Shown: piece by piece, positions 1 to 49,575 of the stretch
How the letters are laid out: every line of letters begins with the position of its first letter
Numbering within the stretch: position 1 is the stretch's first letter
Assembly: GCA_020348905.1 (NCBI GenBank)
Contig: CP070756.1
Coordinates: 2,612,259-2,661,833, forward strand
Direction: 5' to 3'
Length of the DNA stretch: 49,575 nucleotides
Source: Candidatus Zixiibacteriota bacterium
GTDB lineage: Bacteria; Zixibacteria; MSB-5A5; GN15; FEB-12
The notes under the pieces: generated by a model
Told to the model about the DNA's origin: nothing
The model's input: only the letters and a program-made list of their open reading frames with translations
The model's database searches: none
Position numbers and translations under genes: made by a program

Positions 1-1227
1 TCCCGCCCGGTCGACAACGGTACGTTTGATATTAAGCAGCTCCTTACCGTCACGGATGTCCTCCCGGTCGAATAGATTCGGGCCCAGCAGTCGGTGAATA
101 CTCCCCATTGCCAGAATCTGCTCGCGTGAGTGACCGAAAAGATCCCCCGCCCGGGGGCTGACGTAGGTGAAATTACCCTGGTCATCAGTTATCAAAAGGG
201 TATCGGAAATCTGATTGAGGATCACCCGGTGCAGCTCTTCCGAGTCTCTCAGCGCCTGTTCAGTGGTTCTACGGACCCTGGCCTCGCGGGAGAGTTTCTC
301 GTTGATTGATTTCAGTTCTTTCGTTCTGTCTTCGACCCTCTTCTCCAGTTCCGCTCTTGCTTTAATGAGTTCCTTTTCCGCGTGCTTCCTTTCGGTCACG
401 TCGCGGGTCATAAGTATCACCGCCGTCACTTTCTTGCCATCCGTAATCGGGGCCAGGCGACTCGCATACCAGATCGTTCCATTGTTCTTATCGTCCGACT
501 CAATTTCATAGCGGTCGGGTTTCCGGGTGCGGAAGACTCTCTGAATGGTGCGAAGTACTTTCTGGCGATGCCGGGCCTGTATGCATTCAAAGATACTCTG
601 GCCCACCATGTCCTCCGACCTCCGGGCATTTGGACAACGATTCACGAACAGTATGCGTGCCTCCCGGTCGACCAAAAAGATGGTGTCGGGCGCATTCGCC
701 ACCAGTGACCGCCACCGGTCCTCCGACTTCTTCAAGGCCTCTTCAGCGAGCCTTCGTTCCGTTACATCGAGCGAAAACTCGATGATGCTGGCTACGTTAC
801 CGTCGTCATCAAACACCGGGTATCCGTGAACCTCGTAGTACCGCTGTTCACCGAAGCGGTCGCGATGAAGGTGTTCTACAACCGTTGGCGTCTTGGTTTC
901 CTTGATAATATCAATCGGGCAGGGTATGCCGCTTTCGCCGCACGGGCGCCGGCGACGGTGCGTAACCGCAAAGCATTTCTTGGAACCGTCGAGCTTGGTG
1001 ATACCGGAGGCGGTATTGGCCAGTCTTACACTGTGGTCGTTGGCATCGATAAGACAGAATGGGTGTGGCAACGACTCAAGCGCCAGTTGAAAAAGCCCGT
1101 ACCGTTCATCACGACTGCCGAGAACGCTGGAACCAGCCAGAGACGTCCCGCCCGCTTTTGATGATATCGAAATGTTATCCTTCCCAACCCCTCTTTTTCG
1201 TCCAACGCCAATTCTTGATTTCGTCAA
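1..1227 (-). CDS. PAS-domain sensor protein, C-terminus outside window
   Basis: This open frame enters from the left edge and has no stop inside the window, so the C-terminal part (probably a kinase or other output domain) is missing. Translation of the minus strand shows three PAS modules. The first lies at about 780-1120 and ends in LDVTERR. The second lies at about 430-720 (VANAPDTIFLVDRE to MTRDVTERK). A charged coiled coil follows at about 290-420, then a third PAS (ISDTLLITDDQGNFTYVSP) at about 60-230. The first PAS carries a Cys/His cluster (KKCFAVTH, then PCGESGIPCP) that could bind metal or a cofactor. The start is uncertain: a TTG at 1227 sits 5 nt behind AAGGGG, no ATG is available, and the frame is closed by a stop near 1306. 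The role as a signal-transduction sensor is inferred from the PAS repeats; histidine kinase is the likeliest full identity. Confidence 0.75.
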   Translation of the reverse strand, partial: MTKSRIGVGRKRGVGKDNISISSKAGGTSLAGSSVLGSRDERYGLFQLALESLPHPFCLIDANDHSVRLANTASGITKLDGSKKCFAVTHRRRRPCGESGIPCPIDIIKETKTPTVVEHLHRDRFGEQRYYEVHGYPVFDDDGNVASIIEFSLDVTERRLAEEALKKSEDRWRSLVANAPDTIFLVDREARILFVNRCPNARRSEDMVGQSIFECIQARHRQKVLRTIQRVFRTRKPDRYEIESDDKNNGTIWYASRLAPITDGKKVTAVILMTRDVTERKHAEKELIKARAELEKRVEDRTKELKSINEKLSREARVRRTTEQALRDSEELHRVILNQISDTLLITDDQGNFTYVSPRAGDLFGHSREQILAMGSIHRLLGPNLFDREDIRDGKELLNIKRTVVDRAG

Positions 1228-1381
1228 GCCAGCCCCTTGGTTTGCGGTCACAGTTGCCCCACCCGTTAAGGCCCTTCGGACCAAACAGGTACACTTTGCC
1301 TTCAATTATGACATAACATAGCCTGTTTTAGTCTACCTGTCAAGCAGTTTACGACCTTACCGTCATTGATACAGGACCCGG

Positions 1382-2755
1382 CTAGACTTTGACCGTTAGC
1401 CAGCGCCCCCGTCGGTAATAGAGGTAAAAGGCAATCGATGACAATACCGTAGCGGCCACTATTATCCACCAGATAGCGTCCTGATTGAAGTTGAACATTT
1501 GAGTGAGAATGAAAATTGGAAGCACCTCAAGTACCCAGGAGTGTATGATATTGACCACCATGGTGGGAGTATTCAATCCCACTCCCATATGAATCTCTTC
1601 TGCCATCAGAAAGGCCCCCAAAAACGGAAAGCTAATTGCGAATATCCGCAGCATCGTAACTCCATAGCCCAGGGTATCCGGGCTGTCGAAAAACAGCAGC
1701 ATAATTGGTCTGGCAAAAACGAACGTGGCAATACCAAAAGCCACCATCAGACCTACTCCCAGAAGTATGGCCTGGTCGGCCGTCTTTTTCGCGCGCTCGT
1801 ACTTCCGACTACCCAGATTGTGACCGATGAGCGACGACAACCCCAATCCGATACCAACCAGTACCATCAGCCCGAAATGTGTCACCTGGTTACCTACACC
1901 GTAGGCGGCCACCACCTTCGTGCCAAAAGCGGCGATTAGCGGCGTGATAACAAGCCGTGCTCCGGAAAAAGACATCTCCCCCAGCCAGGTTGGTACACCG
2001 ATTTTCACAATTTTCCACATCGATGCTGTCGATATACTCTCTTTGCCCCTGACGTGAAGCCTGACATTGGTATGACCGCTATAGAAAAGATACAACCCGA
2101 TAGCAAACGTGATGGCGTAGCTGGCAACCGAAGCTATGGCGGCGCCCTTAATGCCCATAGCAGGTAGGCCAAAGTAGCCGAACATAATAATCGGATCGAG
2201 CACCATATTAAGGATATTCGAGCCAATCATCAGGTACATCGCCATCTGTGGATTAGCCACACCGCGCATGGCCGTATAAATAGAGTAGGTGGCAAACATA
2301 ACGCCCATACCCACAAACATTATCCGGCCGTAGGCGATACCCTCAGACAGGGCCGACCCCTGAGCCCCCATCAAGACAAGCATCTTACCCACGAAGAAAT
2401 ATCCGATAACGCCAAAGACAGCCCCAAAGACCAGTTTGAGCAGGAGCGTTTCCTTGATCGCTTTTTCGGCATTGGCGTAATCCTTCTCGCCGTAGCGCCG
2501 CGAGATGATGGCCACCGAACCGGGCCCGACCAGTTGATTAAATGAAAAGAAGAACCACAGGATAGTGGCAAAAAATGTCACGGCGGCCACCCCGGCTTCC
2601 TTTTCCGGAAGACGCGACACCCAGTAGGTATCGACAAACGAATAGATATTCTGGCTGAGAAAACCAAACATCGACGGCAGACCCATCTTCATGATGGAGC
2701 CGATAATTGATCCTTCGGTATAGTCAGCGCGCTTTTTCTCTAAAACTTCTACCAT
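1382..2755 (-). CDS. MATE family multidrug/cation antiporter
   Basis: This 457-residue polytopic inner-membrane protein has about twelve hydrophobic segments and the usual length for a MATE exporter (NorM/DinF type). The family expels drugs or metabolites in exchange for Na+ or H+. Recognisable features are the N-terminal GLPSMFGFLSQNIYSFVDTYWVS segment with its conserved aromatic/Asp region, and the internally repeated two-bundle pattern (the second half starts near IGVPTWLGEMSFSGARLVI). The ATG lies 17 nt after the stop of the upstream transglutaminase-like gene, which suggests co-transcription, although no strong ribosome site is visible. The substrate cannot be told from sequence. Family assignment is firm. 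Confidence 0.93.
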   Translation of the reverse strand: MVEVLEKKRADYTEGSIIGSIMKMGLPSMFGFLSQNIYSFVDTYWVSRLPEKEAGVAAVTFFATILWFFFSFNQLVGPGSVAIISRRYGEKDYANAEKAIKETLLLKLVFGAVFGVIGYFFVGKMLVLMGAQGSALSEGIAYGRIMFVGMGVMFATYSIYTAMRGVANPQMAMYLMIGSNILNMVLDPIIMFGYFGLPAMGIKGAAIASVASYAITFAIGLYLFYSGHTNVRLHVRGKESISTASMWKIVKIGVPTWLGEMSFSGARLVITPLIAAFGTKVVAAYGVGNQVTHFGLMVLVGIGLGLSSLIGHNLGSRKYERAKKTADQAILLGVGLMVAFGIATFVFARPIMLLFFDSPDTLGYGVTMLRIFAISFPFLGAFLMAEEIHMGVGLNTPTMVVNIIHSWVLEVLPIFILTQMFNFNQDAIWWIIVAATVLSSIAFYLYYRRGRWLTVKV

Positions 2756-2772
2756 ACAGTTATCTTAGAAAG

Positions 2773-4311
2773 TCACCACCACACTTGTTGGTCGTCTTCA
2801 ATGGTGAAAATTCGTTCCTCTTTGTCTGAGCCTTCGGCCACCAGCCAGTACAGGCCGTTGGCCGGAATGTTTTCGAATGTTAGCGGCGTGTCACCTGCCA
2901 CCGATGCTCCCAGCGGCTGCCAATCATTGTCCCAGTAGAACAGCTCATAGCTCTGCCCGGGCTGTAACGTTGAGGTGGCAACACCATCGGTGGAGATTTC
3001 CTGTTTACGTGCCGTCGTTGCCGTTAGTTTCACTGAAAGCATATTACTTCGGTCCACCGACAGATATTGAACTTGAGATTCATCCTTCAAAATGAACGGT
3101 GGGCCAAAGGGAGCGATTTTGTCATTGAGATAGAGAGCCGGAAGGTATGCGATGCCGGTTCCCATATCTGTGAACACGGCGGTGCCGTCGACAATTCTTC
3201 CCCAGTGAATCGCTTTCCAATCACCGGAGTTGAAAACGCACAGGTAGGCAATATCGACCGAGTCAGCAATTTCCTCTTCGAACTTTATCACGACATCCGA
3301 CACTGTCACATAATCCGATGTGACGTCGACATAGTTCTTTCCTGCCAGCCAGCGCGGGACGTTCTCCTGCTTTCGGTCCTGAAAGATCAAATTCTGCGGC
3401 TGAACGCTGTATGTCTTTCGATACACTTTGGCCAGCTTGTTGGCCAGCCGGTATTGGCCGGGGTTGGCCTCGGCGCCCATAAACGGGACGACTTTGCCAT
3501 CACCCGTCACGATAGCGTTCCAGGCGTGATTGTTGCCCGAGTTGGCCCAATAGGGAGTGTAATCGCTGGTCACGGCAAGACCGTTAGCCCTCATGGCGTA
3601 GATGGTCAGGTTGGTCATATCCTCGCAACGTCCCATTTTGTTCTTGAGCATGTCGGCCAGGCCCTGGTCGGTGGGATGGTAATAATAACGCGGGTCAAAC
3701 TTGAACCACGATTTCACATCGTCGTTTATCAGGGACGCCGCCTCGAGAGGGTCGGAAGGATTCGCCATGGCGGTCTCAAGATTCTCATACTTAAGCCAAA
3801 AAAACTCGCGCCACTCTTCCAACGGTTCATTGCTGCCACGATAAGGTAACACGTATTCGCAGAACTGTTCGAAATTCAGCCCCTTAGCCCACGGTTTCTC
3901 TTTCCATGCCCGAAAAGCGTAATCGATGTGATTGATCAGGAAATCCGATTGAATGGCAGGGAGGTCGTCGAATCTTTCATCCCGTCGATAATCAAGCTCT
4001 CCCCGGTTATCTTCGATGATTCGCACAGCTGCCTCAAGCGAATCGTAGTTCGGGTATGATAGAACATCAAAAGGCACGACGTCCCCGGCGGTATCGTGCA
4101 ACACGTAGGTGACGTAGCAGTGACCTTCCATGTTCTCAATCAGGAAGACCGCCGCGTCATGTTTCTGCGGATCACCCTCATAGTGCTTGAGCACTTTTTC
4201 CAATTCAGGACGATTATCACCGGCTGCTTCGAGGGCTTTTTCGAGAGCCGGGCTTAGACTGACTACGGAAATAAGGATACTTGAAATCAGAGAGAACGTA
4301 AGAGAGAACAT
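2773..4311 (-). CDS. Exported transglutaminase-like (papain-fold) domain protein
   Basis: The protein has about 512 residues, with a hydrophobic N-terminal signal (FSLTFSLISSILISVVSL) pointing to export. A transglutaminase-like core is visible around residues 200-300. The candidate nucleophile is in GRCEDMTNLTIYAMRANG (Cys near 230) and the histidine is in GNNHAWNAI (near 263). The acidic third residue is not in the usual V-D-P position, where PFMGAEANPG is found, so catalysis is not certain. The C-terminal 200 residues look like beta-sandwich modules. Two ATGs are adjacent. AGGAGG lies only 1 nt from the first (4314) and 4 nt from the second (4311), so the second is preferred. The MATE gene follows after 17 nt. 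The substrate is unknown; protein cross-linking, peptidase or a non-enzymatic role are all possible. Confidence 0.8.
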   Translation of the reverse strand: MFSLTFSLISSILISVVSLSPALEKALEAAGDNRPELEKVLKHYEGDPQKHDAAVFLIENMEGHCYVTYVLHDTAGDVVPFDVLSYPNYDSLEAAVRIIEDNRGELDYRRDERFDDLPAIQSDFLINHIDYAFRAWKEKPWAKGLNFEQFCEYVLPYRGSNEPLEEWREFFWLKYENLETAMANPSDPLEAASLINDDVKSWFKFDPRYYYHPTDQGLADMLKNKMGRCEDMTNLTIYAMRANGLAVTSDYTPYWANSGNNHAWNAIVTGDGKVVPFMGAEANPGQYRLANKLAKVYRKTYSVQPQNLIFQDRKQENVPRWLAGKNYVDVTSDYVTVSDVVIKFEEEIADSVDIAYLCVFNSGDWKAIHWGRIVDGTAVFTDMGTGIAYLPALYLNDKIAPFGPPFILKDESQVQYLSVDRSNMLSVKLTATTARKQEISTDGVATSTLQPGQSYELFYWDNDWQPLGASVAGDTPLTFENIPANGLYWLVAEGSDKEERIFTIEDDQQVWW

Positions 4312-4410
4312 CATTCCTCCTGAGCGATAGGCGTGACTTTTTCGGCTAAAAGCTACGCCATGGCACAGGATGGAACAAGGTCTTTTTGATTATCGGTATC
4401 ACAAAGTCGG

Positions 4411-5550
4411 TTATCTACTCTCCCTGGGCACCAGGCGGATCTCTTTGCAGGTGTCGTTCGATATCTGCTTCATGACAATACTGTCCAATGGCATCCTCAG
4501 ACTGAACATGCCGGTCGGATTCCGCTCTGGTTCACCGCTGGTGCCGCTGCAACCGGGGTTCAGCTGCGTTAACTCCATGCCTAATGCAAGCACATATATG
4601 CCTGCCGGTTCACACAACTCTTCGCTTCCGGCGGCGTTCCACATCCAATAGTATAAATCGCTGAATCGCCACACTATTGGAAATTCCATTGTCACCTGAC
4701 CAGGTGTACCGAACCCGGTGGAGAAAGAGTAAATTCCTTCATACTCACCAATCGTGGTTATAGTGCCGCCCGACACTGATACCGGAACTACTTCCGTTCC
4801 ACCGTTGGATGAGATTGTTATCTGGCCGTAGTATGTACCGGGCAGCATTCCTTCACGATCAACCAGCACAGCGATCTCATCGATTTCATCGGTGGTCGTA
4901 CCACTGAGCGGCCCAACAGTCATCCAGTCGGCATCCTTGTCTACCGACCAACTCAGGGTCTTCCCACCCACGTTTTCAATCTCCAAGGGCAACGCATCGC
5001 TATGATAACCAAAGTCCAGACTGGTCGGGGTAACTTGTAGAAGCGGATCTTCGTTAGGTTCAGGCACCAAAAGAATCTCTTTGCAGATATCGCCGTCAAT
5101 CTGTGTCATGATGACACTGTCCATTGGCTGCCTTATTGAAAAAACGCCGGTCGGATTGAGGTCAGGGTCCGCGCCGAATTCGTCACAGCCATCATCCTTC
5201 TCAATGAATTCTACAGTGCCGTCTAAGACGTACGTTCCTCTCGGCTCGCAGATAAACGGTCCCAAGGAACCGGCATTGTTCATCCAGTAGTTCTTCCCGG
5301 CGAATCTCCATGTTATTAGATATACATGAGTGACCTGACCGGAGGCGCCGTAATCGGTTATGTAATGATACCTGCCCACGTAATGACCTATCAGCGGCGG
5401 CTGCGATGATACCTCGGTATTCGGCTCAACCGCTATCTGTTTCTGAACCGTCGTTATGGTGCTATCCGGCCCTGTACCTTCACTGCAGGCAAGCGTAACC
5501 ACTAAGGCCAGCAGGAACACGCCCAGACTTATCGATATGGCAACGCGCAT
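4411..5550 (-). CDS. Lipoprotein with duplicated domain around a BACON-like domain
   Basis: This 379-residue protein has a lipoprotein signal (FLLALVVTLAC, Cys22), so it is probably anchored to an outer or periplasmic membrane face. Two copies of a roughly 100-residue module flank a central beta domain. Copy 1 (about 53-165) starts IGHYVGRYHY and ends in MDSVIMTQIDGDICKEILLVP. Copy 2 (about 269-376) starts IGEYEGIYSF and ends in LDSIVMKQISNDTCKEIRLVP. The copies share ITWRF/IVWRF, YWM.N..G, CEP.G.YVL, C and NPTG.FS.R.P motifs, including conserved cysteines. The middle segment (about 170-265, with TPTSLDFG and ADWMTVGPLSGTT) resembles BACON/Ig-like adhesion domains. GGAGGG lies 7 nt before the ATG. 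No enzyme function is suggested. A carbohydrate- or surface-binding role is only an inference from the BACON-like part. Confidence 0.8.
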   Translation of the reverse strand: MRVAISISLGVFLLALVVTLACSEGTGPDSTITTVQKQIAVEPNTEVSSQPPLIGHYVGRYHYITDYGASGQVTHVYLITWRFAGKNYWMNNAGSLGPFICEPRGTYVLDGTVEFIEKDDGCDEFGADPDLNPTGVFSIRQPMDSVIMTQIDGDICKEILLVPEPNEDPLLQVTPTSLDFGYHSDALPLEIENVGGKTLSWSVDKDADWMTVGPLSGTTTDEIDEIAVLVDREGMLPGTYYGQITISSNGGTEVVPVSVSGGTITTIGEYEGIYSFSTGFGTPGQVTMEFPIVWRFSDLYYWMWNAAGSEELCEPAGIYVLALGMELTQLNPGCSGTSGEPERNPTGMFSLRMPLDSIVMKQISNDTCKEIRLVPRESR

Positions 5551-5690
5551 AACAATCCCTCCAATTTGGTTTCTTCAGTAATAGTGAGTCTCAGTATCAG
5601 TTATCAATGAAAAGTGCTGCGACACGCGGACCCCAATAGTATACCACATAATCCATTATTTGTCAAGTGGTTGAAAGTGCAATAAGAAAG

Positions 5691-5772
5691 TGGTGGGGGG
5701 AGGATTCGAACCTCCGAAGGCTTCGCCGGCAGATTTACAGTCTGCTCCCTTTGGCCGCTCGGGAACCCCACC
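5691..5772 (-). tRNA. tRNA-Tyr(GUA)
   Basis: The minus strand folds into a cloverleaf with acceptor GGTGGGG/CCCCACC, the type II long variable arm expected for Tyr, a GTA anticodon in the CTGTAAATC loop, and a T-arm GGAGG-TTCGAAT-CCTCC. The discriminator is A and the CCA end is not encoded (CTT follows). Confidence 0.95.
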
Positions 5773-5815
5773 AACCTTTGAAAGATATCGAAAACCTGTC
5801 GGATCAGGTCAGGCC

Positions 5816-5844
5816 ATAATATACAAACAATATCGAAAAATCAA
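5816..5844 (-). promoter_or_regulatory. Candidate sigma70-type promoter for tRNA-Tyr
   Basis: The minus strand has TTGATT, 17 bp, TATTAT about 45 nt upstream of the tRNA-Tyr 5' end. The match is good, but the segment is AT-rich and alternative registers exist. Confidence 0.4.
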
Positions 5845-5886
5845 TCTAATTTTTGAGCGTCTCGAAGTGCCATACCGACGGAAAGC

Positions 5887-6762
5887 TCAGTCTCGACGCA
5901 GCTTGTCCAGATAGTCCCGATACTCGCCGGCAGGCATATCGTCAGCCAGCTGCTTCAGTTGTGCGGCAGTTATGTAATGGTTGCGGAAAGCGATTTCTTC
6001 GGGGCAGCCTAACTTGCGACCGGTGGTCCGCTCAACTGAAGCGACATAGTTTCCCGCCTGGAGCATACTGTCAGCCGTCCCGGCATCGAACCAGGTCACC
6101 GAGTCTTCTAACAACTCCAGCTTCAGATTGCCCCGGTTAAGATAGACCTGATTGACATCGGTAATCTCGAGCTCCCCCCTGCCCGACGGCCGCAGACCCC
6201 GGGCAATTTCGGTAACCTGCGAATCATAAAGGTACAGGCCGGTCACAGCGATATCTGACTTAGGCTTGTCAGGCTTTTCTTCGATTGAGACAACGTGGCC
6301 GGAGCGGTCGACTTCAGCTACTCCGTACTCCTCGGGTTCATTGACACGAACGCCGAAGACCAGGGCACCGCCGTCAAAGTCGGCCGCCGCAGTTCTGATC
6401 TGTAGCGTATCACAGAATACATTGTCACCCAGAATCAGCGCGACGTTGTCGCCACCGGTGAATTCTTCGCCGATCAGAAAGGCGTTGGCGATACCGCGCG
6501 GATCATGCTCAGGCTTATAAGATATCTTCACTCCCAGCTGACTGCCGTCTCCGAGAAGCCGCTTGAATCGATCAGAGTCTGAGGCATTGATAATAAGCAG
6601 AATGTCACGGATGTTCATATCCATCAGCACCGACAGGGGATAATAAATCATGGGTTTATCGTATACTGTCAGGTGTTGCTTGGAAACCGCCCTGGTTGCG
6701 GGATAGAGTCGATAGCCGTGCCCACCGGCCAGGATAATACCCTTCTTGACGGACTTCTTCAC
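5887..6762 (-). CDS. rfbA: Glucose-1-phosphate thymidylyltransferase
   Basis: RmlA joins dTTP and glucose-1-phosphate to give dTDP-glucose, the first step of dTDP-rhamnose-type sugar synthesis in the cytoplasm. The 291-residue length is normal. Visible motifs are IILAGG at the nucleotide site, VSKQ, VYDKPMIYYPLSVLM, and ILGDN at the metal-binding region. The signature loop is unusual: GGHGYRLYPATRAVSKQHLTVYDKP has Tyr17 where Thr is normal (GxGTRL) and HLT where LLP is normal. The start is GTG, with GGGGAGG about 12 nt upstream. It is the last gene of the rfbC, epimerase, rfbD, rfbA operon, 6 nt after rfbD. Confidence 0.92.
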   Translation of the reverse strand: MKKSVKKGIILAGGHGYRLYPATRAVSKQHLTVYDKPMIYYPLSVLMDMNIRDILLIINASDSDRFKRLLGDGSQLGVKISYKPEHDPRGIANAFLIGEEFTGGDNVALILGDNVFCDTLQIRTAAADFDGGALVFGVRVNEPEEYGVAEVDRSGHVVSIEEKPDKPKSDIAVTGLYLYDSQVTEIARGLRPSGRGELEITDVNQVYLNRGNLKLELLEDSVTWFDAGTADSMLQAGNYVASVERTTGRKLGCPEEIAFRNHYITAAQLKQLADDMPAGEYRDYLDKLRRD

Positions 6763-6768
6763 GATAGC

Positions 6769-7662
6769 TCAATCCTCCCCTTGCTTGATGTACCCTTTGA
6801 TCCGAAGGTAATCACGCAGGGCCTCTTGCCACGGCTTTATCTGAAGGATGCCACTCGCTTTTGAGTTGTCCATCGAGCAGTACTGCGGTCTTGTGGCGGC
6901 TGCATGAAATTCGGTGTAGGTAATCGGGCTGATTCGGGCCTGCAGCCCGGTCAGCTCGAATATTGTTTCAGCGAACTCAAACCAGCTGCATTCGCCGCTG
7001 TTGCAGGCGTGATACAGGCCGTAGTCCGTGACTTCATTTTCTACTATCGCCCCCATAAGCCGGGCAACATCCTCGGTGTGGGTCGGCGACATTATCTGGT
7101 CATCGATAACCCTGAGTTCTTTGCCCCGCCGCGCGGCATCAATCATCTTTTCAACGAAGTTCACATTGGGGTCATCGCCGGCTGTATCTCCGAACATCGA
7201 CGACACCCGCAGGACGAAATGTTTCGGGGCGTAAGCTTTGACAATCATCTCCCCCGCCAGTTTTGAAGTACCGTATACATTGAGCGGTCCGGGTAGATCC
7301 GTCTCAACGTAGGCGTCCTGTTTCTTGCCGTCAAAAACGTAATCGGTACTGAGGTGAATCAGGGTGATGTCGTGTCGATCACAATACTGCGACAGGTCAA
7401 GCAGCAGTTCGGCGTTAATCTTGAAACTCTGCCAGGGGCTTTTTTCACATTGATCGACCTTGTGGAAAGCAATGCAGTTGATTACATAATCGCTCCCGAC
7501 ATACTTCTCCAGCGTGGGTTCGACGGTGTCGATGTCAGCATCGAACTCGGTCCGGGTCAGCGAGGTCACTTCAATCGGTGTTTCGGCGAAGACCTTGCGA
7601 ATCCCGGTACCCAGTTGTCCGGCCGCACCAAGCAAGAGTACTTTCTTCATCCGACTGCTCAT
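6769..7662 (-). CDS. rfbD: dTDP-4-dehydrorhamnose reductase family protein
   Basis: RmlD reduces dTDP-4-dehydrorhamnose to dTDP-L-rhamnose with NAD(P)H. The N-terminus has the Rossmann motif GAAGQLGTGI. Further SDR motifs are INCIAFHKVDQCE, the catalytic-type HLSTDYVFDG, and YGTSKLAGE with the YxxxK pair. The 297-residue length fits the family. The ATG overlaps the stop of the upstream epimerase gene (ATGA), showing tight translational coupling. An alternative start is the Met five codons later (MKKVLLLGA). The product sugar depends on the unusual upstream epimerase, so a rhamnose-like deoxysugar is safer to state than rhamnose itself. Confidence 0.9.
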   Translation of the reverse strand: MSSRMKKVLLLGAAGQLGTGIRKVFAETPIEVTSLTRTEFDADIDTVEPTLEKYVGSDYVINCIAFHKVDQCEKSPWQSFKINAELLLDLSQYCDRHDITLIHLSTDYVFDGKKQDAYVETDLPGPLNVYGTSKLAGEMIVKAYAPKHFVLRVSSMFGDTAGDDPNVNFVEKMIDAARRGKELRVIDDQIMSPTHTEDVARLMGAIVENEVTDYGLYHACNSGECSWFEFAETIFELTGLQARISPITYTEFHAAATRPQYCSMDNSKASGILQIKPWQEALRDYLRIKGYIKQGED

Positions 7663-8693
7663 TCAATATCGAGAATCCCTCCATACTTCTCGACATCTCT
7701 TATGATCTTGTACCAGTAAGTCAGGCTCTGATACCATTCGAGGGTAATGGTTTCAGGAGTTCGGTCGATGAGTTTTTCTTCCAGGGCGTCAATTATTCCA
7801 TTGACTCCCTTTTCTACCGTCCACCCGGGTTGCCAGCCCAATGTTTTTTGTATTTTGTCAAAACTCAGCCGGTAGCTTCGGTTGTCCGGGTCGCCGTACC
7901 ATTCGATCTCGATCTGCCGTCCGGTCCTTTCGCTCACGGCGTCAAGCACGCGCCGGGCGAGATCTTCAATCTGAAAATTATTATCATTGCCGCCCACGTT
8001 GAATATCTGACCGTTGACCGGCCCGGAATCACATTCAAGAAGCATCAGCATAACATCGGTGGCATCCTGAATGTGAACCATCGGCCGATACTGTTTGCCG
8101 TCGCGCATGAGGGGTAATCGCCCGTATTTCCAGCAGCCGTAAGTCATCCCGTTGACGGCCAGATCGAAGCGCATGCGGCGACTGAAACCGTATACCGTCG
8201 CCTGGCGAAGTACGGTCACCACGAAGCTGTCGTCGACCATCGCCAGGACTTCCTGCTCCGTCTTCTCGTTGGCGCTGGCATAGACCGTCAACGGATTGGT
8301 GGGCGAGGTCTCATCCACAAGCTGATCCTGGTAGCCATAGATGCTGGCACTGGACGGCAGGATATAACGTCGGCATCCGGCCTGCCTGGCCAGTCGGGCG
8401 CAATTGACCCGCCCGGTGTAATTGATCGCCCAGGTATGGTCGCGGAAGAGCTCGGCACTGGGGTCATTGGACAGGGCAACCAGATCTATAACGTAATCGA
8501 CACCTTTGAAATTCTCCGGGCTGAGCTTCCGGGAATCCTCGACAATAACTTGAAGTCGGTCATTGGCCGCCAGTTTGTCTTTTCCGAAGAAGAACCGATC
8601 GACGGCTCTCACATGATAGCCGTGATTCAGCAGCTTTTCCACCAACACGCTGCCGATGTAACCCCCGGCGCCGGTGACAAGAACGGTTTCCAT
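7659..8693 (-). CDS. NAD-dependent sugar epimerase/dehydratase, extended SDR
   Basis: This 344-residue extended short-chain dehydrogenase has a glycine-rich NAD site (VTGAGGYIGS), DLVALSNDPS, the LPSSASIYG serine motif, and a substrate-binding C-terminal half (VNGQIFNVGG, QIEDLARRV). At the usual YxxxK active-site position the sequence reads VYASANEKTEQE, so Asn replaces Lys at Tyr+4; related nucleotide-sugar SDRs with YAxAN appear to share this. It lies where rfbB (dTDP-glucose 4,6-dehydratase) might be expected, but it is not a standard RfbB. It probably acts on a nucleotide sugar. The ATG at 8693 shares a TGATG overlap with the rfbC stop. Confidence 0.85.
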   Translation of the reverse strand: METVLVTGAGGYIGSVLVEKLLNHGYHVRAVDRFFFGKDKLAANDRLQVIVEDSRKLSPENFKGVDYVIDLVALSNDPSAELFRDHTWAINYTGRVNCARLARQAGCRRYILPSSASIYGYQDQLVDETSPTNPLTVYASANEKTEQEVLAMVDDSFVVTVLRQATVYGFSRRMRFDLAVNGMTYGCWKYGRLPLMRDGKQYRPMVHIQDATDVMLMLLECDSGPVNGQIFNVGGNDNNFQIEDLARRVLDAVSERTGRQIEIEWYGDPDNRSYRLSFDKIQKTLGWQPGWTVEKGVNGIIDALEEKLIDRTPETITLEWYQSLTYWYKIIRDVEKYGGILDIE

Positions 8694-9253
8694 CAACTTC
8701 CTTCGTACACGAAATTGTTCTCAACCCCGCTGAGATCAGGTGCCTGTCGGTCGCGCTCGGAAAGAATCGGGTCGGACAGCGGCCAGTCAATCTTTATCTG
8801 AGGATCGTTCCAGCGAAAAGCCCGGTCGAACTCGGGCGCATAGTATTCATCAACCTTATAGCAGATTTCCGTGTCATCGGCCATAGTGCAGTATCCGTTG
8901 GCAAACCCCTTCGGTATAAACAGCAGCTTCTTGTTCGCGGCCGAGAGATCATGGCCGAGCCACTTACCGTAACTGGGACTACCCTTGCGGATGTCGACCA
9001 CAACATTCAGAATCTCACCTTTTACAACCCGAACCAGCTTCGACTGAGCTTTCGGGTGAATCTGATAATGCATGCCTCTGATGGTTCCCTTCGCGGTGCT
9101 CAGCGAATGGTTGTCCTGTACGAACTCAGCGGTGATACCAAATTTCTCGAATTCCTTTCGGACGTAACACTCCATAAAAAAACCGCGGTTGTCATCGATA
9201 ACCACCGGTTCAATAAGCAGGACCCCCTCAAAGCCGGTTGTTGAGCACTTCAT
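8693..9253 (-). CDS. rfbC: dTDP-4-dehydrorhamnose 3,5-epimerase
   Basis: RmlC epimerises the C3 and C5 positions of dTDP-4-keto-6-deoxyglucose. The 186-residue length and cupin fold motifs match: DDNRGFFMECYVRKEFEKFGI, FVQDNHSLS, the catalytic-His region IRGMHYQ, LVRVVKGEILNVVVDIRKGSPSYGKW, FIPKGFANGY, and YCTMADDTEICYKVDEYYAPE. It is first in the sugar operon behind a candidate promoter at 9288-9316. GGAGAG precedes the ATG by about 11 nt. It overlaps the following epimerase gene through TGATG. Confidence 0.95.
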   Translation of the reverse strand: MKCSTTGFEGVLLIEPVVIDDNRGFFMECYVRKEFEKFGITAEFVQDNHSLSTAKGTIRGMHYQIHPKAQSKLVRVVKGEILNVVVDIRKGSPSYGKWLGHDLSAANKKLLFIPKGFANGYCTMADDTEICYKVDEYYAPEFDRAFRWNDPQIKIDWPLSDPILSERDRQAPDLSGVENNFVYEGS

Positions 9254-9287
9254 TCCCGATAATTCTCTCCAATGCGTTACCAGACTG

Positions 9288-9316
9288 AATATTTAGGTTT
9301 TTGAGGCTGATGACAA
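9288..9316 (-). promoter_or_regulatory. Candidate promoter of the rfb sugar operon
   Basis: The minus strand has TTGTCA, 17 bp, AATATT about 35 nt upstream of the rfbC ATG, between tRNA-Phe and the operon. Confidence 0.45.
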
Positions 9317-9356
9317 CTGATTTTGCGGACAGAGTTGGAAAAAAGGCATAAAAAAG

Positions 9357-9429
<73 letters not shown>

Positions 9430-9454
9430 GGTCTTTCGACAAGGCTGAACTGCC

Positions 9455-9482
9455 AATTTATTATCAAATCGACTGTTGTCAA
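9455..9482 (-). promoter_or_regulatory. Candidate promoter for tRNA-Phe
   Basis: A consensus -35 TTGACA is followed after 16 bp by TAAATT, about 25 nt upstream of the tRNA 5' end on the minus strand. Confidence 0.5.
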
Positions 9483-9491
9483 CCTTTAATA

Positions 9492-9869
9492 TTATCGTCG
9501 ACGAAACAAATATTCCTTGGTGGTGGAACTGAAGAGCGCATAGAGCGCAACAACCGACAAAACCAGCAGAACCAGGTTTTCATAATGCCTGTAACCGACC
9601 ACCGCCCCGATGATGATAAGACAGTTGACCACCACCAACCCGTAATATCCCCAGGCTTTCAATTCCCGGTAGGCAAAGGCAAATGAAATCAGGACCAGGC
9701 CCAGGATAACAAACAACATCTGCTCGCCCAGGTTATCAGTGTTTCGATCGAGAATATCCAGGATGATAGACACCCCGCCGTACAGTATAAACGCGGATGA
9801 AAACGCAAAACCGTACCAGGCGGCTATTCTATAAGTGAGAGGACGATCGTCTTTCTTTTTTTCCGGCAT
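9492..9869 (-). CDS. Small integral membrane protein, unknown function
   Basis: This 125-residue protein has a charged N-terminus (MPEKKKDDR), four likely transmembrane helices (about 14-36, 48-66, 72-90 and 95-112), and a basic C-terminal tail (FRRR). I do not recognise a family. It starts 15 nt after the ROK kinase stop and is probably co-transcribed with it and hisS. No strong ribosome site is visible. Overlap with the tRNA-Phe promoter region at its 3' end suggests the transcript ends near here. Confidence 0.7.
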   Translation of the reverse strand: MPEKKKDDRPLTYRIAAWYGFAFSSAFILYGGVSIILDILDRNTDNLGEQMLFVILGLVLISFAFAYRELKAWGYYGLVVVNCLIIIGAVVGYRHYENLVLLVLSVVALYALFSSTTKEYLFRRR

Positions 9870-9884
9870 AATGGTACTCGCTGG

Positions 9885-10856
9885 TTAGCTGTTCACTTCC
9901 CCCAGGAGACCGGCTCCGATAAACCCGGCATCATTGCCGAGGGCCGCCCTGGTTACTCTCAGCTTTTCTACGGCGGAAGAGAAAGCCCGTTTCCTAATTT
10001 CTGTGGTGACCGCCTCAACGAATCCCGCGCCGCCATCGGTGATACCGCCCCCAATAACCACCACCTGGGGATTTAGGAGGTTCACGATTCCGGCCAGACC
10101 AACCCCCAGATAAGTGCCGGTTTCATCAATAACCTCGTTCGCAATTTGGTCGCCCTTCTTGGCCGCGGCAAAGATCTTCTTTACCGTCAGGTTGTCCAGC
10201 GACCCATCAAGTAATTCATTAAATACGGGCGATAAGCCATTATTGAGACGAATCTTAATTCGTTCCATCATCGCTCCGGAGGAACAGAATGATTCAATGC
10301 AGCCGTAATTACCGCAGGCACATTTGGGACCATCGATATCAATGGTCATGTGACCGAGTTCCCCCGCTGAGGAGCTTGAGCCGCGGACCACCTGGCCGTC
10401 GATTATGACGCCGCCGCCCACCCCGGTGCCAACCGTAACGCAGACTACCGAGCGGGCACCCATGGCGGCTCCAAATCGGGCCTCAGCAAGAGCCATACTG
10501 TTGACATCATTATCCACGTAAACCGGCATGTTGAGTCGCTCCTTCATGATGGACCCGATCTCCATGCCCATCCAACCCACAATATTGGGAGAGGGGCCTA
10601 TGACCTTACCGGTTTTGAAGTCGACCGCTCCGGGCGAACCAACCCCCACCCAGTTGACGGTATAATTTTCCTCGGCCGCAAAGTAGAGCAATCGCTCCGC
10701 TATATTTGTAATAAGATGCATCAGCGGCATGGGGCCTTTTTCAGCCATGGTGGGCCGCTGCTCTCTGATCAGCACCTTGCCGTCGCCATCGAACAGGCCG
10801 AATTTAATGTTGGTGCCGCCGATATCTATTCCGGCATATACCCGCTGTTCCGACAT
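9885..10856 (-). CDS. ROK family sugar kinase (glucokinase-like)
   Basis: This cytoplasmic kinase probably phosphorylates glucose or a related hexose with ATP. The N-terminal phosphate loop is YAGIDIGGTNIKFGLFD. Other features are the active-site region VYVDNDVNSMALAEARFGA, VTVGTGVGGGVIIDG, GELGHM, and the ROK zinc motif CACGNYGCIE with its extra Cys. The C-terminal VVVIGGGITDGG is also typical. A TTG nine bases upstream (10865) is in frame, but the ATG at 10856 is preferred because the conserved fold begins right after it. hisS lies 85 nt upstream. The exact sugar cannot be read from sequence. Confidence 0.9.
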   Translation of the reverse strand: MSEQRVYAGIDIGGTNIKFGLFDGDGKVLIREQRPTMAEKGPMPLMHLITNIAERLLYFAAEENYTVNWVGVGSPGAVDFKTGKVIGPSPNIVGWMGMEIGSIMKERLNMPVYVDNDVNSMALAEARFGAAMGARSVVCVTVGTGVGGGVIIDGQVVRGSSSSAGELGHMTIDIDGPKCACGNYGCIESFCSSGAMMERIKIRLNNGLSPVFNELLDGSLDNLTVKKIFAAAKKGDQIANEVIDETGTYLGVGLAGIVNLLNPQVVVIGGGITDGGAGFVEAVTTEIRKRAFSSAVEKLRVTRAALGNDAGFIGAGLLGEVNS

Positions 10857-10941
10857 GTCTTCCAAGAAACTAAAGGACTAAACCAGGTATCAAAAACGTA
10901 GTGAATTGGCCGGTACATGATAGCTGTAACTCACTGGTATG

Positions 10942-12417
10942 TCAAGGCAAAACGCGAGCGGTGGGCGTCGCTCGGGGCGTGCGATCAGATACCCAGTTCC
11001 TTTTCAAAAATGGTATAAGTTCGCCGGCAGGGATAGTCTGCTGAATCTCATCTGCTTTCAGCCACTCCTTGCGATCGGCGGTTTTCTCTGCTTTTTCCCT
11101 GCCGTCGGTAAGATTCTTAATGGTAATGGTTCCGGCCTCAAACTCGTCCGAGCCGGCAATGACGACATAGGGAATACCAACCCGGTCGCCATACTTTATT
11201 TGTTTGGTAAGGTTCTTGGTGTCACCCGAAAAGATCTCCGAGGGAATGCCCTCGGCCCGCAGGTCATGTAAAATAGCCAGGTAGTCCGGAAGACGCTCCT
11301 GGTCCATGACAGTAACGAGAACTTTCGAGGTCGCTTGCTGAAAATCGAGGGCCTTGAGTTCAATCAACGCGGCCAGTAGTCGGTCGATGCCGATTGACGA
11401 TCCAACCGCCGGGATAGAGCGCCCCAGAAACCGGTCCACCAGGCTGTCGTATCGCCCGCCCGAGAAGACCGCTCCGTATTCCGGCAGGTCGAGCAGGCTC
11501 GTTTCAAAAACCGGGCCGGTGTAATAACTCAGGCCGCGCACGATGGTCAGGTCGATTTTCACTTTCGAAGGGTCGATCTGCATGCTGTCAAGATAGCTTT
11601 GAATCTGGCGCAGATCGGCGATCCCCCCCTCCGATGCGACAATATTACCCAGAAGTTTCTCGGCACTTTCCAAAGCATTCTCTCCTTTGGTCTCGGCCAC
11701 ATCAAGGAAGTTCTCTAACTGCTTGATCTGGTCAGTAGCCAGCGCCAGCCCTTTTATCTTGTCACCCGACTGGTCGACCCGCCCCGGCCCCAGCTCCAGC
11801 ACAACCGCTTCTCTCCCCTGGCGCTCGAGTTTATCGATGACGCGCATCACGTCCTGAGCCTTATCGGGCGGAATCCCGGCGTATTCTATCAGGCCGTTTA
11901 AGATCTTTCTCGTCGAATAGCGCACTTCAAAATTGCGAATCCCCAGGTGTTCGAAGGTGGTAACCATAGCAGCAATAATCTCGGCGTCGGCCAGCAGGTT
12001 ACTGGTACCCACAATGTCAATGTCGAACTGCATGAATTCGCGAAACCGCCCCGGTCCGGGCTTGTCCACCCGCCATACATTACCGTACTGATAGCGACGG
12101 AACGGCAGGGGTAGATCCGGATTAGAGGCGACATACCTGGCCAGCGACAGGGTGAACTCATAGCGCAACGCCATGGCCGTCTCCTCCGGTCCAACGAAAC
12201 CGAAAAGTTCGGCCAGGGACTCGTCGTCGTAGTGCGGACCCAGGAGCGCTTCGGCGGACTCCAGCGATGCGGTCTGGAGCGGCAGAAAGCCCATCAGCTC
12301 GAAGACCTCCTTGACTCGGGCGATCATCTGCTCACGGGCAATCTCCTCCGCCGGCGGGTAATCGCGAAAGCCCTTCAAAACCTGCGGCTTGACCCTCTGT
12401 TTCTTTTCTTTAGCCAT
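10942..12417 (-). CDS. hisS: Histidyl-tRNA synthetase
   Basis: This class II aminoacyl-tRNA synthetase charges tRNA-His. The 491-residue protein shows the N-terminal PQVLKGFRDYPP segment, motif 2 region YGNVWRVDKPGPGRFREFMQFDIDIVG, the histidine-site motifs GLSYYTGPVFE and GGRYDSL, motif 3 SSIGIDRLLAAL, and a C-terminal anticodon-binding domain. The TALRYEFTLSLARYVA-like stretch resembles the eukaryotic/archaeal branch more than E. coli HisS. The frame is open for 73 more codons upstream, but those residues look non-coding, so the ATG at 12417 (MAKEKKQRVKP) is chosen. It is divergent from the peptidase gene at 12609. Confidence 0.93.
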   Translation of the reverse strand: MAKEKKQRVKPQVLKGFRDYPPAEEIAREQMIARVKEVFELMGFLPLQTASLESAEALLGPHYDDESLAELFGFVGPEETAMALRYEFTLSLARYVASNPDLPLPFRRYQYGNVWRVDKPGPGRFREFMQFDIDIVGTSNLLADAEIIAAMVTTFEHLGIRNFEVRYSTRKILNGLIEYAGIPPDKAQDVMRVIDKLERQGREAVVLELGPGRVDQSGDKIKGLALATDQIKQLENFLDVAETKGENALESAEKLLGNIVASEGGIADLRQIQSYLDSMQIDPSKVKIDLTIVRGLSYYTGPVFETSLLDLPEYGAVFSGGRYDSLVDRFLGRSIPAVGSSIGIDRLLAALIELKALDFQQATSKVLVTVMDQERLPDYLAILHDLRAEGIPSEIFSGDTKNLTKQIKYGDRVGIPYVVIAGSDEFEAGTITIKNLTDGREKAEKTADRKEWLKADEIQQTIPAGELIPFLKRNWVSDRTPRATPTARVLP

Positions 12418-12561
12418 CCTGTTGAATCGTCCGCTGCAATAACATTCTGAAAGCACTAATTTAGAGTATTCAAAGCTAATATGAAAAGTTTTTTGTTTTG
12501 ACTGGCAAATATTTTTCCGAGCCGCAATTATGCGAGTAAAAATTCGTGCGCCTCTTGCTTT

Positions 12562-12589
12562 TTGGACCCGATAGCATATTTTGCATAAT
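12562..12589 (+). promoter_or_regulatory. Possible promoter of the C1 peptidase gene
   Basis: TTGGAC, 16 bp, CATAAT lies just upstream of the peptidase start. It would leave a leader of only about 13 nt, just enough to hold the GAAAGGAG ribosome site, so it is a weak call. Confidence 0.25.
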
Positions 12590-12608
12590 TTCAACGAAAG
12601 GAGTCTCC

Positions 12609-14027
12609 ATGAGGTCATCCAGTTGCCTGCTCGCACCAGTCGTAATTCTGTGCCTGTTAGCGGGCCCGGTCACGCTTGCTGCCGATGGCGCGATTGTTCC
12701 GTCACTGATAAATGAGTATGAACAGCAACTTGATTCGCAACCCAACAACAGGGCCATCATCAACGCTGTCACCGCCAATGATATCAAAAACATCTCCGTC
12801 AACCGGGACATCCTGGTCGGACATAACAAGTTCTTCAATCACGAACTGAAAGGCACCGATGTTATCGACCAGAAGTCATCCGGGCGGTGCTGGATATTCG
12901 CCGGCGTCAACGTCCTGGCGCCAAAGGTCAAAAACAAGCTGGATCTCGATGACTTCGAATTGTCCGAAGCCTACTTCGCTTTTTACGATAAACTGGAAAA
13001 AGCCAATTTCTTCCTGGAGCGAATAATCAAACTGCGGGACCGGCCCATCGACGATCGTTCCTTGCAGATTGATATAGAGTATTTCTTTGGCGATGGCGGC
13101 TGGTTTCACTTTTTCACGGATATCATCAAAAAGTACGGCCTGGTTCCTCTATCGGCCATGCCGGAAACCAAGCAGTCGACCTCAACCGGTAACTTCAACC
13201 GCCTGACCAAAAGCATTCTGCGCAGCCATGCTGTCAGGCTCAGGCAAATGCACCAGGATGGCAAGACCGAAGATGAGCTTCGCGAAGAAAAGGAGAAAAT
13301 GCTGGCCGATGTTTATAAGCTGCTGGTCTACAACTATGGCAAGCCGCCCAAAGAATTCGTATTCCGCTACGAGCATGAAGTGGACTCGGTTTCTCGCTTC
13401 ATTGAAAAGAAATATACCCCCAAAAGCTTCTATGAAGAGTTCTACGGCGACGACCTGCCCGAATATGTCTGCCTGGTAAATAATCCGGCGATAGAATATG
13501 ATCAGCCTTACCTGCTGGAGGCCAGCCGTAACGTCTGGGAAAACCCGGACTTCCTGGTTCTCAACCTTTCGATCGAAAAACTGAAAGAGTACACTCTCAA
13601 GTCGCTCCTGGACAGCCAGGCGGTCTGGTTCTCGTGCGACGTCGGACAGCAGAACCTGAAGGACTCCGGCATTATGGCCGACGGCATCTACGATTTTGGT
13701 TCAACCCTCAACACGGACTTCGCACTCAGCAAAGCTGATCGCATTCGGTTCAAAGAAGTCACTCCCAACCACGCCATGGCCATCCGCGGGGTAGACACGG
13801 CTTCTACCGGTGAGCCGACCAAGTGGCTGGTCGAAAACAGCTGGGGTACCAAATACGGTGACGAAGGTATCTGGTACATGTATGACTGCTGGTTCTCCGA
13901 ATACGTGCTCACGGTGGTGGTGGACAAGAGCCTGCTCAGCGACGAGGATAGACGTAAGTTCGAGAAGAAACCAACCGTAATAGCCGACTGGGAACCATTC
14001 TTCCTGGCACTGAGAAATCTGGATTGA
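12609..14027 (+). CDS. Exported C1 (bleomycin hydrolase / PepC-type) cysteine peptidase
   Basis: The 472-residue peptidase of the bleomycin hydrolase/aminopeptidase C group carries the whole catalytic set: Gln88 and Cys94 in DQKSSGRCWIFAG, His in TPNHAMAIRGVD, and Asn in WLVENSWGTKYGDEG. Unlike the usual cytoplasmic PepC, it begins with a clear signal peptide (LLAPVVILCLLAGPVTLAADG), so it should act in the periplasm or outside. The start is fixed by GAAAGGAG 6 nt before the ATG at 12609. The GlcD-like gene follows after only 12 nt. Aminopeptidase activity on peptides is expected from the family but not shown here. Confidence 0.9.
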   Translation: MRSSSCLLAPVVILCLLAGPVTLAADGAIVPSLINEYEQQLDSQPNNRAIINAVTANDIKNISVNRDILVGHNKFFNHELKGTDVIDQKSSGRCWIFAGVNVLAPKVKNKLDLDDFELSEAYFAFYDKLEKANFFLERIIKLRDRPIDDRSLQIDIEYFFGDGGWFHFFTDIIKKYGLVPLSAMPETKQSTSTGNFNRLTKSILRSHAVRLRQMHQDGKTEDELREEKEKMLADVYKLLVYNYGKPPKEFVFRYEHEVDSVSRFIEKKYTPKSFYEEFYGDDLPEYVCLVNNPAIEYDQPYLLEASRNVWENPDFLVLNLSIEKLKEYTLKSLLDSQAVWFSCDVGQQNLKDSGIMADGIYDFGSTLNTDFALSKADRIRFKEVTPNHAMAIRGVDTASTGEPTKWLVENSWGTKYGDEGIWYMYDCWFSEYVLTVVVDKSLLSDEDRRKFEKKPTVIADWEPFFLALRNLD

Positions 14028-14039
14028 TAATATTGTAGT

Positions 14040-15401
14040 ATGGGCATTGTTGAAAAACTGACGTCCTTCGTTCCGGCCGATCGAATATCGACCCACCCGG
14101 ATCATTTGGCCGTGGCGGCTCACGACGAATCTACTCTCGAAGCTGTCACGCCTCTGGCAATCGTCTGGGCCGGAAGCGCCGATGAGATTGCCCGCATCGT
14201 CAAGCTCTGCGCTGAAGACGGCGTCCCCATTACCTCCCGTGGTGCCGGCAGCGCCCTGGAAGGTTCAACCATCCCCTGTGCCAACGGTGTTGTTCTCGAT
14301 CTCAGTCGCATGACGGAGATACTGGATTTCTGGCCCGATGACCTTCAGGTTCGGGTCCAGCCCGGCATCATATACGACCATCTTAACGAATTCCTCAAAC
14401 GCGAAGGTCTATTTTTCCCCCCTTCACCCGGGGGTTCGGGCGACGTTGCCACCATCGGTGGGATGGTATCGACCAACGCCAGCGGCATATATTCGGTCAA
14501 GTACGGCGGAACCAGGGAGTACGTACTGGAACTGGAGATTATCACCGGTACCGGCGAAAGATTCAAGATCGGCAATAGAGCCGTCAAACGCTCCAGTGGC
14601 TACAACCTCGTCGACCTGATATCCGGCTCCGAAGGTACTCTGGCCGTGATTTCGGCCATAACGATCAGACTGGCCGGGCTTCCGGAGGGTCGGCTCCAGA
14701 GCGCTTTCAGGTTCAACAGCGAGGTTGAAGCCGCCAGAGCAGTCTCCGAAATGGCCCGCTACGGACTGGACCTGGCGGCCGTGGAGTTTCTCGACCGACG
14801 AGTTATGACGGCCTTGAATAAACTGAAGGACTACGGCCTCGAAGAGGTGCCGACTTTGTTTCTCGAGTTCCATGGACCGGACGCCACGGTAAGGTCTAAC
14901 GCCGATCTGGCCGGGTCGATTTGTGAGGAAAGCGGCGGTTCGGCCCTGCAGCTATCCGACGGCCAGCGTCCATGGGAAATCCGGCATTTCGCAACGGACG
15001 CCATAAAATACTGGCAGACCGGATTGACAATCGTCCGCAACGATATTGCCTTTCCTATCTCGAAGTTGCCGGATATGGTCGAATTCTGTCATGACCTTGG
15101 CGAGGCCAACAATCTCCCCATTTTCACCTTCGGCCACGTTGGTATGGGACTTCTGCACGCGCTAATCCTGGCCGACAAAGAAGACCCGGCCCGGTGGCAG
15201 AAGGCCGCCGACATCAACGACCAGATAATCAGGAAAACGGTTGAACTTGAGGGCACTATCTCGGGTGAACACGGCATTGGCCTGGGTCACAAAAATCTGT
15301 TTGAACTGGAGCATGGCACCGCTGTGGATCTTATGCGTAAAATCAAGAAGCAGTTCGACCCGCATAATATCCTCAATCCTGGCAAAATCTTTGATTTATA
15401 A
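14040..15401 (+). CDS. FAD-linked oxidase, GlcD / D-lactate dehydrogenase type
   Basis: This 453-residue flavoprotein oxidises a 2-hydroxy acid such as glycolate or D-lactate. The N-terminal FAD-binding domain has the PCMH-type motifs GAGSALEGSTIPCANGVVLDLSRM, VQPGIIYDHLN and GGSGDVATIGGMVSTNASG. The C-terminal substrate domain ends with EGTISGEHGIGLGHK and FDPHNILNPGKIF, typical of GlcD. No GlcE or GlcF partner is present, so the single-subunit D-lactate dehydrogenase type is possible. It starts 12 nt after the peptidase stop. There is no good ribosome site, which fits translational coupling. The substrate is unresolved. Confidence 0.88.
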   Translation: MGIVEKLTSFVPADRISTHPDHLAVAAHDESTLEAVTPLAIVWAGSADEIARIVKLCAEDGVPITSRGAGSALEGSTIPCANGVVLDLSRMTEILDFWPDDLQVRVQPGIIYDHLNEFLKREGLFFPPSPGGSGDVATIGGMVSTNASGIYSVKYGGTREYVLELEIITGTGERFKIGNRAVKRSSGYNLVDLISGSEGTLAVISAITIRLAGLPEGRLQSAFRFNSEVEAARAVSEMARYGLDLAAVEFLDRRVMTALNKLKDYGLEEVPTLFLEFHGPDATVRSNADLAGSICEESGGSALQLSDGQRPWEIRHFATDAIKYWQTGLTIVRNDIAFPISKLPDMVEFCHDLGEANNLPIFTFGHVGMGLLHALILADKEDPARWQKAADINDQIIRKTVELEGTISGEHGIGLGHKNLFELEHGTAVDLMRKIKKQFDPHNILNPGKIFDL

Positions 15402-15583
15402 CCTTTTATTGGACAGTATGATAGTGTCGCTACTTAAACAATCACTATAACATCGACGCTGCCTGCTCGAGTATCGCCAATCATGCCGATGACCGCAACG
15501 CTTGAAAAACAAAGCAAGTTCTGGCAACCGGGCCTGACCTGACGCCAGATCGACCGCGGGATAACTCTCAGCAGGCGAAGGTC

Positions 15584-15612
15584 TTGACCGGGTGTTTGAA
15601 CTTTGATATATT
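15584..15612 (+). promoter_or_regulatory. Candidate promoter of the DUF1573 pair
   Basis: TTGACC, 17 bp, TATATT lies about 45 nt upstream of the first DUF1573 ATG. The 255-bp gap 15402-15656 holds nothing else I recognise. Confidence 0.5.
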
Positions 15613-15656
15613 GAGCCAATCCATGGAACAATTTACCGGGAGAGATTTATAATTTC

Positions 15657-16355
15657 ATGAATATGGCCACGAGGATTACTGCAACTCTATTCATTTGTCT
15701 TTTGCTGGCAGGAGGCGCTCATGCCGAGGCATCCTTGCGATTCTCTATGAATCGCTTCGATCTGGGCTCGATTCCCCCTAACTCGGTTGTTTCGCATTAC
15801 TTTTGGCTCCGGTCGGCGGGAACTGACACGCTTGTGATCGAAGAGATCAAGACTGGCTGCGGGTGCACCCTTATGCCGCTGGATAAAAACTGGATCGCCC
15901 CCGGTGACAGCATGAAAGTTGACATCTGTTGGGACGTCAAGGGGAAGATTGGCGCGTCCGGGAGTTACCCTTATATATTTACCAACGCTCCGGACGGACC
16001 GAGCCGCGTTTATTTGACAGGCACGATTGTCAAATCCCCTGATTCACTCCGGCCCGTTTCCCTGAAACCTTACATTCTCGACCTTTCCCGCTTTCGCGAA
16101 ACTTCGATCGATAGTATCTCCTTCGCCATCCGCAATCACAGTGAGCAGGATATTACCCTCTCCCGGTTATCGTTCGACGTCGTCGAGTGTGAGGTGATAC
16201 TCCCGGAAATGGTGGCCGCCGGGTCGGTTGCCTATGGTCGCATTAAAGTCAAAGAAGAATTTCTCGATAAAGAATTCAAGAGATCGTTTACGCTGAAATT
16301 GAACGACCAGAAGAATTCAAGAATCACAGTTCCGGTAAGAAGGAAAATATACTGA
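15657..16355 (+). CDS. DUF1573 domain protein (Cys-Gly-Cys form), exported
   Basis: This 232-residue exported protein has a signal peptide (ITATLFICLLLAGGAHAEA) and an N-terminal DUF1573 beta-sandwich. The DUF1573 hallmarks are FDLGSIPPNSVVSHYFWLRSAG and the Cys-Gly-Cys motif TGCGCT (Cys68, Cys70), followed by PGDS. The C-terminal half is a second beta domain ending in TVPVRRK. The biochemical role of DUF1573 is not established. The downstream gene is a clear paralogue over its whole length (shared HxFWL, GCT, PLDK/PLEK, PYxLDLxxF and RITVPVRRK), but it has TGA at the Cys68 position. A GGGAGAG ribosome site lies about 13 nt upstream of the first ATG; an alternative ATG is two codons later. 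Confidence 0.88.
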   Translation: MNMATRITATLFICLLLAGGAHAEASLRFSMNRFDLGSIPPNSVVSHYFWLRSAGTDTLVIEEIKTGCGCTLMPLDKNWIAPGDSMKVDICWDVKGKIGASGSYPYIFTNAPDGPSRVYLTGTIVKSPDSLRPVSLKPYILDLSRFRETSIDSISFAIRNHSEQDITLSRLSFDVVECEVILPEMVAAGSVAYGRIKVKEEFLDKEFKRSFTLKLNDQKNSRITVPVRRKIY

Positions 16356-16401
16356 CGGGACACGCAATACCGCAAGACATCAGAAGGACAGATAAGACAA
16401 T

Positions 16402-17169
16402 ATGAAGACACTCCCATTAGCGATGATGATCAGTTTGCTGCTGATGATAATGGTTGGCGCGGCTTTCGGCGGCCCGAACCTTACCATACCCGAGTCGGCT
16501 TTTGATTTCGGCTACGTTCCGCAGCACTCCAAGGTAAGCCATATTTTCTGGCTTCATTCAACCGGTGATTCGACCCTGCAGATCACCAAGATAGTGCCTG
16601 GCTGAGGCTGCACCAAGGCTCCGCTCGAAAAGAGCGAGCTCGCTGTCGGTGACAGCACCCGGTTGGAAATAATATTCAACACCGGCAAGTATAAGCGCAA
16701 GATAACCAAGAAGCCGAGGATCAACACCAACGAAGGCCCGCCTGGAAAGAACGTACAAATCTCAGCCTATATCGTTGAGCGGCCCGACTCTACCTATCCG
16801 GTGAGTATCAAGCCTTACAAACTGGACCTGACCCAGTTCGGCGAGAAGGTCAGAGACCAGGTTAAATTCAGAATCACCAATGTCTCGGACAAGAGTGTGA
16901 ATACATCAATGATCGCAACGTCAAGCGAGTATTTCGAGGTCGACCTGCCGTCTTCCGTCGGGCCGGGGGAGTCGGCCGAGGGTGTGCTTAAGCTGAAAGA
17001 GTTTGCCCTGGATAAGGAGTTCGAGAAATCATTTACGTTTGATCTCGACGACGCCCCCAAAACACGATTTACGGTACCGGTAAGACGCAAACTGCGTCCC
17101 AGTGTGCAGCAGGCCAGGGATGCGCAGAAGAATGTCGATTTGCGGGGCGACAAAAAAGGCGATGGTTGA
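16402..17169 (+). CDS. DUF1573 protein with in-frame TGA: probable selenoprotein (Sec68)
   Basis: The frame runs from the ATG at 16402 to a TGA stop at 17167-17169 and is broken only by TGA at 16603-16605. Reading that codon as selenocysteine gives 255 residues: a signal peptide (LLLMIMVGAAFG), a DUF1573 domain with HxFWLHSTGD and the motif P-G-Sec68-G-Cys70-T, and a C-terminal beta domain ending TVPVRRK. The upstream paralogue has Cys68-Gly-Cys70 at exactly this place. The 188 codons after the TGA stay open and conserved, with no start codon near the break. A hairpin at 16617-16640 fits a bacterial SECIS. The Sec/Cys pair suggests a redox or metal-binding role in the periplasm (inference). 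The main alternative is a nonsense mutation, since TGC to TGA is a single change. The spacing to the upstream gene (46 nt) suggests one operon. Confidence 0.78.
16617..16640 (+). promoter_or_regulatory. Candidate bacterial SECIS hairpin (DUF1573 gene)
   Basis: CGCTC (16622-16626) pairs with GAGCG (16632-16636) around a GAAAA loop. Below a bulged C at 16621 the stem extends by GGCT/AGCT (one G-U pair). The apical loop starts with G, 21 nt after the TGA, inside the 16-37 nt window used for bacterial SECIS models. A second perfect hairpin (GCTGTC-GGT-GACAGC, 16642-16656) lies too far away to be the first choice. Confidence 0.65.
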
Positions 17170-17193
17170 TTCGAAGTGACTCATTGGAAATAC

Positions 17194-17220
17194 AAAGGCC
17201 GCCCGAGCGGGCGGCCTTTT
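17194..17220. terminator. Bidirectional intrinsic terminator
   Basis: A perfect stem GGCCGCCCG/CGGGCGGCC flanked by A-run and T-run lies between the convergent DUF1573 and GWxTD genes. It can serve both strands. Confidence 0.9.
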
Positions 17221-17241
17221 CATATTTACAGGTATCTCTGA

Positions 17242-18690
17242 TCAATCTGGAACGTCAAGCACCCCCTGATCAATTTTCTCCTGCCAGTCCCGACTGTACA
17301 CCTCACCGTACACGTTCGAATGAACGAGACGATAGTCGTCGCTGCCGGACCAGTCCTCAAACACGAACACTTTCCCTTCGCCGATCGAACGGTAGTGCCA
17401 AATTTCGTAAGCATTACCTATTCGCGGCGCTTCGTTATCATCTCGCTCATCCCAGCGCCCGTAGGTGAGGTATATTCGTCCCCGGTCACTTGCCCAGCCA
17501 TTGGAACGCTCACGGTTGGTTGAGAAGATTTGATTGCTGAACCGATATCGCTCAATAAGATCGCGTCGGTTCTCTACCAGGGGCGTGGCGGGATTGATAT
17601 CGTGCTCAGCCCAGAACTGGGCCAGGTAGTTCATCTTGCCGGAGTCGGACAGGCCCGTCAATACGTGGAATTCCTCCGGAACGAGAAGATACTTGACCAT
17701 ATTGACGTGGTCCTCAATGTCCAGGTCGGCATCGTCATAGTCAACCTGATACTGAGTCGTCGCGGCGGTCAGGATGGCCTGCGGAGACACGATGTGAAAT
17801 GGTGTCAGAATGGTGTCAGATTGCCCGTTATCCAGATCAGTGGCGACCACCCTGATGTTATAAGATCCGAAGGGAAATCCAGTCACGTCGATCGACTCGG
17901 CGATGACCGCAGATTGCCCCGGTTTCGCGGTCACCCTGGAGCCCAGGTTCTGATGGACACTGTCTCTCTGGTCAAGGATAGCCAGGGACAACTGATAAGG
18001 GGTGGGGTCGTCCGGTAAATAGAGAAGGCCGTATATTTCTCCGTAAAGGTACACGACCGTGTCACCCGGAGTGAAAATCGAAACCGGATTCGGGACCACG
18101 TAAAAGCCGTTCTTGCACAGCCTCGGGTTGTACTGGGGACCACCTTCTCCGATGTATCGCACGTCGTAGGCTACCCGGGCACCACCGATTTCGAGTTTAC
18201 CATGGTGCGGGGGCTCGGCATGAACCCGCTCAAGAAAATATTCGCCTGTTCTCTTGCTGACGGCGTCGATGACAGTCAGGCGGGCCGAATAATCGCCCGG
18301 CGGCACCATCATCCTCAGGCTGTTAAACACGCGATAGTCTCTGAGATCTGCTTCCTGCTGAGAACTGACGCGCATGGAGAAATAAGTGGCCACCGAATCG
18401 ATAGCGTGACCCGTCGAATCCAGCAGATCGACCTGAGCGAAGACGCGGGCAAAGAGCCCGTTGTCAACCGTATCGGGGACAAAAAACGAAAACTCGTGGC
18501 GGTTGACCGAGAAGGGGAACTCCACCAGCACCAGCGAGTCCAGGGCCGGGTTATTGCTTACCACGACACCGGCGTAGACTGCCAGACTCTCTTCTGATTC
18601 GATGGCTGCGTCAATGGATGTGTTGAGGACGCCGACCGCTAAAATCAAGGTTGCCAGGAATCTCCCGGCCGTAATCCAAATGTGCTTCAT
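17242..18690 (-). CDS. GWxTD domain protein, exported
   Basis: The 482-residue protein has an N-terminal signal (WITAGRFLATLILAVGVLNTSIDA), a long beta-rich middle, and near the C-terminus the GWxTD-type motif NGWASDRGRIYLTYGRWDE, followed by the EIWHYRSIG and VFEDW segments seen in this family. In this copy the motif reads GWASD rather than GWKTD. The function is unknown. The domain is typical of uncultured FCB-group and Zixibacteria-like genomes and often occurs in secretion or cell-surface contexts. The ATG follows directly after the TAG stop of the second GWxTD gene, with no gap, so the two are translated as a pair. Confidence 0.85.
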   Translation of the reverse strand: MKHIWITAGRFLATLILAVGVLNTSIDAAIESEESLAVYAGVVVSNNPALDSLVLVEFPFSVNRHEFSFFVPDTVDNGLFARVFAQVDLLDSTGHAIDSVATYFSMRVSSQQEADLRDYRVFNSLRMMVPPGDYSARLTVIDAVSKRTGEYFLERVHAEPPHHGKLEIGGARVAYDVRYIGEGGPQYNPRLCKNGFYVVPNPVSIFTPGDTVVYLYGEIYGLLYLPDDPTPYQLSLAILDQRDSVHQNLGSRVTAKPGQSAVIAESIDVTGFPFGSYNIRVVATDLDNGQSDTILTPFHIVSPQAILTAATTQYQVDYDDADLDIEDHVNMVKYLLVPEEFHVLTGLSDSGKMNYLAQFWAEHDINPATPLVENRRDLIERYRFSNQIFSTNRERSNGWASDRGRIYLTYGRWDERDDNEAPRIGNAYEIWHYRSIGEGKVFVFEDWSGSDDYRLVHSNVYGEVYSRDWQEKIDQGVLDVPD

Positions 18691-20043
18691 CTAATAATCC
18701 GGTCCTAATCCCAAACCGTCGTAGGGATAAATGAGCCGAAAATCACCATCACCCGTTTCATCTATAAATACAAACTTCCGATAGCGAGCATCACGATAGT
18801 AATGCCATTCCTGATAAGGTAAGCGGTTTTCAACGAACGGATAATCCTCCACCTGATCCGGTTCACCGTAGACTATATAGACTCTCCCCCGGTCAGTTTT
18901 CCATCCCGAGGTTCTCAGGTAACCGAAATTTTCGTTGGCAACGTGAACCCGGCGGTAGAACTCTGTCTTCGTCTCGTTTTCCGGCGTACCTGGAGTCGGG
19001 TCTCTCGCCAGCCAGAAGGCGTTAAAAGCCTGCAGACGATCTTCATAGGTATCTTGCTGTTTGAGCCCTTCAATGTCGCTGGGTATGGAGATTATCGAAA
19101 GTTGCCCCACAACCGACTTGAAGTCATGAACCAGCAGCGATCGCTCCGACCATACCAGTTCAAAATACTTGGTCTTGGAGTCGATCTTCTTGTCTCGTCG
19201 CCCGACCAGCGTTACATCAAGCCTGAATTCGCCGGGTCGCAGCTCGTCCATGGATATCTCGCGGAACTCCCGCAAAACACCATTCCCCATTTGCCTCGTA
19301 AGCGAGTCACGATACAACATACCGTGAGTCGCATGGCGCAGCTTGGTATCTATCCTGATGGAATCGGATTCTGCCTTGCCCTGATAGACCTCAAAATAGA
19401 ACAGTAGCTTCAGAGCATCGGAGCTACCGTACTTATGTGACACCGATGGCACGAGCGTGAAGTCCCCCTTGTCGAACTTCGACTGCTCCTCGCCAACCGC
19501 GCTGACAGCCTGGACCAACTGGATGTCCGACAGACGAGGGCTTTTTTCAAAGCGATACTTCAGTTTCTCTTTGAACTTGCGCTCCACCAACTCATCGGAA
19601 TTGGGGTCGCTAAGAATCAGCTTGATCTCATACTTGTCTGGATCCAGCTCAAAATTGACCTGATTGGTACGGTAATCGAACCTGGATTTGGCCTTCTCGT
19701 CGGTAAGTACTCTCACCCGTTTGGTCTGCTTGAAGGAGTCAATCAGCTTATCTTTCTTACCGTAAACACTTACTGATATTTCATAATCGGCAGCATAACC
19801 GTTGCCCTGACGGTAGAAATTCAATGCCGCGTTATAGATCTGGTAGTAGACCTCGAGGCGGATTTTGCCGGGAGTAGCCGAATTGAAGGCCGCATGGTCG
19901 ACCAGGAAAAACCTGTCCGCCGAACCTCTGCCCAAAAGGTCAAACTTCGAACCTGCGGGCACAGACCCGGCCAGAGTGACTGTCAGGGCTGCAATAATGA
20001 TGAGAACCGGTAAACGCTTCATCTTATATATATTAACGTCCAT
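18691..20043 (-). CDS. GWxTD domain protein, exported
   Basis: The 450-residue protein has a signal peptide starting at MKRLPVLIIIAALTVTLAG; the Met at codon 8 (20022) is the more natural start, and neither start has a good ribosome site. The C-terminal domain carries the canonical motif SGWKTDRGRVYIVYGEPDQVE, followed by YQEWHYY and KFVFIDETGDGDFRLIYP. The upstream region is beta-rich, with a DPTPGTPENETKTEFYRRV segment that usually precedes this motif. It is the first gene of a two-gene unit with the shorter-motif paralogue. The biochemical role is unknown. Confidence 0.87.
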   Translation of the reverse strand: MDVNIYKMKRLPVLIIIAALTVTLAGSVPAGSKFDLLGRGSADRFFLVDHAAFNSATPGKIRLEVYYQIYNAALNFYRQGNGYAADYEISVSVYGKKDKLIDSFKQTKRVRVLTDEKAKSRFDYRTNQVNFELDPDKYEIKLILSDPNSDELVERKFKEKLKYRFEKSPRLSDIQLVQAVSAVGEEQSKFDKGDFTLVPSVSHKYGSSDALKLLFYFEVYQGKAESDSIRIDTKLRHATHGMLYRDSLTRQMGNGVLREFREISMDELRPGEFRLDVTLVGRRDKKIDSKTKYFELVWSERSLLVHDFKSVVGQLSIISIPSDIEGLKQQDTYEDRLQAFNAFWLARDPTPGTPENETKTEFYRRVHVANENFGYLRTSGWKTDRGRVYIVYGEPDQVEDYPFVENRLPYQEWHYYRDARYRKFVFIDETGDGDFRLIYPYDGLGLGPDY

Positions 20044-20090
20044 AGGTTAATGCAGTTCCAATCTAAGTTGTCGCCATCACAGCCTGCAAC

Positions 20091-20116
20091 AAAAAAGACG
20101 GCATCAGCCGCCTTTT
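20091..20116 (-). terminator. Intrinsic terminator of the export operon
   Basis: On the minus strand the hairpin GGCGGC-TGAT-GCCGTC is followed by a T6 run, 20 nt after the last permease gene. Confidence 0.8.
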
Positions 20117-20136
20117 CGTGTGAATAAACGCGGAAT

Positions 20137-21393
20137 TTATTCGTACCTCAGGGCCTCGATCGGGTCCAGCATGGCTGCTTTGACCGCCGGATAAACGCCT
20201 GATACAAGGCCAACTGAGACCGAAACAACGAAGCCTACGATAATCCACGGGATCGAGACCGAGAGCGGGAAGTTTAATATCCCGTTGATTATAAGACCCA
20301 GCAGAACCCCGAACAGGACACCGATAACACCGCCGGTGCCTGACAGGGTCATGGCCTCAGTGAGAAACTGCAGGATTATATTCGAACGCTTGGCCCCGAT
20401 CGCCTTGCGCACTCCGATCTCGCGAGTGCGCTCGGTAACAGAAACCAGCATGATATTCATGACCCCTATTCCACCGACCATCAGACCTACCGACGTTATG
20501 ACGATGGTCGCGATATAGATGTACTTGGTGATGTTGCCCGTGAACTCCTTGAAATTATCCTGGGTGGAAAGGGCGAAATTGTTGGGCTTGTTGAAGGGTA
20601 CCCGACGGTGGATACGCAGGGCACTGATTATCTCTTCTTTGGCGATTTCGATGTTCTCGTAGGCATCGGCCCGCACCCACAGGGTCAGGGCCTCATCCCA
20701 GGGATGGAGCTTCTCATGGGTCGAAAGCGGAATCAGAACCTTGTTATTGTCCCGGCTGTCGCCGAAATTGGACTCCTGCTTGTCCAGCACCCCGACCACC
20801 TGAAACTTATTCCCGTTTACACGGATTTCGGCCCCAATCGGGTTCTCCTCCAGAAAGAGGGTCTGGGCTACGTCCCAGCCGAGAATGCAAATCATCCGCC
20901 GGAACTGAACATCCAGATCGGTTATAAAGCGCCCCCTGGACACGGTCGAGTTGGTTACCTTCAGAAAGTCCGGCCAGGTCCCCATTATGTAACTACCGTT
21001 GCTCTTTCGATTGAGATATTTGACATCGTTGCCCCCGCGGTTAGCCCAGTGGTTCTGAGCGGCGACGGCGTCAACGTGAGGACAGTTATCTCTAATCGCC
21101 ACGGCTTCGCCCACCCTGATATCGGGCCTATTTCGCTCTTCGTCTGAAAGGTCCTCGTAATCGGTGTTGAAGGGGTACTTTTCGACGATAATCGTGTTCG
21201 ATCCCATGGCGTCGATTTCCTGATCCATAGCGCCATCCAGACCATCAACAATCGAAGCCATGCCAATGACAGAGGCGACCCCGACCATCACACCGAGGAT
21301 GGTCAGCCCCGCCCGCAGCTTATTTTCTCTGATGGCCGAGAGGGCCAGCAAAATTCCGTCTTTTACTTCTACCCACGTCAAAAACATGATCAC
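20137..21393 (-). CDS. MacB-type ABC transporter permease (second copy)
   Basis: The 418-residue inner-membrane permease has the MacB/FtsX layout: a TM helix near residues 25-50 (LTILGVMVGVASVIGM), a large periplasmic MacB core domain (about 55-285), and three C-terminal TM helices. These include the typical VGGIGVMNIMLVSVTERTREIGVRKAIGA. No ATPase is fused; the separate ATPase is at 22617-23324. It starts at GTG overlapping the stop of the first permease (TAGTG); an ATG two codons in (21387) is the alternative. With the first permease it probably forms a heterodimer. The substrate is unknown. Confidence 0.92.
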   Translation of the reverse strand: MIMFLTWVEVKDGILLALSAIRENKLRAGLTILGVMVGVASVIGMASIVDGLDGAMDQEIDAMGSNTIIVEKYPFNTDYEDLSDEERNRPDIRVGEAVAIRDNCPHVDAVAAQNHWANRGGNDVKYLNRKSNGSYIMGTWPDFLKVTNSTVSRGRFITDLDVQFRRMICILGWDVAQTLFLEENPIGAEIRVNGNKFQVVGVLDKQESNFGDSRDNNKVLIPLSTHEKLHPWDEALTLWVRADAYENIEIAKEEIISALRIHRRVPFNKPNNFALSTQDNFKEFTGNITKYIYIATIVITSVGLMVGGIGVMNIMLVSVTERTREIGVRKAIGAKRSNIILQFLTEAMTLSGTGGVIGVLFGVLLGLIINGILNFPLSVSIPWIIVGFVVSVSVGLVSGVYPAVKAAMLDPIEALRYE

Positions 21394-22613
21394 TACTCGT
21401 AGCTGAGCGCCTTTATGGGATCCATACGGGCCGCCTTGAGCGCCGGATAGATGCCAAATATCAGGCCGGTGCCGGTCGATATCGACAAACCGGCGATAAT
21501 GGCCAGCGCCGAAGGTGTTATCTGCATATCAATCATTCCGACCAGCGCTTCGGCTATCACATATCCCAGAAATATGCCGACCAGACCGCCACTCAGCGTC
21601 AGGGCTAAGGCTTCAAACAGAAACTGAGTAAGGATGTGGCGCCGGCGGGCTCCCACCGACTTTCTGATTCCGATCTCCCGCGTTCGCTCGGTAACCGAAA
21701 CCATCATGATATTCATCACCACAATTCCACCGACGACCACCGATATTGAAGAAATACCGACCAGCCCCATCCGGAATATCTTGGTCAAACTGTTGAGCAG
21801 ATCGAGAATCGAGTCGGCTGTTACGATATCGAAATCATCCGGCGCGTCAAAAGGAACATGACGCTGGGCGCGAAGGACCATTCTGACCTGGTCCATGGCA
21901 TCATCAAGCACATCCACTGACTTGGCTTTAATGACCAGGCTGAGACCACGGCGGGGAAAGCCGAACTGCTTGCTGAACACCGATAGCGGGATAATCACAA
22001 AATCATCCTGGCTATGCCCGAACATGCTTCCCCTCTTCTTGGCCACACCAATCACCGTATACCGATTGGCGCCCACCTTGATTTCCTTCCCGATCGGGTC
22101 CAGGCCTTCGAAGAAGGTCTCCCTGATCATGTCGCCTATAAATACTACCGGTCGCCGATACAGGTCGTCTTCATACGATTGAAATCTTCCCTGAGCGACC
22201 TCGAAATCAACGATATCGACATAGTTGTAGGTGGCCCCCAGCACGAAAATATCTCTTAATGACTGATCACCGTATTTTATTCGGCTTGACTGAAACGCTC
22301 GAGGCGAGATCTTCTCGCACAAATCACAACTCTTCTCGATGAGCTCAACGGCGTCAAAATTGATCGGTTTGCGCTTGATCTTTTCCCAGTACATTTCTTC
22401 GGAAGTGATTATGGCGATACGCTGGACGATGAATGTACTCGGCCCCAACCGGCTGAGATCGTCCTCAATAGCACCGGCCATCCCTTCCAGGGCCGATATT
22501 ATTGTCATTACCGACGTCACGCCGATAATGATGCCCAGCAGGGTCAGCCCGCTGCGAAGTCTGTGAGCCCGCAGGGCGGACACGGCTATACGGAACAGGG
22601 ATCCGATTACCAT
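21393..22613 (-). CDS. MacB-type ABC transporter permease (first copy)
   Basis: The 406-residue protein has the same architecture as the gene that follows it: TM1 (LTLLGIIIGVTSVMTI), a periplasmic domain, then three TM helices with NIMMVSVTERTREIGIRKSVGARRRHILTQFLFEA. It starts 3 nt after the ATPase stop. Two diverged permeases in tandem with one ATPase point to a heterodimeric transporter driving tripartite export with the adaptor and TolC-like protein upstream. The cargo (drug, lipid, peptide or lipoprotein) cannot be deduced. Confidence 0.92.
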   Translation of the reverse strand: MVIGSLFRIAVSALRAHRLRSGLTLLGIIIGVTSVMTIISALEGMAGAIEDDLSRLGPSTFIVQRIAIITSEEMYWEKIKRKPINFDAVELIEKSCDLCEKISPRAFQSSRIKYGDQSLRDIFVLGATYNYVDIVDFEVAQGRFQSYEDDLYRRPVVFIGDMIRETFFEGLDPIGKEIKVGANRYTVIGVAKKRGSMFGHSQDDFVIIPLSVFSKQFGFPRRGLSLVIKAKSVDVLDDAMDQVRMVLRAQRHVPFDAPDDFDIVTADSILDLLNSLTKIFRMGLVGISSISVVVGGIVVMNIMMVSVTERTREIGIRKSVGARRRHILTQFLFEALALTLSGGLVGIFLGYVIAEALVGMIDMQITPSALAIIAGLSISTGTGLIFGIYPALKAARMDPIKALSYE

Positions 22614-22616
22614 AGA

Positions 22617-23324
22617 CTAATGAACACCATTTCTCTGATGATCCGGAACAATGATATCCTCGGCAATTTGACCATCGAGAATCGAAAGCACCCGGTGAGC
22701 GTGCTGGGCAATGTCTTTTTCGTGAGTGACAATAATGATAGTGTTGCCCTGGTGGTGTAAAGCATCAAGGAGCTTCATGATCTCGATCGACGTCTTACTG
22801 TCGAGGTTGCCGGTCGGCTCGTCGGCCAGCAGCAGCGACGGATCGTTAACTAATGCCCTGGCCATAGCTACTCTCTGGCGCTGACCGCCCGAAAGCTCAC
22901 TGGGCTTGTGCGTTACCCGGTCGCCAAGGTCAACCCGGTCCAGGGCATGCAGGGCTTTTTCTCTTCTGGTTTGAGCGGAACTGCCATTGTAAATAAGAGG
23001 AAGCTCCACGTTATGCAGAGCCGTAGCTCTTGGCAGCAGGTTGAACGTTTGAAAAACGAAACCGATCTCGCGATTGCGAATATTAGCCAGTTCATCATCG
23101 TTCATCTGACTTACCTTACGTGAATTCAGGAAGTACTCCCCCTGGCTTGGCGTATCCAGACAACCAATCAAGTTCATCAGCGTGGATTTCCCGGAGCCCG
23201 ATGGTCCCATGATGGCAACATACTCACCCTTCTCGATGGTAATCGACACCCCGCGAAGGGCGTGTACCTCCTCGGTACCCATCTGGTAGGTTTTCCACAG
23301 ATTCTTGGTTTCTATTAGCGGCAT
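22617..23324 (-). CDS. ABC transporter ATP-binding protein, MacB/LolD type
   Basis: The 235-residue ATPase powers the two permeases next to it. All motifs are present: Walker [10 protein letters not shown] (about 40-48), Q-loop VFQTFNLLP, signature [15 protein letters not shown], Walker [13 protein letters not shown], and the H-loop THE. The family typically works with extended-loop permeases of the MacB/LolCE group. It begins 20 nt after the adaptor gene and ends 3 nt before the first permease. Confidence 0.95.
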
Positions 23325-23344
23325 AACTTATCTTTCTCTATAGC

Positions 23345-24706
23345 TCATTTGTTTCCGGTGATCTCTATGTTATCGCCGTCCTTGATTGTTCTGAGTACAC
23401 CGTAAGGGCCCGACACAACCGAGTCGCCTTCCGCTAGATTCTCCGTAATCTCAATGTTCGTCTGGTCGGCGATGCCGGTCTCTACGGGGACGAACCGGGC
23501 CTTACCCTCCCTGATCACAAATACACCCTTGAGTTCTTCTCGCTTTCCTTCACTTTCAGCGGCGGTATCGGTGGCCTCAGCCAGAGAATCCTGGCCTTCG
23601 GTCAGACTGTCGGTACCGCCCTGCGCCTGGTCGCCCTCGGCCGCCTGTACTTCAGCAACAACAGAGGATTCTCCCGATGACTCCTGGGCCATCTCCGCTC
23701 CGGCGCGGGCTCGCTCCAAAGAGTCAATATCAAACGAACGCATAACAATGGAGCTGTATGGAATCGACAGGGCGTCCTCTTTGCGATTGGTGATGATATC
23801 AACCGTAGCCGACATGCCCGGACGGATACGCACGTTAGGATCTTTGAAGATGACCTTCACATTGAAATTGGTCGACTGGTCCTGTGTCCCCATTCCGGTA
23901 AGCAGGGCGGTGTTACCGATTTCAACAACTGCACCGTCGAAGACGGTATCGGGAAAAGCGTCAACCTCAATATCGGCCAGCTGACCCAAATCGACCTTAT
24001 TGATCTCCGTCTCGTCAACTTCCACCTCGACCTCGAAAACGCTCAGGTTCGAAATGGTCATCAGGGTCTTCCCCTGTGTAAAAGCCGTCTGAGCCGGTGC
24101 AATCTCTCCCACCTCGCAGTCGACAAAGGTGATGATCCCGGGCATGGGCGCCACCATCTTGGCCTTGCTCAGGTTGTCCGCCTGCTGGGCATACCTTGCC
24201 TCCAACTGCTTCGTCTGGGCCTGGGTCGCCTCGTAGGTTGCCCTGGCGTTGAGATATCGGTATTTGGCGTCGTTGTAGGCGGTCTCGGAGGTCAGATTAT
24301 CCTTATAAAGTTTCTCCTGCCTCTGGAATTCCTCCTCCGCCTGGTCATGGCTGGCTTTGGCTCCGTCCAGTCGCGCTTCACCCTCGGTCAAGGCGTATTT
24401 GGCCTGGTCGAGTTCGGTGCGAAGGCGGATGGTATCAAGTACCACCAGAAGGTCGCCCGTGTTAACCCGGTCGCCTTCTTTGACCAGCAGGGCCAATATC
24501 TCACCGGACACTTCGGCGGTGATATTCACCTTGGTCTGCGGCTGGATTCTGCCGGAAGCCGAGACCATCTCAACCAGTTCGCGTCTGGCAGCCTTCTCCG
24601 CCTGAACCTTCGTGGTCCGGGTTGTATCGGAGGCAATGTTCAGGTATATAATGACCCCGACCACTACTACCACGCCAATGATTATCAACAGTTTCTTCTT
24701 ACTCAT
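23345..24706 (-). CDS. Periplasmic adaptor (MacA/HlyD-type membrane fusion protein)
   Basis: The 453-residue adaptor is anchored by an N-terminal TM helix (LLIIIGVVVVVGVIIYLNIA). It contains the lipoyl/barrel-sandwich half motif GRIQPQTKVNITAEVSGEI, a long coiled-coil hairpin (about 100-190), and the second lipoyl half APMPGIITFVDCEVGE. Beta-barrel and membrane-proximal domains follow. An acidic, Ser/Glu/Gln-rich insert of about 70 residues (about 325-395, with AEGDQAQGGTDS) interrupts the membrane-proximal domain, which is unusual. The ribosome site AGGTAGG precedes the ATG. It should link the ABC permeases to the TolC-like channel encoded upstream. Confidence 0.92.
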   Translation of the reverse strand: MSKKKLLIIIGVVVVVGVIIYLNIASDTTRTTKVQAEKAARRELVEMVSASGRIQPQTKVNITAEVSGEILALLVKEGDRVNTGDLLVVLDTIRLRTELDQAKYALTEGEARLDGAKASHDQAEEEFQRQEKLYKDNLTSETAYNDAKYRYLNARATYEATQAQTKQLEARYAQQADNLSKAKMVAPMPGIITFVDCEVGEIAPAQTAFTQGKTLMTISNLSVFEVEVEVDETEINKVDLGQLADIEVDAFPDTVFDGAVVEIGNTALLTGMGTQDQSTNFNVKVIFKDPNVRIRPGMSATVDIITNRKEDALSIPYSSIVMRSFDIDSLERARAGAEMAQESSGESSVVAEVQAAEGDQAQGGTDSLTEGQDSLAEATDTAAESEGKREELKGVFVIREGKARFVPVETGIADQTNIEITENLAEGDSVVSGPYGVLRTIKDGDNIEITGNK

Positions 24707-24754
24707 TTACGCCTACCTCATAGTACCTTTATACAATATTATACAATCCAGTTA

Positions 24755-26056
24755 TCACATTTTACCCATGGCGTTCTCGAGTTGCGCTATGGCGAGATTA
24801 AAGTCGAAATCGGCTCGGATTTGCGATACCTGAGCCTCTATTAGTGAAGCCTGGGCGTCGAGCAGATCGAGAATCGTTGCCGCTCCAAGGTTGTATTTCT
24901 CCTGGGTGATCTTGAGGTCCTCGGAGGAAGCCTCGACCGTCTCGGCGGCGACCCGCGTGGCCTCTCGCTGCTGTTCAATCTCAAAGTAGGCCGTCTTTAT
25001 TTCCCTGGTCACCAGGTTACGGGTATCGGCCAGACCGGCCCTGGCATTATTGAGGTTGACCCTATTATTGGTAACATAACCTTCTCTATTGAAGCCATCG
25101 AATATATTCCATGAAATTGAAAAACCCCACCGGCGGGTATTCGACGAATAGTCGAAGACAGCCGGGAAAGCCTGCGTGCCGTTGAACTTGGTGAACGAAT
25201 ATGATGCCCACACGCTGGGCAGATATCGGGCATAGCTTTCCTTGACTCCCCGGCTGGCGGCCGACACGTTCGAACGCGCCGCCAGAAGTCCCGGCTCGTG
25301 TCCCATGCCGTAGGCAATCGCTTCATCCACAGTCCCCTCGAACTCACGAACCGAGTAATCGGCCGAGAATTCCATCTCAGTATTGGGGTCCAGACCTATC
25401 GTGTATGCCAGGCCGGCCTTGGACGTGACCACTGCGTTTCTTGCCCGCAGCAGCGCCAGCTGTTCGTTTCCATAAAGAACTTTTTGTTTGAGCACATCGG
25501 AACGCGAGGCTGAGCCCAACTCATAGCGAGACTGGATCAGTTTCAGCTGCTCTTCACTACGCGCCACCGCGCTCTCCTGCACTTCGACACCGCGAACGGC
25601 AGCCAGATAAGCATAGTAGGATAGCTTGACACTATATATGAGGTCTTGCTCAGAGTTGATAACGTCCAGACGGGCGGCATTCCTGGCCGCGCGCGAACTG
25701 AAATAGCCAAACCAGTTACTGAGGTCAAAGACCGACATACGGGCAGACAGGTTCAGACTTTTGCTGGTACCCAGGTCCTGCTCATCCACCGGATCCGGCG
25801 GCTCAATATCAGTTTCTTTCCCTCTACTATAACTATATGAAGCGTCCACCCTGGGCAAGAAAGCACCCAGAGCCGAACGCTGCTGAGCCTTGGCTAAACT
25901 CTCTGCTCCCCTGGCAGCGATTATCGATGCCCTGTTTTGAAGAGCAAGTTCAATACAGTCATCCAGTGTCAGTTCATTCCCTTGAGCAGAAGCATTGACG
26001 CTTAGCATCACCGCAATCGCGATGACGAGAAGAATCTTACCCGATACGAATTTCAT
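24755..26056 (-). CDS. TolC-family outer membrane efflux protein
   Basis: The 433-residue protein has a signal peptide (LLVIAIAVMLSVNASAQG) and two OEP repeats of alternating strand and helix. The start is typical (LTLDDCIELALQNRASIIAARG), as is the repeat end KYNLGAATILDLLDAQASLIEAQ. It forms the outer-membrane trimeric channel of the tripartite exporter. AAGGAG lies 7 nt before the ATG. The preceding Yip1 gene ends 12 nt upstream, so the two are co-transcribed. Confidence 0.93.
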   Translation of the reverse strand: MKFVSGKILLVIAIAVMLSVNASAQGNELTLDDCIELALQNRASIIAARGAESLAKAQQRSALGAFLPRVDASYSYSRGKETDIEPPDPVDEQDLGTSKSLNLSARMSVFDLSNWFGYFSSRAARNAARLDVINSEQDLIYSVKLSYYAYLAAVRGVEVQESAVARSEEQLKLIQSRYELGSASRSDVLKQKVLYGNEQLALLRARNAVVTSKAGLAYTIGLDPNTEMEFSADYSVREFEGTVDEAIAYGMGHEPGLLAARSNVSAASRGVKESYARYLPSVWASYSFTKFNGTQAFPAVFDYSSNTRRWGFSISWNIFDGFNREGYVTNNRVNLNNARAGLADTRNLVTREIKTAYFEIEQQREATRVAAETVEASSEDLKITQEKYNLGAATILDLLDAQASLIEAQVSQIRADFDFNLAIAQLENAMGKM

Positions 26057-26068
26057 CTAATTACTCCT

Positions 26069-26788
26069 TTAGAAGATCGCTTTACCGATTGCCGTAAATA
26101 CCACGTGCAAGATTGATAACATACCTACCGATAGGACAGATATTACGTATCCTTTGTTGCGGGGAATGCCATAAATAGCCGCAAGTCCTATACCGGCCGC
26201 GATTATTTCCCATATAATGAACAAGTCGATCTTCGACAGAGCTACATACAAGATGCTGTCGGGACCCTGGCCGGCCGCCAGAACACCCAGCGAGAACGAA
26301 ACCAGCGCTGACCCTTTGGCCAGCATCATTGGAATGAGTAAAAGCGATCCAACGGCAGGTATGACGCTGGCGTACAGCATCACCGAAAGAATCTGTTTGA
26401 ACCGGGCCTTGTGACCCATGAAAAAATTACCCACCAGCGCCGCCAGGGCAGCCGCCACAAGAGGCATCAGAAGCAAGAATATGGGGCCGCCGATCATTGT
26501 CTGCATTTTCAGAATCTGCTTGATCTGTTCGGTGGGCGGCTGTCCCTGCAGTTGCGCCTGCAGCTGAGGTGACTCCAACTGCATCTGCAAAAACAGGTCA
26601 GCTAACGAAACGAAGAAAATCGTAAACAAGATAGCCAGCAGTATGTAAGGAACCAGCACTTTCGGTTCGTTTCTCAACTGCTGGAAAAAGGCTGCCGGCT
26701 GGTAGAATACCTGAACTATTCCCTTAAAAGACAGCCCCTTGACACTCTGTTGCGGAGTAACAACTTCCGCAGAATTCGCCTGCTCCAC
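26069..26788 (-). CDS. Yip1-domain inner membrane protein
   Basis: This integral membrane protein of about 239 residues has five predicted TM helices and the Yip1 family pattern: FKGIVQVFYQPAAFFQQLR before TM1, then PYILLAILFTIFF and repeated Gly/Ala-rich helices. The start is decided by the ribosome site: AGGAGG lies 5 nt before GTG at 26788, while the further upstream in-frame TTG at 26812 has none. It is the first gene of the export operon. Its role there (assembly or lipid-linked function) is not known. Confidence 0.8.
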   Translation of the reverse strand: MEQANSAEVVTPQQSVKGLSFKGIVQVFYQPAAFFQQLRNEPKVLVPYILLAILFTIFFVSLADLFLQMQLESPQLQAQLQGQPPTEQIKQILKMQTMIGGPIFLLLMPLVAAALAALVGNFFMGHKARFKQILSVMLYASVIPAVGSLLLIPMMLAKGSALVSFSLGVLAAGQGPDSILYVALSKIDLFIIWEIIAAGIGLAAIYGIPRNKGYVISVLSVGMLSILHVVFTAIGKAIF

Positions 26789-26900
26789 GCAAACCTCCTC
26801 TTGTTCCTTCAATTAACGAAGATACTGTTTAAAAGTTTCACGGGCTCGAGTCTTCGAAATGCAATACCAAAGATAATATCTAATATTCAAAAAAATAAGG

Positions 26901-26930
26901 AAAAAAGGGATATGGTCTAAAACATATCCC
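26901..26930 (-). terminator. Intrinsic terminator after membrane pyrophosphatase
   Basis: On the minus strand the 8-bp stem GGGATATG/CATATCCC with an 8-nt loop is followed directly by T6. It lies 31 nt after the hppA stop. Confidence 0.88.
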
Positions 26931-26960
26931 TCAGACACTATTAATGAGGTCACGGATTAA

Positions 26961-28943
<1,983 letters not shown>

Positions 28944-29085
28944 TCCTAACACTCCTGTTAACACACTATTTTAAAACAAGTTACAACTGTCTAACGGTAA
29001 AAAATTAGCTCCGAATATATCGGTTTCAGCAAATATTGGCAAGTTAAAATTGAGCTGGCAGGGCCTTTTTCGACATAAACAGAAA

Positions 29086-29111
29086 CGCCGGCGTGGTAAA
29101 CCACGCCGGCG
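29086..29111 (-). terminator. Hairpin terminator of the frameshifted lipoprotein gene
   Basis: An 11-bp perfect stem CGCCGGCGTGG/CCACGCCGGCG with a 4-nt loop lies 24 nt after the stop on the minus strand. The T-tract is short (TTTCTGTTT), so termination may be partial. Confidence 0.65.
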
Positions 29112-29134
29112 AAATTCAACTGATTAAATAGCGA

Positions 29135-30229
29135 TTAGAAGCGCTCCATCTCCACCAGGATCCAGGGGAATCCCCGATACGGATCGCTGGTATCCTGCAT
29201 CCAGCCTCTCAGCACAAACGACTGCACCGCGTTCGGGTCGGTTACCTCATTGCGGGTATCGGGCAGCGGACCGATGAACGGAATCAACGGGAAATTAGTG
29301 GTATCAGAGACAAAATTGTCCGGTTGCAGCGAGACGAAGATGCGGCCAGGATTACCGCCCGCCAGATTTGGCACGAAACAGGGTGGATCAATGCCACCGG
29401 GCAAGTTCTCCAGGAAATCCTCACCGGGATACGGTGGTACCCGCGTACTTGCCACATACGGATTACACTCATCCGGAAGACGTACGTCGGCAAAACACCC
29501 GGTCGTCAGTATGCCGCCCTCGGTCTCTTCGACCGGGTCGCCTAAAATCACCCAGGCCGGCAGAGTGATCCTGGACGTCACTGCGTCAGGGTCAATAGCC
29601 GGGCATGCGACCCAACCTTTATACTTCCAACCATATTCACTCAGGACCGGCAGCGCGAACTCGTCATTCTCTTCGCCGCCCTGAGTAAACTGGTCATACG
29701 TAATCCATCCAGAATCGACACCGAAGATCACCCCGAGTGTGGTAGTGTAATAGGGGGTGTCAACCAGTGTGTCCAGAAGAACGTCGAAGCGAATCACCGT
29801 GTGCACGATGGTATCCAAACCGCGAACCAGAGCGGTGTCTTTCAGGTAAATCGAATTAGTGTCGACCGCGGATACTACAATCATAGTCGTGTCACCGGGC
29901 GCGTATCCGTCCAGGGTGTCGGCGGTGATGTAGGAGCTATCAATCGAGAGAGTATCGTTAAGGCTCCTCAGCACCTCGGTATAAGTCGAAAACCAGACCG
30001 AATACCCGTCGGTAACCGGATCCAACCCGGCTGAATCACCGAACGTGCCGTCGGACGGTGACTCCATGTTATACCACAGCGTGGCCGCCCAGAGCGAATC
30101 GATCTTGGGAAACCTCATCTTGACCGTCTGACTGGACGTCATATCCATTAACATAATTGGACCGGGAGAGTTGGTATTGTCGTCCGGGTAGGTTTCCACC
30201 GAGACGAAGATGGTTGTGAAATCCATCAC
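29135..30229 (-). CDS. C-terminal fragment of frameshifted lipoprotein, unknown family
   Basis: This 364-codon reading frame has no signal peptide of its own and joins the preceding fragment by a TGATG overlap. Its first residues (MDFTTIFVSVETYPDD) continue the lipoprotein naturally if one base is added near 30232-30236, reading FFLGHDVMDFTT. The body is rich in Asp/Thr and beta strands (SLDTIV, DSGWITYDQFTQGG) and ends in FPWILVEMERF. No known domain is recognised. It is either the second half of a broken or mis-assembled gene, or a product made by translational coupling at the TGATG. Confidence 0.6.
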   Translation of the reverse strand: MMDFTTIFVSVETYPDDNTNSPGPIMLMDMTSSQTVKMRFPKIDSLWAATLWYNMESPSDGTFGDSAGLDPVTDGYSVWFSTYTEVLRSLNDTLSIDSSYITADTLDGYAPGDTTMIVVSAVDTNSIYLKDTALVRGLDTIVHTVIRFDVLLDTLVDTPYYTTTLGVIFGVDSGWITYDQFTQGGEENDEFALPVLSEYGWKYKGWVACPAIDPDAVTSRITLPAWVILGDPVEETEGGILTTGCFADVRLPDECNPYVASTRVPPYPGEDFLENLPGGIDPPCFVPNLAGGNPGRIFVSLQPDNFVSDTTNFPLIPFIGPLPDTRNEVTDPNAVQSFVLRGWMQDTSDPYRGFPWILVEMERF

Positions 30230-30525
30230 GTCGTGCCCAGGAAGAAGTGGTTAGAGTCGGCCCGCGGGGTGCCGTCCACCTCGAGAAAACGGGTATTGCT
30301 GAAATCGTACCCGAACTTCGCCAGCGGAACGGTGTCGCTGGCATTGGCAACCCACAGCTCATATACCATACCGTCAGGATTCGTGGGCAGCTTGCTCGGA
30401 TTGAGCGTGATGTTGGTTCTTGTGACAGGTGTGAGGACGTCTTCGGGTTGATCGCAACCCCAAAAAATGGAACTAGATATTAGGGGTAATATCAAAAGAA
30501 ATAACAGGTTATTGCGCTTGAACAT
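30226..30525 (-). CDS. N-terminal fragment of frameshifted lipoprotein
   Basis: The 99-codon fragment carries a lipoprotein signal (LLFLLILPLISSSIFWGC, Cys24) and a short beta-rich segment (GMVYELWVANASDTVPLAKFGY), then stops inside what reads as a continuing domain (SNHFFLGTT, stop). A strong ribosome site (GGAGGAGGAAGGA) and a consensus promoter at 30585-30614 precede it, so the locus looks expressed. With the next fragment the full protein would have about 463 residues. Confidence 0.6.
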   Translation of the reverse strand: MFKRNNLLFLLILPLISSSIFWGCDQPEDVLTPVTRTNITLNPSKLPTNPDGMVYELWVANASDTVPLAKFGYDFSNTRFLEVDGTPRADSNHFFLGTT

Positions 30526-30584
30526 CTATTCCTTCCTCCTCCGGAGCCACCGGGATATTTTTGAGCCGAAATTTACAAAGTCTG

Positions 30585-30614
30585 ATTATAACGTTCCGTC
30601 AGCGCGGTTGTCAA
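30585..30614 (-). promoter_or_regulatory. Consensus sigma70 promoter of the lipoprotein locus
   Basis: On the minus strand TTGACA, 18 bp, TATAAT is an exact match in both hexamers, about 60 nt upstream of the ATG. Confidence 0.7.
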
Positions 30615-30742
30615 GTGCTTATTTACATAGATTTTATCTCAATGGTAAGGGACGTCCCGCCGGCGTGGATTATCTAAAGAAATCTCCCCCCGGGTCGATA
30701 ATTTATGCAAATAGGCCTAAACTATTTGTGGGAGATATTTCC

Positions 30743-32896
30743 TTGGCAGTTTGTTCCAATTGTCACGCCGAGCAGCCGTCCAATGACGTAAGATCTTGTA
30801 TATTTTGCGGTTACCCTGTCGTGGGCGAGAGCGGCTCGGATGAGACCCGGAAGGACGACGAAACCCTGGATATTATGGCTACCGAAGCTGATGAAGATAC
30901 CCGGGAATTTGTTGGGGGGCAGAAAGCATGGGGCGCCAAGCGCGATGATGATCTGGGCATAGAATCCACTACCGATTTAATGCAGCAGGAGGCGGAGCGA
31001 ACGGCCTCTTACGAGACGGCCGATTTCGCGTCGGACTACAGCCCCATTGGCGACAGTACTCCACCCCCTCCTCCCCCGGCCGAACAGGACGAGCCGAGCG
31101 CGTTCTCCAGACCTCATCAGTCACCAACCGAAACCGGCGGTGAACAAGCGCCCGATGAAACCGAGAAGTTCGATAGCAACGGCGTGCAGAGACTCTCGGA
31201 TGATGACATCAAAGAGATTCAACAGAATCTATACGGTGGCAATTCCCATCTGAAGGACCAGGAGAAATCGGAACTGGTCAAAAAGCTCGATACGCTTGAT
31301 GGAAAACAGGCCGTCAGCCAGGCGGCCAAAGCCACGGCTGCTGGTAAATCGACACCGGGAAAGGCTGTGTCCCTGGGCCGGAAGCCAAAGATGGCCAGAC
31401 GGGGCGCCGGCATTGCCTATTTCTATCGAAACTTCATCCAAATCACGGGAAGTCACAACCTTATCACCAATGACGTTCTGACACTCAACGACCGAGAGTA
31501 TCTTTTGAAACCCAAGAAATTCAAGACACCCTATGTAATTGGCGGTTCGGCGGTGGTATTTGCCATATTCCTGATTGTCCTCGCCTCGGCCCTGGCACCG
31601 AGCTCGGAGTCCGGCAATGGTACACTGGTTGGAGTGGTTCTCGACGAGTACGACCAGCCTTATATTCAGGGGGCTACCATATCGATACCCGAGCTCGACG
31701 AGCAGGTCACATCTGACCAGCGCGGCTTTTTCACGGCCGGATCGCTCCCGGTAGGTACTTATGTCATAGAGTACGTCCTGGGCGGCGAGGTCGTCGGAAC
31801 CGATCAGGCCAGCATTACCGATGACGAGATCAGAATGATATTCCTGCGGCCGCAGATCGGGGATTACAGTGAATCCGTGGCAGAGCCTTCGGAGCCTCGG
31901 GCGGAAGCGGTTCAAACCAGCCCTCCGCCGAGGAAACCGGAGCCGTCCCCGGTGAAAAGAGCCGAGAGTGCACCTTCCCGAACGACCACCAAACCCGCCA
32001 GTAAACCGAGGACATCCACCTACAGCAAAGTGACTCTTGATGCCAACGTTCCCAACGCTCGCTTTGTCCTCGATGGTTCGGTCCTGGGCGCAGGCAACCT
32101 GACTTACTCAAAGATCAAACCGGGCACACATCGCTATAAGGTCTCCGCTGACGGCTACAAAGCTGTCGAAGGCAGACTCACTCTCAGCCCCGGTGAGAAC
32201 AAGCAACTGGAAGTGGCCCTGTCTCCGCTGAAGCAGCAAAAGAAGGCCGCCTCCTACAGCTCCGATGACTATTTCCACTCCGGCAAAGCCGCTTTTCAGC
32301 AGAACGATTTTAACACGGCCGTGGCTGACCTGAGTCAGGTCATAAACAGTAAACCAAGTCACGCCGAGGCTCACTACTACCGGGGCGAGTCATATAAAGC
32401 CCTGAAGTATTATCAGAAGGCTTATGATGATTACGTTCGGGCCGCCGAGATCTATCAGATAAAAAAGGAGTACGGCCGGGCCATAACCTGTTACAATAGA
32501 GCCGTGGACGTCGACGATAAATCCATTACCGCATACATTGGCAGAGGCAGCCTCTACCTCAAAAGAGGCGAGGAACTGGCCGCGATAGCCGACTTCGACA
32601 GGGCCAGACAAATCGATAAGCGCAGCTTCCAGGCTTATTTCGGACTGGGAGAGGCCAGGTTTAAGCAGCAACAGTACAAAAAGGCGATCGATCACTTCAA
32701 AGATGCGCGATCCATCCACGATGAGGATCCGCTGGTGCACCAGTACCTGATGCTATCGTACATGGCGTTGGCCGACTACAAAAACGTCAAGAAGAGCTAT
32801 GACAAGTTCGCCGACATCGCCACCGACGAGCAGATGAGACGCTTTAAGACTGATCAGAAATACAGTGCCGTTATCCGAGTGATTGAGTCGCAGTAG
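30743..32896 (+). CDS. Zinc-ribbon / TM / PEGA / TPR protein
   Basis: The 717-residue multidomain protein has, in order: an N-terminal zinc ribbon (CSNC, then CIFC), a long acidic Pro-rich linker, a TM helix (YVIGGSAVVFAIFLIVLASAL, near residue 285), and a carboxypeptidase-regulatory-like beta domain (GTLVGVVLDEYDQPYIQGATISIPE). A Pro/Ser linker follows, then a PEGA domain (KVTLDANVPNARFVLDGSVLG) and four to five TPR-like repeats to the end. The start is TTG at 30743, 8 nt after GGGAG, placing the zinc ribbon at the N-terminus; the frame is open farther upstream but those residues look non-coding. It is probably an envelope scaffold joining a cytoplasmic zinc ribbon to periplasmic TPR/PEGA modules (inference). 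The two-CW gene follows after 14 nt. Confidence 0.83.
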   Translation: MAVCSNCHAEQPSNDVRSCIFCGYPVVGESGSDETRKDDETLDIMATEADEDTREFVGGQKAWGAKRDDDLGIESTTDLMQQEAERTASYETADFASDYSPIGDSTPPPPPPAEQDEPSAFSRPHQSPTETGGEQAPDETEKFDSNGVQRLSDDDIKEIQQNLYGGNSHLKDQEKSELVKKLDTLDGKQAVSQAAKATAAGKSTPGKAVSLGRKPKMARRGAGIAYFYRNFIQITGSHNLITNDVLTLNDREYLLKPKKFKTPYVIGGSAVVFAIFLIVLASALAPSSESGNGTLVGVVLDEYDQPYIQGATISIPELDEQVTSDQRGFFTAGSLPVGTYVIEYVLGGEVVGTDQASITDDEIRMIFLRPQIGDYSESVAEPSEPRAEAVQTSPPPRKPEPSPVKRAESAPSRTTTKPASKPRTSTYSKVTLDANVPNARFVLDGSVLGAGNLTYSKIKPGTHRYKVSADGYKAVEGRLTLSPGENKQLEVALSPLKQQKKAASYSSDDYFHSGKAAFQQNDFNTAVADLSQVINSKPSHAEAHYYRGESYKALKYYQKAYDDYVRAAEIYQIKKEYGRAITCYNRAVDVDDKSITAYIGRGSLYLKRGEELAAIADFDRARQIDKRSFQAYFGLGEARFKQQQYKKAIDHFKDARSIHDEDPLVHQYLMLSYMALADYKNVKKSYDKFADIATDEQMRRFKTDQKYSAVIRVIESQ

Positions 32897-32910
32897 ACTT
32901 CAATCATACC

Positions 32911-33204
32911 ATGGCGCCAAAACTTAATTGCTGGGAATTCAAAAATTGCGGCCGCGAAAAGGGCGGTCTCATGGCCTCCACATTGGGCGAATGCCCGGTA
33001 CCCTCGTATATGAAATTCGACGGGCTCAATGACGGCATCGGGGCCGGCCGTGCCTGCTGGATGGCGCCACACTCACCGCTCAGATCAGAAACCGGTCAGG
33101 GGGCCTGTTCTTCACGATGCTACAGCTGCGAGTTCTACAAGCGGGTCGTTTTCGAGCAGGAAGAAAAGGCCTGCTTCAAATTCTCATCGTCCCGAAGATC
33201 CTGA
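32911..33204 (+). CDS. Two-CW domain cysteine-rich small protein
   Basis: The 97-residue protein begins LNCWEFKNCGREKGG and later has GRACWMAPHSP and a CYSCEFYKRV segment, matching the two-CW pattern (NCWEFK..CG, RACW, C..CEFY) with about eight cysteines. Such proteins probably bind metal or FeS and occur near signalling or redox genes. It starts 14 nt after the TPR protein stop. It lacks a TM helix and looks cytoplasmic. The function is unknown. Confidence 0.78.
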   Translation: MAPKLNCWEFKNCGREKGGLMASTLGECPVPSYMKFDGLNDGIGAGRACWMAPHSPLRSETGQGACSSRCYSCEFYKRVVFEQEEKACFKFSSSRRS

Positions 33205-33375
33205 CACACCAACCCCACTGCATAGCTCCCGTTAGAAGAGGTAGATTCCATCGCCAGGTCCAGTCGGTCGCACCCTAAGAGCGCCGCACCTTCGCAATTG
33301 TTGTTGCCCTCTGGACGAATTAGGCTTATGTTCGTCAGATACGAAAATATCAATTGCTAACTTCGGGAGAATCTT

Positions 33376-35337
33376 ATGCAATTCAGACTTACATTTATAC
33401 TGTTAACGGTAACAGCTATGGTCCTGACAATCGGCTGTGGTAATCAGGGCCGGATGGCCGACCAGGCCGCCACCAAAGTCGCTTCTGTGCTCGACGACAG
33501 TAAATACGTTGCCGACATCGCCACCTTCCTCCAAATCGGCGAAAACTACCCGGCCGGCCTCAGCCTGGACGGTTCTGCCGTCTTTTTCCAATCCGATATG
33601 TCCGGAGTCGACCAGGTATACAGAATCACCGATGAGGGCTGGCCGTACCAGCTCACCACCTTCGAAAGCGGTATCGACTTCTTCTACCTTTCCCACAATG
33701 CTCAGATGGCTGTGGTCGGAGCGTCAGAGGGCGGATCGGAACAATCGCAACTCTATCTAATGGATACCCGCACCGGCCGCCTGGCGCAATTAACCAATTA
33801 CGAAGACACCAAGTTCGGCTACGTGTATTGGGCGCCCGATGATAAAAAGATCTTCTATTATTCCAACGAGGAAAACCGCCGCGATATGTTCATTTATGAA
33901 ATGGACATCGCTACCGGGGAGTCGCGCAAGATATTTGGCGATACCGCCACCGTGCGCGGATGGAACTCCATTCAGGACGTCTCCGAGGACGGCAACTTCC
34001 TGATTATCTACCACGGCGTCTCAAACGTAACCAACGATCTCTATCTGTTGGATCGCGCCACCGGCCAGTACCAGAAGCTCAATGAGGACGGAGGAAATTT
34101 CGAGTACTTCTCGGCAACGCTGATGCCTGACAACCAAACCATCTGGCTGAGATCCAATGGCAACGACGACGGCATCCTGCGGCTGGCCCGGATGACAGTT
34201 GGATCCACCGAGTTGGAGTTCATTGAAGACGGCTGGCTCGACCCGCGGTGGGAGCTGAAAGTCATGAAGATATCACCGGATTTCCGAATGATGGCTGCCA
34301 TAACCAACGAGGATGGTTACCAGCGCATAAAATTGCGCGAGCTTGACAGCAAAAAGGACCTGCCGGTTCCCCCGCTTGATGGAATCATCGACGACATTTA
34401 TATGGATTACAACGGAAACGTCCTGTTCTCCTTCGAATCACCCACCAGGGCCCCGGATGTGTGGCTCTGGAACCCTAATAGCGAGGAGCTTAAACAGCTG
34501 ACTTTCGCTCTTTATGCCGGCATCGACAGAACCACCTTCAGCGAACCGGAGTTGATTCATTATGAAAGCTACGACGGCCTCGAAATCCCTGCCTTTCTCT
34601 ACCTGCCCCCGGACTATAAAGAAGGCGAACAGATACCTTTTGTGGTATATGCTCATGGCGGCCCCGAGAGCCAGTTCCGGCCAACATTCACCCGGACCTT
34701 TCTGTATCTGCCTCTCAACGGGTATGGTATCCTGGCTCCTAATCCCCGCGGATCATCCGGATACGGGCGTGAGTACCGCGACCTGGATAACTACAAGAAC
34801 CGCCACAAATCGCTTAAAGACTACAAGGCCGGCGTCGACTGGCTGTTAGAGAACGGTTATACGCGTAAAGGTATGCTCGGAATTCGCGGTGGATCCTACG
34901 GCGGGTTTGTTGTTCTGGGAATGATCACCGAATATCCGGATTTGTTTGATGCAGCCATCGACATGGTCGGTATCGCCAATTTCAGAACCTTCCTGGAAAA
35001 TACCAAACCCTACCGCCGCAAATACCGTGAAACGGAATACGGTCCGCTTACTGATCCGGAATTTCTCGAGTCGGTCTCGCCCCTGAACAAAGCTCACCTT
35101 ATCGAAACCCCCCTGCTGGTCATTCACGGTGAAAACGACCCGCGCGTTCCGGTTAGCGAAGCACGCCAGATCATACAGGCTATCAATGACCGGGGCGGCG
35201 ACGTGGATTCGCTTATCTTTCCCGACGAGGGTCACGGTGTCGGCAAACTCGTTAACGTGATTGCTACCTATCGCAAGCAAGCGGAATTCCTTGACCGCCA
35301 CCTGAAAGTCATCGATACCGGAGTCGAAACCGATTAG
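33376..35337 (+). CDS. S9 family (prolyl oligopeptidase-type) peptidase lipoprotein
   Basis: The 653-residue protein has a lipoprotein signal (LLTVTAMVLTIGC, Cys21), a seven-bladed-propeller-like N-terminal region with DPP-IV/TolB-type repeats (YLMDTRTGRLAQLTNY, FIYEMDIATGESRKIF), and a C-terminal alpha/beta-hydrolase. The catalytic triad is Ser507 (GGSYGG), Asp588 (HGENDPRVPV) and His620 (DEGHGVGK), complete and properly spaced. It likely cleaves peptides at the envelope. The ribosome site GGGAGA lies 7 nt before the ATG. A strong terminator follows at 35380-35410. Confidence 0.95.
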   Translation: MQFRLTFILLTVTAMVLTIGCGNQGRMADQAATKVASVLDDSKYVADIATFLQIGENYPAGLSLDGSAVFFQSDMSGVDQVYRITDEGWPYQLTTFESGIDFFYLSHNAQMAVVGASEGGSEQSQLYLMDTRTGRLAQLTNYEDTKFGYVYWAPDDKKIFYYSNEENRRDMFIYEMDIATGESRKIFGDTATVRGWNSIQDVSEDGNFLIIYHGVSNVTNDLYLLDRATGQYQKLNEDGGNFEYFSATLMPDNQTIWLRSNGNDDGILRLARMTVGSTELEFIEDGWLDPRWELKVMKISPDFRMMAAITNEDGYQRIKLRELDSKKDLPVPPLDGIIDDIYMDYNGNVLFSFESPTRAPDVWLWNPNSEELKQLTFALYAGIDRTTFSEPELIHYESYDGLEIPAFLYLPPDYKEGEQIPFVVYAHGGPESQFRPTFTRTFLYLPLNGYGILAPNPRGSSGYGREYRDLDNYKNRHKSLKDYKAGVDWLLENGYTRKGMLGIRGGSYGGFVVLGMITEYPDLFDAAIDMVGIANFRTFLENTKPYRRKYRETEYGPLTDPEFLESVSPLNKAHLIETPLLVIHGENDPRVPVSEARQIIQAINDRGGDVDSLIFPDEGHGVGKLVNVIATYRKQAEFLDRHLKVIDTGVETD

Positions 35338-35379
35338 CGTCGTTCATGGCGCTGGCCAAAAACGGTTACCGGCTTTGTC

Positions 35380-35410
35380 AGAGCGAACCGAATGGTTCGC
35401 TCTTTCTTTT
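35380..35410 (+). terminator. Intrinsic terminator of the S9 peptidase gene
   Basis: The 10-bp stem AGAGCGAACC/GGTTCGCTCT with a 4-nt loop is followed by TTCTTTT. Confidence 0.88.
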
Positions 35411-35428
35411 GCCATCTGCGGAGATTAG

Positions 35429-35842
35429 CTATTCACCAATTATCTTGATAATGACTCGCTTGCGGCGCTGGCCGTCAAACTCGGCATAATAGACCTGCTG
35501 CCACGGCCCGAAATCGAGCTTGCCGTTGGTAACAGGCAGGACTACCTGGGAACCGATCAGGAGATTCTTCAGGTGCGCATCACCGTTGTCTTCCCCTGTA
35601 CGATGGTGCCGGTAATCCGGCCCGAACGGAGCCAGGTTGTCCGCCCATTCGTCAATATCGGCGATCAGGCCCGACTCCGCGTCATTGACGTAAACCCCGG
35701 CCGTGATATGCATGGCCGATACCAGAACCAGACCCTCCTGGATGCCACTCTCGCTCAGCGCCTTCTCAACATCGGATGTGATATTGATGTATTCGCGTCT
35801 TTTCCGGGTGTTAAACACCAGGTACTCGGCGTGACTTTTCAT
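35429..35842 (-). CDS. YjbQ/UPF0047 family protein
   Basis: The 137-residue protein of the YjbQ fold has the conserved motifs [43 protein letters not shown], and the C-terminal [20 protein letters not shown]. Family members have been reported with thiamin-phosphate-synthase-like secondary activity, but a physiological role is unclear. The ATG at 35842 is chosen because AGAGG lies 8 nt before it; the reading frame extends 18 codons farther upstream without similarity. It overlaps no neighbour and is likely its own unit or read with the SPOR gene. Confidence 0.9.
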
Positions 35843-35940
35843 GGATCCTACCTCTCTATACCAGATACAAAGAGACCGGGTAATACACGCTGGCAATACC
35901 CGGTCTCCATCTGTACTGTCGACTCGTGATGTCGGTAATT

Positions 35941-36399
35941 TTACTGTACGTAATCGATCCAGGCGTCTATCGAAAAGCGATCCGCCAGTTCATTTTTCAG
36001 AATCTTAGCCTCGGCCAGTGTTTCGAATGAACCGATTCGCACCCGATAATAGGTCTGGCCTGCAACGGAAGCCGTTGTCAGGTAAGGTTCATAACCCCGC
36101 TGCACGTATTTATCGATGAGGTATTCAGCGTACACCCGATCTTCGCAGCCGGCCACCTGAACCGTATAGCCTGACCCCATCGGAGCCGATGGCGGCATGT
36201 ACTCGACCTCCTCTCCTACAGCAGAAGCATCGGCCAGGGCCTCCATGGTGTCCGCCGGGGCTTCAACGGTTTCCGCAACCGTATCCTTCTGACCCAGCAT
36301 TTCTTGTTCAAGCTCAGCCGCTTCTTCCTTCTTCTTGGAACAGCCGAAGATTAGCAGAAACATCAGCAGACCCGGTATCACGAATTTATGAAAATTCAT
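35941..36399 (-). CDS. SPOR-domain lipoprotein
   Basis: The 152-residue protein has a lipoprotein signal ([14 protein letters not shown], Cys20), an acidic linker, and a C-terminal SPOR domain ([31 protein letters not shown], then [22 protein letters not shown]). SPOR domains bind denuded peptidoglycan at division septa. The ribosome site GGGAGG lies 5 nt before the ATG. It is divergent from the cysteine synthase gene. Confidence 0.9.
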
Positions 36400-36530
36400 A
36401 TTACCTCCCGTTCATTTCTATGACGGCGCGTACCCCTGAACTCACGCGCCGGATATGGGTTTTAGGGGATAGTAAAGGCCGCCAAATCACCTTGTCAACT
36501 TTTAATACCGGACTTTTTGGGGAAAATTAT

Positions 36531-36560
36531 TTGTTGAAAATGAGGTTGAAATTGTATAAA
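36531..36560 (+). promoter_or_regulatory. Candidate promoter of the cysteine synthase unit
   Basis: TTGTTG, 18 bp, TATAAA lies 25 nt upstream of the ATG. A second register (TTGAAA, 15 bp) shares the same -10. Confidence 0.45.
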
Positions 36561-36585
36561 ATTTGTAACCATTGAAGGGACACTC

Positions 36586-37572
36586 ATGCGCGTTCACGAG
36601 TCAATATTGGAACTCATCGGCCATACGCCGCTGCTGCGGTTGAAAACAGGAATACCCCCCGATGGCCCGGCCGCCTATGTCAAACTTGAGTTCTGCAACC
36701 CCACCGGTTCACTCAAGGACAGAATCACCTACTACATATTGAAGAAGGCCATGGATGAGGGTCGTCTTAAACCGGGCGATACCGTCATCGACAATACCTC
36801 CGGCAACACCGGTTCCGCATTAGCTATGGTGGCCTCGGTGATGGGACTGAAGTCTATCGTCACAACACCCGAGAAAACCAGTAAAGAGAAAATCGATCTT
36901 ATCAAGTCATATGGTGCAGAAGTCATAATTACACCCGAAGTCGAAGATCATGATGATCCCGAGGGGTTTTTTATGGTCGCCCGGCGGCTCGCCGAAGAAA
37001 ACGGGTACTTTGACCTCAACCAGTATCATAATCAGGATAATGTCGAAGCACATTATATAAGCACCGGTCCGGAGATCTGGGAGGACACCGGTGGCCGCAT
37101 CACCCACTTCGTATGCGGAATTGGCACCGGTGGCTGCTTCTCCGGTGCGGCCCGCTTTTTAAAAGAAAAGAATCGCGACGTACAAAATATCGCGGTTGAC
37201 CCTGAAGGGTCGATATTCGCCGAATACATCAGGCATAACCGCGAAATCAAAGGTTATGCTTACAAGGTGGAAGGGATCGGCTCCGATGTTGTCACCGGGG
37301 CGCTGCACCCGCATCTGGTCGACGAGGTCATCACCGTTTCGGACAAGGATTCATTCAACCGGGCTCGACTGATTGCCCGAACAGAGGGCATTTCGGGCGG
37401 GGGTTCATCCGGCGCGGTCGCCTTTGCCATGGAAAAGATTGCCGCCAACCTGGGGCCGGAAGCTCTGATAGTCGGTATATTTGCCGACGCCGGCATTAGG
37501 TATCTGAGTAAGTGTTACAATGACAACTGGATGCGGCAGCATGGCTATCTGCCGGAAGTGGAGGTTAATTGA
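36586..37572 (+). CDS. Cysteine synthase-type PLP enzyme
   Basis: The 328-residue fold-type II PLP enzyme of the CysK/CysM/CBS group probably makes cysteine from O-acetylserine and sulfide. Lys44 in NPTGSLKDR is the PLP Schiff-base residue, NTSGNTGSALAM binds substrate/PLP phosphate, and GTGGCFSGAARFL is the phosphate loop. The C-terminal SGGGSSGAVAF motif is also present. GAAGGGA lies 6 nt before the ATG. The stop overlaps the possible TTG start of the DUF1573 gene, so the two are coupled. Exact specificity (CysK, CysM or beta-synthase) is not settled. Confidence 0.9.
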   Translation: MRVHESILELIGHTPLLRLKTGIPPDGPAAYVKLEFCNPTGSLKDRITYYILKKAMDEGRLKPGDTVIDNTSGNTGSALAMVASVMGLKSIVTTPEKTSKEKIDLIKSYGAEVIITPEVEDHDDPEGFFMVARRLAEENGYFDLNQYHNQDNVEAHYISTGPEIWEDTGGRITHFVCGIGTGGCFSGAARFLKEKNRDVQNIAVDPEGSIFAEYIRHNREIKGYAYKVEGIGSDVVTGALHPHLVDEVITVSDKDSFNRARLIARTEGISGGGSSGAVAFAMEKIAANLGPEALIVGIFADAGIRYLSKCYNDNWMRQHGYLPEVEVN

Positions 37573-37577
37573 CAGTA

Positions 37578-38258
37578 ATGAGAAAGTCACTTATCACATC
37601 AGTTGCTATCGTGGTGATGGCTCTCAGTGTGCCTTTACAGGGCGAAGACTTTGAATGGGAAGCGTATGATTTCGGGCATGTGGCCATCGACTTTGACATC
37701 TTTCATACCTACGCCTACGTTAACAATACCGATCGTCCGCTAAAGATTCTTGAGGCTGAAGCCAACTGTGATTGTACCACCATCCGTCTACTCGACTCGC
37801 TGCTCGATCCCGGCGATACCGCCTTTATTGAATTGACTTTCAATACCCGGGACTACTACGGCCCGACCTCCAAGTCGTTCACTGTGGTGACTGATAACAC
37901 GGAACTGCCCAAGATGAAGTACTTTTACCTGTCGACCATAGGCCAGTGGTTTCACGGGATGAAGCCAAACCCAATGTCGCTTTTCTTCTTACCGGGAAAG
38001 AAGAGCCAGAAGGTTTTGATCCCCAACAGAGCCTTTGACCGGATCAGGATCAATCAGGTGGAACAGTACGACAGCACCTTTGTCGTCAAAGCAGCAATTG
38101 AATCGGCAGACAAGAGCGATTTCCTCGTGTTGGAGGTCAGCCCGGCTGACAATTTGTCCAAGGGCACGTTTCTAAGCAGCTTCACTGTCGAAATCGAGCT
38201 GGCGGGAGAAGAGAAACCGGCAGTTTTGACCTTTCCGGTCAAGATCGTTAGATACTGA
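37578..38258 (+). CDS. DUF1573 domain protein (Cys-Asp-Cys form), exported
   Basis: The roughly 226-residue exported protein has a signal peptide (LITSVAIVVMALSVPLQG) and a DUF1573 domain: YDFGHVAIDFDIFHTYAYVNNTDRPLKI, then NCDCTT (Cys64-Asp-Cys66) and PGDTAFIELTFNTRD. The C-terminal half is a second beta domain. It is the third DUF1573 protein in the window and keeps both cysteines, unlike the selenocysteine copy. The start is either ATG 37578 or TTG 37569; GGAGG lies 4 nt before the TTG, which overlaps the cysteine synthase stop, so re-initiation is plausible. The role is unknown, but the pairing with a cysteine synthase hints at sulfur or thiol chemistry (inference). Confidence 0.85.
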   Translation: MRKSLITSVAIVVMALSVPLQGEDFEWEAYDFGHVAIDFDIFHTYAYVNNTDRPLKILEAEANCDCTTIRLLDSLLDPGDTAFIELTFNTRDYYGPTSKSFTVVTDNTELPKMKYFYLSTIGQWFHGMKPNPMSLFFLPGKKSQKVLIPNRAFDRIRINQVEQYDSTFVVKAAIESADKSDFLVLEVSPADNLSKGTFLSSFTVEIELAGEEKPAVLTFPVKIVRY

Positions 38259-38291
38259 CCATTCGACGGCGAACAATTTGATTAAAAAAAC

Positions 38292-38319
38292 TTGACAAAA
38301 CAGACGATTATCCGATAAT
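38292..38319 (+). promoter_or_regulatory. Strong candidate promoter for a small RNA
   Basis: TTGACA, 16 bp, GATAAT, followed within 10 nt by a structured, T-tract-ended sequence and no start codon. Confidence 0.65.
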
Positions 38320-38325
38320 TAGATA

Positions 38326-38415
38326 AGGGAGAAAGATTTCCGAGGGTGACTCTCTGCTGTCCCTGGGTAGTTTCCTAGCCCCCTCTACCCAACCAGAGTA
38401 GCGCCCTCTTTTTTT
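38326..38415 (+). ncRNA. Putative structured small RNA, about 90 nt
   Basis: The segment sits between the promoter at 38292-38319 and a T7 run (38409-38415). It folds into a three-part rod: GAGGG/CCCTC (38342-38346 with 38404-38408), ACTCT/AGAGT (38349-38353 with 38395-38399), and TGGGTAG/CTACCCA (38364-38370 with 38385-38391). The 14-nt apical loop is C-rich (TTTCCTAGCCCCCT). No coding frame with a ribosome site is present. It does not match SRP RNA, tmRNA or 6S features that I know. C-rich loops often pair with ribosome sites of target mRNAs, so a trans-acting regulator is one possibility. Ends are estimates. Confidence 0.55.
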
Positions 38416-38440
38416 CAGCAGACCAAATTCATGCAATGAA

Positions 38441-38464
38441 AAAGCCGCCCCGAAAGGCGGCTTT
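38441..38464 (-). terminator. Intrinsic terminator of the ferredoxin gene (bidirectional stem)
   Basis: The stem AAAGCCGCC/GGCGGCTTT with a 6-nt loop ends in a T-run on the minus strand. It also has T residues on the plus side, so it may stop transcripts from both directions. Confidence 0.85.
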
Positions 38465-38496
38465 CACGCTATCTTTTGAGCCTGCTTAAAGCGGCT

Positions 38497-38685
38497 TCAA
38501 CCGGCCTTCTCGATGCAGTCGACCGGGCAGACAGCCACGCACTGAGGGCCATCGTCCTGATCTTCGCACTCGTTACAGGTCTCGGGGTTAATGACGTAGA
38601 TATCACCCTCGGAAATGGATTCTGTTGGGCATTCGGGCAGACAGAGTCCACAGGCGGTGCATTCGTCGTTTATGGCCATTGCCAT
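38497..38685 (-). CDS. 2[4Fe-4S] ferredoxin
   Basis: The 62-residue ferredoxin carries electrons in the cytoplasm. Eight cysteines in two clusters are clear: CTACGLCLPECP and CNECEDQDDGPQCVAVCP, where the second has the longer loop of Allochromatium/Clostridium-like variants. The start is the ATG at 38685, with GGAGG 8 nt before it; an in-frame TTG upstream lies within the leader and is less likely. A terminator and a candidate promoter frame it as a single-gene unit. Confidence 0.94.
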   Translation of the reverse strand: MAMAINDECTACGLCLPECPTESISEGDIYVINPETCNECEDQDDGPQCVAVCPVDCIEKAG

Positions 38686-38730
38686 GGTGCAAGCCTCCAG
38701 CAAATAGGTTCAGTCTTAATTTCGGCGGCT

Positions 38731-38760
38731 AATATACGCACAGGTCAAATGCAATGACAA
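38731..38760 (-). promoter_or_regulatory. Candidate promoter of the ferredoxin gene
   Basis: On the minus strand TTGTCA, 18 bp, TATATT lies about 45 nt upstream of the ATG. Confidence 0.45.
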
Positions 38761-38874
38761 GGAAAAATTTATGGTCAAAAAAATATTTTGTTTTGTGAAC
38801 GTGGCGGCATGCCTGAGGCCGTCCCGATGATGCCGAAGGTCATGTTATAGTGAGGAAACCGGGACAAAAAAAAG

Positions 38875-38946
<72 letters not shown>

Positions 38947-38948
38947 TA

Positions 38949-39026
<78 letters not shown>

Positions 39027-39042
39027 TGCTAAATCCATACGA

Positions 39043-39070
39043 AATATATGGGCAAATCCGGGGTTGTCAA
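39043..39070 (-). promoter_or_regulatory. Candidate promoter for the Gly-Cys tRNA pair
   Basis: On the minus strand TTGACA, 16 bp, TATATT lies 16 nt upstream of the tRNA-Gly 5' end. Confidence 0.65.
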
Positions 39071-39089
39071 CTGAATTTAGATTCGCCCG

Positions 39090-40979
39090 TCAAGGGGCTT
39101 CCGCCGCTCTGCCACGCATCATTGCCTCGGCCTGAGCCTCCACCCGGGGCAGGTACCAGGGTACCAGCCGGGCCAGCCAGTCACGATGAATGGCGGCCTT
39201 ATCATTATTTCCTTCCGCCAGAGCATACTTGTAAAGCCGGGCGTGAGCCATGAAAAGCAACGAGTCGACCGCTATAACCGAATCCAGCAGGGCAACCGAC
39301 CGGTCGTGTTGCTTGGCCACAGCGTAGCTTATCGCCTTATGATATGGAAGATAGATGTATGCCGGTCGGGGTGACACCTCTATCGCCCTGTCAAACAGTT
39401 CTATCGCCCGACGCTGATTGCCCGATCGATAAGACTCAATTCCGGATTTGAAATACTCGACGAAAGCTAACGGATAAGTGGGTCTTTGTGCTGTTTCGAA
39501 TGGCCGGAATTTCTTGAAGGCCAGGCCGAGAACGGCCGACTTCAGGGTCGCCTCTTCCTCATCCAGGACCCACCCGATACCCCGGTAGCACTCGAGAAAC
39601 GACCTGTATAGAAGCAGTGATTTCTCGGCCGGGGCTGAAGGTTTCATGCCGGTTGAGAACATAATGTAATCCGGCTGCAGGCTCAGGATATAGCCGGAGT
39701 TGTACTTGCGTTCCTTCCAGGTCGAGGTCATCCCGACCGCGTGCGGCTCAGGGTGTCTGGCCACCGTAGAATCTGTCAGCCCCAGCATATCTATAATGTG
39801 GTGACCCGGAAGCCGGTATCCGAAAATCCCTATGGTCGACAGGGCAACCGAAAAATTGGTAGGATCGGTGGCAGCCATCCGGTCGGCCAGATAGCCCATC
39901 TTGTGGGTAAAGGCTCTCTCAAGCATGTTGTATTCCAGCACGAACTTGCGGGGCAGCGCAAATGTCCCGACAAGCAGCAGAACGGCCGACAATACGATCG
40001 CGGCCATGCGTGGGTTTTTTCTTAACTTGCCAAAGGCAAGCCAGGCTGACCCGGACAGAAGAACAGCATTGACGCCTATCAGCGGCAAAAAGAACCGGTG
40101 GACTTTCAAAACGTCGCCGCCTACTCCCACGATGTAAACCATGTATATAACCGAAAACAGCAGGACTGCCCTGAATCCGGGCGAGATCTTTCGGTAGAAA
40201 AGAAAAGGCACCACCAGCCCGATGCCGTAGAATCCATAATGACCGAGAAAGCGCCCGGTATATTCGAGTCCATCGATAAGCCGGTCAGCAGTCAATGCCG
40301 TTTTCGCATAGAACGGATTCGGAAGTATCGAACCATAATAAAGAAACTTAAAACCCAGCATTGGCAGTAAGACCAACAGTGCCGCTAAAGCACACCCTCC
40401 GGCAAATAGCGGTACGCGCCTGGTTTCAATGGCTTCGATAACCACCAGGATAAAAGCCACCAGGGCTCCTTCGGGACGCAAAAGCACCGCCACCGTCAGG
40501 GTGAAAACCAGCAGCCAGTTTCGCTTCATAAACAGAAACAAAGAGAAGAATGCGAAAAAAGAGAAAGCGGCGGTTTCCAAACCGGCCGGCGACCAGTAGG
40601 CCAGTGATTGATTTATGCCTACCAGGCAGACTGCCACCCATCCGAAAATTGAATCTCTTCCGTGAAAAATCAATTGAGCGACCAGCAGAGTCAGAACGAT
40701 AATGCCCGCACCGAACAGAAACCCGGTGATTTTCGAAACCGCTATGTAGCCAAGGCCCAGGGCCCCCCACAGGATCATGTAAATCACCCAGCCAAAATTC
40801 GTGAAGCCCTCGATCCGTTCGCCTATGTTATACACCAGTCCGTGACCGTCAAGGAAGTTCGCCACGTAGCGATAAGAAATGTAAGCGTCGTCCTGGGTGA
40901 AATTGAGTCCGTAGCAGAAATAGGCGTAAATCAATAGAGCCGGAAGAACCAGCAGGATTGTCTTACGATGCTTTCTCAT
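39090..40979 (-). CDS. GT-C glycosyltransferase with TPR-like tail (copy 2)
   Basis: The roughly 629-residue membrane protein has about ten to twelve TM helices and a soluble C-terminal tail with TPR-like repeats (SYRSGNQRRAIELFDRAIEVSP). The first loop NFTQDDAYISYRYVANFLDG has an acidic DD pair at the expected GT-C catalytic position, and VYNIGERIEGFTNFGW matches AftB-type arabinosyltransferase-like proteins that use polyprenyl-phosphate sugars. The start is the ATG at 40979; the frame stays open 13 codons upstream but lacks a ribosome site. It is a clear paralogue of the gene upstream. The probable role is adding sugars to an envelope polymer; donor and acceptor are unknown. Confidence 0.83.
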   Translation of the reverse strand: MRKHRKTILLVLPALLIYAYFCYGLNFTQDDAYISYRYVANFLDGHGLVYNIGERIEGFTNFGWVIYMILWGALGLGYIAVSKITGFLFGAGIIVLTLLVAQLIFHGRDSIFGWVAVCLVGINQSLAYWSPAGLETAAFSFFAFFSLFLFMKRNWLLVFTLTVAVLLRPEGALVAFILVVIEAIETRRVPLFAGGCALAALLVLLPMLGFKFLYYGSILPNPFYAKTALTADRLIDGLEYTGRFLGHYGFYGIGLVVPFLFYRKISPGFRAVLLFSVIYMVYIVGVGGDVLKVHRFFLPLIGVNAVLLSGSAWLAFGKLRKNPRMAAIVLSAVLLLVGTFALPRKFVLEYNMLERAFTHKMGYLADRMAATDPTNFSVALSTIGIFGYRLPGHHIIDMLGLTDSTVARHPEPHAVGMTSTWKERKYNSGYILSLQPDYIMFSTGMKPSAPAEKSLLLYRSFLECYRGIGWVLDEEEATLKSAVLGLAFKKFRPFETAQRPTYPLAFVEYFKSGIESYRSGNQRRAIELFDRAIEVSPRPAYIYLPYHKAISYAVAKQHDRSVALLDSVIAVDSLLFMAHARLYKYALAEGNNDKAAIHRDWLARLVPWYLPRVEAQAEAMMRGRAAEAP

Positions 40980-41093
40980 GCTATGAGGTAGGCCCGGCGT
41001 TAATACTGACGGTCGCACGTCTTTTCAACTCCCTCGAAATATATCAGTGCGCGTTAGAGTGCCAATCGTATATGCCTCAACTTCCATTCACCG

Positions 41094-42962
41094 TTAAGGT
41101 TTTCGTCCTCCCACAAGAGCTGCCGTTTCCCGTTCCAGCACGGGCACTAACCATGGCACAAAGGCTCTGAACCACCGGCGATGACGATCAGCTTTTTCCC
41201 GCTGATTGGTCAGCACGGCATGCTTATAAAGGACGGCGTTCGCCAGAAACACCATCGAGTCCCGTGCGGCAACCGAGTCAAGCAGTGCGATACCCTCCTG
41301 CTGCCTGTTTAAAAGGATATAGCAGAATCCCAGGTTGTACTCAAGATACACATAAGGTGGCAGCGGAGATACCTCGCGCGCTCTCTGATACGACTGAACC
41401 GCCCGGCCATAGTCACCCGCCATGTAATACTCCATACCTTGCTTGTAGTTCTCGACAAACTCCAATGGGTATTCCGGCACGAGCCGGCCTTCGATATCCT
41501 TGACCCGCTTGAAGACGGAAAAGGTAGGACTGTTCGGAAGCGAAGGATTTACCCAGCCGATTGTGCGATAACTGTCAAGAAACTGGCGGTACAGATGCAG
41601 GGCCATCTCGGCGGGAGCCGACGGTTTGATGTCGGTCGAAAACAGGATATAGTCCGGCTTGAGTCCAAGCAGATAGGCAGAATTGTGCCTGCGCTCTTTC
41701 CACGTCGATGAGGTCCCGGCCACGGGCTGCTCGGAATGTTTCGCGATTGTGGAATCGGTCAAACCAAGCATATCGATAACGCGATGACCGAGCAGATTGT
41801 AGCCAAAGATCCCGATAGTCGGAACCGCTGCCGAAAACCCGGATGTATCAGTGGCTAACATTTGCTTCGAGATGAAATCCATTTTGGAAGTGAGTCCCTT
41901 CTCGAGGTTGTAGTACTGATGTACAAACCTTCGGGGCAGCATATAAGTACCGAACAGCAACGCTACCGATGCGATCAATATTACCGGGCGGCTTGCCCTC
42001 TTCGGTAGTCTGTCCGCGACGAGCCAGACCGCGGTCGAAAGAACAATAGCCGAAATGCCGATCACCGGCAGGAAGAACCGATGAACTTTGAGCACATCCC
42101 CCCCGATCAATACCACGTAGACCATATAGATTACGGTGAACAGCCACACCGGCCGGAAATCACGGGGAAGTCTCCTTTGCATAAACAAAGGCACCAGAAG
42201 ACCCAGTCCGTAGAAGCCATAATGTGAGAAAAACCTCCCACTATATTCCAGGCCGTCCAACAACCTCCCGGCCTCCAGCCCGGTTTTGGCGTAAAACGGG
42301 TTTGGTAATATTGAGCCGTAGTAGTAGAGCTTGAACCCGACATACGGCAATGAGATCAGTAGAGCCAGACTCGCACAACACAACGAATACACCGGCAGAC
42401 GCCGGCGTTCGATGGTTTCGATAACGAGAACAATAAATGCTATCAGCGCCCCTTCCGGACGCAGCAATACGGCGGCCGTCAGGCTGAGAGTCAACAGCCA
42501 CGAACGCTTGAGGTAAAAGTACAAAGACAGCATAGCTGCGAAAGCGAACGCGGCTGTTTCCAGACCGGCCGGGGACCAGTATGCCAACGACTGGTTCAGC
42601 GCTACCAGGTAAACGGCCGGCAGCGCAATAAGATATCCGTGCGAATGACCAACCCGGCGACCGAGCAGAAATGTCAGGACTATTATGCCGCCGCCCAGGA
42701 TAAATCCGGTTACCTTTGATATGACGATGAACGGCGCCCCTAAAGCACCCCAGAAAATCAGGTAGACGATCCAGCCAAAATTGGTGAAGCCTTCAATCCT
42801 CTCCCCCACATTATATACAAGGCCGTGCCCGTCCAGAAAGTTGGCGACGTAACGATACGATATATAAGCGTCGTCCTGCGTGAAGTCCAGCTGACGACAG
42901 AAGTAAGCATAGACAAGCAGGGCCGGCAGAATAAAGAGGATTGTCTTGATATACTTGTTCAA
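41094..42962 (-). CDS. GT-C glycosyltransferase with TPR-like tail (copy 1)
   Basis: The 622-residue tandem paralogue of the gene at 39090 has the same layout: DFTQDDAYISYRYVANFLDG in the first periplasmic loop, VYNVGERIEGFTNFGW, a long run of TM helices, and a C-terminal TPR-like tail (YYMAGDYGRAVQSYQRAREVSP). The start is TTG at 42962 behind GTGGGA, 17 nt after the glgA stop. Similarity to AftB-type membrane glycosyltransferases suggests transfer from a lipid-phosphate sugar. The adjacent sugar-nucleotide genes fit a polysaccharide or glycan role. Confidence 0.83.
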   Translation of the reverse strand: MNKYIKTILFILPALLVYAYFCRQLDFTQDDAYISYRYVANFLDGHGLVYNVGERIEGFTNFGWIVYLIFWGALGAPFIVISKVTGFILGGGIIVLTFLLGRRVGHSHGYLIALPAVYLVALNQSLAYWSPAGLETAAFAFAAMLSLYFYLKRSWLLTLSLTAAVLLRPEGALIAFIVLVIETIERRRLPVYSLCCASLALLISLPYVGFKLYYYGSILPNPFYAKTGLEAGRLLDGLEYSGRFFSHYGFYGLGLLVPLFMQRRLPRDFRPVWLFTVIYMVYVVLIGGDVLKVHRFFLPVIGISAIVLSTAVWLVADRLPKRASRPVILIASVALLFGTYMLPRRFVHQYYNLEKGLTSKMDFISKQMLATDTSGFSAAVPTIGIFGYNLLGHRVIDMLGLTDSTIAKHSEQPVAGTSSTWKERRHNSAYLLGLKPDYILFSTDIKPSAPAEMALHLYRQFLDSYRTIGWVNPSLPNSPTFSVFKRVKDIEGRLVPEYPLEFVENYKQGMEYYMAGDYGRAVQSYQRAREVSPLPPYVYLEYNLGFCYILLNRQQEGIALLDSVAARDSMVFLANAVLYKHAVLTNQREKADRHRRWFRAFVPWLVPVLERETAALVGGRKP

Positions 42963-42978
42963 CTATCCCACGCAGTTT

Positions 42979-44439
42979 TTAACTGTTCGAAAGCTGCTGA
43001 AACAGTTCTTCGTATTTCCTGGCCGACTCATCCCACGAATAATCCCTCCGCATACCCGCTTTCATGATTTTGGTCCAGACCCGCTTCTTGGAGAACACTG
43101 CTATGGCGCGCTCTATGCAGTCAAGCAGGGCTTGTGCGGTGTATTCTTTGAATACAAACCCGGTGCCGGTGCCGTTATGGGGGTCGTAATCGTCAACCGT
43201 ATCCGCCAAACCGCCAACCTCACGGACAATTGGCACGGTTCCATACTTCAGAGAGTACATTTGATTCAAACCGCAGGGTTCAAACTGCGAGGGCATCAGA
43301 AACATGTCACAGGCCGCCTCTATCCAGTGGGCCAGCCCGTCATCGAACGTCAAACAGGCCCGGAGCTTGTCGGGATAGCGTCGCTCAAGGTCTGCAAAAA
43401 GTTCATGATACTTAGTATCGCCGGTCCCCAGCACAATCATCTGCAGATTCATGGCGAACACGGTGTCGGCTATCTCCTCGAATAGATCGAAGCCTTTCTG
43501 ATCGGCCAGGCGAGAAATAATACCGATAAGCGGAGCCCTATCACGGATCGGCAACGAGAAACGGCGAAGCAACTCAACCTTGTTGGCCCTCTTACCGGAC
43601 AAATTGGCCGGGTGGTAATTGTGCGGGATTTTTTTGTCCCGCGACGGCGACCATATGGAATAGTCGACACCGTTCAATATTCCCGTCAGGTCATCCGCGC
43701 GCTGCGTCAGCACTCCGTTCAGACCACAGCCCAACTGTTCCGTCTGAATTTCCTTCGCATATTGCCGGGATACTGTGGTCACCTTGTCAGCATGCATAAT
43801 ACCACCCTTGAGGAAATTCACCTTCCCGTAGAATTCAAAGGGGGCCATGGCAAAAAACTGTTCCGGCGGAAGATCGGTCTTGGAAAAAGTCTCCTCGCCG
43901 AACGCGCCCTGGTAAGCCAGATTATGTATGGTCAGGACCGTTCTGGAACCGGCCAGGGACGGATCGTCTTTGTGGGTGGTCTTCAGATAGGCCGGAATCA
44001 GGGCCGATTGCCAATCGTGAACGTGGATGATATCGGGAGTCCAGTCCAGCGCCCCGACCGCAACCAGCACAGCTTTAGTGAAAAATATGAATCGTTCATC
44101 ATTGTCTGTGTAGTCCTCTCCGAGCGCGTTATCGCGGTAAAGATCCTTCCTGTCGAAAAACCGATCGTTCTTTACGAAGTAATTCACCAGCGGAATTCTC
44201 TTCTCCGCCACGTACTCCAGGGTCAGTGGATATTTTCTGCCCCCGACCAGGACCGGCGAAGACAATTGCTGCTTTCTCACCAGATTGATCTGTATGGTGA
44301 GATTCCGATAGCGCGGAATAAAAACCTTTAGCTCGTGGCCTTTTTTCGCCAGAGCCTTGGGCAGGGCGCCAACAACATCGCCCAAACCCCCGGTTTTCGC
44401 GAACGGAACCGCTTCGGACGATACTACCAGTATCTTCAT
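42979..44439 (-). CDS. glgA: Glycogen synthase (ADP-glucose type)
   Basis: The 486-residue GT5 enzyme elongates alpha-1,4-glucan from ADP-glucose. The N-terminal KILVVSSEAVPFAKTGGLGDVVGALP loop binds the nucleotide sugar (KTGGL motif). Other landmarks are HVHDWQSAL, LTIHNLAYQG, ILNGVDYSIWSP and the C-terminal PSQFEPCGLNQMYSLKYGTVPIV catalytic glutamate region. Length is normal. It lies 6 nt after galT and 16 nt before the GT-C gene, so it belongs to one sugar-metabolism operon. Confidence 0.95.
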   Translation of the reverse strand: MKILVVSSEAVPFAKTGGLGDVVGALPKALAKKGHELKVFIPRYRNLTIQINLVRKQQLSSPVLVGGRKYPLTLEYVAEKRIPLVNYFVKNDRFFDRKDLYRDNALGEDYTDNDERFIFFTKAVLVAVGALDWTPDIIHVHDWQSALIPAYLKTTHKDDPSLAGSRTVLTIHNLAYQGAFGEETFSKTDLPPEQFFAMAPFEFYGKVNFLKGGIMHADKVTTVSRQYAKEIQTEQLGCGLNGVLTQRADDLTGILNGVDYSIWSPSRDKKIPHNYHPANLSGKRANKVELLRRFSLPIRDRAPLIGIISRLADQKGFDLFEEIADTVFAMNLQMIVLGTGDTKYHELFADLERRYPDKLRACLTFDDGLAHWIEAACDMFLMPSQFEPCGLNQMYSLKYGTVPIVREVGGLADTVDDYDPHNGTGTGFVFKEYTAQALLDCIERAIAVFSKKRVWTKIMKAGMRRDYSWDESARKYEELFQQLSNS

Positions 44440-44445
44440 CGAGTG

Positions 44446-45489
44446 TTATTCTCTGCCGGCAGCTTCACTGCTAATCTGATCAGCGACGTCGCTATCGAGG
44501 ACTTTTCGCAGAAAACCTGCAGCATCTTCGGGCGACGTGGGATTAATATAGAATCCTGAACCCCACTCAAATCCCGCTACCTTCGTCAGCTTAGGAATAA
44601 TCTCTATATGCCAGTGATAATAATGATGGTATTCTTTGGAAACCGGCCGGGTGTGAATGATATAGTTGAAAGGCGGATCATTGAGCGCCAGTTTCAATCT
44701 CAGAAGAATGTCCTTGAGGCACCGCGCCAGAGTCGTGTAGTCGGCGTCACTCATTTCGACAAAACTCGATTGATGTGATTTCGGCACCAGCCAGGTCTCG
44801 AACGGGAACCGCGGAGCGAACGGCTGGATGGTCAGAAATGCGTCAAAATCGGCCACGATTCGCTCCTTGTCACTCAGCTCCTGTCGAACGATGTCACAAT
44901 AGATGCATCTCTCCTTGAAATCATAGTAGCGCTTGGCGCCCTCCAGCTCCTCGGCCACCCGCTTGGGTATTATCGGCGTGGCGATCAGCTGGCTGTGCGC
45001 ATGTTCCAGAGAAGCACCGGCCGCCTCACCGTGGTTCTTAAAAAGCAGGATGTACTTCAACCGGCCGTCGCGTTCAAGATCGGTCATACGCTCGCGATAA
45101 ATCCACAGTATGTTACGTACCTGCTCGACTGTCATGTCAACGATGTCGCAAGCATGGTCGGCCGTCTCGATTATCACTTCGTGAGCCCCGATGCCGGCCA
45201 TCTTGTCATACAGCCCCTTCGGCTCACGGTTGAGACCACCCTCCACTATAAGGGCCGGGTATTTGTTGGGAATTACGCGCAATGTCCAGCCCGGCTGGTT
45301 AGGCTCAGAACCCGCTTCGCGGTAGGCCATGATCTCCGGTGGAGTAGCGTCCTCGTGACCCGGGCAGAATGGACACATGCTGACGCTGTCCCGGCGAGAA
45401 ACCGAACTGAATGAAGACGGTCTTCGCCCGCGCTCGGTCGATATGATCACCCAGCGCCCGATGATAGGATCTTTTCGTAGTTCCGGCAT
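44446..45489 (-). CDS. galT: Galactose-1-phosphate uridylyltransferase-type HIT enzyme
   Basis: The 347-residue GalT-family nucleotidylyltransferase exchanges hexose-1-phosphates with a nucleotide sugar. Zinc and nucleotide motifs are clear: CPFC (Cys39, Cys42), the catalytic HAHSQ (His163, His165) in ASLEHAHSQLIATP, the second zinc CIYC segment, and HIEIIPKLT with conserved His. Next to glgA it could instead act in ADP-glucose phosphorolysis, as some GalT-like proteins do. Ribosome site is weak. It lies 80 nt after the GlmU-like gene. Confidence 0.88.
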   Translation of the reverse strand: MPELRKDPIIGRWVIISTERGRRPSSFSSVSRRDSVSMCPFCPGHEDATPPEIMAYREAGSEPNQPGWTLRVIPNKYPALIVEGGLNREPKGLYDKMAGIGAHEVIIETADHACDIVDMTVEQVRNILWIYRERMTDLERDGRLKYILLFKNHGEAAGASLEHAHSQLIATPIIPKRVAEELEGAKRYYDFKERCIYCDIVRQELSDKERIVADFDAFLTIQPFAPRFPFETWLVPKSHQSSFVEMSDADYTTLARCLKDILLRLKLALNDPPFNYIIHTRPVSKEYHHYYHWHIEIIPKLTKVAGFEWGSGFYINPTSPEDAAGFLRKVLDSDVADQISSEAAGRE

Positions 45490-45569
45490 CTAGTCTCTCA
45501 TATCAATGCTGTATCAATTTATAACACGGTTCAACCATTGTCAATATACTACGGCGACCGCTCGCTCTA

Positions 45570-46841
45570 CTAAAGTTTCAGTATACCCCTATCACTGGTC
45601 GTTGATTCGGCCACCGCCTGAAGCAGCGCAATTTCGGCGTTGTTCATCTGATAGCCTCGCCGCCGGGTTACCACCTCGGCCGTCTGAAGCGCCTTCCGAA
45701 AATCGTGGGGGACAAAACTGCCCGTGGTTCCCCAGCTGAAAGGTGCAATCTCCCTGTCACTGACGAGCAGACCACCGAAAATGTTGCAGCAAACGCCGAT
45801 GTTGATTCCGGTGGTCAGAAGGGTACCGATACCGAATTTGGTGTGGTCACCGATAAACGAGCCAACCTTGTTCGAACCCGTGTCCACCGACACCCCGTTA
45901 AGGGTGACCTTGATGTTGGAGTAGTTGTTCTTGAGATCCGAGTTCGTTGTCATAGCGCCAAAGTTCACCCATGACCCCACATAACTGTGACCTATAAAGC
46001 CGGCGTGATACTTATTGACATAAGATTGGAAGATCGAATGCTCGACCTCGCCTCCCACCCGGCAGGTATGGCCAATTGAACAGGCCGTGATCTTACCCGC
46101 CACGACTACGCTGTTGGGACCGATATAGGCCGGCCCGTAGATGGCAGCGTGTGGTTCGATTCGACAGTTACCCCCTATATAAATGGGACCGCTCGACGCG
46201 TCAATAACCGCCCCGGGCATTATCTCCACATCGTTGCCGAGGTAAACCTCATCCTGGGCCACCCAGAAGACACCGTCGTGAACTTTCGCCGCGTGCGGTC
46301 CGGTAAGAGTGTCCTTCAGGTTCTCGATGTCAGCCCGGATTTCACGGTCGATGTCCCCCATCATTTCCCAGAGGTAATTGTACAGTGTTGCCGAAGTGTC
46401 AAAATCGGGAATATTGCCCCCCTCTTTCTCGAGATGCTGCTGGTAATCCAGCGGGGTCGCCACTTCGGGCATATCCCTGAGAGCGTCATTCTTGAGAAGA
46501 ATTCCAACCGTCTCACCGTTGTTCTGGTAAAGGGTGGAGATCCGCGACTCGCCAACCAGCTTTGGCAGGTCACCGTAATCCCTGATGCGACCGTTGAGAA
46601 ACAGAATATCCGTCTCCCGCTTTTTGATTATGTTTACCGGGTGGTTCTTCTCGGTGTCGGCCAGCCAACGGGCCAGCTGCTCCCGGCAGGCGAATACGAT
46701 ATCAGCATCGGCAAAGTAGTGAAGGCATTTCATGTAAAAAGGGACGACCCCGGCCCTCAGGGTGTAGGCCGGGCGTAACTGACTGAGAGGCAAAAAATTC
46801 GTAAACTTGCTGTCTTCGTATATACAAATCGTCAATGGCAT
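45570..46841 (-). CDS. GlmU-like putative sugar nucleotidyltransferase
   Basis: The 423-residue protein has a degenerate nucleotidyltransferase-like N-terminal part (about 1-190, starting ICIYEDSKFTNFLPLSQLRPAYTLRAG) and a left-handed beta-helix C-terminal half with hexapeptide repeats (VEIMPGAVIDASSGPIYIGGNCRIEP, GPAYIGPNSVVVAG, GSFIGDHTKFGIG). This two-part layout matches the GlmU-like family common in FCB-group bacteria. A role in sugar-nucleotide synthesis for the downstream galT, glgA and glycosyltransferases is plausible but unproven. The N-terminal catalytic loop lacks the usual G-x-G-T-R motif. GGAG precedes the ATG by 6 nt. Confidence 0.85.
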   Translation of the reverse strand: MPLTICIYEDSKFTNFLPLSQLRPAYTLRAGVVPFYMKCLHYFADADIVFACREQLARWLADTEKNHPVNIIKKRETDILFLNGRIRDYGDLPKLVGESRISTLYQNNGETVGILLKNDALRDMPEVATPLDYQQHLEKEGGNIPDFDTSATLYNYLWEMMGDIDREIRADIENLKDTLTGPHAAKVHDGVFWVAQDEVYLGNDVEIMPGAVIDASSGPIYIGGNCRIEPHAAIYGPAYIGPNSVVVAGKITACSIGHTCRVGGEVEHSIFQSYVNKYHAGFIGHSYVGSWVNFGAMTTNSDLKNNYSNIKVTLNGVSVDTGSNKVGSFIGDHTKFGIGTLLTTGINIGVCCNIFGGLLVSDREIAPFSWGTTGSFVPHDFRKALQTAEVVTRRRGYQMNNAEIALLQAVAESTTSDRGILKL

Positions 46842-47080
46842 GTTTTGCTCCGTATATGTGTGTTTGCAGTTGATTTCGATCCGGAGGCCGGACCTAACGT
46901 CAAAGAATCAACATTTTTGATACACCAAGCAACAATTTTTTCGGCCAACGCCGGCCTCTTACGTTGACGTGGTCTGCCTTATGTGTCTCTTATGTCCCCT
47001 GTAAAAAAAGCCTAACAATTCTGCATCATAACTGTTAAATTGTGATCAGATATAGAAACAGCTTAGGAAAGCAACTACCC

Positions 47081-47404
47081 ATGTTCGAAGTCACCGATTT
47101 AGCCAAAGATGAGCTTACCAGGGTACTGGCCTCTGAAACCGCCCGCAACAAGCAACTGGTGATTTACTTTCGAGGCTTTGGTTGAAGCGGCCCGTCGCTG
47201 GGACTGGCTCTGGAAGAGTCAACAGAAGGTCTGGAAAAAATCGAATCCAACGGCATCACGGCATGGCTCGACAGCAAGTTGAAGGCCATGCTTGATGGGC
47301 TCGGAAAACTGTCCATTGACTACACGCGGGATGCCAGCGGAAAGGCGGGATATTTGCTGACTACGGGCGACGGTGACTGCTCCAATGGCTGCAGCAGTTG
47401 TTAA
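47081..47404 (+). CDS. HesB/IscA-like selenoprotein (Sec35)
   Basis: Reading the TGA at 47183-47185 as selenocysteine gives 107 residues: MFEVTDLAKDELTRVLASET, then IYFRGFG-Sec35-SGPSLGLALEE, a middle domain, and a C-terminal DCSNGCSSC. IscA/HesB-like proteins have GxGCxG at this position, and HesB-like selenoproteins with Sec at the first ligand are known, so this is a good match. The tail cysteines C-x3-C-x2-C would complete a metal or Fe-S site. A SECIS-like hairpin sits at 47205-47221. No ribosome site beyond a weak TAGGAAAG is seen. The gene is short, sits alone between divergent operons, and would be missed by a standard gene caller. Confidence 0.82.
47205..47221 (+). promoter_or_regulatory. 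Candidate bacterial SECIS hairpin (HesB-like gene)
   Basis: TGGCTCT pairs with AGAGTCA over 7 bp (one G-U) around a GGA loop. The loop starts with G, 26 nt after the TGA, inside the bacterial SECIS window. Confidence 0.6.
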
Positions 47405-47534
47405 GACAACCGGCGCCCTGCTGGTTGACAAACTTGCACCAAGTATCGGCACTCGAATCGCGGTTTTCTGTTAGTCTCTACCCTATCCTTTGCCCCTATC
47501 TCCCAAAAAATTAGCCAATTTACTCTGTAATGAC

Positions 47535-47563
47535 TTGACTTTCCAGTTGCAGTATTTTATATG
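47535..47563 (+). promoter_or_regulatory. Candidate promoter of gdhA
   Basis: TTGACT, 17 bp, TATATG lies about 75 nt upstream of the gdhA start. The gap 47405-47640 holds no other gene. Confidence 0.45.
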
Positions 47564-47571
47564 CGATGTGA

Positions 47572-48984
<1,413 letters not shown>

Positions 48985-49017
48985 ACGACACCGCAAATTC
49001 ATTCTGATAGAGCTTGG

Positions 49018-49051
49018 AAGGCGGGGCTAAGTATAACCCCGCCTTAATTTT
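49018..49051 (+). terminator. Intrinsic terminator of gdhA
   Basis: The 9-bp stem AAGGCGGGG/CCCCGCCTT with a 10-nt loop is followed by AATTTT, 34 nt after the stop. Confidence 0.85.
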
Positions 49052-49064
49052 ACCTGCTTTTTGA

Positions 49065-49092
49065 TTGATTCTCCCCTGACAGCCCGTATATT
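49065..49092 (+). promoter_or_regulatory. Candidate promoter of the last gene
   Basis: TTGATT, 16 bp, TATATT lies 17 nt upstream of the ATG at 49110. Confidence 0.5.
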
Positions 49093-49109
49093 GATAAAGA
49101 GGACCCGTA

Positions 49110-49575
49110 ATGACTCAAATCAGGCCTGAAGACCAGCTTTTGAGGTACGAGTCGAAGTTTCTGAACTTCGACACTCTGATGCAGTTCAGGGTGAAGCATA
49201 TCCTTCTCGTATCGAGCTCGTATGACTCTTATGTTCTCGAAGAAGATGGACAGCTGACTGACCTTATTTACAATGAGTACCTGGAACTCAATTTAACCAT
49301 CACCCCCCACGTAAAGCGGGCCTCCAATGCCCGGGAAGCCCTGGAAATACTGAAAACGCAAAGCATTGACCTGGTGCTCATTTTCAAACGGGTCAGCGAT
49401 ATCGATGTCCTCACATTCGGTCGCAACGTCAAAAAGCTCATTCCCGGAATGCCGGTAATTCTCCTGGCCTACCATGAACGTGAACTGGCCCCGATGCTTT
49501 CGCAGGACTACACTTCGGTAATAGATCAAATCTTCATCTGGACCGGTGACGTTCGCATCCTGCTTTCCATTATCA
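49110..49575 (+). CDS. Receiver-like N-terminal fragment, probable PEP synthase-type enzyme, truncated
   Basis: The 155-codon frame runs off the right edge. It starts MTQIRPEDQLLRYESKFLNF behind GAGGA (6 nt spacing) and continues into a response-regulator-like fold (VKHILLVSSSYDSYVLEEDGQL, LEILKTQSIDLVLIFKRVSD, FGRNVKKLIPGMPVILLAYH). The phrases KFLNFDTLMQFRV and ILLVSSxYDSYxLEEDG resemble the N-terminal domain of large PEP/pyruvate-binding (PEP synthase-like) proteins of FCB-group bacteria. The acceptor Asp of true receivers is not obvious here, so it may be a non-phosphorylated pseudo-receiver. The C-terminal enzyme domain, if present, lies outside the window. Confidence 0.6.
   Translation, partial: MTQIRPEDQLLRYESKFLNFDTLMQFRVKHILLVSSSYDSYVLEEDGQLTDLIYNEYLELNLTITPHVKRASNAREALEILKTQSIDLVLIFKRVSDIDVLTFGRNVKKLIPGMPVILLAYHERELAPMLSQDYTSVIDQIFIWTGDVRILLSII

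Follow-up and report, generated by a model that had tools for sequence, protein, structure and literature searches.

Selenoproteins with a DUF1573 domain are already on record. OS_HP2 (pfam07610, motif UxC) is tabulated as a selenoprotein in PMC2398784 (2008), and DUF1573 with the motif UGC appears in the tables of PMC9312934 (2022), which credits a 2007 study (its ref. 63), and of PMC13188914 (2026); NCBIfam, too, holds a model for the family, NF041425 'OS_HP2 family (seleno)protein'. For the bacterial SECIS element (bSECIS), PMC13188914 presents a model with a loop of 3-9 nt, an upper stem of 4-16 bp, G in the first two loop positions, a distance of 16-37 nt from UGA to loop and a minimum free energy (MFE) of at most -7.5 kcal/mol, and the same review points out SECIS elements that depart from the consensus and possibly form classes of their own. 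Our literature search found no description of Zixibacteria selenoproteins or of a two-hairpin element.

In the present study, we analysed a stretch of 49,575 nt (the window) from a Candidatus Zixiibacteriota bacterium, in which a gene at 16402..17169 (+ strand) runs for 255 codons to a terminal TGA and contains a sole in-frame TGA, at 16603-16605 (+), in codon 68. Translated with this TGA as U, its product carries the motif P-G-Sec-G-Cys-T and a hydrophobic, signal-like N-terminal segment, and it matches Pfam DUF1573 (PF07610) with E = 7.9e-21 and 74.4 bits (cut-off 26.1), the match spanning the TGA and placing residue 68 inside the domain. The protein thus shows the two features of the OS_HP2 / DUF1573 selenoproteins, a DUF1573 domain scoring above the Pfam cut-off and Sec for the first Cys of CGC (UGC/UxC). 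NF041425 is its top NCBIfam match, at 62.6 bits against a curated cut-off of 100 that it does not reach, and we therefore class the gene as a DUF1573 selenoprotein and not as a member of NF041425. A sequence-only reading of this DNA had taken the family to be new, which has to be given up in view of PMC2398784, PMC9312934, PMC13188914 and NF041425; on the other hand, it was right that an in-frame TGA stands in place of the first Cys of the DUF1573 CGC motif in an otherwise intact frame, and that the paralogue directly upstream has Cys at the same residue number. What we describe is a further DUF1573 selenoprotein of a known family whose SECIS form is new, the accessible parts of the cited works describing no two-hairpin SECIS for OS_HP2.

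The upstream paralogue (15657..16355, +; DUF1573 E 4.1e-19) reads Cys68-Gly-Cys70, and many relatives likewise have a DUF1573 gene upstream of the Sec gene, there often with CTC, CSC or CVC. The window contains one more DUF1573 gene, its third and a distant one (37569..38258, +; DUF1573 E 1.6e-15), which has Cys-Asp-Cys by alignment. In an alignment of 40 sequences, including both of these Cys paralogues, residue 68 and Cys70 were invariant. A search of 60 relatives at the protein level returned homologues in all of them, many with exactly one TGA, and bore out the expected TGA/TGC alternation at a single column: codon 68 was TGA (PG-U-GC) in all 50 distinct Sec orthologues, drawn from four families, and TGC or TGT in 13 related Cys copies from the order. 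At 16609-16611, two codons beyond the UGA, Cys is encoded by TGC in 49 of the 50 Sec genes as against about half of the Cys copies, a bias for which pairing or decoding may be the reason.

The genome also proved to encode the machinery that such a reading presupposes. It holds a tRNA-Sec with anticodon UCA (68.4 bits), a selA (516 bits) adjoining selB (329 bits), and at least most of selD, the match covering positions 82-309 only and beginning beside a masked run of N (L255). In nearly all relatives the SelD gene itself has one TGA; this TGA lies at the start of their selD, and the matching stretch of L255 is the masked run. SelA scored above its cut-off in 55 of the 61 genomes searched. That TGA 16603-16605 is a nonsense mutation, a sequencing error or the mark of a decaying pseudogene might be thought of for a single 3.27-Mb contig of just 80.65% estimated completeness, yet the same TGA recurs in the 50 orthologues, whose genomes and assemblies are separate, the Sec machinery is present, and substitutions are purifying both 5' and 3' of the TGA (with synonymous distances near saturation). 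Reassignment of UGA to another amino acid, e.g., Trp or Gly, has the in-frame TGA as its sole hint, and it conflicts with the Cys that relatives have at the aligned residue, with TGA terminating both the upstream gene and the Sec-DUF1573 gene itself, and with the identity of the UCA-anticodon tRNA as tRNA-Sec. Because of the TGA and invariant residue shared among orthologues and the purifying substitutions, we regard both alternatives as untenable, with a negligible chance for either, and read TGA 16603-16605 as almost certainly Sec from these comparative sequence data.

A gap-free alignment of the 50 Sec genes from the UGA to nt 60 showed two consecutive hairpins. The proximal one (hairpin 1; 16617..16640, +), which contains the GAAAA loop in this gene, has a conserved, covarying stem and a variable loop; nt 15-21 pair with nt 32-38 in 84% of cells. 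All 28 double-change cells counted over the two hairpins fell in hairpin 1, where shuffling led us to expect 12.1 and gave as high a count in 0 of 500 trials, and the signal was gone when the pairing partners were slid as a control. For example, nt 18, a synonymous site at the end of an Ala codon, varies U/G/A in step with A/C/U at nt 35. In the 13 Cys copies the covariation of hairpin 1 was not above the control. The GAAAA hairpin had been put forward earlier as the SECIS, and it does exist, its loop beginning 21 nt after the TGA on a 5-bp upper stem in agreement with the published loop rule; however, a loop that satisfies this rule at 16-37 nt from the UGA was found in only 16 of the 50 Sec orthologues, this gene included, so that the G-bearing loop is not conserved and the hairpin makes up only part of the signal.

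The distal hairpin (hairpin 2; 16642..16656, +), which comes directly behind hairpin 1 and had escaped the sequence-only reading, reads GCUGUC-GGU-GACAGC, with its triloop at 16648-16650. In the form GCUGUC-GGY-GACAGC (nt 40-54) it was present in 50/50 Sec genes, the triloop always 42 nt after the UGA, and in 2 of the 13 Cys copies, one of which seems to have changed from TGA to TGC recently. Across the five codons of hairpin 2, third positions were 82-100% one base in the Sec genes, three of them at 100%, as compared with 38-54% for codons one to three of this set in the Cys copies; the six pairs of the hairpin hardly vary, and hence they testify to constraint and not to covariation. Like the consensus bSECIS of PMC13188914, hairpin 2 is a stem with a small apical loop of G then G/U, located within the coding region 3' of the UGA; unlike it, the Zixibacteriota element places its loop invariably at 42 nt instead of 16-37 nt, with a separate conserved hairpin in between. 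In this gene hairpin 1 obeys the loop rule within the published range; hairpin 2, with its 6 bp and GGU triloop, accords with the loop and stem rule and falls outside the distance range. By itself hairpin 2 came to -6.8 kcal/mol, short of the published MFE limit of -7.5, and the whole 64-nt stretch to -24.9.

Comparison with synonymous-codon nulls gave a mean z of -3.2 for hairpin 1 and -4.3 for hairpin 2 in Sec sequences (n=106) and of -0.2 for each in the Cys copies; of these 106, 50 came from the protein search and 56 from a pattern that required hairpin 2, so that for hairpin 2 only the former 50 are unbiased. The same test also recovered the SelD SECIS and a GG hairpin of the HesB-like gene described below, and it was flat in control stretches. 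Both hairpins are under selection as RNA, and both signatures are lost in most Cys copies. RNAalifold on the 50 sequences recovered hairpin 2 and did not recover hairpin 1, and single-sequence folding (z -1.1 to -2.4) was not decisive because of competing alternative pairings. One of these, an outer stem of nt 5-12 with nt 46-54, pairs in 86.8% of cells and counts as a competitor; we set it aside since the invariant nt 40-45 would have no partner in it and thus no explanation. A role of hairpin 2 as a genome-wide signal was likewise dismissed: the exact 15-mer occurs just once in the genome, and among 19 near matches examined there, none stood at the equivalent distance from an in-frame TGA, which assigns hairpin 2 to the Sec-DUF1573 gene here.

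Among relatives, the orthologue of a sister species that retains SelA (L011 of G002) has TGC at the Sec codon with GCUGUCGGUGACAGC still present downstream; it thus seems to have gone from Sec to Cys recently and to retain a fossil SECIS. Conversely, two divergent Sec paralogues (L256, L257) are without hairpin 2 and have a canonical GG-loop hairpin at 19-20 nt after the UGA. On this evidence hairpin 1 may derive from a canonical SECIS whose loop G disappeared after hairpin 2 had assumed the role, presumably in that order.

The TGA-plus-distal-hairpin pattern was found in 95 of 132 Zixibacteriota genomes, in two or three copies in some of them, and the reversed control pattern in 0; together with the codon shared by the 50 orthologues, this puts the observation well beyond coincidence. 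A scan for TGA plus the distal hairpin with a free gap of 16-46, run over the genomes of 84,980 named species, returned 93 stretches; among those judged real the span is 53 nt throughout, and nearly every one comes under a title of Zixiibacteriota, Zixibacteria, GN15 or unnamed bacterium MAGs. The pattern also matched in Streptomyces, Pseudomonas, Microvirga and a Clostridiales MAG, with spans of 42-64 nt instead of 53, and these matches were set aside as chance. By these sequence scans, then, the two-hairpin pattern is restricted to Zixibacteriota, chance hits aside.

The second selenoprotein suspected 30 kb away turned out to be real as well. A HesB/IscA-like gene at 47081..47404 (+), with its TGA at 47183-47185, is matched by NF038090 IscA_HesB_Se (E 1.9e-13, below its cut-off) and TIGR01911 HesB_rel_seleno, and the HesB-like genes of relatives also have one TGA. 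The SECIS hairpin of this gene (47205..47221, +), with GG in its apical loop, is paired in 21-22 of 22 sequences at every position and has a mean z of -4.4 against synonymous nulls. Here too, two hairpins come one after the other behind the UGA (nt 9-21 and 23-39), of which the second, with the GG loop, is clearly RNA-selected; the first was not significant by the synonymous-null test. G-bearing triloops like that of hairpin 2 also cap the HesB and SelD hairpins. The HesB-like selenoproteins thus resemble the Sec-DUF1573 system in having a Sec gene in the same genomes and a GG apical loop, and they differ in belonging to an unrelated protein family and in a GG loop about 26 nt from the UGA, within the published range. 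In one family (f2), the HesB-like Sec gene lies directly downstream of Sec-DUF1573 on the same strand (G037, G040, G051, G053), with variants in which it follows one Cys copy (G043) or stands beside a DUF1573 copy without TGA (G046); in genomes of another family (f1, e.g., G001, G002, G010) some 28-31 kb separate the two genes, as is the case here. The adjacency in f2 hints at a shared pathway or joint function of the two selenoproteins.

Taken as a whole, we put at about three in four the probability that the product of this gene is a DUF1573 (OS_HP2-type) selenoprotein that is exported and whose Sec is directed by the GGY hairpin 42 nt downstream, with hairpin 1 as a spacer. The ribosome would insert Sec at UGA 16603, and the most likely binding site of SelB with its Sec-tRNA is the invariant GGY triloop of hairpin 2; the 24-nt hairpin 1, folding in between, would reduce the distance to about 18 nt, similar to the 19-20 nt of single canonical hairpins, and is perhaps a spacer in this sense. 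The principal competitor is that hairpin 1 alone is the SECIS, hairpin 2 being constrained by something else, be it protein sequence, translation rate or a regulator's site. The strong RNA-level selection on hairpin 1 would suit this, as would the paralogues without hairpin 2, which evidently manage with a hairpin at the place of hairpin 1; moreover, its 5-bp upper stem and GAAAA loop 21 nt after the UGA agree with the loop rule, so that in this window's gene it could serve by itself. Nevertheless, the G with which a small loop has to begin occurs in 16/50 orthologues as against 50/50 for the GG-triloop hairpin 2, and constraint on the protein leaves unexplained both the fixed third positions and a residue that is Val in the Sec genes and Pro in most Cys copies, a difference that fits a need for GUC in hairpin 2. 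We thus consider insertion by hairpin 1 alone unlikely, and we lean, with less assurance than for the reading through the GGY hairpin as such, toward a bipartite SECIS that forms a bacterial class of its own in Zixibacteriota Sec-DUF1573 genes, in which a distal GGY hairpin would bind SelB and a covarying folded spacer would have taken the place of an ancestral canonical hairpin, the G of its loop being lost afterwards.

As for what the Sec residue does, the AlphaFold model of the protein (mean pLDDT 93) shows a helix at the N-terminus and a body rich in beta structure, which we read as two Ig-like domains; we infer from the sequence that the protein is exported. A fold search with this model against solved structures gave HYDIN/CEP192-type Ig-like domains at low TM-scores and an uncharacterised Porphyromonas protein (2qsv), with no enzyme fold among the matches; a PDB sequence search with the protein gave no match, and a literature search on DUF1573 function yielded nothing useful. 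On balance we favour, at roughly even odds, a Sec-Gly-Cys selenenylsulfide redox pair on the Ig-like scaffold, while noting that redox chemistry is proven by neither structure nor neighbours, the solved-structure matches being non-enzymatic Ig-like domains. A competing idea, which concerns the chemistry and not Sec insertion, is that the site serves as a ligand for a metal or metalloid (e.g., Cu, Hg or As). For it speak a CxC carried by an Ig-like scaffold that is predicted to be exported and has no enzyme fold and, in one family, the neighbouring gene for an Fe-S-type HesB-like selenoprotein; against it, no metal operon was identified beside the Sec-DUF1573 gene, and we hold the ligand role to be possible and the less probable of the two. 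Two GWxTD-domain genes (17242-20043, - strand) are convergent to the Sec-DUF1573 gene; such convergent downstream genes occur in 37 of 39 neighbourhoods, with an ABC-transporter cluster next in many.

With more than 90 genomes carrying a position-fixed element, these Zixibacteriota genes form a natural data set of unusual clarity on bacterial SECIS requirements, spanning Cys copies minus the element, an apparently recent Sec-to-Cys conversion retaining it and paralogues that have the canonical form. Furthermore, our results suggest that a distance rule of 16-37 nt would miss real selenoprotein genes with an intervening hairpin, which affects selenoprotein finding. Additionally, the RNA signal here dictates residues of the protein itself, as seen in the Val of the Sec genes.
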